Assembly (NCBI GenBank): GCA_001805055.1
Contig: MHDZ01000102.1
Coordinates: 15,648 to 53,535, forward strand
From: Nitrospirae bacterium GWC2_57_13
GTDB lineage: Bacteria; Nitrospirota; UBA9217
Direction of reading: 5' to 3'
DNA: 37,888 bases
The notes under the pieces are model-generated. The model was not told the DNA's origin. It made no database searches and saw only the letters and a program-made list of their open reading frames with translations. Below are positions 1 through 37,888 of the stretch, in pieces. The position numbers were made by a program, and so were the translations under genes. Within the stretch, counting starts at the first letter, position 1. Every line of letters starts with the position of its first letter.

Positions 1-1172
1 CCAAGGACATCCTGCATCCCGCCTATGATATCCTGCGCCACTTTGCCCAGCACAAGAAGGTCGTGGCCTACGGCGAGGTGGGGCTCGACTATTTCTATGA
101 GCATTCCATCCGCACGGTGCAGCAGCGGAAATTCCGCGACATGCTGCGCGAGGCCCGTGAGCTGAAGCTGCCGGTCATTGTTCACGACCGCGACGCTCAC
201 GAGGACACGGAGCGCATCATTGCCGAAGAGTGGTCGCCGGAGCTGGGCGGGGTGCTGCACTGCTATTCCGGCGACGCGACATTCGCCCAACGGATGATCG
301 ACCGCGGCTTCCATATCTCCATCGCGGGGCCCGTCACCTTTCCGAAGGCCGGGGCACTGCGCGAAATGGTGAAGCAGGTCCCCATCGAGCACATGCTGAT
401 CGAGACGGACGCGCCATACCTGGCGCCTCAGCCCGTGCGCGGCAAGCGCAACGAGCCCGCGTTCGTGCGCCACACTGCCGAGATGATCGCCGAGGTGAAG
501 GGCCTTTCCTTTGAGGACGTGGCGCGCATCACGGGATATAATGCCATGCAGCTCTTCGGGCTTGGTGAGCTTTCGAAGCAGGGTATGATCGCCTATCCCA
601 TCCGCAGTTCCCTCTACCTCAATATTACGAACCGCTGCACCGCAGCCTGCACCTTCTGCATCCGCTACCATACGGATTTCGTAAAAGGGCACAACCTCCG
701 GCTGAACGAGGAGCCGTCAGCCGCGCAGGTCATCGCCGCTGTCGGTGATCCGGCCCGGTATGACGAGGTCGTGTTCTGCGGCTACGGAGAACCGCTGCTC
801 CGGCTGGACGTGGTGAAGGCGGTGGCAACTGAAGTAAAGCGGCGGGGAGGGAAGATACGCATCGACACGAACGGCCACGGGAACCTCATCCATCAGCGGA
901 ACATCCTGCCTGAACTGGCCGGCCTGGTGGACGCCATGAGCGTCAGCCTGAACGCGCAGAATGCTGAGCTGTATGAGAAACTGACGCAGTCCAAGTTCGG
1001 CGCCGGCACCTATGTGGCGGTGAAGGAATTCATCAGCGAGGCAAAAAAATATATTCCCGACGTGGCAGTGACCGTGGTGACCGCCCCTGGCGTGGACGTG
1101 CAGGCCTGCCGGAAGACCGCCGATGAGCTCGGCGTCCGGCTCCGGGTGCGGGAGTACAATGTCGTGGGATAG
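1..1172 (+). CDS. TatD-family metal-dependent hydrolase fused to a radical SAM domain (5' end outside window)
   Basis: The reading frame is open from the left edge (first full codon at base 3), so the true start lies outside the window. The first ~190 visible residues are the C-terminal two thirds of a TatD-type TIM-barrel phosphoesterase/DNase: a GEVGLDY strand, VIVHDRDA, LHCYSG and IETDAPYLAP carry the metal-binding Glu, His and Asp residues. After a short linker starting near base 585 a radical SAM domain begins, with the CxxxCxxC cluster motif (NRCTAACTFC) and a following GYGEPLLR segment. TatD-associated radical SAM proteins are a known family, often encoded by a separate adjacent gene; here both parts share one frame with no stop between. 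The TatD half probably processes DNA or another phosphoester; the substrate of the radical SAM half is unknown. The fusion is seen directly, the function is inferred. Confidence 0.9.
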   Translation, partial: KDILHPAYDILRHFAQHKKVVAYGEVGLDYFYEHSIRTVQQRKFRDMLREARELKLPVIVHDRDAHEDTERIIAEEWSPELGGVLHCYSGDATFAQRMIDRGFHISIAGPVTFPKAGALREMVKQVPIEHMLIETDAPYLAPQPVRGKRNEPAFVRHTAEMIAEVKGLSFEDVARITGYNAMQLFGLGELSKQGMIAYPIRSSLYLNITNRCTAACTFCIRYHTDFVKGHNLRLNEEPSAAQVIAAVGDPARYDEVVFCGYGEPLLRLDVVKAVATEVKRRGGKIRIDTNGHGNLIHQRNILPELAGLVDAMSVSLNAQNAELYEKLTQSKFGAGTYVAVKEFISEAKKYIPDVAVTVVTAPGVDVQACRKTADELGVRLRVREYNVVG

Positions 1173-1511
1173 GAGGAGCCCTCCAGCAGATGCCGCTTCG
1201 GTCCGTTTTCCCGCCCTCTGAAATTGACTTTACCGCCTGTTTCGGTTAAAATCCCGCATTCGCGTTCATCCTGAAACCGCCGGCTGGGACGGGGAAAAAG
1301 CGGATAGCCTCTGATCCTGGAAACGGCGGTTGGACGCAGATTTTCGCTGGCACAACCAGGCATTCAGGCAGAAAGAGCCTTCACCCAAAAGGTGATACTT
1401 TTTCAGCGTCAAAAGAGTTTTTTATCTGTCGTTATCCGCTGTTCCAGATTTTATCCGCGTCCAACGTCTTTTTCAGGTTCATTTGTTCATTCCCTTTGAG
1501 GAGGGCCTGCC
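1173..1511 (+). other. Intergenic region and long leader of purH
   Basis: This 339-base stretch has no convincing gene. It holds the purH promoter (1224-1252), which leaves a leader of about 250 nt. The leader contains a small inverted repeat (TCACC/GGTGA around 1390) and an 'atccgcgtccaa' phrase at 1452-1464 that recurs near 26,036-26,050, which suggests a piece of a dispersed repeat. I could not match it to a known riboswitch by eye. Confidence 0.5.
1224..1252 (+). promoter_or_regulatory. Sigma70-type promoter for purH
   Basis: TTGACT (1224-1229), a 17-base spacer and TAAAAT (1247-1252) match the sigma70 consensus closely. Transcription would start near 1259, about 250 bases before the purH start. 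Confidence 0.6.
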
Positions 1512-3071
1512 GTGGGCAAAGTGTTGCGCGCGCTCATCAGTGTATCGCACAAGGAAGGCATTCTGGATTTTGCCAAGGGCCTGGCCAAGCTCGGCGTGGA
1601 GATCCTGTCCACAGGCGGAACAGCCAAACTCCTCAGGGACGGCGGCGTTCCCGTGAAGGACGTGTCGGAGTTCACGGGCTTCCCGGAGATGCTTGACGGC
1701 AGGGTGAAGACCCTGCACCCCAAGGTGCACGGCGGGCTGCTCGGCCGGCGGAGCAATCCGGAGCATGTGAAGCAGATGAAGCAGCACGGCATCGAGCCTA
1801 TCGACCTCGTGGTGGTGAACCTCTATCCTTTTGAGCAGACCGTGGCAAAGCCCGGGTGCCGCCTTGAGGACGCCATCGAGAATATCGACATCGGCGGGCC
1901 GACCATGCTCCGGTCAGCGGCGAAGAATTATACGGATGTGGCAGTAGTGGTGTCGCCCCGTGATTACAGCCGGGTTCTCGAAGAGCTCCAGAAAACCGGC
2001 GAGGTAGCGGCCAGGACCCGCTTTGATCTCTGCCGCACCGTGTTCCTCCATACGGCGCGGTACGACAGCGCCATATCAGCCTATCTGGATCAGCAGGTGC
2101 CGGAGGATGAGCGGACGCGGTTCCCGAACATTCTGACGCTCCAGTTCGAGAAGGTGCAGAACCTCCGCTACGGCGAGAACCCCCATCAGCAGGGCGCTTT
2201 TTACCGCGAGTTCGGCAGGAAGGAGCCGTCCGTGGCCGGGGCGAAGCAGCTCCAGGGCAAGGAAATGTCCTTCAATAATTATCTCGATGCAAACAGCGCC
2301 CTGGAACTGGTGAAAGAGTTCGACGGCGTCGCCGCGGTCATCATCAAGCACAATAATCCCTGCGGAGTTGCGGCCGCGGCATCGCAGGTGGAGGCCTATT
2401 GCGCGGCACGGGACTGCGATCCTGTCTCGGCCTTCGGCGGCGTGATCGCCTTTAACCGGATCGTGGACGCAGAAACGGCAAAGGAACTTGCTTCCACTTT
2501 TGTCGAAGTGGTGGTGGCCCCGGAGTTCGCCCCTGACGCCCTTGACGAGTTGAAAAAGAAGAAGGACCTGCGGCTTCTTGACATTGGACCGATGGTTTCA
2601 GGCGCGGCCGAGGGAATGGACCTGAAGAAGGTCGCGGGAGGTCTCATTTACCAGGACCGCGACCTCGGCAGGCTGGCGAACATCAGGTCCCTGGCGGTGC
2701 CCACAAAGCGGAAACCGACAGATGAGGAATACCGGGCACTGGAGTTCGCCTGGAAGGTCTGCAAGCACGTGAAGTCGAATGCCATCATCTTTGTTGCCGG
2801 GGAGCGGACGATCGGCATCGGCGCAGGCCAGATGAGCAGGCTCGATTCCGTGCGTCTCGCTGTCATGAAGGCGCGCTTCCCGCTCAAGGGGACGGCGCTT
2901 GCGTCCGACGCCTTTTTTCCCTTCCGCGACGGGCCGGACGAAGCTGCCAAGGCAGGCGTGACAACCATCATTCAGCCCGGCGGATCTATGCGGGACGAGG
3001 ATGTGATCAAGGCTGCTGATGAGAACGGGATTGCCATGGTGTTCACGGGCATGCGCCATTTCCGGCATTAG
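1512..3071 (+). CDS. purH: Bifunctional AICAR transformylase/IMP cyclohydrolase PurH
   Basis: PurH performs the last two steps of de novo purine synthesis in the cytosol: formyl transfer from 10-formyl-THF to AICAR, then cyclisation to IMP. The 519-residue product has the usual family length. Its N-terminal MGS-like cyclohydrolase domain shows [19 protein letters not shown] and the GGLLGRR segment; the C-terminal transformylase domain shows [10 protein letters not shown], the KHNNPCG motif and a C-terminal [10 protein letters not shown]. The start is GTG at 1512, placed 6 bases after a strong GAGGAGGG ribosome site (1498-1505). It is preceded by its own promoter and a long leader, and is followed closely by a TPR lipoprotein gene that may be co-transcribed. 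The family assignment is secure. Confidence 0.98.
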
Positions 3072-3117
3072 AGGCCGTTCAGATATCCGCATGTCCTTTG
3101 CGGCTGGAGGCCGCGCT

Positions 3118-3693
3118 ATGAAACAGGTGATATACAATCTGCTGTTGACCGTTCTTCTGCCGTTCCTCCTGTTCGGGTGCAGCAGGAACGACACCAACAC
3201 GAAAGCTTCGGCAGACGCTGAAGGGTCCGGCGCGGCAACAGAAGCGAAAGCGCCCTATTATCCCGGCCTCATCCAGGAGTACGAGTCGCTTCTTGTTCAG
3301 GACCCGAAGAACCTTGCGGCCATCATCGCGCTGGGAAACGCCTATTATGACAGCGGGCAGTGGGAGCAGGCCGTGGGCGTCTATGAGCGCGCGCTGGCAC
3401 TGGACCCGCGGAATGCCGATGTCCGGAGCGACAGGGGGACCGCCTACCGGAACATGGGCCTGCCTGACAAGGCTATTGCCGAATATCGCGCCACGCTTAA
3501 ATACGAACCGGGCCATCAGGGAGCCCGTTACCATCTCGGCGTTGTTTATGCCTATGATAAGAAAGATTATGCGGAGGCGATCCATGTATGGGAAGACCTC
3601 CTTCGCATCGCCCCGAACCATCCCCAGTCGGAAAGCATGCGGTCCTGCATCGTGACGTTCAGAAAAGTGGTCAAGAAGGACGACGAGAAATGA
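3118..3693 (+). CDS. TPR-repeat lipoprotein
   Basis: The 191-residue product starts with a lipoprotein signal peptide: MKQ, a hydrophobic stretch, then the lipobox LFGC with Cys21, so it should be lipid-anchored in the cell envelope. After a polar, Ala/Thr-rich linker come about three tetratricopeptide repeats (from about residue 55 to 170), recognisable by the NAYYDSGQWEQAVGVYERAL, YRNMGLPDKAIAEYR and YAYDKKDYAEAIHVWEDLL type helices. An earlier in-frame ATG at 3019 lies inside purH and would bury the signal peptide, so the ATG at 3118 is preferred. The next gene starts inside its stop codon (ATGA overlap at 3690), which indicates translational coupling. It is probably a scaffold for envelope protein complexes; the partner is unknown. 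Confidence 0.85.
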   Translation: MKQVIYNLLLTVLLPFLLFGCSRNDTNTKASADAEGSGAATEAKAPYYPGLIQEYESLLVQDPKNLAAIIALGNAYYDSGQWEQAVGVYERALALDPRNADVRSDRGTAYRNMGLPDKAIAEYRATLKYEPGHQGARYHLGVVYAYDKKDYAEAIHVWEDLLRIAPNHPQSESMRSCIVTFRKVVKKDDEK

Positions 3694-3947
3694 TCCGGTA
3701 TCTTCTGCTCTTTTTTCTGGGTCTGCTGGTATACTATTCCCTAAGGACGGCCCTCAGTCCCGCCTCACGGAGCAGCGGGCGGAAGCAGCGGCAGCAGCGC
3801 ATGACGGGTCAGGATATGGTGCTCGATCCTGAGTGTAATACCTATGTCGTGAAGGAACGGGCTGTGGCGCGGCGGATGCATGGCGAGGTCATGTATTTCT
3901 GCAGCGATTCCTGCGCCCGGAAGCACGAGGAAAAAGACCGCTCCTGA
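3690..3947 (+). CDS. Small membrane-anchored YHS-like protein
   Basis: This 85-residue protein begins with one transmembrane helix (about residues 3-20, rich in Leu/Phe), followed by a basic stretch (SSGRKQRQQR) and a C-terminal metal-ribbon-like domain: MVLDPECNTYV, then FCSDSCARKHEE. The pattern DPxC with a later FCSxxC resembles YHS-type and related short domains found at the end of many small membrane proteins. The start overlaps the TPR lipoprotein stop by ATGA, so the two are probably translated together. The specific function is unknown; metal binding by the three cysteines is inference. A longer open frame starting at 3588 overlaps the upstream gene and lacks support. Confidence 0.75.
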   Translation: MIRYLLLFFLGLLVYYSLRTALSPASRSSGRKQRQQRMTGQDMVLDPECNTYVVKERAVARRMHGEVMYFCSDSCARKHEEKDRS

Positions 3948-3980
3948 AGCGGTCCTTCGGGTAGAGAGAAGCGGGCGGAT

Positions 3981-4595
3981 ATGGTATATCTCAGGCTGCT
4001 GGTGCTTTCTTTTCTGGTGGGCGCCATCCCTCCGGCAACGGGTATTCATTCAGAATTCGCGCCGCTGCCGGGCCTTGCTTCTGAGCTGGCGCTGTATGAC
4101 GGCGATTTGAGCATTGTGATCCAGAAATCGCGGTATGTGCTCACGCTGTACAAAGGCCGCAGGCCGGTAAAAAGCTACCGGCCCGTCTTCGGCAAGGGCT
4201 ATGCTGACGGCGACAAAATGCGCATGGGCGACAAACGAACGCCCGAAGGCGCATTTTTTATCTGCAGCATGAATCACAGCAAGCGGTTCTATAAGTTCAT
4301 GGGGCTGAGCTATCCCGGCAGGGAGCATGCCGATCGCGGCCTGGCCCAGGGCTTGATCTCCCGCGCCGAGTACGAAAGCATTGTCGCCTCGCTGGACGGG
4401 GGACGCCAGCCGTCCTGGGATACCAGGCTCGGCGGCGCCGTGGGCATCCACGGGAGGATGCTGGGAGACGCGGCCCCCCACCGGGATACCCTCCGGCGAA
4501 ACTGGACAGATGGCTGCATTGCCCTGACGAACGCCGATGTAGACGAAATATTCAGCGTTGTCAGCATCGGCACACCGGTGTATATTGTTCCATGA
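3981..4595 (+). CDS. L,D-transpeptidase (YkuD family), exported
   Basis: L,D-transpeptidases cross-link peptidoglycan stem peptides or attach proteins to them in the periplasm. The 204-residue protein has an N-terminal hydrophobic signal segment (residues 2-20) and one YkuD domain: SIVIQKSRYVLTLYKG (about 44-59), a GDKRTPEGAF strand, and the catalytic block with His157 in GIHGR and nucleophile Cys179 in NWTDGCIAL. No substrate-binding repeats such as LysM are seen. The gene follows the YHS-like gene after 33 bases and overlaps the GlcF-like gene by ATGA at 4592, so it sits inside an apparent operon. The family is certain; whether it acts on the wall or on a lipoprotein is unknown. Confidence 0.93.
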   Translation: MVYLRLLVLSFLVGAIPPATGIHSEFAPLPGLASELALYDGDLSIVIQKSRYVLTLYKGRRPVKSYRPVFGKGYADGDKMRMGDKRTPEGAFFICSMNHSKRFYKFMGLSYPGREHADRGLAQGLISRAEYESIVASLDGGRQPSWDTRLGGAVGIHGRMLGDAAPHRDTLRRNWTDGCIALTNADVDEIFSVVSIGTPVYIVP

Positions 4596-5857
4596 TCCTG
4601 TCCCGCCGAAGATCATCGCAGGTCCGACCATCCCTCGATCAATACCGGAGCGAGCTTAACCGCTGTGTGCGCTGCGGTTCCTGCAGGGCTGTCTGCCCTC
4701 CTGCTCTGCACCAGAAGAGCGAGTCCTACGCGGCCCGCGGTCGGCTGGCCCTGATCCGGGCTGTGCTGGAAGGCCGGCTTGCGCTGTCTGATGCCTATCG
4801 GGACCGTCTCGTCACCTGCGCCGGCTGTCTGGCCTGCGAGGACGCCTGTCCGAGCGGCGTGCCTGTTGCGGCCATCATCCAGGCGGCAAAAGAGCAGGCT
4901 GTGGAGGAGGCAGGCCCGGACCTGATACGTTCTGTTGTGGGCCGTGTTCTGAAGAGTCCCGGCGTACTTCGGTCCCTGGCCTGGCTCGCGCCCCTGGCGC
5001 TGCGGATTGGACGTGCAGGCGGCGAAGGCAGGATGTTGGCGCGGGAGCATCGAGCCGGGAGCAGCGAAGGAGGTCTTTCGGAGGATGTTCCAGCCCCCGG
5101 CCCCCGAAAACGCGTTATTTTTTTCCCGGGCTGTGCGGTAAGTTCCTTTCAGCGAGACGTGGCCCGCTCTACGGTCTCGGTGCTGACACGTCTGGGGTAC
5201 GATGTGGTCATCCCGAAGGACGCGCCCTGCTGCGGCAAGCCGCTCCTGTCCTTGGGCGACCGCGCCGGAGCAGAGGAACTCGCTGCAAGGACAGCGTCCC
5301 TTTTTTCCGCACTCGGCGCGGATCTCGTGGTAACGGCCTGCGCATCCTGCGGCTTGACTTTTAAAAAGGAATATCCTACACTGCTGCCGCCTGAAGCCGG
5401 AATGCCCGCCGTGCTGGACATCCACGAGATCCTTTCTGAAGGCCTTCCGGGCCGTTTCCTCGCCCCCCTGGAACTGCGCGTGACCTGGCATGAGCCATGC
5501 CATCTCGGCAGGGGCCAGGGGCTTTCGGGTCTGGCGCGGCACGTCCTGCGCTCCGTGCCCGGGGTAGAGCTTCTTGAGATGAAGCATGCGGACCAGTGCT
5601 GCGGTTTCGGCGGAGTGATGCGCATCACCCACCACGGAATTTCGGAAGGCATCGGGCAGCGCAAGGCCCGCGATATCATTGCCACGGGCGCTGCGGCCGC
5701 TGTCACGGGCTGTCCGGGGTGCAGTATGCAGATCGCCGATGCATTGCGACGCGCGGGTGCTGATATTGAGGTGTTTCATACGGTGCAGGTCATCGAAGCG
5801 TCTCTGGCCTGCGCCGGTCAAGTGAAGGAGCCTGCGGCAGCGGCCATTTCCCGCTGA
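4592..5857 (+). CDS. GlcF-like (Fe-S)-binding oxidoreductase subunit
   Basis: The 421-residue protein has two 4Fe-4S motifs near its N terminus (Cys25, 28, 31, 35 and Cys76, 79, 82, 86) and two C-terminal cysteine-rich CCG domains with APCCGKPLL and QCCGFGGV. This is the layout of GlcF, the Fe-S subunit of glycolate oxidase, and of related lactate/glycerol-3-phosphate dehydrogenase subunits (LutA, GlpC). These pass electrons from a flavoprotein partner to the quinone pool. No FAD-binding GlcD-type gene is adjacent in the window, so the partner and substrate are unknown. The ATG overlaps the stop of the L,D-transpeptidase gene by four bases, implying coupled translation. A small hairpin (5903-5922) follows the gene. 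Confidence 0.9.
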   Translation: MILSRRRSSQVRPSLDQYRSELNRCVRCGSCRAVCPPALHQKSESYAARGRLALIRAVLEGRLALSDAYRDRLVTCAGCLACEDACPSGVPVAAIIQAAKEQAVEEAGPDLIRSVVGRVLKSPGVLRSLAWLAPLALRIGRAGGEGRMLAREHRAGSSEGGLSEDVPAPGPRKRVIFFPGCAVSSFQRDVARSTVSVLTRLGYDVVIPKDAPCCGKPLLSLGDRAGAEELAARTASLFSALGADLVVTACASCGLTFKKEYPTLLPPEAGMPAVLDIHEILSEGLPGRFLAPLELRVTWHEPCHLGRGQGLSGLARHVLRSVPGVELLEMKHADQCCGFGGVMRITHHGISEGIGQRKARDIIATGAAAAVTGCPGCSMQIADALRRAGADIEVFHTVQVIEASLACAGQVKEPAAAAISR

Positions 5858-5902
5858 CAAGGGCGGAAGCGATTCAATTTCGGAATGATCTAACAGGCAA
5901 CG

Positions 5903-5922
5903 AGGGGCAAATAATTGCCCTT
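5903..5922 (+). terminator. Weak hairpin between the GlcF-like gene and the transaldolase gene
   Basis: An AGGGGCAA/TTGCCCTT hairpin with a four-base loop is followed by a short CTCAATTTT stretch. It could be a weak terminator for the upstream operon or a leader structure for the transaldolase gene. Confidence 0.35.
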
Positions 5923-5953
5923 CTCAATTTTGCAGAACGGAAAGGACGGAAGG

Positions 5954-6601
5954 ATGAAATTTTTTATCGACACGGCCAATGTGAAAGAGATCCGCGAAGC
6001 AGCAAGCCTCGGAGTGGTTGACGGCGTCACCACCAATCCCTCGCTCATCGCAAAGGAAGGCAGGGACTTCAAGCAGGTGATCGAAGAGATCTGTTCCATC
6101 GTCGACGGCCCCATAAGCGCCGAGGCTGTGAGCCTCGAAGCCGACAAGATGGTGGCTGAAGGTGAAGGGCTTGCAAAGATACACAAGAACGTGGTGGTGA
6201 AGCTGCCCATGACGAAGGACGGACTGAAGGCGACAAAGAAACTGGCGGACAAGGGCATCAAGGTGAACATGACCCTGGTGTTCTCACCCACCCAGGCGCT
6301 GCTGGCCGCAAAGGTCGGCGCGGCCTATGTGAGCCCTTTTGTGGGCAGGCTCGACGATATCAGCCACTACGGCATGGACCTGGTTCGTCAGATCGTCACG
6401 ATCTACGAGAACTACGGGTACGACACGGAGGTCATCGTTGCAAGCGTGCGGAACCCCCTGCACGTTCTGGATGCGGCGCTTGCAGGCGCGCACATCTCCA
6501 CGATCCCCTTCTCGGTGATCGACCAGCTCGTGAAGCACCCGCTTACGGACATCGGGGTCGAGAAGTTCCTGGCAGACTGGAAAAAGCTGGAGAAGAAGTA
6601 G
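5954..6601 (+). CDS. Transaldolase / fructose-6-phosphate aldolase-like protein (FSA/TalC type)
   Basis: This 215-residue cytosolic enzyme belongs to the short transaldolase family (FSA/TalC/MipB), which transfers or cleaves three-carbon keto units in the pentose phosphate network. Diagnostic segments are [12 protein letters not shown] at the N terminus, GVTTNPSLI, the Schiff-base lysine Lys83 in VVKLPMT, the [11 protein letters not shown] strand and [10 protein letters not shown]. The length fits this subfamily and not the ~320-residue TalB type. The start ATG at 5954 directly follows a GGACGGAAGG ribosome site. It stands alone, downstream of the GlcF-like gene by about 95 bases. Sequence alone does not separate transaldolase from fructose-6-phosphate aldolase activity. 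Confidence 0.93.
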
Positions 6602-6617
6602 CCGAGAAGATACTGCA

Positions 6618-6641
6618 GCGACGCGGTGACGCGGCGACGCG
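6618..6641 (+). repeat. Tandem 8-base repeat (gcgacgcg-type, three units)
   Basis: Three tandem octamers GCGACGCG, GTGACGCG and GCGACGCG lie between the transaldolase and FmdB genes. A partly complementary stretch (gtcgccacgtctcc) follows at about 6669-6682, so the spacer may fold. It resembles short intergenic repeat filler. Confidence 0.5.
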
Positions 6642-6707
6642 GAGAGGGCGGACAGTCTCATTCCCCCTGTCGCCACGTCTCCCTTTCCCCTTGTCTGGTT
6701 GTACACT

Positions 6708-6929
6708 ATGCCCATATTCGAATACCATTGCAATGCCTGCGGGGCTGATTTCGAGAAGCTCGTTTTCGGCTCGAATCCCGATGTGACGTGCGACCAGTGC
6801 GGTTCCGGAGACGTTCATAAGCGTCTGTCACGCTTCGGCATGGGCAGGTCCGCTGCCGGTTCATCTTCGGCCGGGTCCGGTTCGGGCTGCGGCGGTTGTT
6901 CCGCATCAAGCTGCGCAGGCTGCAAGTAG
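6708..6929 (+). CDS. FmdB-family zinc ribbon protein
   Basis: The 73-residue product starts MPIFEYHCNACG, the hallmark of the FmdB/CxxC_CxxC_SSSS regulatory-protein family. Cys8/Cys11 and Cys28/Cys31 form a rubredoxin-like zinc ribbon, and the tail is a Ser/Gly-rich linker ending in a second cysteine cluster (CGGCSASSCAGC). Family members are small putative regulators, first linked to formamidase and amidase expression, but their mechanism is poorly defined. ATG at 6708 is chosen because it gives the family-typical first residues. It ends before a strong bidirectional terminator. Confidence 0.88.
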   Translation: MPIFEYHCNACGADFEKLVFGSNPDVTCDQCGSGDVHKRLSRFGMGRSAAGSSSAGSGSGCGGCSASSCAGCK

Positions 6930-6945
6930 GCGTTCGGGAAACGGA

Positions 6946-6993
6946 AAAAAACAATATGCCTGCTCAGGGATCTGAGCGGGCATATTGTTTTTC
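6946..6993. terminator. Bidirectional rho-independent terminator
   Basis: A long hairpin, AACAATATGCCTGCTCAG paired with CTGAGCGGGCATATTGTT around a GGAT loop, has A-runs on its left and T-runs on its right. It serves both the FmdB gene (+) and the convergent barrel gene (-). Confidence 0.85.
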
Positions 6994-7020
6994 AGGAAGA
7001 GAGGACTGAGCAGTCAGGCC

Positions 7021-7656
7021 TTATCTGTCCCCAAGGCTTCTGATGATGAGGGCAAAGGTTACATAGGCGTGGTCTTCATCGCCGTCGTAGTCGGTCCAGT
7101 TATGGGTCACCGGAGAGTCTCCTTCACCGACGTAATTCATCAGCGAGTAGCCGCCTTTCAGCGCAAGGGTCAGTTGGCCTGGGAAGTTGATGTTCAGGCC
7201 AATAGCCGCGCCGACACCAAAGCCAAAGACATCCAGGTCGGCCTGCGGATCATTTGTCAGAGCGCCGTCCATCCAGGTCATGCGTATTTCCGGACCCACC
7301 CAGAAGCGAAGCATAGGGCTCAGCTGCGTGCCGAAGCCGAAGGTATGATTCATGGCAAAGCCGTCGACCTCCATGGCCAGACCTGCTGCGGTAAAATTCT
7401 TGAATGTTGCTTCAGCTTTGGTGAACTCGAAGCGGTAGTTGAACATCCGTTCCTTTGCCACGTTCGTATCAAAAACAATCCCAAAACCACTGTGCTCTGC
7501 GTCAGTACTGAATGAGTTGACAACCCAATCGGACGTCCAATCGATAGTGTTGTTGCCGGTGGTTGCCACGAGGCCGAAGCCTGCGGCCGCAGCGGGCAGG
7601 GCACTGTAAAGTGAAACAAGCAAAGCTGTCGCGATGGTGAAAATTACCCTTTTCAT
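7021..7656 (-). CDS. Exported, probable outer-membrane beta-barrel protein
   Basis: The 211-residue protein starts with a clear Sec signal peptide (MKRVIFTIATALLVSL, then an ALPAAAA cleavage region). The mature part alternates aromatic/hydrophobic and polar residues, contains many Gly, Phe, Asn and Trp residues, and ends in alternating strands (HAYVTFALIIRSLGDR), typical of small outer-membrane barrels with about eight strands. The C-terminal residue is not the usual aromatic, which is a weak point. An AAAGGAGA ribosome site precedes the ATG and a sigma70-like promoter lies upstream at 7695-7724. It is transcribed alone and ends at a shared terminator. No specific family was recognised. Confidence 0.8.
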   Translation of the reverse strand: MKRVIFTIATALLVSLYSALPAAAAGFGLVATTGNNTIDWTSDWVVNSFSTDAEHSGFGIVFDTNVAKERMFNYRFEFTKAEATFKNFTAAGLAMEVDGFAMNHTFGFGTQLSPMLRFWVGPEIRMTWMDGALTNDPQADLDVFGFGVGAAIGLNINFPGQLTLALKGGYSLMNYVGEGDSPVTHNWTDYDGDEDHAYVTFALIIRSLGDR

Positions 7657-7694
7657 GAGCGTTCTCCTTTGAATTTAGATTGGGCCGATTACTA

Positions 7695-7724
7695 ACTATA
7701 GCATAGAACTTCTGACCTGTTCAA
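7695..7724 (-). promoter_or_regulatory. Sigma70-like promoter of the barrel gene
   Basis: On the minus strand TTGAAC (7724-7719), an 18-base spacer and TATAGT (7700-7695) lie about 40 bases upstream of the ATG at 7656. Confidence 0.5.
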
Positions 7725-7849
7725 TGATTTTTTAGCTGGGCGTTGATCGAGTGCCGAAGGCCATCGGCTCAGGAGGCTTGCCCGGTCTGTCTGGATACAC
7801 CAAAAATCCGTGAGCGCAACAGGCTGAAAAACCAGCAGAATAACCCGAT

Positions 7850-7877
7850 TTGACAAAATAAAATTACGCGCTATAGT
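7850..7877 (+). promoter_or_regulatory. Strong sigma70 promoter upstream of pilT
   Basis: TTGACA (7850-7855), a 16-base spacer and TATAGT (7872-7877) form a near-consensus promoter. It points to pilT about 220 bases downstream; the intervening leader carries the palindrome pair at 8036-8085. Confidence 0.6.
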
Positions 7878-8035
7878 TTCTGAAGGCTTTGGCAATGGAC
7901 TTCGTTTCGACGGTTGCTCGTATTTGTGGTTGCTGCCTCGTTGCTCCGCCTGCCCCAGGGAGTTCCTCATGCTCTATCAGCACTCCGGAGGCGTTCACCC
8001 GGTTCTCGTTGCTGCTTTTGCGGCGTTGCGTGAGA

Positions 8036-8085
8036 CAATAAAAGGGACAGTCCCCCTGAGACTAAAGGGGACAGTCCCTTTATTG
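8036..8085. repeat. GGGACAGTCCC palindrome pair, copy A
   Basis: CAATAAAAGGGACAGTCCCC and GGGGACAGTCCCTTTATTG are inverted arms around a short spacer. Each arm also contains the 11-base odd-centre palindrome GGGACAGTCCC. Three related pairs are at 12264-12300, 14034-14076 and 25857-25895. This copy ends directly at the pilT ribosome site (GAAAGGAAGG). Confidence 0.8.
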
Positions 8086-8098
8086 AAAGGAAGGACCT

Positions 8099-9538
8099 AT
8101 GGGTCAACTCGATAAGCTTATTGAAAAGCTCCAGCAGGACGAGGAAATTCTTCTGGAGACGAGCAAAGAACCACAGATGAAGTCGGCGTCAGGGCTGCGG
8201 GCCATGATCAAACAGCAGCTGTCGTCCCAGCAGATCATCGCCCTGCTGACCGAGATCGCCCCTGCCGAGAAGCGCGATGAGCTTCAGAAAGGCCGGGAGA
8301 CGGTGTTTGAATACTCCCTGGGCGGAAGGACGCACACGATCTCCTTCACGTCCCGCGGCGATCTTGTGTCGGGCGTCATTGCCATGACGAACGGTCATCC
8401 CGGGAAAACGGAGAAGCCTGCCGCAGCTTCGCCTGTTGCGGGAGAACCGGAGATCAATGCGCTCTTCCGGAAAATGGTCCAGATGGGGGCGTCGGACCTT
8501 CATTTGACGTCGAACCACAAGCCCATGATCCGGGAGAGCGGCGATATGGTCGAGTTGGGCGATCACCCTGTGATCTCCCGGGACCAGATGAAGAGCCTGC
8601 TGAAACCCATCATGCCCAACCATAATATTGCCCAGTTCGAGGCCACCCACGACACGGATTTTCCCTACGAGATCTCCGGCCTGGCCCGCTTCCGCGCAAA
8701 CATCTTCCGGGACCGCTTCGGCATGGGCGCCGTGTTCCGCCAGATCCCCATCGAGATCGTGACGGCCGAGAAGCTCGGCCTGTCCAAGGCCGTGCTCGAT
8801 CTTTGTTTCCTGAGCAAAGGGCTGGTGCTGGTGACGGGGCCGACGGGTTCGGGTAAATCCACGACGCTCTGCGCACTGGTCGATTTTATCAACCGGAACC
8901 GGAAACTCCATATCATCACCATCGAGGACCCCATTGAGTTCGTGCATCCCAAGAAACAGTGCCTGATCAACCAGCGCGAGGTGCACGTGCACACCAAATC
9001 ATTCAGCAACGCACTGCGCGCTGCTCTGCGTGAAGATCCGGATATCGTTCTTGTCGGCGAGATGCGCGATCTGGAGACGATCTCCATCGCCATCGAGACG
9101 GCCGAGACGGGCCATCTCGTGTTCGGCACACTGCATACGACCACGGCGGCCTCGACGGTGGACCGGATCATCGACCAGTTCGCCTCCGATCGCCAGGCGC
9201 AGATCAGGACCATGCTGGCAAGCTCCTTGAAGGGCGTCATCGCCCAGACGCTTTGCAAGAAGACCGGCGGCGGACGGGTGGCTGCCATGGAGACACTGCT
9301 GGTCAATTCAGCGGTGTCGAATCTGATCCGCGAGGGTAAGATCTATCAGATTCCATCGATCATTCAGACCGGCAAGGGACAGGGCATGGTGCTGCTGAAT
9401 GACGCTCTCTTCAAACTGGTGGTGGAGAACAAGGTGGCGCCGGAGGAGGCCTATATCAAGTCCATCGACAAGGTCGGGTTCCAGAGCCTGCTGAATTCCC
9501 GGGGGATAAAATTGAATCTCATGGGATCGGCCGAATAG
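8099..9538 (+). CDS. pilT: PilT-like type IV pilus retraction ATPase with N-terminal extension
   Basis: PilT ATPases power pilus retraction from the cytoplasmic face of the inner membrane. The 479-residue protein has a ~115-residue N-terminal extension (helical, with ASGLRAMIKQQLSSQQIIALL and a GGRTHTISFTSRGD strand block), an Ala/Pro linker, then a standard PilT core of usual length. The core shows MGASDLHLT, Walker A GPTGSGKST (about residues 248-256), an Asp box (IEDPIEF), Walker B DIVLVGEMRD and the His box GHLVFGTLHTTT. No other pil genes are adjacent; the next gene, 8 bases downstream, encodes a duplicated small domain protein and is probably co-expressed. The retraction role is inferred from the family; the extension could bind a regulator. 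Confidence 0.92.
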   Translation: MGQLDKLIEKLQQDEEILLETSKEPQMKSASGLRAMIKQQLSSQQIIALLTEIAPAEKRDELQKGRETVFEYSLGGRTHTISFTSRGDLVSGVIAMTNGHPGKTEKPAAASPVAGEPEINALFRKMVQMGASDLHLTSNHKPMIRESGDMVELGDHPVISRDQMKSLLKPIMPNHNIAQFEATHDTDFPYEISGLARFRANIFRDRFGMGAVFRQIPIEIVTAEKLGLSKAVLDLCFLSKGLVLVTGPTGSGKSTTLCALVDFINRNRKLHIITIEDPIEFVHPKKQCLINQREVHVHTKSFSNALRAALREDPDIVLVGEMRDLETISIAIETAETGHLVFGTLHTTTAASTVDRIIDQFASDRQAQIRTMLASSLKGVIAQTLCKKTGGGRVAAMETLLVNSAVSNLIREGKIYQIPSIIQTGKGQGMVLLNDALFKLVVENKVAPEEAYIKSIDKVGFQSLLNSRGIKLNLMGSAE

Positions 9539-9546
9539 GAGGGGAA

Positions 9547-10017
9547 ATGACCGGCCATGCCGAATTTTCCGTACCCAAGGACCGGCTGCGCGTCAGGATG
9601 CGCCTGAGAAACGAGACAGCGGCTGCGGGGGAAATATTTCTTGAACATTTCCCCGGTGAGCGCCCCGTCTATCAGCGGGTTGCCGCGCTGCTGGAGGACG
9701 AACAGAGTTTTGTACCGCTTCTGGAGGAAAGCAGCGGCAAGATGCTGCTCGTGAACAAGGCGAACATCAAGATCGTGGATTTTGCCGATCCCGGGGATGC
9801 GGGTGAGAAGATGGGGATCATGCATGTGGAGCAGGTCGAGGCGGTCTTTGCCACAGGGGACGCCCTGCGGGGCGAGCTGACGGCTGATGTGCCTGACGAG
9901 CGGGCGCGGCTGTCAGACTGCCTCAATCAGCGCGTGCGGTTCCTGCTTTTGAGATCAGAGGGTGCCATCTGCTTTGTAAATAAAGAGGCGCTCATGATCG
10001 TCCGGCCCGCCGATTAA
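9547..10017 (+). CDS. Hypothetical protein with two tandem copies of a small beta-rich domain
   Basis: The 156-residue product has no signal peptide or membrane segment. It contains an internal duplication: residues ~28-77 (GEIFL... FVPLLEES... LLVNKANIKIV) and ~107-153 (GELTAD... FLLLRSEG... CFVNKEALMIV) follow the same order of Gly-Glu-Leu/Ile strand, helix, FL/VPLL strand, and VNK-x-x-hydrophobic strand. The pattern resembles small DUF6812-like domains, which I cannot confirm. The ATG lies 8 bases after the pilT stop with GGAGGGGAAATG as ribosome site, so it is probably translated from the same mRNA and may work with PilT. The function is unknown. Confidence 0.75.
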   Translation: MTGHAEFSVPKDRLRVRMRLRNETAAAGEIFLEHFPGERPVYQRVAALLEDEQSFVPLLEESSGKMLLVNKANIKIVDFADPGDAGEKMGIMHVEQVEAVFATGDALRGELTADVPDERARLSDCLNQRVRFLLLRSEGAICFVNKEALMIVRPAD

Positions 10018-10313
10018 CCTGAATAGCATTTGGACACTGAAGAAACGGATTACCATCTGATTCTGATAAAGTCGCATGAAATCAAAAACATAGTCTTCAC
10101 CTGTCGGGTGAACTGCTTGAAACGAATGAATCCTCCATTATCCGCCTCTTGTCCGACTTGATCAGTGTTACGTGCCGTTTTCAGGATAATAAACTTTTTG
10201 ATGCTGAAAAAGGATCGCTTTTTTGTATACAAGAAAAGACGTTTGGAACAGCAGGGGCGCCGGAACATATTGTTCCGGCGCCTCGTTCATTTTAATCCTA
10301 ACCCGAGAGAATA
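10018..10313. other. Convergent intergenic region with a perfect palindrome
   Basis: This spacer lies between two convergent genes. It carries a perfect palindromic hairpin at 10256-10282 and a 15-base string (10058-10072) that recurs exactly at 23232-23246 upstream of the NtrB-like kinase. No gene is seen. Confidence 0.5.
10256..10282. terminator. Perfect 12-bp-stem hairpin between convergent genes
   Basis: GGCGCCGGAACA and TGTTCCGGCGCC pair perfectly around TAT. A CTCGTTCATTTT tail on the plus strand makes it a plausible but T-poor terminator for the upstream plus-strand gene; the minus strand has no T-run. Confidence 0.55.
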
Positions 10314-12104
10314 TCAATCCTCCGCTTTTACCAGGTCCTCAAAGCGGATGTCCACGCCGAATACGCCGGCGACTTCCTCTTGTTTGTCCCTGATGGGTGC
10401 GGACACGGTGATGCAGAGCGCGCCGGTGATCCTCGACGTGTAAAAATCGGACACAAAGCTGCTGCCCGTCTTCATGGGCTGGATGAACCATGAACGGTCG
10501 GAAAAGTTGTCGCCCAAGCCCGAGATCTCGTATTTCGATTTGTTCTGGATGTCGGTCACGTTTTTCGTGATCTTGATGCCGTCGCCGTTCACGACATAGG
10601 CGAACTGGATGTAGGGGTCCTCGCGCTGCAGTTTCTGCATGACCGACTCCTGCTGTGCCGGATCCATTGACCGCATCTCCGGGAGTTCGATGAAGTTTTC
10701 GACGATGTGGCGCACCACTTCCGACGCCTTTTTCTTGAGCCGGTCAAGGTCGGATACGAAGTATTCGGGCAGATGCTTCTTCGCTTTTTCGTAGAGCTCG
10801 TCGTTCGAGATGCTCGTGGTCCGGCCCTGCTCATACAGCGCCATGACCCAGGTATGCATCTTGGCCAAGCCGGGATGGCGCTTGTCGACCTTCAGGTTGT
10901 TGCTGCTCGTGATGTGGGAGTTGACCCAGTGGGCGATGCCCGCGATGCCAGACTTGTCCGTGATGATCACTCCCATGGGCCGCTTCAGGATCTTCGTCGT
11001 GTCGAAGATGTTGTAGATCTCCTCGTTCTTCATCATGCCGTCGGCATGGATGCCGGCGCTCGTGGAATTGAACTCGGAACCAACAAAAGGATAATTCGCC
11101 GGGATGTCGAACTCCAGCTCTTTCCGGAAGTATTCCGCCATTTCGGTGATCGCCTGCGTGTCAATGCCCTCGGAGTCGCCGGTGAGACTGATATAGTCCA
11201 TGAGCAGCGCCTCGATGGGCGTGTTGCCCGTGCGCTCGCCGAAGCCGAGCAGCGCGCCGTTCACCGAGGAACAGCCGTAGAGCCAGGCGGCCACGCCGTT
11301 CACCAGGACCTTGTGAAAGTCATTGTGGCCGTGCCATTCGAGCTGCGCTGACGGCACCCCGCCTTCGTGGTGCAGGGCGTAGAAGATCTCGGGCACGCCC
11401 CGCGGCAGCGCCGTGCCCGGGAAGGGGAACCCGTAGCCCATGGTGTCGCAGGCCCGTATCTTGACCGGTATCTTCGCGGCCTCGGAAAGCTTCATCAGGT
11501 CCTGCACAAAGGGGATCACGAAGCCGTAAAAGTCGGCGCGCGTGATGTCCTCAAGATGGCAGCGGGGCGTGATGCCCTGTTCGAGGGCTGTGGCCACGAT
11601 GTCGAGATAGGCCTTGTGGGCGTCCTTGCGCGTTTTGTTGAGCTTCAGAAAGATATGGTAGTCCGAGCAGGAGGTGAGGATGCCCGTTTCCTTCAGGCCC
11701 ATCTCTTTGACCAGCTTGAAGTCCTCCTTGTTGGCCCGGATCCAGCCCGTGATCTCCGGAAAGCGGTAGCCGCGCTCCATGCAGAGCCTGACCGCTTCCT
11801 TGTCCTTCGGAGAATAGAGGAAGAACTCGGACTGGCGGATCACGCCCTTTGGTCCGCTCAAACGGTGAAGGAAATCGAATATCTCAACGATCTGCTTCGC
11901 CGTATAGGGCGGCCGGGACTGCTGGCCGTCGCGGAACGTCGTGTCCGTCATCCAGATCTCGTCGGGCATGTTGATCGGGATGAGCCGCTCCTCCAGCTCC
12001 ACCCGGGGCACGCTGGTATAGGGAAACATATCCCGGTAGAGCACCGGCTCTTTGGTGTCCTTTATTTCAAACCGCGTTTTTTCCGTCCTTTTCTTTATCG
12101 TCAC
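10314..12104 (-). CDS. HMGL-family (Re-citrate/homocitrate synthase-like) enzyme with C-terminal Cache-like domain
   Basis: The 596-residue protein has a DRE-TIM (HMGL) catalytic barrel followed by an unexpected sensor-type domain. The barrel (about residues 45-330) shows DTTFRDGQQ (54-62), metal/substrate-binding residues around KIRACDTMG, the WHGHND metal-binding histidines, and GFGERTGNTP. This resembles Re-citrate synthases and homocitrate/isopropylmalate synthases, which condense acetyl-CoA with 2-oxo acids. Roughly the last 110 residues (VMQKLQ..., YVVNGDG, SDRSWFIQP, VSDFYTSR, CITVSAPIRD, GVFGVDI) match single-Cache ligand-sensing domains usually found outside the cell in receptors. 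No membrane segment is present, so this sensor would be cytosolic. GTG at 12104 is chosen because GGGAGG lies 5 bases upstream; an ATG at 12194 would run into a repeat. The substrate is uncertain. Confidence 0.82.
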   Translation of the reverse strand: MTIKKRTEKTRFEIKDTKEPVLYRDMFPYTSVPRVELEERLIPINMPDEIWMTDTTFRDGQQSRPPYTAKQIVEIFDFLHRLSGPKGVIRQSEFFLYSPKDKEAVRLCMERGYRFPEITGWIRANKEDFKLVKEMGLKETGILTSCSDYHIFLKLNKTRKDAHKAYLDIVATALEQGITPRCHLEDITRADFYGFVIPFVQDLMKLSEAAKIPVKIRACDTMGYGFPFPGTALPRGVPEIFYALHHEGGVPSAQLEWHGHNDFHKVLVNGVAAWLYGCSSVNGALLGFGERTGNTPIEALLMDYISLTGDSEGIDTQAITEMAEYFRKELEFDIPANYPFVGSEFNSTSAGIHADGMMKNEEIYNIFDTTKILKRPMGVIITDKSGIAGIAHWVNSHITSSNNLKVDKRHPGLAKMHTWVMALYEQGRTTSISNDELYEKAKKHLPEYFVSDLDRLKKKASEVVRHIVENFIELPEMRSMDPAQQESVMQKLQREDPYIQFAYVVNGDGIKITKNVTDIQNKSKYEISGLGDNFSDRSWFIQPMKTGSSFVSDFYTSRITGALCITVSAPIRDKQEEVAGVFGVDIRFEDLVKAED

Positions 12105-12110
12105 TGCAAC

Positions 12111-12250
12111 CTCCCTGACCCGCAGAAAGCGGGATTGAAAATGGGAAATGGTAAATGGTAAATTTACGGAAAACGGCGGTTGAAAAACAGCCATTTTATC
12201 GTTTAGTTACGGGTTATTTGTGATTTTATTGGAAATATTCTACCCGTTAT
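12111..12250. repeat. AT-rich intergenic repeat, copy 1 (upstream of the HMGL gene)
   Basis: This segment starts with a CCCGC-agaaa-GCGGG hairpin (12119-12133), then 'gattgaaaat', a run of 'ggaaatggtaaat', 'acggaaaacggcg' and finally 'ggaaatattctacccg'. The same order of phrases recurs, diverged, at about 12975-13105 upstream of rpe. Each copy sits just upstream of a minus-strand start codon. Confidence 0.6.
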
Positions 12251-12263
12251 GAGGTTTGAAGAC

Positions 12264-12300
12264 AGGGACAGTCCCCTTTGGTTCCAGTGGGACTGTCCCT
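12264..12300. repeat. GGGACAGTCCC palindrome pair, copy B
   Basis: AGGGACAGTCCC (12264-12275) and GGGACTGTCCCT (12289-12300) form an inverted pair. It overlaps the stop codon of rpe (12299-12301, minus strand), so the element abuts or supplies the end of that gene and may act as its 3' hairpin. Confidence 0.8.
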
Positions 12301-12961
12301 AGATCCTGCTGCCGCGGAGCGCTGCGATTACGCTCGCATAATCCTTCTGGCCGAAGACGGCGGAGCCCGCGACCAGGATGTCGGCGCCGGCCTGGACCAC
12401 CTCTGCTGCGTTGCCGGGCTTTATGCCGCCGTCGACCTCGATCTCCACGGTCAGCCCCCGCGCACTGATCCGCTCCTTCAGCAGGCGGATCTTATCGAGG
12501 GCGGAAGGGATGAATGCCTGGCCGCCGAATCCCGGGTTGACGGACATGATCAGCACCATGTCGAGATCATCCAGGATGTAATCCAGTTGGTCCAGCGGCG
12601 TGGCAGGATTCAGGGACACACCTGCACGAACGCCCAGCTCCTTGATCGACTGGATCAGGCGGTGCAGGTGCACAGTCACCTCGCTATGCACCGTGATGAT
12701 GCCGGCGCCCGCCTTCACAAAATCGGCAACGTAGCGCTCCGGGTTTTCGATCATCAGGTGGACGTCGAGGGGAAGCTTCGTCGCCCTGCGGGCCGCCTCA
12801 ACGACAAGGGGGCCGATGGTGATGTTCGGCACAAAATGGCCGTCCATTACGTCTACATGGATCAGGTCCGCTCCGGCCTGCTCCACTGCGCTGAGTTCCT
12901 CCCCCAGCCGCGTGAAATCCGCAGAGAGGATCGACGGCGCTATCATGATTTTTTTCTTCAT
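12299..12961 (-). CDS. rpe: Ribulose-phosphate 3-epimerase
   Basis: Rpe interconverts ribulose 5-phosphate and xylulose 5-phosphate in the pentose phosphate and Calvin pathways. The 220-residue protein has normal length and all family marks: [24 protein letters not shown] with metal-binding His and Asp, [19 protein letters not shown] and EVDGGI near the C terminus. The ATG at 12961 follows a GGACAGGAGC ribosome site. It lies downstream (minus strand) of the PASTA gene, an order found in several deltaproteobacterial-type clusters, and the transaldolase elsewhere in the window works in the same sugar-phosphate network. Its last codon and stop touch palindrome copy B. Confidence 0.97.
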
Positions 12962-12974
12962 ACTGCTCCTGTCC

Positions 12975-13105
12975 TAACCCGCATAGAGCGGAATTGAAAA
13001 TTAAAATTTGCAAATTGAAAAGTGTAAATTTTCGGAAAACAGCGATTTCATCCTATATGTGCAGTCGTTATGCTTCTGTTGAAAATATTCTGCCCGCTTT
13101 TTGAA
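12975..13105. repeat. AT-rich intergenic repeat, copy 2 (upstream of rpe)
   Basis: This is a diverged copy of 12111-12250: a CCGC/GCGG hairpin (12979-12991), 'gaattgaaaat', AT-rich text, 'cggaaaacagcg' and 'gaaaatattctgcccg' appear in the same order. The remaining bases to 13221 contain no recognisable gene. Confidence 0.6.
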
Positions 13106-13221
13106 GCTTTTAATTCTGCATGATTCTAAGGCCCATCGGTTCGCTGCAGTGATTGTTCCGGCAGAAGGGCGGGCAGATCCGGTCTCGCACGGCCACGATA
13201 GGTGACAAGAGGAAACCCGTT

Positions 13222-13932
13222 CTATCGGTTCACGATGATCTCGACAACATCATCAGCGGTGACGGGATGGCCGGCAGCCGGCTTCTGCGCAATGACCTGC
13301 CGCGGGGATGCAGGCTCACCTGCCGTCCGCGTGATCACCCGGTGCTGCAGGCCCATGCGGTCCGTGGTCCGCACCGCCTCCTCGGGGCCCCGGTCGATCA
13401 GGCGGGGCATGACATAGACCTGCTTCTTTTTGCCGCTGCTCACGAGGATGCTGATCCTGGCGCCCTTTTCAAGAGAGGTTCCCGCAGGCGGGTCCTGGGC
13501 GAACACCGTGTCCCGCTGCACGTCGTCGGACCAGACGCGCGTTACCGAAGCGGCCTGAAAGCCCGCGGCCCGGATCATGACCTCCGCCTTGCGGTAATGT
13601 TCACCCGACAGGTGGGGCGCCTGCAGTTCGCTGGGCCCGGCGCTTACCACCACCCGGACTGGCCTGCCCTTGCGGAGGGCGCTCCCCGGCGAAGGGACCT
13701 GGGATACGATCCGGTCCCGTGAAAGCGAGGGATGAGGTTCGCGGCGCTCTATTTTGAGCTGCAGACCGAGCTGATTCAGCGTCTCGATCGTGACGACGAG
13801 GTCCTGTCCCGCAAGGTCGGGTACGCGCACTTCTTCCTGACGCAGCAGGAGGGCGATCACCGCCACGGCGCTGATGACGCCCACGCTTGCAAGGGCGAGA
13901 AATATGCCGAGACCTTTCATAAAGCGTATCAT
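13222..13932 (-). CDS. Membrane-anchored protein with three PASTA domains
   Basis: The 236-residue protein has a short cytoplasmic N terminus, one transmembrane helix (about residues 8-29) and three PASTA domains (about 35-98, 102-166 and 170-235), visible from the repeated VPDLAG/APHLSG/MPRLID starts and the Q-x-P-x-x-G turns followed by VRVVVSAG, ISILVSSG and VEIIVNR strands. PASTA domains bind muropeptides or lipid II in Ser/Thr kinases and penicillin-binding proteins, but neither catalytic domain is present here. The protein therefore looks like a stand-alone periplasmic cell-wall sensor or scaffold. It lies between rsmB and rpe on the same strand, a recurrent genomic neighbour pair. Confidence 0.9.
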   Translation of the reverse strand: MIRFMKGLGIFLALASVGVISAVAVIALLLRQEEVRVPDLAGQDLVVTIETLNQLGLQLKIERREPHPSLSRDRIVSQVPSPGSALRKGRPVRVVVSAGPSELQAPHLSGEHYRKAEVMIRAAGFQAASVTRVWSDDVQRDTVFAQDPPAGTSLEKGARISILVSSGKKKQVYVMPRLIDRGPEEAVRTTDRMGLQHRVITRTAGEPASPRQVIAQKPAAGHPVTADDVVEIIVNR

Positions 13933-14033
13933 GGCCGAGCTGGTATTTTACCAACAGACGGCGCAAGATGCAAGCGGCAAGATGCGGCGCTGTCGTTCAG
14001 GTAGGGGGGGGGCGGTCGCTCTTTCGCTCAGCC

Positions 14034-14076
14034 GGATAGGGACAGTCCCCCTGTGAGAAGGGGACTGTCCCTATCC
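14034..14076. repeat. GGGACAGTCCC palindrome pair, copy C (perfect)
   Basis: GGATAGGGACAGTCCCC (14034-14050) and GGGGACTGTCCCTATCC (14060-14076) are perfect 17-base inverted repeats with a 9-base spacer. The element lies 6 bases beyond the rsmB stop and could act as its 3' hairpin. Confidence 0.85.
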
Positions 14077-14081
14077 ACAGG

Positions 14082-15422
14082 TCAGCCTGCCCTGATCAGC
14101 CGGGCGCCGAAGAATCCGTCCATGTCAGGAGCAGCCGGGAAGGTCCGCAGGAAGCCACGGCTGTCCACGAGATGATGCGCGGCCTGCGGAAGCAGCGGCC
14201 GGGGGTCATCGAGGACAAAGGTACGGTCCGACGCGCTGAGAAAGCTCTCGATGATCTGCTCATTCTCCTCGGGCTCGGTGGTGCAGGTGGCGTAGACGAG
14301 GGAGCCGCCCGGCTTCAGCAGGCCTGCGCAGTTTTCGAGGATTGCTGCCTGGGTCCGGCAACGGCCAAGGATATCGGACTCGGTCTTGTTCCACCGTCCG
14401 TCAGGGTGCCGCCTCAGCACGCCCAGCCCCGAGCAGGGCGCGTCGATCAGGACCCTGTCATAGCGACCTTGTTCATACTTCGATGCGTCGGCCTTGACCG
14501 GCTCAATGATCGCAGCGCCGAGACGACGGCTGTTTTCCCTGATCCGATTCAGTCGCCCCGCGTCGATATCGAGCGCTGTGATCCTGCCCCTGTTCTCCAT
14601 GATCTCGGCCAGGTGGGTTGCCTTGCCGCCCGGTGCGGCGCAGGCATCCAGCACAGCATCATCAGGTGCTGCGCCAAGCATCAGGGCTATAAGCTGCGCA
14701 GCCTCGTCCTGGACCATGAACAGGCCGACCTGAAAGGCCGGCAGGGCAGAGAGGCCCGGTGACGACAGGATCTCCAGTGCGGAAGGTGCGTACCGCGTTT
14801 CCCGCACCTCGGCGCCCTGCTCGATGAGCAGCGCGGTAAGGGCGCTTCGCGTTGTCTTGAGGCTGTTCGTCCTGATCACGAGGGGGGCGCGCAGGTTATT
14901 CTGTCGCAGAGCTTCTTCAGTCGTTTCCAGTCCATACCGGCTGATCCATCGGCGCAGGAGCCAGTCAGGATGGGAGTACAGCACGGACAGGCGCTTCACC
15001 GGGTCTTCCGGTCCCGGCCAGGGAACGCCTTCCCGCCGCCGGTCCAGGTTCCGCAGCAGGCCGTTCACGTATCCCGTTTTGCGGCCCCGCTGCTTTGCCA
15101 GTTCCACCGATGTATTTACCGCGGCGCTCACGGGTACCCGGTCCAGGAACAGGATCTGGTAGGCGCCAAGCCGGAGCAGGTTGCGCGTCCAGGGGTCGGT
15201 GCTGCTCACGGGTTGTGAGGAAAGGTGGTCCAGTGCCCAGTCAAGACGGGACCGGTTGCGAAGCGTGCCATAGACGAGTTCGAGCAGAAAGGCCCGGTCG
15301 CGGGGGCTCAAGGCGGGCCGCGCCTCTTCGATCAGCGCATCGGCAAAGGCGCCGTTCTCAACGGCGCGCAGGATCTCGAGCGCCTTTGTTCTGGGATCAG
15401 CGACCGGTGCCAGGGGATCCAC
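14082..15422 (-). CDS. rsmB: 16S rRNA (cytosine-967-C5)-methyltransferase RsmB
   Basis: RsmB methylates C967 of 16S rRNA using SAM. The 446-residue protein has an N-terminal NusB-like RNA-binding domain (TKALEILRAVE, LVYGTLRNRSRLDWAL, RLGAYQILFLDRVP, about residues 8-140) and a C-terminal RsmB/NOP2/Sun methyltransferase: DACAAPGGKATHLAE for SAM binding, and the two catalytic cysteines in DAPCSGLGVLRRHPD and YATCTTEPEENE. GTG at 15422 is preferred because family members begin shortly before the RxxALEIL helix; it overlaps the end of the DUF116 gene by 26 bases. A longer ATG start at 15473 is possible. The neighbours fmt and def also serve translation. Confidence 0.93.
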   Translation of the reverse strand: MDPLAPVADPRTKALEILRAVENGAFADALIEEARPALSPRDRAFLLELVYGTLRNRSRLDWALDHLSSQPVSSTDPWTRNLLRLGAYQILFLDRVPVSAAVNTSVELAKQRGRKTGYVNGLLRNLDRRREGVPWPGPEDPVKRLSVLYSHPDWLLRRWISRYGLETTEEALRQNNLRAPLVIRTNSLKTTRSALTALLIEQGAEVRETRYAPSALEILSSPGLSALPAFQVGLFMVQDEAAQLIALMLGAAPDDAVLDACAAPGGKATHLAEIMENRGRITALDIDAGRLNRIRENSRRLGAAIIEPVKADASKYEQGRYDRVLIDAPCSGLGVLRRHPDGRWNKTESDILGRCRTQAAILENCAGLLKPGGSLVYATCTTEPEENEQIIESFLSASDRTFVLDDPRPLLPQAAHHLVDSRGFLRTFPAAPDMDGFFGARLIRAG

Positions 15423-16176
15423 ACTGTCCGTTCGCGAAGTATTCCAGCGCTTCGGCAACCTTGGCGATGTCAACGCTGGTGTTGAAGCAGGGTCCGAAGG
15501 GGCGGTCGTTCAGAATGCCGATCACCGGCAGAGGATAGGCGTCCTGGATCCCGCTCGTCAAGTCCCGCTCGCAGGCAACGGCGATGATCGCCTGGGGTTT
15601 TGCCTCGGCCACCCGCCGCCGGGCCAGCGTGCCGCCCGTTGCAACGGACAGATGGACCTTGTGTTTCTGGGCGAGTTCCACGAGGTCCTTGATCCGGCAC
15701 TTGCCGCAGGCCTTGCACTTGGATGCGTCGCTGGTGATCTTGATCTCGCAGTCGTTGTTCTGCAGGCAGTGGGGCATGAGCAGCAGCACGCGTTCCGGCC
15801 GCTTCCGGCTGCACTTGGCCAGGACGAGCAGGTTGTTCACCTCGACGAAGGATCGCTGGATCTTTTCTTTCGAGATGCCGAGGAACTTTCCCACGACGAT
15901 CATGATGGGGAAAAGCACTTCGATGACCACGCCCCGCAGCCGCTGGGCCCCGAAGATCTCCCTGCCCCGGATGAGCGTCAGGACCAGGAGCGCCACGCCG
16001 AAGACGAGCGTCCCGACTACCGTTCCCATGGAGACGCAGACGATCTTCGGCGCCAGGGGGTGAATGTTCTTCAGACCCACATAGGGAATGAGATACAGCC
16101 CTACCGTGATCGCGGTGATCAGGAAGACCGTGAAGACGATGAGGCCGATGAATATGCGTTTTCTGGGTTCGGACAT
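15397..16176 (-). CDS. DUF116 membrane protein with cysteine-rich domain
   Basis: The 259-residue protein has two N-terminal transmembrane helices (about residues 9-30 and 43-68) and a C-terminal DUF116 domain. The domain has conserved cysteines in PHCLQNNDC, CKACGKC, VACERD and FGPCFN, suggesting a metal or Fe-S site on the cytoplasmic side; this ligand role is inference. DUF116 proteins are uncharacterised but very often sit between fmt and rsmB, as here. The 3' end overlaps the rsmB start by 26 bases, so the two are probably translationally coupled. A sigma70-like promoter at 16249-16278 may start this sub-operon. Confidence 0.9.
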   Translation of the reverse strand: MSEPRKRIFIGLIVFTVFLITAITVGLYLIPYVGLKNIHPLAPKIVCVSMGTVVGTLVFGVALLVLTLIRGREIFGAQRLRGVVIEVLFPIMIVVGKFLGISKEKIQRSFVEVNNLLVLAKCSRKRPERVLLLMPHCLQNNDCEIKITSDASKCKACGKCRIKDLVELAQKHKVHLSVATGGTLARRRVAEAKPQAIIAVACERDLTSGIQDAYPLPVIGILNDRPFGPCFNTSVDIAKVAEALEYFANGQCGSPGTGR

Positions 16177-16248
16177 AGCGCGGCCTCGCGTGGCAATTAA
16201 AAACTGGAAATTTCAAATTGCAAATTTGATGTATGGCCGCTGGCCATT

Positions 16249-16278
16249 ATAGTAGTAACATTCGCGCGAGCATGTCAA
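16249..16278 (-). promoter_or_regulatory. Sigma70-like promoter for DUF116-rsmB
   Basis: On the minus strand TTGACA (16278-16273), an 18-base spacer and TACTAT (16254-16249) are seen; a TATAAT overlaps at 16251-16246. An AT-rich 'gaaatttcaaattgcaaattt' stretch (about 16208-16228) lies between it and the start codon. Confidence 0.55.
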
Positions 16279-16410
16279 GTGTCGAAACGCACTATCATGC
16301 GATGAAAAAAAGAACGGCAGCGGCCACGATACCCTTCTCGTTGAGAAGGTGACGTGGTTCGCGTTCTCCTTGGCTTTGTTTCCGTGAGACGCTGGACGAT
16401 ACGGGCTTCG

Positions 16411-17343
16411 TTACCGGCCCACGCTGAACTTTTTCCCTTCAAGATTTCGATGTCCCCGCAGGAACTCCGAGGCAGACATCGGTTTTTTCCCCTCGGGCTG
16501 GAGGCGAAGGATTGCAAGGAGCTCTTCGCCGGTGCCCACCGTCAGCGTTTCTGCGCTGCCCGCCTGGATACTGCCGGGTCCTTCCCGGCCGGCGGCCACC
16601 CGGCTCTCCAGTACCTTGACGAGCCTGTTGTCCAGAAAACTGTACGCTCCGGGCCAGGGGGAAAGCCCCCGGACCCGGTTATGGATCTCCCTGGCCGGCA
16701 GCGTCCAGTCGATGCGGCCGTCCTCTTTCTTCAGGATCGGCGCCATGGTCGCGGCTGCGTTGTCCTGTGCGGTCACGGGAAGTGTTCCTTCCTTGATACG
16801 TTCCAGAGCGTCTACGATCATGCGGCTGCCGAGGGAGGAAAGCTTCTCCAGGAGCGAGCCCGTAGTGTCAGCGGCGTCGATGGGGATGCTTTCCTGCAGC
16901 AGTATCCCTCCCGTATCCATGCCCTCGTCCATCTGCATGATGGTGATGCCCGTTGCCGGTTCGCCCTGGATGATGGCCCAGTTGACCGGCGCCGCTCCGC
17001 GGTATTTCGGCAGGAGCGACGCATGGATATTCACGCATCCAAAGGGGGGAATCGTCAGGATCTCCTTCGGTAGTATCTGGCCGTAGGCCGCCACCACGAT
17101 GATCTCCGGCCCCATCTTTCGGAGCTGGTCTATGAAATCCGGCTCCCGCACGCGTTTGGGCTGGAACAAGGTCAGCCCCCTGTCGAGGGCCGCGGATTTT
17201 ACGGCAGGCGGCTGCAGAACGCGGCCGCGCCCTGCAGGCTTGTCCGCCCTGGTGACGACACCGATGATATCATGGCCGGCAGCTGCCAGGGCCTGAAGGG
17301 GCGCCACGGCAAAATGCGGGGTGCCCAGATAGACAATGTTCAT
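16411..17343 (-). CDS. fmt: Methionyl-tRNA formyltransferase
   Basis: Fmt formylates initiator Met-tRNA using 10-formyl-THF, the step before bacterial translation initiation. The 310-residue protein has the usual length. It begins MNIVYLGTPHFAVAPL, shows the catalytic NIHASLLPKYRGAAP region (Asn, His and a nearby Asp in MDEGMDTGGI), and ends with the C-terminal tRNA-binding domain. The start at 17343 is chosen by family alignment, since an ATG 33 bases further upstream adds residues encoded by a repeat. No good ribosome site is visible because that repeat abuts the start. It pairs with def immediately upstream on the strand, the usual arrangement. Confidence 0.96.
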   Translation of the reverse strand: MNIVYLGTPHFAVAPLQALAAAGHDIIGVVTRADKPAGRGRVLQPPAVKSAALDRGLTLFQPKRVREPDFIDQLRKMGPEIIVVAAYGQILPKEILTIPPFGCVNIHASLLPKYRGAAPVNWAIIQGEPATGITIMQMDEGMDTGGILLQESIPIDAADTTGSLLEKLSSLGSRMIVDALERIKEGTLPVTAQDNAAATMAPILKKEDGRIDWTLPAREIHNRVRGLSPWPGAYSFLDNRLVKVLESRVAAGREGPGSIQAGSAETLTVGTGEELLAILRLQPEGKKPMSASEFLRGHRNLEGKKFSVGR

Positions 17344-17503
17344 AGGAAATTCCAAGCTCCAAGAACCAAATCCCAATTAATTTCCAAATTTGAAATTCAA
17401 ACGTTCAAATACATGCCATGCCAGGCTTCAGACGCTTACGGTTTGGCATTTGGTCATTGGGAATTATTTGGAATTCGGCGCTTGCCATTTGGAACGTTAG
17501 CGA
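17344..17503. repeat. Imperfect inverted repeat of 'caaat/atttgg' words between def and fmt
   Basis: The spacer contains 'ccaagaaccaaatcccaattaatttccaaa' type text on the left and roughly complementary 'tttggcatttggtcattgggaattatttgg' text on the right, forming a long imperfect inverted repeat. It is AT-rich compared with the flanking genes and looks like a non-coding mobile or filler repeat. (Quoted strings here are approximate descriptions of 17361-17390 and 17450-17475.). Confidence 0.6.
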
Positions 17504-18031
17504 TCATGCCTTCTGCAGGGCTGTTTTCCGGTATTTACGTTTGTAGAAGTCCTTTTTGAGCGGGCTGAGCCTGTCGATGAACAGCAGGCCGTTCAGATGG
17601 TCGATCTCGTGCTGCAGCGCCTTTGCCATGAGGCCGTCAGCCGTGAGTTCGAAGGGCTTTCCGGTGCGGTCCAGGGCCTTTACGGTCACCTTCAGGGCGC
17701 GTTTCACTTTTTCTGAGCACTCAGGGATGCTGAGGCAGCCTTCCTCTTCCGTGATCGAGCCTTCAGCGGCGATGATCTCGGGGTTGATCAGCACGACGAG
17801 GGGATGGCGCAGGCTTTCATCATCCCGTGTACTCAGGTCGATGACGGTCACCTGGAGCGGCACGCCTACCTGGTTCGCGGCAAGGCCCACTCCCGGAGCC
17901 GCGTGCATGGTCTCGACCATGTCGTCGATCAGCTTCTGAATCTCCCCGTTGATGGACCGGACAGGGTCGGTTCTTTTTCTGAGCACAGGGTCAGGATATG
18001 TGCGAATTTCCCGAATAGCCATAGTTATCAT
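17504..18031 (-). CDS. def: Peptide deformylase
   Basis: Def removes the formyl group from the N-terminal methionine of new proteins using a metal centre. The 175-residue protein shows the three family motifs: GVGLAANQVG, EGCLSIPE with the metal-binding Cys, and QHEIDHLNG with the two metal-binding His and the catalytic Glu. Two ATG codons compete: 18031 (with AAGGAA about 13 bases upstream) and 18022 (family-typical MAIREI but no ribosome site). On the minus strand the AAGG of the ribosome site lies in a small CCTTGA-TTTT-TCAAGG hairpin (18047-18062). It is followed by fmt after the repeat spacer. Confidence 0.96.
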   Translation of the reverse strand: MITMAIREIRTYPDPVLRKRTDPVRSINGEIQKLIDDMVETMHAAPGVGLAANQVGVPLQVTVIDLSTRDDESLRHPLVVLINPEIIAAEGSITEEEGCLSIPECSEKVKRALKVTVKALDRTGKPFELTADGLMAKALQHEIDHLNGLLFIDRLSPLKKDFYKRKYRKTALQKA

Positions 18032-18093
18032 GTAGTACCATTATTTCCTTGAAAAATCAAGGAGGATTATCAGGGGGCTCCGGTCCAATGCTG

Positions 18094-18123
18094 TTGACAC
18101 TTCGCCGGGCTTTATGGTATTTT
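18094..18123 (+). promoter_or_regulatory. Promoter placed for a leaderless mRNA
   Basis: TTGACA (18094-18099), an 18-base spacer and TATTTT (18118-18123) predict a transcription start at about 18130, exactly the A of the preferred ATG. No ribosome site lies in front of that ATG. Confidence 0.45.
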
Positions 18124-18129
18124 TACCCC

Positions 18130-21100
18130 ATGGCTGTCGATAAAAATGCCGTTACGAAAGAAGCGCAGAAGTTCGCCACCAAGGGCCAGTTCGACAAGGC
18201 CATTGCCGAGTGGAAGAAGCTTCTGAGGGACTTTCCTAACGACGCGAACATCCACAACACCATCGGCGACCTTTGCCTCAAGAAGAACGCAAAAGCCGAC
18301 GCCGTGGAGGCATATAAAAAGGCCGCCGACCTCCTGGCCGCCGACGGATTCACCTCGAAAGCCATTGCCCTCTACAAGAAGGTCCTGAACATCGATCCCA
18401 GGAAGATCGAGGTTCATCTCGCCCTGGCAGACCTGAACGCGGAAAAAGGCCTCACCGGCAACGCACTCGAAAGCTACAAGTTCGTCGCCGATCATTATAC
18501 CCAGAAGAACGAAATAGCCAAGGCCCTGGGCATCTACCAGAAGATGGCTGATCTCAATCCCTCCAACGCGGCCTTCCGGCTGAAGCTGGGCGATATGTAC
18601 GCCCGCGAAGGCCTCAAGTCCGATGCAGCCAGGACCTATCTCGAAGCAGCAGACGCGCACATTTCGAGCGAGGCCTATCAGGAGGCCCGTCAGATCTTCG
18701 AAAAAGTGCTGGCCCTCGACCCGCACAACAAACAGGTCTATCACAAGGCCGGCATCGTCTATTCCAAGGAAGGCAAGTTTGCCGAGGCCTGCAAGGCCTT
18801 CAAGCCCGCCTTCGAGGCCGATCCGGCGAATCAGGAGTTGACAGACCTCTACCTGGACGCGCTTGTCAAGGCGGGCCGGGGCGCCGAGGCCGAAGAGGTG
18901 TACCGCAAGATCCTGGCCCAGGACCCGGCCAAGGCCGAACTTCGGGAAAAGCTTTTCCGGCTGCTGCTGGAGGCGAAGGAGTACGATAAGGCATATGCAG
19001 AAGCCTCGCCCTTCGTAGACGCGCAGGTCGAGGTCCGGGAGTACGACTCCGCTGAAGAGATGCTCAAGAGCTTCATCGCGGCCATGCCAAAGCATGTCGA
19101 AGCCCGCCGGAAACTGAGCGATTTTTACGCCAATATTCGCAGGGATGAGGACGCGGCAAAAGAGCAGGTCCAGATAGCCGAGATCCTTGCTGCGAGCGGC
19201 GACCGCGCAGGCGCGAAGGAGGCAGCGGACCGCGCCCGCGAAATGGCCCCTGATCTTCCCGAGGCGCAGCAGCTCATCTCGCGGCTCGAATCAGGCGCGT
19301 CCTTTGCTGCGCCGGCCCCCGAGGAGGCGCCTGCTGCGGCCACTGCGGAGCCTGATATCATCTCCACCTTTCAGGCAACGGAAGAGCCTGCACCAGCGGC
19401 ACCGGAGTTTATCTCGGCCCTTGAGGCCCCGGAAGAAGCGCCTGTCCCGGCTTCGGAAGCGGCTGCGTCCGCTGAAGAAGATCCGGATGTGCTCGAAGCC
19501 TTCACCGAAGTGGACGTGCTGATAAAGTACGGCATGGCGAGCAAGGCCATGGAGCAGCTCGAAGCGCTTGCGGAGAAATTCGGGGACAGCCTGCAGGTGC
19601 GCACCCGGCTGCGGGATCTCTATCAGGAGCAGGGCAACACGCAGAAGGCTGTGCAATGGGCCATCGACCTGGCAGAGGTATTCGACAGGAAGGGCCTGGC
19701 CGTTGAGGCCTCGACAACGCTGCAGCAGGCCCTCGATCTCGATCCTGCGAACGCCGATCTGCTGTCGAGGCTCGGCAAGGAATCCGCGCCGCCCGCGGCA
19801 GCTGCCGTGGTCGAGCCTTCCGCCCCGCCCTCCCTGGATGAAGAACTCACCTTCGGGGAGATCGAGCTCCTGGCTCCGGCGCAAGAGCCGCCTGCGGTCT
19901 CGCTGGAACAGGAAATGGCCTTTGGAGAGCTTGATATACCGGTGCTCTCCGAATCCCCGGCAACGACCGGGGAGGGGCCGGCGCCCATGGACGAGGCGCT
20001 TACTTTTGAAGAGCCCGATTCCGCGGTCATAGCCGGGAAGGCCCCGACGATCGACGAAACGCTGGAATGCGAACCACCGGCTGCCGCAGCATGGACGCCG
20101 CCTGCTCCGCCGGCGGAGCAGGAACCGGTTGAAAAGGCCTTTGATCTGTCCGAGGCCTGGGCCGAAGCGGAGTTCTACTTTCAGCAGGGACTTTTTGATG
20201 AAGCAAAGAGACGGTACGAAGATATTCTGCAGCACGCGCCTTCGGAGTCGCGCGTTCTCGACCGTCTTTCCCATCTCTCGCGGGAAAAGGAAGAGGTGCA
20301 GGAATTCTCGAAGCTTGCCGAAGCCGTTGAGGGGCTCGAGAGCTTCATCCCCTCAGGCGAACAGAGCGACGGTTTTTCCGCGAGCGATTCCGACGATGAG
20401 GCGGTCCGGTCCTTGATGCAGGAGATCCGGCAGATGAATGTCCCGCCTGCCCCGCCTGTCCGGAAGGCAACGCCTGCTCCTCCCCGGCAGAGCCGCGCTG
20501 TTGAAGATGACTTTTTTGATCTGGCCGCCGAACTAAAGGAAGAGCTGAGCGACTCCACGGCCTTGAAGAAGCCGGTCTCGCCGGAGGACCAGAGCCTCGA
20601 TGATATCTTCGAGGACTTCAAAAAGGGCGTGGAACTCCAGTCGCACGCCGAGGACAGCGATACGCACTACAACCTCGGCATCGCCTACAAGGAGATGGAG
20701 CTGCTTGACGACGCCGTCAACGAGTTCCTCCTGACCCGCGAGGGGGAGCCCATGTTCGTCGAGAGCCGGTATATGCTCGGCCTCTGCTATATGCAGAAGG
20801 ACGAGTATATCAAGGCCACGGCCGAGCTCCGCAACGCCATTGGCTATTCCGAGGCCTTCGGTGGCGAGGAGGATCAGCGACTGAGCATGCTCTATGACCT
20901 GGGGCTCGCGTTCCAGGGATCAGGGAACAGCGAGGCCGCGCTTGCTGAATTTCAGAAGATCCAGGCCGCGGCTCCCTCCTACCGCGACGTGGGCTCCAAG
21001 ATCACGGACCTGAAACAAGGCGATTTCGTCTCCCTCGACCAGTTGAAGGAAGAGATCGAGAAGGAGATATCCGCCAAGTTCTTCGAGGAAGGCGAGCGCA

Positions 21101-21147
21101 TCGAGCGGGAAGAGAAGACCCGCAAGAGCGAAAAGGTCAAACGTTGA
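18130..21147 (+). CDS. Large multi-TPR protein with acidic Ala/Pro/Glu linkers
   Basis: The 1005-residue protein has no signal peptide or membrane helix, so it is probably cytoplasmic. Residues 1-~375 form a superhelix of about ten tetratricopeptide repeats (AIAEWKKLLRDFPNDANIH, ALGIYQKMADLNPSNAAF and similar). Low-complexity Ala/Pro/Glu linkers (~390-470, ~575-690) alternate with a central TPR block (~480-565), a short one (~700-740) and a C-terminal set (~860-970) starting SDTHYNLGIAYKEME. The last ~35 residues are charged and coiled-coil-like. Comparable proteins in motile, pilus-bearing delta-type bacteria act as scaffolds, but I recognise no specific orthologue. ATG at 18130 fits the first TPR; an upstream ATG at 18049 lacks support. 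GC-rich codon use matches the neighbours. Confidence 0.85.
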   Translation: MAVDKNAVTKEAQKFATKGQFDKAIAEWKKLLRDFPNDANIHNTIGDLCLKKNAKADAVEAYKKAADLLAADGFTSKAIALYKKVLNIDPRKIEVHLALADLNAEKGLTGNALESYKFVADHYTQKNEIAKALGIYQKMADLNPSNAAFRLKLGDMYAREGLKSDAARTYLEAADAHISSEAYQEARQIFEKVLALDPHNKQVYHKAGIVYSKEGKFAEACKAFKPAFEADPANQELTDLYLDALVKAGRGAEAEEVYRKILAQDPAKAELREKLFRLLLEAKEYDKAYAEASPFVDAQVEVREYDSAEEMLKSFIAAMPKHVEARRKLSDFYANIRRDEDAAKEQVQIAEILAASGDRAGAKEAADRAREMAPDLPEAQQLISRLESGASFAAPAPEEAPAAATAEPDIISTFQATEEPAPAAPEFISALEAPEEAPVPASEAAASAEEDPDVLEAFTEVDVLIKYGMASKAMEQLEALAEKFGDSLQVRTRLRDLYQEQGNTQKAVQWAIDLAEVFDRKGLAVEASTTLQQALDLDPANADLLSRLGKESAPPAAAAVVEPSAPPSLDEELTFGEIELLAPAQEPPAVSLEQEMAFGELDIPVLSESPATTGEGPAPMDEALTFEEPDSAVIAGKAPTIDETLECEPPAAAAWTPPAPPAEQEPVEKAFDLSEAWAEAEFYFQQGLFDEAKRRYEDILQHAPSESRVLDRLSHLSREKEEVQEFSKLAEAVEGLESFIPSGEQSDGFSASDSDDEAVRSLMQEIRQMNVPPAPPVRKATPAPPRQSRAVEDDFFDLAAELKEELSDSTALKKPVSPEDQSLDDIFEDFKKGVELQSHAEDSDTHYNLGIAYKEMELLDDAVNEFLLTREGEPMFVESRYMLGLCYMQKDEYIKATAELRNAIGYSEAFGGEEDQRLSMLYDLGLAFQGSGNSEAALAEFQKIQAAAPSYRDVGSKITDLKQGDFVSLDQLKEEIEKEISAKFFEEGERIEREEKTRKSEKVKR

Positions 21148-21183
21148 TCCCTGCCTAAGAAACAGGCTGCTGCTTAATTCTGA

Positions 21184-21197
21184 GGCACTTCCCCCGC
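21184..21197 (+). promoter_or_regulatory. Candidate sigma54 (-24/-12) promoter for glnB
   Basis: GGCAC at 21184-21188 and GC at 21196-21197 have the exact GG-N10-GC spacing of sigma54 promoters. The -24 half is strong; the -12 half (CCGCTGC) is weaker than the TTGC consensus. It lies about 95 bases before glnB, in front of a nitrogen-control gene block. Confidence 0.5.
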
Positions 21198-21262
21198 TGC
21201 AGTCACCCGCTAATCCGCTGATTTTAAACGATATCCAAACGAGCATCCATTTTGCAAAATAA

Positions 21263-21631
<369 letters not shown>

Positions 21632-21667
21632 GTTAAGTTCAGTTCAGTAAACAGTGAATAGGGATTG

Positions 21668-21716
21668 AGAGATTAAGGTTTTCCTCAGTTTCTTAATGTC
21701 TATTTTCTTAATCTCT
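21668..21716. repeat. Inverted repeat in the glnB-glnA spacer
   Basis: AGAGATTAAG (21668-21677) and CTTAATCTCT (21707-21716) are perfect inverted repeats with a 29-base loop, 10 bases ahead of the glnA ribosome site (AGGAGGA). It could be a leader hairpin affecting glnA expression or a small mobile relic. Confidence 0.5.
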
Positions 21717-21736
21717 AAAAGATACAGGAGGATACA

Positions 21737-23149
21737 ATGACCCCCAAAGACGTACTGAAGCTGGCAAAAGAGAACAAGGCAATGATGGTGGATTTCAAGT
21801 TCATGGACTTCCCCGGGTTGTGGCAACACTTCTCGGTGCCTGTGGACGAACTGACCGAGGCTATCTTCGAGGAAGGGCTCGGCTTCGACGGCTCGAGTAT
21901 CCGCGGCTGGCAGTCGATCCATACGTCGGACATGCTGGTGGTGCCGGACGCCGAGACGGCCGTCATGGACCCCTTCACCAAGTACTCCACGCTCTCGCTC
22001 ATCTGCAATATCGTTGACCCCATCACCAAAGAGCGCTACAGTCGCGACCCGCGCCACATCGCCCAGAAGGCCGAGGCTTACCTCAAGTCCACGGGCATCG
22101 GCGACACCTGCTACATCGGGCCGGAGCCAGAATTCTTCATCTTCGACGATGTCCGTTTCGACCAGAATTCCCACGAAGGCTACTATCACATCGACAGCGT
22201 TGAAGGCGTCTGGAACACGGGCCGCGACGAAAAGCCGAACCTGGGCTACAAGCCGCGCCACAAGGAAGGCTACTTCCCCGTGCCGCCCATCGACAGTCAG
22301 GAGGACCTCCGGACCGAGATGGTGGCGGAGATGCAGAAGGTCGGCATCTACGTGGAGCGGCAGCACCACGAGGTGGCAACCGCCGGCCAGGCGGAGATCG
22401 ACATCCGGTTCAATTCTCTCGTGAAGTGCGCGGACCAGGTCATGTACTTCAAGTACATCATCAAGAACGTTGCCAAGCGGAACGGGAAGACTGTGACCTT
22501 TATGCCAAAGCCCATCTTCGGCGATAATGGTTCCGGCATGCACACCCACATATCCATCTGGAAGGGCGACAAGCCCCTGTTCCACGGCGACCAGTACGCG
22601 GGCCTGTCCCAGATGGCGCTGCACTTTATCGGCGGGATTCTGAAGCACGCCAAGGTGATCGCGGCCTTCACGAACCCCACGATGAACTCCTACAAGCGGC
22701 TGACGCCGGGCTTTGAGGCGCCGGTGAACCTTGCCTACTCCAGCCGGAACCGCTCAGCCTCGATCCGTATCCCCATGTACAGCGCCAGCCCCAAGGCGAA
22801 ACGCGTGGAGGTGCGGTTCCCTGACCCGTCGTGCAACCCCTACCTGGCCTTCTCAGCAATGCTTATGGCCGGCCTCGACGGCATCGAGAACAAAATCGAT
22901 CCGGGCCAGCCCCTCGACAAGGACATCTATGATATGGCGCCCGAGGAACTGGCGGGAGTGCCGTCCATGCCGGGCTCGCTGGAAGAAGCCCTGGACAATC
23001 TTGAGGCTGACCATGACTTTCTGCTGAAAGGCGACGTGTTCACCAAGGACGCAATCGAGATGTGGATCCACTACAAGCGGACCAAGGAAGTGGACGCGCT
23101 CCGTTTGCGGCCCCATCCTTACGAGTTCTTCCTGTATTACGACATCTAG
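21737..23149 (+). CDS. glnA: Glutamine synthetase, type I
   Basis: GlnA makes glutamine from glutamate, ammonia and ATP as a cytosolic dodecamer. The 470-residue protein has the usual length and motifs: the FDGSSIRGW beta-grasp segment, PEPEFFIFD, the [10 protein letters not shown] metal/ATP region (here DNGSGMHTH), NRSASIRIP and [15 protein letters not shown]. Tyr398 in DIYDMAPEE occupies the adenylylation site, so it is the regulated GSI-beta type. A CAGGAGG ribosome site precedes the ATG, and a strong terminator follows at 23169-23208. It lies directly after glnB and before an NtrB/NtrC-like pair, consistent with a nitrogen assimilation unit. Confidence 0.98.
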
Positions 23150-23168
23150 TACCATCCTCCCTGCCAAA

Positions 23169-23208
23169 GCCCCTTTCCCCCTCCCTGGGAAAGGGGCCTT
23201 TTTTGTTT
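23169..23208 (+). terminator. Rho-independent terminator after glnA
   Basis: GCCCCTTTCCC and GGGAAAGGGGC form a perfect 11-bp stem around a 7-base loop, followed by CCTTTTTTGTTT. Confidence 0.9.
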
Positions 23209-23280
23209 CGCGCGAGATTGAGATTTTTCAGTGATTCTGATAAAGTACGATCATCAGGCGTCGTCAGCCGTATAGCCGTA

Positions 23281-24492
23281 ATGAGATCTTCGGCTGATCC
23301 GTCGTTCTCCGGCATGGCAACCCCGCTCCACCAGTTCATAATGGCCCTCATGAGACTTCGAAAAAAAACAACAGGCCTTGTCGCGGCATCCGTTGCGAAG
23401 GACGATGCCGGGAATGAGGGGGCCGCGAGCTCCCGGAGTCCTCAGTTCTTGCAGGCGATCCTGTCGCAGATGCCCTGCGGCGTCATGCTGCTTGATCGTG
23501 ACGGCAGGGTTCTGTTGATCAATCCTCTGGGCGCGCGAATCCTGCGCCGACATTCAGATACGCTCATTGGCCGGATGCTGCAAGACGTCGTACCGGGAAC
23601 GCAGGTCTTCATGGATCCTGACGCGGCAGCCTGCCGCGAGCTGGAGCTGTTGATGCCCGAAGGAATGGTATGCCCGATCGGGTACCTTTCCGCCCCCTAT
23701 GTGGACCCCGACGGCATGCGCAACGGTGTGATCGTCCAGTATCAGGATCTGTCCGTGCTCAAAGCGCTGCTGTCGAAAGGGCAGGATAAGGAACGATTTG
23801 TGGCCGTCGGGCGGGTGGTTGCCGGCGTGGCCCATGAGATCAAAAATCCGCTCTTCGGGATCAGCTCCGTGGCACAGATCTTCGAGCGAGAGCTGATCAA
23901 TCCCATCCATCGGGAGCTTGCCCAGGCGCTCCTTGCAGAGACACGGCGGCTGAACCATCTGGTCGATGAGCTGCTTGTGTACGGCCGTCCCATGAAGCTT
24001 CGGGCCGAGCGGTGCGACCTTTCGCGATTATTGGAGGAGGTCTTTCAAGTGCACAGGCGGGAGATCCGGGAGAAGGGCATTGTGGTGCGGGATGAACAGC
24101 TCGTGCCGAAGATCATCACCTATGTGGATTCGGGCCAGATCCGGCAGGTGTTTCTGAACCTGCTCCGGAATGCCGTTGACGCGATGCCGCGCGGGGGCGA
24201 GATCGCTCTGACGCTGCTGCTGGAAGACCGGTATATCATTTTCAGCCTTGCCGATGAAGGGGAGGGCATCCCCGCGCAGATCTTTGATCGCGTCTACGAT
24301 CTTTTTTTTACAACGAAAAAGGCGGGAACGGGCCTGGGGCTGACCATCTGCAGAAAGATCGTGCAGGACCACGGCGGCGAGATCATTCTCGAGAGCACCG
24401 AGGGGAAAGGGACCACGGTGACCGTGAAGCTGCCGTACCGCGGCGCGTCGGACGCACCGGGCGCCGGTAGTCCCGGAATTCAGAAGGCCTGA
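23281..24492 (+). CDS. NtrB-like cytosolic PAS sensor histidine kinase
   Basis: The product (403 residues from the ATG at 23281) has an N-terminal PAS domain (about 40-150: MPCGVMLLDRDGRVLLINPLG), then a HisKA phosphoacceptor motif AHEIKNPL and an ATPase domain with the N box NLLRNAVDAM, G1 DEGEGIP and FFTTKKAGTGLGL. No membrane helix is seen. This is the NtrB architecture; together with the sigma54 activator gene 8 bases downstream it forms a two-component pair. The position after glnB-glnA suggests nitrogen control, although such pairs also serve other inputs. The start is uncertain: ATGs at 23281, 23314, 23341 and 23350 are in frame and none has a clear ribosome site. A terminator separates it from glnA. 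Confidence 0.88.
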   Translation: MRSSADPSFSGMATPLHQFIMALMRLRKKTTGLVAASVAKDDAGNEGAASSRSPQFLQAILSQMPCGVMLLDRDGRVLLINPLGARILRRHSDTLIGRMLQDVVPGTQVFMDPDAAACRELELLMPEGMVCPIGYLSAPYVDPDGMRNGVIVQYQDLSVLKALLSKGQDKERFVAVGRVVAGVAHEIKNPLFGISSVAQIFERELINPIHRELAQALLAETRRLNHLVDELLVYGRPMKLRAERCDLSRLLEEVFQVHRREIREKGIVVRDEQLVPKIITYVDSGQIRQVFLNLLRNAVDAMPRGGEIALTLLLEDRYIIFSLADEGEGIPAQIFDRVYDLFFTTKKAGTGLGLTICRKIVQDHGGEIILESTEGKGTTVTVKLPYRGASDAPGAGSPGIQKA

Positions 24493-24500
24493 GGAGCGCA

Positions 24501-25853
24501 ATGCCGAAAGTTCTGATCATTGACGATGAGGCTGGAATGTGCCGGATGCTGGTGCAGCATTTTTCGTCGCGGGGATGGGACGCTGACGAAGCAGGAACGT
24601 CCGCTCAGGGAATCCTGCTCGCGTCGGCGGCGGAGCCCGACATCGTCCTGCTCGATGTGAAACTGCCGGACCAGGACGGGATCGAGACGCTGCGGAACCT
24701 GAAAGCGCGGAACAATCCGGCATCCATCGTCATGATGACCGCTTATGGCGTGATCGCCGACGCTGTCGAAGCGATCAAGCTGGGCGCCGAGCAGTATCTC
24801 ATCAAGCCTTTCAAGCTTGCCGAGCTCGACGCGCTCGTGGACCGGATCGTCGAGACGCGAAAGCTCCGGATAGAGAACCTCTACTACCGCCGGATGCTGG
24901 ACCACCCCATCGTGGGCGTTTCCATGGAGATCCAGAGGCTGCATCACATGATCGACCTCATGGCCGAGAACGCCGACACCACGGTGCTGCTGCTGGGAGA
25001 GAGCGGCACGGGCAAGGAGCTTGCTGCGCGGGAGATCCATCGCCGGGGCCCCCGGCGCGACCGGCCCTTCATGGACATCAACTGCTCGGTGCTTTCCGAT
25101 ACGCTGCTCGAGAGCGAGATGTTCGGCCACGAGCGCGGCGCCTTCACGGACGCCCGTGAGCAGAAGCGGGGGCTGCTGGAGGTCGCCGACGGGGGGACGG
25201 TCTTCCTGGACGAGATCGGCGAGATGCCAATGGCCGTGCAGGCAAAGCTGCTGCGCGTCCTGGAGACGCGCACTTTCAAGCGTCTCGGCGGGACCCGGGA
25301 CCTCCACGTGAACGTGCGGATCATCGCAGCCACGAACCGGGACCTGGAAAAGGCCGTGGAACAGGGCCGCTATCGTGAAGACCTCTACTATCGACTCAAG
25401 GTTTTTCCCCTGGTGCTCCCGCCGCTTCGCGAACGGCGCGATGACATCCCTGTGCTGACCGACTATTTTATCCAGCACTTCAACAACACGCTCAAAAAGA
25501 ACGTCACCGGGTTCGCGCCCGAATGCGGTGGCGCCCTGCAGGCCTACGCCTGGCCCGGCAATGTGCGGGAGCTGCGGAACGTGGTGGAGCGCGCCATGGT
25601 CCTGACAAAAAGCACGGTCATGGGCCTGGACCTGCTGCCACGTGAGATCATCGGGGACTTCACCGTGACAGGGCGTTCAATGGAATCGGCGGACCGCGTC
25701 TGCTTCGACAAAAAACCCCTGCGCGAGATCGAACGGGAGTACATCCTCAAGGTCTTCCGCGACGAGGGCAGCAACCGGTCGTCCACGGCCCGGGCGCTCG
25801 GCATTTCCCGTTCCACCCTGCAGGAGAAGCTGAAGAGCTATGGGATAAAGTAG
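24501..25853 (+). CDS. NtrC-like sigma54-dependent response regulator
   Basis: The 450-residue protein has a receiver domain (residues 1-120, phosphoacceptor Asp52 in LLDVKLPD), a sigma54-activating AAA+ domain (about 138-365; Walker A GESGTGKE at 166-173, Walker B GGTVFLDEIGEM, arginine-finger region RFREDLYYRL-type YREDLYYRL) and a C-terminal Fis-type helix-turn-helix (SSTARALGISRSTLQEKL). The sigma54-contacting loop reads GAFTDA (213-218) instead of GAFTGA, a natural variant seen in other activators as far as I know. It should activate sigma54 promoters after phosphorylation by the upstream kinase; the candidate sigma54 promoter before glnB is an attractive target. Palindrome copy D follows the stop. 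Confidence 0.93.
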   Translation: MPKVLIIDDEAGMCRMLVQHFSSRGWDADEAGTSAQGILLASAAEPDIVLLDVKLPDQDGIETLRNLKARNNPASIVMMTAYGVIADAVEAIKLGAEQYLIKPFKLAELDALVDRIVETRKLRIENLYYRRMLDHPIVGVSMEIQRLHHMIDLMAENADTTVLLLGESGTGKELAAREIHRRGPRRDRPFMDINCSVLSDTLLESEMFGHERGAFTDAREQKRGLLEVADGGTVFLDEIGEMPMAVQAKLLRVLETRTFKRLGGTRDLHVNVRIIAATNRDLEKAVEQGRYREDLYYRLKVFPLVLPPLRERRDDIPVLTDYFIQHFNNTLKKNVTGFAPECGGALQAYAWPGNVRELRNVVERAMVLTKSTVMGLDLLPREIIGDFTVTGRSMESADRVCFDKKPLREIEREYILKVFRDEGSNRSSTARALGISRSTLQEKLKSYGIK

Positions 25854-25856
25854 TAC

Positions 25857-25895
25857 AGGGGCAGTCCCCCTGGAACCTAAGGGGACAGTCCCTTA
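25857..25895. repeat. GGGACAGTCCC palindrome pair, copy D
   Basis: AGGGGCAGTCCCCC (25857-25870) and AAGGGGACAGTCCCTTA (25879-25895) form the fourth pair in the window. The left arm has lost one base of the ACA centre. It begins 3 bases after the NtrC-like stop codon. Confidence 0.75.
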
Positions 25896-26070
25896 CCCTC
25901 CGCAGAGATCAGAAAGGCGGCATATTTGCCACGGCTGAACACGGATAGTAAAGACTCTACATCTTCCCGGGTGTTGGTTTTATCCGCGCTGATCCGTGTT
26001 TACCCCGTTAGAAGATTCTTGTTTCTAACGGGGTGAATCCGCGTCCAATTGCCCCTTCAGTAATTTCTTC
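25896..26070. repeat. Intergenic repeat with a perfect 12-bp hairpin upstream of adk
   Basis: ACCCCGTTAGAA (26002-26013) and TTCTAACGGGGT (26023-26034) pair perfectly around a 9-base loop. 'atccgcgctgatccgtgttt' lies on one side and 'aatccgcgtccaatt' on the other; similar words occur in the purH leader (1420-1464). It is probably one member of a dispersed intergenic family. Confidence 0.6.
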
Positions 26071-26099
26071 TTGATTTTTCCGTCATTTCATACCATAAT
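26071..26099 (+). promoter_or_regulatory. Sigma70-like promoter for adk
   Basis: TTGATT (26071-26076), a 17-base spacer and CATAAT (26094-26099) lie 45 bases upstream of the adk start. Confidence 0.5.
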
Positions 26100-26143
26100 G
26101 CGCGTCTTGAACACATATTATTCACGATGAGGAGGGTTCAAAA

Positions 26144-26797
26144 ATGCGTATCATTCTTCTCGGCGCGCCGGGCGCAGGCAAGGGCACGGTGGCCAAACTG
26201 CTGACCAAGCTGGACGGATCGGTCCAGATCTCAACGGGCGACATCCTGCGGGGCGCGGTACAGGCAGGCACCCCCCTCGGCAAGGAAGCAAAGGGCTACA
26301 TGGACAGCGGCGGCCTCGTCCCCGACAAGCTCATCATGGACATCATGGAGCAGCGGCTCCAGGAGAAGGACTGTCAGAAGGGGTTCCTGCTCGACGGCTT
26401 CCCGCGCACCATCCCCCAGGCGGACGAACTGGGCAAACTGCTCACGAAGCTGAACATCAAGCTGGACCTGGTGGCGAACATCGATGTGCCGCGCGATGTG
26501 ATCCTCGACCGGCTGACCACGCGGCGGACCTGCTCCAATACGTCATGCCAGGAGATCTATAACATCAAGAGCAATCCGCCCGCTCCCGGCGACAAGTGCA
26601 AGAAATGCGGCAGCCCCACGATCCAGCGGGCCGACGAGACCATTGAAGCCATCACCAGGCGGCTCGACGTGTACAATGAGAAGACGGCGCCGCTCATCGG
26701 TTACTACGACAAGAAGGGCATGGTGGTCACGATCAAAGAGGCCAGCAGCGACGGCGTCGTGAACGCGATCCAGAAGGGCATCGCGGCGAAGAAGTAA
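26144..26797 (+). CDS. adk: Adenylate kinase, zinc-lid type
   Basis: Adk converts AMP and ATP to two ADP and maintains the adenylate balance in the cytosol. The 217-residue protein is the long-lid type: P-loop GAPGAGKGT (7-15), AMP-binding STGDILR, DGFPRT, and a lid containing four cysteines (Cys130, 135, 152, 155). The spacing C-x4-C instead of the usual C-x2-C in the first pair is slightly unusual but still fits a structural zinc site. The ATG follows GAGGAGGG. It has its own promoter and terminator here and is not in the ribosomal-protein operon where adk often lies (next to secY and infA), which is notable given the SecY paralogue and infA remnant further right. Confidence 0.97.
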   Translation: MRIILLGAPGAGKGTVAKLLTKLDGSVQISTGDILRGAVQAGTPLGKEAKGYMDSGGLVPDKLIMDIMEQRLQEKDCQKGFLLDGFPRTIPQADELGKLLTKLNIKLDLVANIDVPRDVILDRLTTRRTCSNTSCQEIYNIKSNPPAPGDKCKKCGSPTIQRADETIEAITRRLDVYNEKTAPLIGYYDKKGMVVTIKEASSDGVVNAIQKGIAAKK

Positions 26798-26826
26798 GAG
26801 ACAGGCAATAGAGCGAAATAAACAAG

Positions 26827-26858
26827 GCGGGATGCCAATGCATCCCGCTTTTTTATTT
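26827..26858 (+). terminator. Rho-independent terminator after adk
   Basis: GCGGGATGC and GCATCCCGC form a perfect 9-bp stem with a CAAT loop, followed by seven T residues. Confidence 0.92.
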
Positions 26859-27178
26859 TGCATCCCTTTTAGCAATGGGGAAAGTGAGCCTCAGTAAGAC
26901 CATACCCTGCCCCAAAACTACCCCATCGAACTTCTTGATTTTCTATGCGGATTGTAATATCCTTCTCTCCGTGGAATTCATTTCCCATACCATCTGAAAA
27001 ATCAGGATTTTTCATAACTCAATCTGCGTAAATCAGCGGCAAAGAAGTTTCTTCCCAGTTTGAGAAGATTTTGATTTGCAACTGACTGATCGAGAGAAGA
27101 TAGTGGTTCTCACGCGGGGTGAGCTTTTTTCAGTCTCTTGCAGTGCACAGAACGCCAGCCATCATCAAGGAGGGAACG
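26859..27178. other. Intergenic region with one copy of a diverged direct repeat
   Basis: No gene is seen in this 320-base stretch. Bases 26921-26974 (starting CCCCATCG, containing TTCTTG, TAATAT and ending CGTGG) recur in diverged form at 28111-28163, so the OMPLA-type gene is flanked by direct repeats. The start of the next gene carries its ribosome site AAGGAGGG at 27168-27175. Confidence 0.5.
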
Positions 27179-27970
27179 ATGCGTATCCGGTCTTTGATTG
27201 TTTTTGTGGTCCTTGCCGTGCTTGGGGCGCCGGTGGGAGCTGCCTGGGCCGGTCCGGCTGATGCGGAGCCGGACTTCGAGGCGCTGAACAGGAAGTTCAT
27301 GCGCTACGAACCCATCTATGCCCTGTTGGGATACGATGGCGTAAAGGACGCGAAATTTCAGCTGAGCTTCAAGTATAACCTGTTCAGCCATGCCTATCTC
27401 GGGTATCTCCATACGACCATCTGGGACATCAACCACGAGTCGTCACCTTTCCGCGATATGAGCTTTCGGCCGACCCTGTTCTACCATTTCAACGAGGAAG
27501 GGCCGGAGAAGAATGGGCCCCGTTCCCGGCTCGGATTCGTCGTGGGGGGCGAGCACGAATCGAACGGCAAGGGCGGGCCTGATTCCCGCAGCCTGAACAG
27601 CCTGTATCTCAAGCCGGTCTACACCTATGATGTGCCGAAAGAGTGGTCCCTGCGCATTGTTCCGCGGATCACGCATTTCACCGGCGTGAGCGGAGGCAAC
27701 AAGGACATCGCCGAGTACCGCGGCCACGTGGACCTGCAGATGATCTATGACAGCTACGCCGGCCTGCTGCGCGGGCTGCAGGTCGCGGCCCTGGTCCGGA
27801 AGGGGACCGAGGGCAGCCGCTGGACCACCGAGGTGGACGTGTCGTTCGGCGGCAAGAACTGGCCGGTGCGTATCCATGTGCAGTATTTCAGCGGCTACGG
27901 CGAGACGCTGCTCGAATACACGCGGCGCTACACCCAGGTCCGCGCAGGGATCATGCTGCAGCAGTGGTAG
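27179..27970 (+). CDS. Outer-membrane phospholipase A (OMPLA/PldA-like)
   Basis: OMPLA is an outer-membrane beta-barrel enzyme that hydrolyses phospholipids that reach the outer leaflet, helping membrane lipid asymmetry. The 263-residue protein has a signal peptide (MRIRSLIVFVVLAVLG, cleavage near AAWAG) and keeps the catalytic triad in family context: His126 and Ser128 in GGEHESNGKGG, and Asn140 in SRSLNSLYL. The following strands (LRIVPRITHF, GHVDLQMIYD, VRIHVQYFSGYGETLLEY, RAGIMLQQW) are typical barrel strands. ATG at 27179 is chosen because AAGGAGGG is 3-10 bases upstream and the signal peptide follows; the frame remains open 60 bases upstream without support. It appears monocistronic. 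Confidence 0.92.
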   Translation: MRIRSLIVFVVLAVLGAPVGAAWAGPADAEPDFEALNRKFMRYEPIYALLGYDGVKDAKFQLSFKYNLFSHAYLGYLHTTIWDINHESSPFRDMSFRPTLFYHFNEEGPEKNGPRSRLGFVVGGEHESNGKGGPDSRSLNSLYLKPVYTYDVPKEWSLRIVPRITHFTGVSGGNKDIAEYRGHVDLQMIYDSYAGLLRGLQVAALVRKGTEGSRWTTEVDVSFGGKNWPVRIHVQYFSGYGETLLEYTRRYTQVRAGIMLQQW

Positions 27971-28288
27971 GGCTTTGCAGGCGGGGGCAGCGGGAAATGA
28001 CAGAAGGAGGAATTTGGCCCTTCATCAAGTTCCGGATCAAGTTCGACCAGCTCTCCGCCCAGGTCGCGGTGAAGTGGCTTGCCGGGCTCTAAGAGCCCCC
28101 ATCGAACTCCCCCCATCGTAGTTCTTGTTTTTCCATTAGTATTATAATATGCTCTTCTCGTGGGGGGCACGTCCTCAGTATGAGCGGTTTTCAAGGCACT
28201 TTCCTCGCCAAACAATGCATGCCCGTAAAAGCAAGGCCAGAATTGCAGAAGAGTTGGGTAGACAATCGATCGCGAAGGAGGCGCAAGT
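27971..28288. other. Intergenic region with a possible 31-residue ORF and a repeat copy
   Basis: Besides the small open frame at 27997-28092, this stretch holds the second diverged direct repeat (28111-28163), which contains a TATAAT (28143-28148). The GC content drops towards the AT-rich gene that follows. Confidence 0.45.
27997..28092 (+). CDS. Possible 31-residue small protein
   Basis: An ATG at 27997 opens a frame of 31 codons rich in Lys, Phe, Trp and Ile (WPFIKFRIKFDQL..., VAVKWLAGL) that could form an amphipathic helix. A weak GGGGGCAGCGGG lies upstream. The GC-rich third positions fit coding use, but the frame is short and may be chance. Confidence 0.25.
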   Translation: MTEGGIWPFIKFRIKFDQLSAQVAVKWLAGL

Positions 28289-28894
28289 ATGAGTGAAGCA
28301 GTAACTCCTGATAAGGCCAATCAAGTTTGGGAAGTAGGGAAAATATTGATTTCCGTTTGTTTAGGATACTTCTTGAGCATTGTTAGTAGGATAAGTGCGG
28401 ATAGGAAGAGTATCAGCAATGTGAAGGCAATTATATTTAAAGAATTGTCCGAAAACTATAAAAGAATAAATCCTGTTTTGCCTAAGGACAATAACTTTCA
28501 TCCCGGGTTGATTGATTTGCCTGTGCAATTTAGCCAAACTCTGATTTTCGATGTTTACGAAAAATACTTGGGCCGACTTGCTGAATTGAAAAAGGAGATG
28601 TTAGCGAAGATTTATGATGCATACTATCATTTAGCTGAATTTTCAAAAGGCGCTAAGAATTTTTTGCCCTCGCAGATACAAAATGCTGGACAGGAGCCGA
28701 CAGAAGTTGAACGGCTTAAAATCAGGATTTTCATTCAAAATGCAGTAATCGCTCGAGAAAAAACAGAAGCAGCAATTAAATTATTTCGCGGAGGTGATGC
28801 GCTTTTAAGGAATGAGCTTTCTAATCGCGGCGCGGAATATGAGCGCGTATTCGGTTTGGCAAATCAAGCTGCGGGTTCACTTAAGGGGCAGTAG
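28289..28894 (+). CDS. AT-rich orphan membrane-anchored helical protein
   Basis: The 201-residue product has one N-terminal transmembrane helix (about residues 14-34, ILISVCLGYFLSIVS) and a long, charged, mainly helical remainder (YEKYLGRLAELKKEM, VERLKIRIFIQNAVIAREKTEA). I recognise no family. The base composition is strikingly AT-rich, with many A/T-ending codons, unlike the GC-rich genes on both sides, which indicates recent acquisition. A good ribosome site AAGGAGG (28275-28281) precedes the ATG, supporting that it is real. It has no obvious operon partner, and defence or phage-related roles are possible but not supported by any motif. Confidence 0.75.
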   Translation: MSEAVTPDKANQVWEVGKILISVCLGYFLSIVSRISADRKSISNVKAIIFKELSENYKRINPVLPKDNNFHPGLIDLPVQFSQTLIFDVYEKYLGRLAELKKEMLAKIYDAYYHLAEFSKGAKNFLPSQIQNAGQEPTEVERLKIRIFIQNAVIAREKTEAAIKLFRGGDALLRNELSNRGAEYERVFGLANQAAGSLKGQ

Positions 28895-29080
28895 GGAGAC
28901 ATCCACGGGACGTTGTGTCAGAAATTGACTTTTGGGATAAAGAAGGATGCGATGGTTGTTCATAAGTACGGAAATCTATAGGCCTGTTTGTGCTGTTTGA
29001 TAATTGGTCTTGCCCAGGTCGCTTTCCCTCACATCCTTGCGACTGGGGAAGACTCAATCTGACTAATTGGAGAATATCGC

Positions 29081-30625
29081 GTGCCTTATTGTCCAAATCC
29101 GGAGTGTCCTTTCAGAAAACGCTTCGGCGAGTCCGCCGAGTACAACCCAGGCGCGGTCACGTGTTCTGATTGCAACACGGCGCTTGTGGCCGATGATCCG
29201 CTCGGGAAGACGGTCAAGCAGAAGAAGGAATTCAGGATGCGCGATCTCTATAAGCGCCTCTTGTGGACGCTGGCTCTTCTGGGAATCTGGAGCATCGTGC
29301 GCCATTTTCCTTTGCCTGGTATAGATAATGATGCCATGATGGGGTTGGGGGGATTAGCGGAGAAGCTAGGCGTTCGTTTTTCTCTATTCTCTTTAGGTCT
29401 CATGCCCTATATCACTGCCTGCGTTATCGTTGAGATCGCCGCGTTGTTTGTACAGCCGCTCAAACAGTGGCGTTTAAGGGGCGGCGAATTGGGCAGGGCG
29501 CGCCTTACACGGGCCGCGATATTTCTGACGGTTGTGATCGGGATCGTCCACGGCCGCGCTCTCGTCTGGCAATTAGGCAACATGGCCGACGGTCACATAC
29601 TTGTTGACAATGGGACGGCATTCAAATCACTCCTCGTCCTGACGCTCGTTGCTGCGATGTTTTTTATCATTTGGATAGCCGGTCAGATATCTATACGGGG
29701 GTGCGGGCACGGCATAAGCTTGATACTGCTGTCCGGTATCGTGGGAGGGATTCCGCACGACTTCGTACAGGCCCTGCGCCTCTACAAGGGAGCGCTATCC
29801 TCCCCTCAATTTCTCATGCCCATGCTGACGCTTGCCGGTGCCATCGTTCTGATCGTATATATGGAGAGAAGCGCTCGGCAGGTCCCGATCCAATATGCCG
29901 ACGGTAGGCAGGCCGCGTTCCCTATTAAACTGACCACTGCCGGAACGCAGCCGGTCCCGTGGGCGTACGGGCTGCTTGCACTTTCCTTCTTCTTCGTCCC
30001 TGTCAATGAAGCTTTCGATCAGGTAAGCAGACCGGTGTCTTCCTGGATCGTCGCTAATCTCCATCAGGGCACGGTTGTCTATACAGCGGCGAGCGCCATC
30101 CTGATCATTATCCTTTACGTTGTTTTTACCGCGCTGTTCTTCAATCCCCGCGAGATGATCGACTATCTCAGGGAAAGAAATGCCTCTGTGGTCCCGGACG
30201 AGACCGGCGGAAAAAGGGATATCTACCGGGGACTGGAAAGCATGGCCTTTATCGGTGGCCTGTATCTGGTCCTCGTGCCCTTGTCGCTTCAGGCTATCTG
30301 GTGGCTGTTGCAGACGGATTTCACCCCGGTCAACGGGATCTCGTTGATTGTAGCAGTCTGCATAACGCTCGATCTGTCCGGTGAAGTGCTTTTCAGATGG
30401 CGATCAGACAGCCTTGTACGCATTGCTGAATTCCACGAACCCTGGAAGGCCGGCTTACTCCGCTCTCTTTTGGAAAAAGAAAAGGTCCCCTGTATTGTAC
30501 GAGGATATTATCACCGGTCTCTTCTATATCTATTCGGCCCCTACATAGAGATGCCCGTTTTTGTCGCAGCAAGCAATGAAAACACTGCCCGGGACGTAAT
30601 GAGAAGATACTTTAATCAGGAGTAA
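29081..30625 (+). CDS. SecY-like translocon paralogue with N-terminal zinc ribbon and C-terminal DUF2007-like domain
   Basis: The 514-residue protein is a fusion. Residues 1-35 form a zinc ribbon (Cys4, Cys9, Cys28, Cys31). Residues ~52-440 follow SecY, the protein-conducting channel of the Sec translocon, in order: FPLPGID after TM1, SLGLMPYITA in TM2, the QPLKQWRLRGGELGRARLT loop, GQISIRGCGHGISLILLSGIVGGIP, YMERSARQVPIQYA, FPIKLTTAGTQPV, and FFNPREMIDYL. The TM1-TM2 segment that carries the plug helix is shorter than in standard SecY. Residues ~444-511 resemble a DUF2007 'signal transducing' domain (LVRIAEFHEPWKAGLLRSLLE... MPVFVAASNE). The GTG start follows a TTGGAGAA site. It is not in a ribosomal operon; an RDD-zinc ribbon gene follows after 10 bases. 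The SecY homology is clear by eye; channel activity is inference. Confidence 0.8.
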   Translation: MPYCPNPECPFRKRFGESAEYNPGAVTCSDCNTALVADDPLGKTVKQKKEFRMRDLYKRLLWTLALLGIWSIVRHFPLPGIDNDAMMGLGGLAEKLGVRFSLFSLGLMPYITACVIVEIAALFVQPLKQWRLRGGELGRARLTRAAIFLTVVIGIVHGRALVWQLGNMADGHILVDNGTAFKSLLVLTLVAAMFFIIWIAGQISIRGCGHGISLILLSGIVGGIPHDFVQALRLYKGALSSPQFLMPMLTLAGAIVLIVYMERSARQVPIQYADGRQAAFPIKLTTAGTQPVPWAYGLLALSFFFVPVNEAFDQVSRPVSSWIVANLHQGTVVYTAASAILIIILYVVFTALFFNPREMIDYLRERNASVVPDETGGKRDIYRGLESMAFIGGLYLVLVPLSLQAIWWLLQTDFTPVNGISLIVAVCITLDLSGEVLFRWRSDSLVRIAEFHEPWKAGLLRSLLEKEKVPCIVRGYYHRSLLYLFGPYIEMPVFVAASNENTARDVMRRYFNQE

Positions 30626-30635
30626 GGACAATATA

Positions 30636-31181
30636 ATGCAATGCCCGAAATGTCATAAGGAAACGTCCTCGGACATCGAGTGCAACTTCTGCGGGATCAT
30701 ATTCGACAAATACCGGGAACGCGTCCAACAGCCGGCTGTCTCCGGCGAGCAGCCCGGCTCGGGGGAATATTGGGAGGTGAAGGTCTCAATCGAGGATGGG
30801 AAATATCCTACCCTGACCCGTCGATATATCGCGACCGCGATTGATGCTGTTTTCGTTCTTTCAGCAATTATGCTGATCTCCTATCTATTCGAGAACGCCG
30901 GCGAGACCGGGGTCAAGGTCCGCGTAGGTCTGATCCTGTCCCTGTTTTTCATATATGAACCGCTGTGCACGAGCCGATTCTGCACGCTTGGGCAGAAGAT
31001 CATGAGAGTGCGGGTCAGGCGATATCCCTCCCTGGAACGCATATCGTTACTCATGGCATACACCCGGATCCTCGTAAAGGCATTGATCGGGATGCTCTCG
31101 TTCTTTACCCTGCCTTTCAGTCAAAAGCGGCGGGCCATTCATGACATGGCCGCACGCTCGATCGTTGTTTTTGTTGATTGA
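30636..31181 (+). CDS. Zinc ribbon-RDD family membrane protein
   Basis: The 181-residue product begins with a zinc ribbon (MQCPKCHKETSSDIECNFCG; Cys3, Cys6, Cys16, Cys19), continues with a polar linker, and then an RDD domain: RRYIATAIDAVFVLSAIML carries the Arg and Asp that name the family, followed by two further hydrophobic segments and SQKRRAIHDMAARSIVV with the final conserved Asp. RDD proteins are small integral membrane proteins, some proposed as ion exchangers. The gene starts 10 bases after the SecY-like gene with a TAAGGA site, so both are almost certainly in one operon. Sharing a cysteine ribbon with its neighbour suggests a joint function at the membrane, which is inference. Confidence 0.88.
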   Translation: MQCPKCHKETSSDIECNFCGIIFDKYRERVQQPAVSGEQPGSGEYWEVKVSIEDGKYPTLTRRYIATAIDAVFVLSAIMLISYLFENAGETGVKVRVGLILSLFFIYEPLCTSRFCTLGQKIMRVRVRRYPSLERISLLMAYTRILVKALIGMLSFFTLPFSQKRRAIHDMAARSIVVFVD

Positions 31182-31297
31182 GCTTGGGAGAACTTTGGAG
31201 ACGTTGGTTCGGTGCATAACAGGCAAGGCAGTATCTTGGTGACGTTGTTTCTTAAAAAGGTTTTATTCTTGCTTAATACTCAGCGTTAAACGGAGGA

Positions 31298-31576
31298 ATG
31301 ATGCACATGACAAACAGGGTAAAGGCAATAAGGAACTGGTATTTAATTTCATTCATTACCGTTGTTTTACTTTGCTTCATCGGCACTGGAAATTCGCCGG
31401 CCGCGGCCTTATTAGGAGCGGACGAAGCGATCTCCCAGATCGATAAGTCCCTGGACGGGGAGATGCAAAAGCAGACTGATACCGATGAGGACAAGGCCGT
31501 CAGCCTTATGAACGACATCGCGAAGCTCAAGACAGAAGCCTCAGGGTCAAGTCTTGTTTGTTGCATTTTTATCTAA
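31298..31576 (+). CDS. Small exported protein, probably truncated by a palindromic element
   Basis: The 92-residue open frame encodes a signal-peptide-like N terminus (RNWYLISFITVVLLCFIG, then NSPAAA), a short helical mature part (AISQIDKSLDGEMQKQ, DKAVSLMNDIAKLK), and an abrupt hydrophobic tail (SSLVCCIFI). That tail is encoded by a palindromic insertion starting at 31543, so the native C terminus has probably been lost. The strong CGGAGGA ribosome site at 31291-31297 sits so close to the first ATG that one of the in-frame ATGs at 31301 or 31307 is the more likely start. I recognise no family. It may be a broken gene. Confidence 0.5.
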   Translation: MMHMTNRVKAIRNWYLISFITVVLLCFIGTGNSPAAALLGADEAISQIDKSLDGEMQKQTDTDEDKAVSLMNDIAKLKTEASGSSLVCCIFI

Positions 31577-31657
31577 AGCGATGCGATGCCGAGATTAATT
31601 CAAGAAGAAAGACTTGACCCTATTGGTTCCCTATTGGTTCCTGACCCTATTGGTTCC
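31543..31657. mobile_element. Miniature palindromic element with adjacent 11-base direct repeats
   Basis: AGGGTCAAGTCTT (31543-31555) and AAGACTTGACCCT (31609-31621) are perfect 13-base inverted ends of a 79-base unit with no gene. Directly after it come three direct copies of CTATTGGTTCC (31620-31630, 31631-31641, 31647-31657). The layout resembles REP/MITE-like elements moved in trans by Y1-type transposases; that link is inference. The element cuts the reading frame of the preceding small exported protein. Confidence 0.7.
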
Positions 31658-31673
31658 CCATAATAAGCCACTA

Positions 31674-31735
31674 TAGACAGGGCTTCCGATAAGTGCTATA
31701 ATAAGACCTGTTAAGAGTACCATTAAGGAGGTCTT
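31674..31735 (+). promoter_or_regulatory. Promoter and leader hairpin of the toxin-antitoxin operon
   Basis: TAGACA (31674-31679), a 17-base spacer and TATAAT (31697-31702) form a near-consensus promoter. AAGACCT (31703-31709) and AGGTCTT (31729-31735) are inverted repeats; the right arm overlaps the perfect ribosome site AAGGAGGT (31725-31732). The repeat could be an operator for the antitoxin or an RNA hairpin masking the ribosome site. Confidence 0.6.
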
Positions 31736-31737
31736 CT

Positions 31738-32007
31738 ATGGGTACAAAATTTTCCGAAGATATTGTTCCGCTCAGTGACCTGAAGGTGAACCCCGGCAAG
31801 GTAGTTTCGCATGCACAAGCGACACACCGGCCTATTTTGCTCACGAGCAGGGGCCGCGGGGTTGCCGTGGTTCGATCACTCAAGGATTATGAGGAAGAAA
31901 CCGAAGAACGCGCCTTTATGCAGGGAGTCGTGAAGGGGCTGATGGACCTGGAAGAAGGCCGCGAAATCTCGCTCTCCGAGGCGAAAAAACGCCTTGGCCT
32001 GAAGTGA
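31738..32007 (+). CDS. Phd/YefM-type antitoxin
   Basis: The 89-residue protein has the typical N-terminal DNA-binding fold of Phd/YefM antitoxins (IVPLSDLKVNPGKVVSHAQAT, RPILLTSRGRGVAVVRSLKDYE) and a C-terminal acidic, helical toxin-binding tail (MQGVVKGLMDLEEGREISL). Such antitoxins neutralise the partner toxin and repress their own operon. The stop codon lies 4 bases before the toxin start, the normal layout of type II modules. A strong promoter and an inverted repeat over the ribosome site precede it. Family assignment is confident; the operator is inferred. Confidence 0.9.
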   Translation: MGTKFSEDIVPLSDLKVNPGKVVSHAQATHRPILLTSRGRGVAVVRSLKDYEEETEERAFMQGVVKGLMDLEEGREISLSEAKKRLGLK

Positions 32008-32011
32008 TCCC

Positions 32012-32311
32012 ATGGCTGAACAGGCTCGGATAACGTTTGCCGCGTCAGCGATCAAGGACCTTGAGGACCTGCTGGCCTATTATACGGGTGAAGGTGTACC
32101 TGATGTGGGGAAAAGGCTTACTGCTGAGATCATTGCCAAGGTTGAGCGGCTGGGCGCGCATCCGCTGAGCGGCCGGGTCGTGCCTGAGTTTTCTGTCGAA
32201 CATCTGCGAGAGATCATTTACCCGCCTTTTCGTATCGTTTATCGGCACGATAAAAACAAAGTGCGTATTGTTCGAATCTGGCGAAGTGAAAGACTTCTGA
32301 GACTGCCATGA
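32012..32311 (+). CDS. RelE/ParE-family toxin
   Basis: The 99-residue protein has the RelE/ParE fold marks: an N-terminal strand (ARITFAASAIKDLEDLLAYY), a helical pair, LGAHPLSGRVVPEF, then LREIIYPPFRIVYRHD and VRIVRIWRSERLL strands. The helix LEDLLAYY with a downstream PLSGR and the pattern 'REI-x-x-x-PFRIVYR' favour ParE (gyrase-targeting) over RelE (mRNA-cleaving), but sequence alone does not settle this. It is directly downstream of a Phd/YefM-type antitoxin. An ATGA overlap at its stop opens a short frame (32308-32424) with no recognised identity. Confidence 0.9.
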   Translation: MAEQARITFAASAIKDLEDLLAYYTGEGVPDVGKRLTAEIIAKVERLGAHPLSGRVVPEFSVEHLREIIYPPFRIVYRHDKNKVRIVRIWRSERLLRLP

Positions 32312-32477
32312 CTTCTGCCGCAATTGTTCAAAAACTCAACTTCATAGAGCCAGGTTATATTGTTGTACTTTCAGAACTCCGGCCGATCAATCGATGCATT
32401 TATCGCCTTTATCGAACAGCATAAGATACCGTGTTGGCCATAGCTGGTCAGGCCTGAAAATTTCCATTCTCCCGCGT

Positions 32478-32616
32478 TCATGCCCCTTCACGTTTCACCC
32501 GATAGGTAATCCTTCCCCGCTATCCGCACGATCCTGATGTAGTGTATCCGCATCTTGCCGGCCAAATACGCAGAAATCTTCCGGCCCGTATCCAGTTCCA
32601 CCCCAAACAGGCCGCT
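32478..32616 (-). pseudogene. infA: Decayed fragment of infA (translation initiation factor IF-1)
   Basis: On the minus strand bases 32616-32526 encode GLFGVELDTGRKISAYLAG followed by KMRIHYIRIV, which matches the IF-1 core (VEL, G, A, GKMR, YIRI). Shifted by one base, 32519-32478 encode RGRITYRVKREGA and a stop, the IF-1 C terminus. The roughly 15 residues normally between them (GDxVTVELSPYDLT region) are missing, and a stop codon replaces the N-terminal part. This is therefore an internally deleted, frameshifted and N-terminally truncated infA. IF-1 is essential, so an intact copy must exist elsewhere. infA normally neighbours secY, adk and map, so the fragment may have come with a rearranged piece of that operon. 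Confidence 0.8.
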
Positions 32617-32642
32617 CTGTCCGCCTGCCGCAGCCCCTCTTG

Positions 32643-32670
32643 TTGACTAATGAGAAAGAGGCGCTATAAT
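32643..32670 (+). promoter_or_regulatory. Strong sigma70 promoter for the SGNH hydrolase gene
   Basis: TTGACT (32643-32648), a 16-base spacer and a perfect TATAAT (32665-32670) face the hydrolase gene about 160 bases downstream. Confidence 0.6.
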
Positions 32671-32829
32671 TATATAAAGAGCACTTTAGTCCTGTTCTTC
32701 CTGCAGAAGATAAAACGCACGGGGTGGACGATGGGTCGGCTCCGTTGCTCCTTGCTGCAGGAAAACCACGGACACCTCGTCGGAAATCCTGGATCGATCT
32801 TGTTCCGGGTCAGGGGGTGACGAACGGTT

Positions 32830-33546
32830 ATGAGATTTTTGTCTGTGCCTTATCTTCTGTCCCTGTTTCCCTTGCCGGCGCGCACACAAACGTGCGTGCC
32901 CGAAGTACCGTGCAATTTCGACCGGCCGACGCGGTACATGGCCCTCGGTGACAGCCTGGCGGCCGGCTACGGAGCAATGCCTGCCACCCAGGGATATGTC
33001 TATCTGCTCTATCAGTTGGGCGTGTTCGATTCCGTTGAACGCATGCTCTTTTGCAACGCCGGCGTCCCCGGGGCCAGCAGCCTCGATGTGCTGGAACACC
33101 AGGTGCCCCTGGCCGTCAATAAGTTCCGTCCGACGACGATCACGTTAAGCGTGGGCGGGAACGACCTGCTGCCTCTCCTGGACGGGGTCGGGCTTCGCCA
33201 GGTGCTCCATACGTTTCATGGGAATCTTGAGCAGATCCTGCAGCGCCTGCGCTCCGGCCTGCCTGAAGCTAATATCTACCTGAACAACCTCTACTGCATT
33301 CCCAAAATTCCGCAAACAGGAGTGATAATTCCGGTCCTCAACCGGCTCATTTCCCGCGTGGCCCGGGCCTTTGACGTTCCGGTAGCGGATGTGTATGGCG
33401 CGTTCCGGGGCAAAGGCGGCCTGCTCGGGATCGAACACGACGGAGCGCCGCGGAATGAGGTGCACCCGACCAACGCCGGTTACCGCGTGATGGCGCAGGC
33501 CTTCGAAGAGGTCGTCAAACGACAAAACGGTAACGGGCGACATTGA
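32830..33546 (+). CDS. SGNH/GDSL-family hydrolase
   Basis: SGNH hydrolases cleave esters (lipids, acyl-CoA, acetyl groups on sugars or peptidoglycan). The 238-residue product shows block I ALGDSLAAGYG with nucleophile Ser42, block II around NAGVPGASS, block III SVGGNDLL with Asn111, and block V VHPTNAGY with catalytic His212 and the usual Asp/Glu neighbours. The N terminus (about 20 residues) is hydrophobic but lacks the basic start of a classical signal peptide, so export is uncertain. A GGGGGTGA site precedes the ATG. The gene has its own strong promoter and is followed after 65 bases by the group II intron. The natural substrate is unknown. Confidence 0.9.
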   Translation: MRFLSVPYLLSLFPLPARTQTCVPEVPCNFDRPTRYMALGDSLAAGYGAMPATQGYVYLLYQLGVFDSVERMLFCNAGVPGASSLDVLEHQVPLAVNKFRPTTITLSVGGNDLLPLLDGVGLRQVLHTFHGNLEQILQRLRSGLPEANIYLNNLYCIPKIPQTGVIIPVLNRLISRVARAFDVPVADVYGAFRGKGGLLGIEHDGAPRNEVHPTNAGYRVMAQAFEEVVKRQNGNGRH

Positions 33547-34129
33547 CAGGTTCAGCGGAACTTCTCGGGGCCAGGTCGAAGGGCGGCAGGGTCAGGTCTA
33601 TACTGTTTGGCGTGCCCAGCGAAGGGTCGCACACACTTGCGGGTGCAAGTCCCGCCATGGCAAAAAGCCAAAGCCATGTAGCTTGGATGGCAGGAGGTGA
33701 GGGAAACGTTGCCTTTTGAAGCCCATCGACAAAGCCCTGTATAGCGGGGTGAGCAAGTTTCCGGGTCGTAACGAAAGTGAACGTAGACGTAGCCTCGTAA
33801 AAGACAAGCTCCATCGGCCGAGCCTATCAAGTAGAGGCGAAGGCAGCATTCTCTTACTGACCCTGGCCGTATCGTAAGAGGACGGTGGCGGGGTATCAGC
33901 GGCGACACGGAAAGACAGGTGTGCGGTAAACTGGGGAAGCCCTCCTCGTCCCTGACGGAAACGGCAGGAGCAAGGTAGGCCCTATAAGTCACACGACGAA
34001 GTGGGCCGACAGGCGAGAGGGTGGCGGACGAGTCCGTAGTAGCGATGATGGAGAGGACAACATAACCTCTTCGGAGCAAAGGGGCTCTGCTGTACTCGTA
34101 TCTTTCAACAAAACGTGAGGCAGGGAAGC

Positions 34130-35431
34130 ATGACAAACACTTCCGTCAATCTGCAGGAGCTGAGGCGAAAGATATACATCAAGGCGAAGGCTGAAAAGCA
34201 CTGGAAGTTCTGGGGGCTCTATTGCCACATCTGCAAACCGGAAGTTCTAAGAGAAGCCTATCGACTGGCAAAAGCCAACGACGGCGCGCCCGGCATCGAT
34301 GGAAAGAGCTTTAAAGACATCGAGGCAGAGGGACGAAAAGAATTTTTGGACAAGATAGGGCAGGAGCTTCACACCCGGACATATCGGCCCATGCCCAATC
34401 GACGGGTAAAAATTCCCAAAGGGAACGGAAAGACCCGCACGCTCGGCATACCGACGATCAAAGACCGGGTGGTCCAAGGAGCGCTGAAACTCATACTCGA
34501 ACCGATATTCGAAGCGGACTTCAAGGATTGCTCATACGGGTACCGCCCCAAGCGGAGCGCCCATCAGGCGGTAGATCGCGTCACCGGTGCGATACTGCGC
34601 GGCCTCACGCGAGTCGTGGACGTAGACCTGAGCGGATATTTCGACAACATACGGCACCACATCCTGCTCGGAAAAGTCGCTCAGCGGGTGCAGGACGACG
34701 ACGTCATGCATCTGCTCAAACTCATCCTTAAAGCGAACGGGAGCAAAGGCGTACCGCAGGGCGGGATCATATCGCCCCTGCTGTCCAACCTCTACCTGAA
34801 CGTCGTGGATGAGATGATGGAGCGGGCACGGGAAACAACCCGGCGCAAAGGCTACGACAACATCGACTTCACCCGAAGCGCGGACGACATGGTCATCCTC
34901 GTGCATGGACACCCCGGCGAAGACTGGCTCCTTGCCGCCGTGCAGAAACGGCTAAAAGAAGAGCTGGACAAGCTGGACGTGCAGATGAACCAGGAGAAAA
35001 CCAAGGTCGTGAACCTCAAGGAAGAAGGCTGTTTCGGCTTCCTCGGGTTCGACTTCCGGCTGAACACCAACCGCAACAGCCAGAGCTATGTGAGCAAAAC
35101 ACCCAAGCAGAAGAAGCGCAAGGAAATCGGAGAGAAAATAAGGGCAGTGCTTAAGGCAAACTGGAGCAAGCCGCTGAACGAGGTAATACAATCAGTCAAC
35201 GCAGTAGTCCGGGGCTGGGTGAATTACTTCCGAATCGGCAACAGCAACGGCACCTTCAAGAAGGTAAAATACGACGTGGAGAAGAAGGTGCGCAAGTTTG
35301 TCATGAAAAGGCAGAAACGAAATGGCTACGGCTGGAAGCGGTGGAGTAGGGAGGATGTCTATCAGCGGTGGGGCTTGTACAATGACTACCAGATACGATA
35401 TTTCCAACCGAAAGCGGCCCCAAGCCGTTAG
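34130..35431 (+). CDS. ltrA: Group II intron-encoded reverse transcriptase/maturase (SADD variant)
   Basis: The protein (433 residues from ATG 34130) helps splice the intron RNA and copies it into DNA. It shows the fingers-palm motifs APGIDG, RTLGIPTIKDRVVQGAL, YGYRPKRSAHQAV, VVDVDLSGYFDNI (first catalytic Asp), GVPQGGIISPLLSNLYL, and then the position of the normal YADD box, which here reads SADD (residues 250-253). After it come NQEKTKVV, CFGFLGFDF and a domain X (maturase) with VVRGWVNYFRIGN. No HNH endonuclease domain follows. The two catalytic aspartates remain, but the conserved aromatic next to them is lost, so activity is uncertain. Some other frames start at GTG 34115. Confidence 0.92.
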   Translation: MTNTSVNLQELRRKIYIKAKAEKHWKFWGLYCHICKPEVLREAYRLAKANDGAPGIDGKSFKDIEAEGRKEFLDKIGQELHTRTYRPMPNRRVKIPKGNGKTRTLGIPTIKDRVVQGALKLILEPIFEADFKDCSYGYRPKRSAHQAVDRVTGAILRGLTRVVDVDLSGYFDNIRHHILLGKVAQRVQDDDVMHLLKLILKANGSKGVPQGGIISPLLSNLYLNVVDEMMERARETTRRKGYDNIDFTRSADDMVILVHGHPGEDWLLAAVQKRLKEELDKLDVQMNQEKTKVVNLKEEGCFGFLGFDFRLNTNRNSQSYVSKTPKQKKRKEIGEKIRAVLKANWSKPLNEVIQSVNAVVRGWVNYFRIGNSNGTFKKVKYDVEKKVRKFVMKRQKRNGYGWKRWSREDVYQRWGLYNDYQIRYFQPKAAPSR

Positions 35432-35462
35432 GTCACATAACCCTTGATATGAAGAGTGCAGG

Positions 35463-35496
35463 AAAGCCGTATGAGGGAAAACCTCACGTACGGTTT
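35463..35496 (+). ncRNA. Group II intron domain V
   Basis: A 34-base hairpin begins with AAAGCCGTA and ends with TACGGTTT, has a GAGG-GAAA-CCTC upper stem with a GNRA loop, and carries the catalytic AGC triad (35465-35467). This is the catalytic core of the intron RNA. Confidence 0.9.
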
Positions 35497-35540
35497 GACG
35501 AGAAGGCGCTGGAGATAGGGTATGGTTGAGATAATGTGAC

Positions 35541-36106
35541 ACTCTCAGAGGAAACGGAGAGAAACGGTGAACACAAACGTCAACCTGCAGCCACTACGCC
35601 AGTGCTTTACTCTACAGTCTGCTCTCATCTGCCGCTCCGGGCTACTATTTTCTTTTTCCCGGCCGTCTCCGTAGCATCTCCTGTCAGGCCCCCTCATGGT
35701 TCTCGTAAGCACCGGACTTTTTTCGAAAACAATCCCGAGGAGGCGAACTATTCATCCCCGCCCCAGACGCGCACTTCCTGCCTCCCCGCCTCATGCCCCC
35801 CTCTGCTTCGTCCTCGTCGTGGACACTGCGTTCCAGAGGTCGTCAGGCTAGATATTTTGCTGGCATGCTTACCCTGCCCCTGCAGTTTATGACCCACTGG
35901 TTCAGAATTACCGGCCTAAAATGAACAGTAAGCAGCCTTCCAGTACGGTGAATGCACCGTAACCTCCTCATTTATTTCGATTCAGCGTACAGGCAAGGCT
36001 TTTGCACAAAAAAGTGCATGGGGAACATGTGGGTTTATCAACGGTTGCTGTACGCTGCGGTGGGCAGGATGAGACGATCCGCATGCGGACGGCAGAGGGA
36101 GGGGCG
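35541..36106. other. Intergenic region between the intron and a small exported protein
   Basis: No convincing gene is present in these ~565 bases; one open frame of 118 codons (35536-35892) runs out of the intron end, is Pro/Ser-rich and shows no domain. The right part holds the nested inverted repeat at 35983-36057. Confidence 0.45.
35983..36057. repeat. Nested inverted repeats (75-base structured element)
   Basis: CAGCGTACAG (35983-35992) and CTGTACGCTG (36048-36057) are perfect inverted ends enclosing a second hairpin TGCAC-AAAAAA-GTGCA (36003-36018). The element lies about 50 bases before the next gene and could be a structured leader RNA, a protein-binding site or a tiny mobile relic. 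Confidence 0.6.
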
Positions 36107-36430
36107 ATGAAAAGAGTGATACTACATACGGCGATTGCTGTATTCCTGCTGTCGGCAGGTCTTGCTGCGGGTTTTGCAACCGGGCAGAGCATGGGCTTTT
36201 CAAAGGGAAGTGAATGGGCGATCATGCAGGCCGGGATCATTGCAGAGGAGGCGGGAGAGTTCATGCCCGTCTCGTACGAGGACGGTTCCTTCCGCGTGGT
36301 CATTCAGCAGCCCCGGGGCCTGTATAGACAGGCACAGAGGGTTGCCGCCATGGACCACAATGAGGCGCAGTATCTTTTGATAAAGGAACTAGCTCCACGC
36401 GAAGAATCCGCGAGAAAGGACCGGCTCTAA
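36107..36430 (+). CDS. Small exported or membrane-anchored hypothetical protein
   Basis: The 107-residue protein starts with a basic and hydrophobic segment (MKRVILHTAIAVFLLSAGLAAGFATG) that is a signal peptide or anchor, followed by a short soluble part (GSEWAIMQAGIIAEEAGEFMPVSYEDG, VVIQQPRGLYRQA) and a charged C terminus. No family is recognised. ATG at 36107 is chosen because GAGGGAGGGG lies just upstream; the frame extends 105 bases further upstream through the structured repeat without support. It stands alone between the intron region and a convergent hydrolase gene. Confidence 0.75.
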   Translation: MKRVILHTAIAVFLLSAGLAAGFATGQSMGFSKGSEWAIMQAGIIAEEAGEFMPVSYEDGSFRVVIQQPRGLYRQAQRVAAMDHNEAQYLLIKELAPREESARKDRL

Positions 36431-36558
36431 GAGAAGAGGGTCGTTCCTTCACGCTTCATTGCTTACTTCTCGGTTTCGTCCTGTTCGCCCGCTCCGCGTT
36501 CCGGGGTTCCGTGCGCCAGAAATGCCTGGGTTAGATAACAGACGGCCATCTGCGACCA

Positions 36559-37752
36559 CTATGGGCCTTCTGGCCAGGTACCGATGCTGTCCGCTGCCGC
36601 GTCCAGGACATCCTTGATCGCATCATAGGGAAGGCCCGAAGCATCAGTGCGCTGGTTGAAGAGCGCCGCGATGTTCACCCCGTCGGGCCTTTGATACACG
36701 AAGGTAAAGGTCCCGGGCATGGAGCCGAAGAACCAGTAGACATAGCCGTTCTGCCCGGGCAGCCGCGTGTCTCCGCTGATCCAGTAGTGGTCGAGGAACC
36801 GGACAAGCGTTCCCGCGCTTGCGGCGATGGCCCTCGACTCCACGGCAAAGCCTCCGTCCGCGCAGGGGACGCGCTGTGAAGGCGCATAGACGCTGAAGCA
36901 CAACTTCGGATCAGCATACCATGCTTCTCGCGGATTCCGGTCTTTGACGAAGGCGTGGCTTCGGTCTACGTCCAGTTCCATCTGCTGCTGCAGGTACTGC
37001 ACAAAAGACTGCCCGCGCACCTGCTCGACGATGAGCCGCAGCAGCGCGTAGCCGAAGTTAGCATAGGCTGTCTTGCTGCCGGGGGCGTACTGAAGTGGTT
37101 TGGATGCCATGTAGCGGGCAATGTCCGCTGTTTCCGCCGGCGAAGGAATGTTGAGATCGCGGGCGATCTCAACGACCGCGAAGACAGGATCGAACCCGGC
37201 CTGGGCGTTGTCCCATCCGGCCTGATGGTCCAGGAGCTGCCTGATGGTGATCTCGTTCAACCTGGCGTCCGGTGCGGGGCCAGTCAGCGTGATCCCGAGA
37301 AACGGAAATACGCGGGTATCCGGCTGCAGTCTGCCCTGGTCGATGAGACGCTTCACCGCCGCGGCAGTGATCGGCTTGTCCACGCTCGCGAGCCGGAAGA
37401 GCGTGTCCGGCCGGATCGGGGTCGTGAGCCCCGGGTCCTGCCATCCGTAGCCGCGAAGCAGCATCAGGACGCCGTTCCTTGACACGGCCAGCGCACCGGC
37501 CCGGATGCCCCGGGCCCCCATGTAGCCGGTCATGGCGTTGTCGAATGCTTCAAGCTCGGAAACCGCGTCACCGGTGATCGGGATCGAGGAAGGCGTAAGC
37601 GGCTGGGCAGGGGCCAGCAAAATGAAATCAGCCTGATTCAGAATGAGGAGAAGGAGCCCGCCACAGAGCAGCACAATAGCGACCGCTGCGATGAGGCAGG
37701 GCCGTCGTTTTCTCGTCGTGATCGTCGTTGGTTTATCGGCAGCGGGTGTCAT
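36559..37752 (-). CDS. Beta-lactamase-family serine hydrolase, membrane-anchored
   Basis: The 397-residue protein has a basic N terminus, one transmembrane helix or uncleaved signal (about residues 18-40) and a class C beta-lactamase/esterase-type domain. Ser123 and Lys126 form the SxxK motif (RLASVDKPIT), Tyr230 and Asn232 the YxN motif (TAYANFGYALLR), and TIRQLLDHQAGW is a strong family segment. Members of this family include D,D-peptidases, esterases and beta-lactamase-like enzymes acting in the periplasm; the actual substrate cannot be told. The usual third box (HxG/KTG) is not obvious near FGSMPGTF. It ends close to the convergent small exported protein and begins near the right window edge. 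Confidence 0.9.
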   Translation of the reverse strand: MTPAADKPTTITTRKRRPCLIAAVAIVLLCGGLLLLILNQADFILLAPAQPLTPSSIPITGDAVSELEAFDNAMTGYMGARGIRAGALAVSRNGVLMLLRGYGWQDPGLTTPIRPDTLFRLASVDKPITAAAVKRLIDQGRLQPDTRVFPFLGITLTGPAPDARLNEITIRQLLDHQAGWDNAQAGFDPVFAVVEIARDLNIPSPAETADIARYMASKPLQYAPGSKTAYANFGYALLRLIVEQVRGQSFVQYLQQQMELDVDRSHAFVKDRNPREAWYADPKLCFSVYAPSQRVPCADGGFAVESRAIAASAGTLVRFLDHYWISGDTRLPGQNGYVYWFFGSMPGTFTFVYQRPDGVNIAALFNQRTDASGLPYDAIKDVLDAAADSIGTWPEGP

Positions 37753-37814
37753 GCGTCCTTTTTCTCCTTTAGTGTCGTCTTATGCATCAGCGCGTGCGGT
37801 ACAGCTGCGACGAA

Positions 37815-37845
37815 TAAAAAAGCCAGGGTGTCTTGCCCCGGCTTT
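37815..37845 (-). terminator. Rho-independent terminator of a minus-strand gene beyond the right edge
   Basis: Read on the minus strand, AAAGCCGGGG and CCCTGGCTTT pair around CAAGACA and are followed by TTTTATT. It would end a gene lying to the right of the window, just before the serine hydrolase gene begins. Confidence 0.65.
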
Positions 37846-37865
37846 CGCATTTCCTTCATTATTCT

Positions 37866-37888
37866 GTCCTGAACCCTGAACCCTGAAC
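37866..37888. repeat. Start of a CCCTGAA tandem repeat at the window edge
   Basis: Three tandem copies of a CCTGAAC-type heptamer run to the last base of the window, so the array may continue outside. It is a typical short intergenic tandem repeat. Confidence 0.6.

Follow-up and report, generated by a model that had tools for sequence, protein, structure and literature searches.

A SecY relative of Nitrospirota with a zinc ribbon and a DUF2007 domain, probably a repurposed translocon core

The window, a 37,888-nucleotide stretch of contig MHDZ01000102.1 from Nitrospirae bacterium GWC2_57_13, carries a gene for a SecY-derived protein whose core is flanked by a four-cysteine ribbon and a DUF2007 domain, followed by a gene for an RDD-family membrane protein (Table 1). 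The SecY paralogue is encoded by an uninterrupted frame of 514 codons with a GTG start and a GGAG sequence 8 bases 5′ of it. The first-pass annotation, made from the letters of the DNA, had described a 514-residue SecY-like protein with a ribbon in front and a DUF2007-like domain behind, and all three parts were recovered by our analysis. The profile search that it had proposed matched both SecY and DUF2007: the Pfam SecY profile PF00344 aligned with residues 101-432 over its positions 1-305 of 306 (161 bits, 5.8e-47), whereas the DUF2007 match (25.3 bits, 1.7e-5) fell just below the cut-off of 25.7 that two orthologs exceeded (29.1 and 30.8 bits). Solved SecYs aligned end to end with residues 51 to 432 (E 1.9e-38), and ten hydrophobic segments are kept in the hydropathy profile. 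The cysteines of the N-terminal ribbon are C4, C9, C28 and C31. Structure prediction from two sequences reached a pLDDT of 42.6, too low for the model to inform on the lateral gate.

Table 1. Features of the SecY paralogue and of the gene that follows it, with positions in the window.
Feature	Position	Strand	Evidence
SecY-derived paralogue, ribbon + SecY core + DUF2007, 514 aa	29081..30625	+	Profile matches; orthologs of the same layout
N-terminal four-cysteine ribbon, C-X4-C-X18-C-X2-C, residues 1-45	29081..29215	+	Module recurs in orthologs, a DUF898 protein and a soluble DUF2007 protein
SecY core, ten predicted transmembrane segments, residues 51-436	29231..30388	+	PF00344; alignment with solved SecYs; hydropathy
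TM1-TM2 segment with shortened plug	29321..29380	+	Alignment with 51 canonical SecYs
C4 loop, nine residues shorter than canonical	29882..29923	+	Alignment with 51 canonical SecYs
C5 loop without PGIRPG motif (E. coli R357 lost)	30167..30220	+	Alignment with 51 canonical SecYs
DUF2007 domain with GYYHRSLLYxFGPYIE segment, residues 447-509	30419..30607	+	Pfam; conservation in orthologs
RDD-family membrane protein with its own N-terminal ribbon, 181 codons	30636..31181	+	PF06271, 5e-14

Orthologs were sought in all 14 available genomes of the window's class, in all 231 available genomes of the class of Nitrospirota bin746 (public record CP070669, hereafter G151) and in 396 genomes drawn from the phylum. 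The G151 ortholog (512 aa, 38% identity, E 2.5e-99) and a second one, in genome G459 (514 aa), display the full three-part layout including the ribbon, which rules out that a frame error fused separate genes in the window. The third ortholog, in genome G453, is a contig-edge fragment composed of the C-terminal half of SecY and a DUF2007 domain (30.8 bits). The three orthologs share about 37% identity with the window's protein, and the four genomes represent four families of Nitrospirota; with four carriers among the genomes searched in this phylum, the subfamily is rare and its distribution patchy. Phylogenetic analysis together with 51 canonical SecYs groups the four paralogues in a single clade (SH-aLRT 100) at the end of a long branch; the long branches also make it uncertain where this clade attaches to the canonical SecYs. 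These sequence comparisons indicate that the paralogues form a real, rare SecY subfamily in Nitrospirota. Scanning genome contigs with two narrow peptide patterns matched bin746 only, a result that says little about other phyla. A scan of viral contigs with the paralogue alignment revealed no virus-borne relatives, and a second scan, run with canonical SecY, yielded just two matches, both short. The gene neighbourhood of the paralogue differs in every genome; upstream of the G459 gene (L085:495-7843) lies a set judged by eye to be sulfur-metabolism-like, with heterodisulfide-reductase-like, sulfide-quinone-reductase-like and DsrE/Tus-like proteins. Rarity, patchiness (4 genomes), long branches and fast evolution could also describe a decaying secY duplicate fused to junk. 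We consider this very improbable, given that three divergent genomes keep the frame open over 512-514 codons, that the fusion partners are the same in each and that residues specific to the subfamily, such as N185H, are shared.

The paralogues were aligned with the SecY of E. coli K-12 and 50 other canonical SecYs (51 in total), including a divergent plasmid-borne one. The C5 arginine equivalent to E. coli R357 is present in 51/51 canonical SecYs and in 0/4 paralogues, which have P, S, P and P at this position. The C4 segment counts 17 residues, with 2-3 lysines and arginines, versus 25-26 residues with 4-7 in canonical SecYs. The plug segment (TM2a) has 8 residues in the window's paralogue, and 8, 10 and 12 in the three complete paralogues, versus 15 in 51/51 canonical SecYs, so the first-pass remark on a shortened plug region was correct. 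Each of the three changes is found wherever a paralogue sequence spans the site, versus 0/51 canonical SecYs. The plasmid SecY of Streptomyces sp. NBC_00019 (L097:2483-3796) is strongly diverged yet keeps the plug, C4 and C5. Out of 158 columns that are invariant among canonical SecYs, the paralogues keep 66 to 73, including the TM2 MPYI and the TM5 glycine motif; in each of the three complete paralogues, GHGIS stands in place of the GNGIS motif.

The SecA site includes C4 and C5 (PMC8082313), and the two loops form the ribosome-binding region (PMC8675477); loop 6/7 has likewise been named for ribosome binding (PMC6028853), and SecY tolerates plug deletions (PMC8675477). Given these published roles, the loss of the C5 arginine and of nine C4 residues means that the parts by which the ribosome and SecA hold SecY are gone. 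We thus infer from the alignment that the paralogue docks to neither of them while retaining its membrane core.

The assembly to which the window belongs (3.3 Mb, 96% complete) carries a canonical secY (400 bits) on another contig, within the spc operon between rplO and map, both of which were named from a reading of their sequences. A canonical secY of about 400 bits is present in each of the four paralogue-bearing genomes, which rules out that the paralogue is a divergent sole translocon. In the window's genome and in G151, a single secE and a single secA were found; the paralogue is therefore an additional SecY without a dedicated SecE or SecA. These findings agree with the early description of a gene lying outside a ribosomal-protein operon, with neither secE nor accessory Sec genes close by, and supply the separate canonical secY that had been proposed for search. 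The paralogue has an adk gene 2.3 kb upstream (positions 26144-26797 of the window), whereas map directly follows the canonical secY. We rejected the idea that this adk marks a remnant of an spc operon, as the stretches read beside the orthologs show no adk.

A second SecY that keeps its whole core could be an accessory, SecY2-like translocon exporting a special substrate with SecA. Weak matches to SecY2 models point in this direction, but they lie far under the cut-offs (67 versus 353 bits for NF009082, 48 versus 249.6 for TIGR02920), the SecA-contact loops C4 and C5 are reduced, and no SecA2, Asp or substrate genes lie nearby. Since both models score below cut-off and no SecA2 accompanies the single SecA of either genome, identity with SecY2 was rejected, and a functionally SecY2-like role appears improbable to us.

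The RDD gene starts 10 bases 3′ of the paralogue in the same orientation, with AAGGA before its ATG. The first-pass annotation had pictured a next gene that again begins with a zinc ribbon and has an RDD domain; the gap, the domain and the presence of a ribbon all stand, but the ribbon is of another type (C-X2-C-X9-C-X2-C, versus C-X4-C-X18-C-X2-C in the paralogue). The distance between the genes suggests co-transcription in this genome, no more. A two-gene system in which the RDD protein is a functional partner within the window's lineage would be compatible with the short gap, the separate ribosome-binding site, the ribbon that heads both proteins and a GC content below that of the neighbours (0.54 for the paralogue and 0.53 for the RDD gene, versus about 0.60-0.63 in surrounding genes). 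Against it, the ribbons differ, an RDD ortholog in genome G009 (75% identity) stands alone with no SecY paralogue adjoining, and no RDD gene adjoins the other SecY orthologs. The adjacency is thus not conserved in other genomes, the proposal that the two genes make up one system is not upheld, and we regard even a lineage-specific partnership as quite improbable.

The lower GC content, together with a toxin-antitoxin pair and a group II intron nearby, fits acquisition of both genes by transfer. The type II toxin-antitoxin pair occupies positions 31738-32311 (Phd/YefM antitoxin, then ParE toxin). The intron spans 33637-35615, with Rfam domains D1-D4 at 33637-33776, a reverse transcriptase/maturase ORF at 34115-35431 and the 3′ domain at 35462-35615. 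On the other side, positions 28289-28894, with a GC content of 0.395 versus about 0.60 around them, encode a 201-aa protein that matches no Pfam family and has a single membrane segment at its N-terminus; this gene was likely acquired recently. A scan of the locus for promoters and terminators returned nothing informative, and PADLOC gave no match that would make the paralogue a defence gene.

Relatives of the two added domains shed light on the origin of the fusion. In G151 (L095:7207-7770) and genome G333 (L096:2532-3095), we observed a soluble 187-aa protein in which a ribbon of the paralogue's type is immediately followed by DUF2007 and which has a further zinc-ribbon-like part at its C-terminus. 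A profile of this protein matches the two ends of the G151 paralogue in successive halves: its positions 1-47 align with the N-terminal ribbon (E 1.3e-6) and its positions 48-126 with the C-terminal DUF2007 (E 7.8e-6). The SecY core thus appears to sit within a pre-existing ribbon-DUF2007 module. The simplest history suggested by these matches is that a SecY core came to lie between the two parts of such a module, of which the 187-aa protein likely represents the parent; a fusion that later shed its SecY part is the less likely alternative. SecY has its two termini on the cytosolic side and, with the ten hydrophobic segments kept, ribbon and DUF2007 could still meet there. The same ribbon type heads a DUF898 membrane protein in genome G002 and, in genome G013, a truncated RDD-like protein without a Pfam RDD match; occurring on several membrane proteins, the ribbon appears as a cytosolic tag on them. 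The G002 protein (L023:2176-4595) begins with two ribbons, of which the first is of the paralogue's type, and is followed by an M48 peptidase with DUF7092. Searching solved structures with the DUF2007 pair found nothing.

The loss of the docking loops and the conservation of the architecture in orthologs make a repurposed translocon-type protein plausible. This partly supports the earlier suggestion of a repurposed channel or insertase, with the RDD protein as a component left unsupported. Our favoured reading, to which we give somewhat less than an even chance, is that of a lateral-gate protein independent of SecA and the ribosome (insertase, membrane chaperone or channel) under the control of ribbon and DUF2007. 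Such a protein would work beside the normal translocon, driven by neither SecA nor the ribosome, and may use the shared SecE; it would serve particular hydrophobic segments as an ungated insertase or as a membrane chaperone, or else form a small channel, while the cytosolic ribbon-DUF2007 module would recruit clients or sense a signal. We hold as doubtful the more specific proposal of a SecY-fold insertase or channel that lacks plug, ribosome docking and SecA and whose gating falls to a zinc-ribbon/DUF2007 sensor in the cytosol.

Of the six-residue pore ring, the positions in TM2 and TM5 are hydrophobic, whereas position 278 is P/M/D and position 408 is V/K/K/I instead of isoleucine, in a part where the TM7 alignment is unsure. 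These changes, two of them to lysine, speak for an ungated or non-conducting core within an insecure alignment; with the same caveat on alignment, the departures at 278 and 408 may mean that there is no conducting pore, which would count against our favoured reading. The main rival is a pseudo-translocon, that is, a transport-free regulator whose SecY fold would bind SecE, YidC or hydrophobic segments and would report on them or titrate them through ribbon and DUF2007. The lost docking motifs, the altered pore ring and the sharing of a single SecE are consistent with it, as is the GYYHR...FGPYIE segment of DUF2007, the most conserved stretch of the paralogue and more so than the channel part. 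In G151, moreover, the gene is convergent to yidC, one gene away. This yidC neighbourhood was found once only, however, and the pore-lining TM2 MPYI and TM5 G-x-GHGIS motifs are kept in 3/3 complete paralogues; we judge a transport-free role unlikely, if worth serious attention.

On structural grounds, a proto-SecY that was plugless and ungated has been put forward (PMC8675477). A naturally occurring SecY core that lacks docking parts and a full plug, as these alignments suggest the paralogue to be, would let one ask which parts insertion alone needs. The ribbon and DUF2007 modules are also pointed to as candidate cytosolic controls of several Nitrospirota membrane proteins. If a SecY-fold insertase or channel is indeed gated by ribbon and DUF2007, it would represent a second bacterial role for the translocon fold, under independent regulation.

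SecY is the universal export channel, and we know of no described SecY paralogue besides the accessory SecY2, nor of any stripped of its docking loops. The open literature, most subscription journals being outside our search, yielded no paper on a SecY with a ribbon or DUF2007. The paralogue shares with SecY and Sec61 alpha (PF00344, TIGR00967) the ten-helix core, the MPYI and G-x-G-x-GIS motifs and alignment from end to end, but it has no full plug, no basic C4 loop and no C5 PGIRPG, and carries the ribbon and DUF2007 in addition. Unlike canonical SecY, it lies outside a ribosomal operon and scores below the cut-off of the TIGR00967 equivalog model (153.8 versus 253.6 bits). With the accessory SecY2 (TIGR02920, NF009082) it has in common that it is a second SecY in its genome, and it differs in its scores far under both cut-offs, the lack of SecA2/Asp genes and the extra soluble domains. 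YidC/Oxa1 offers a possible mechanistic analogy, membrane insertion without plug or SecA, with no membership of that family by sequence. The DUF2007 (PF09413) ribbon proteins, such as the 187-aa protein of G151 and G333, share with it the ribbon type, the DUF2007 domain and the order of the two; in these soluble proteins the two domains are adjacent, whereas in the paralogue a SecY core lies between them, probably a translocon core that, without its docking parts, has been turned to another job.
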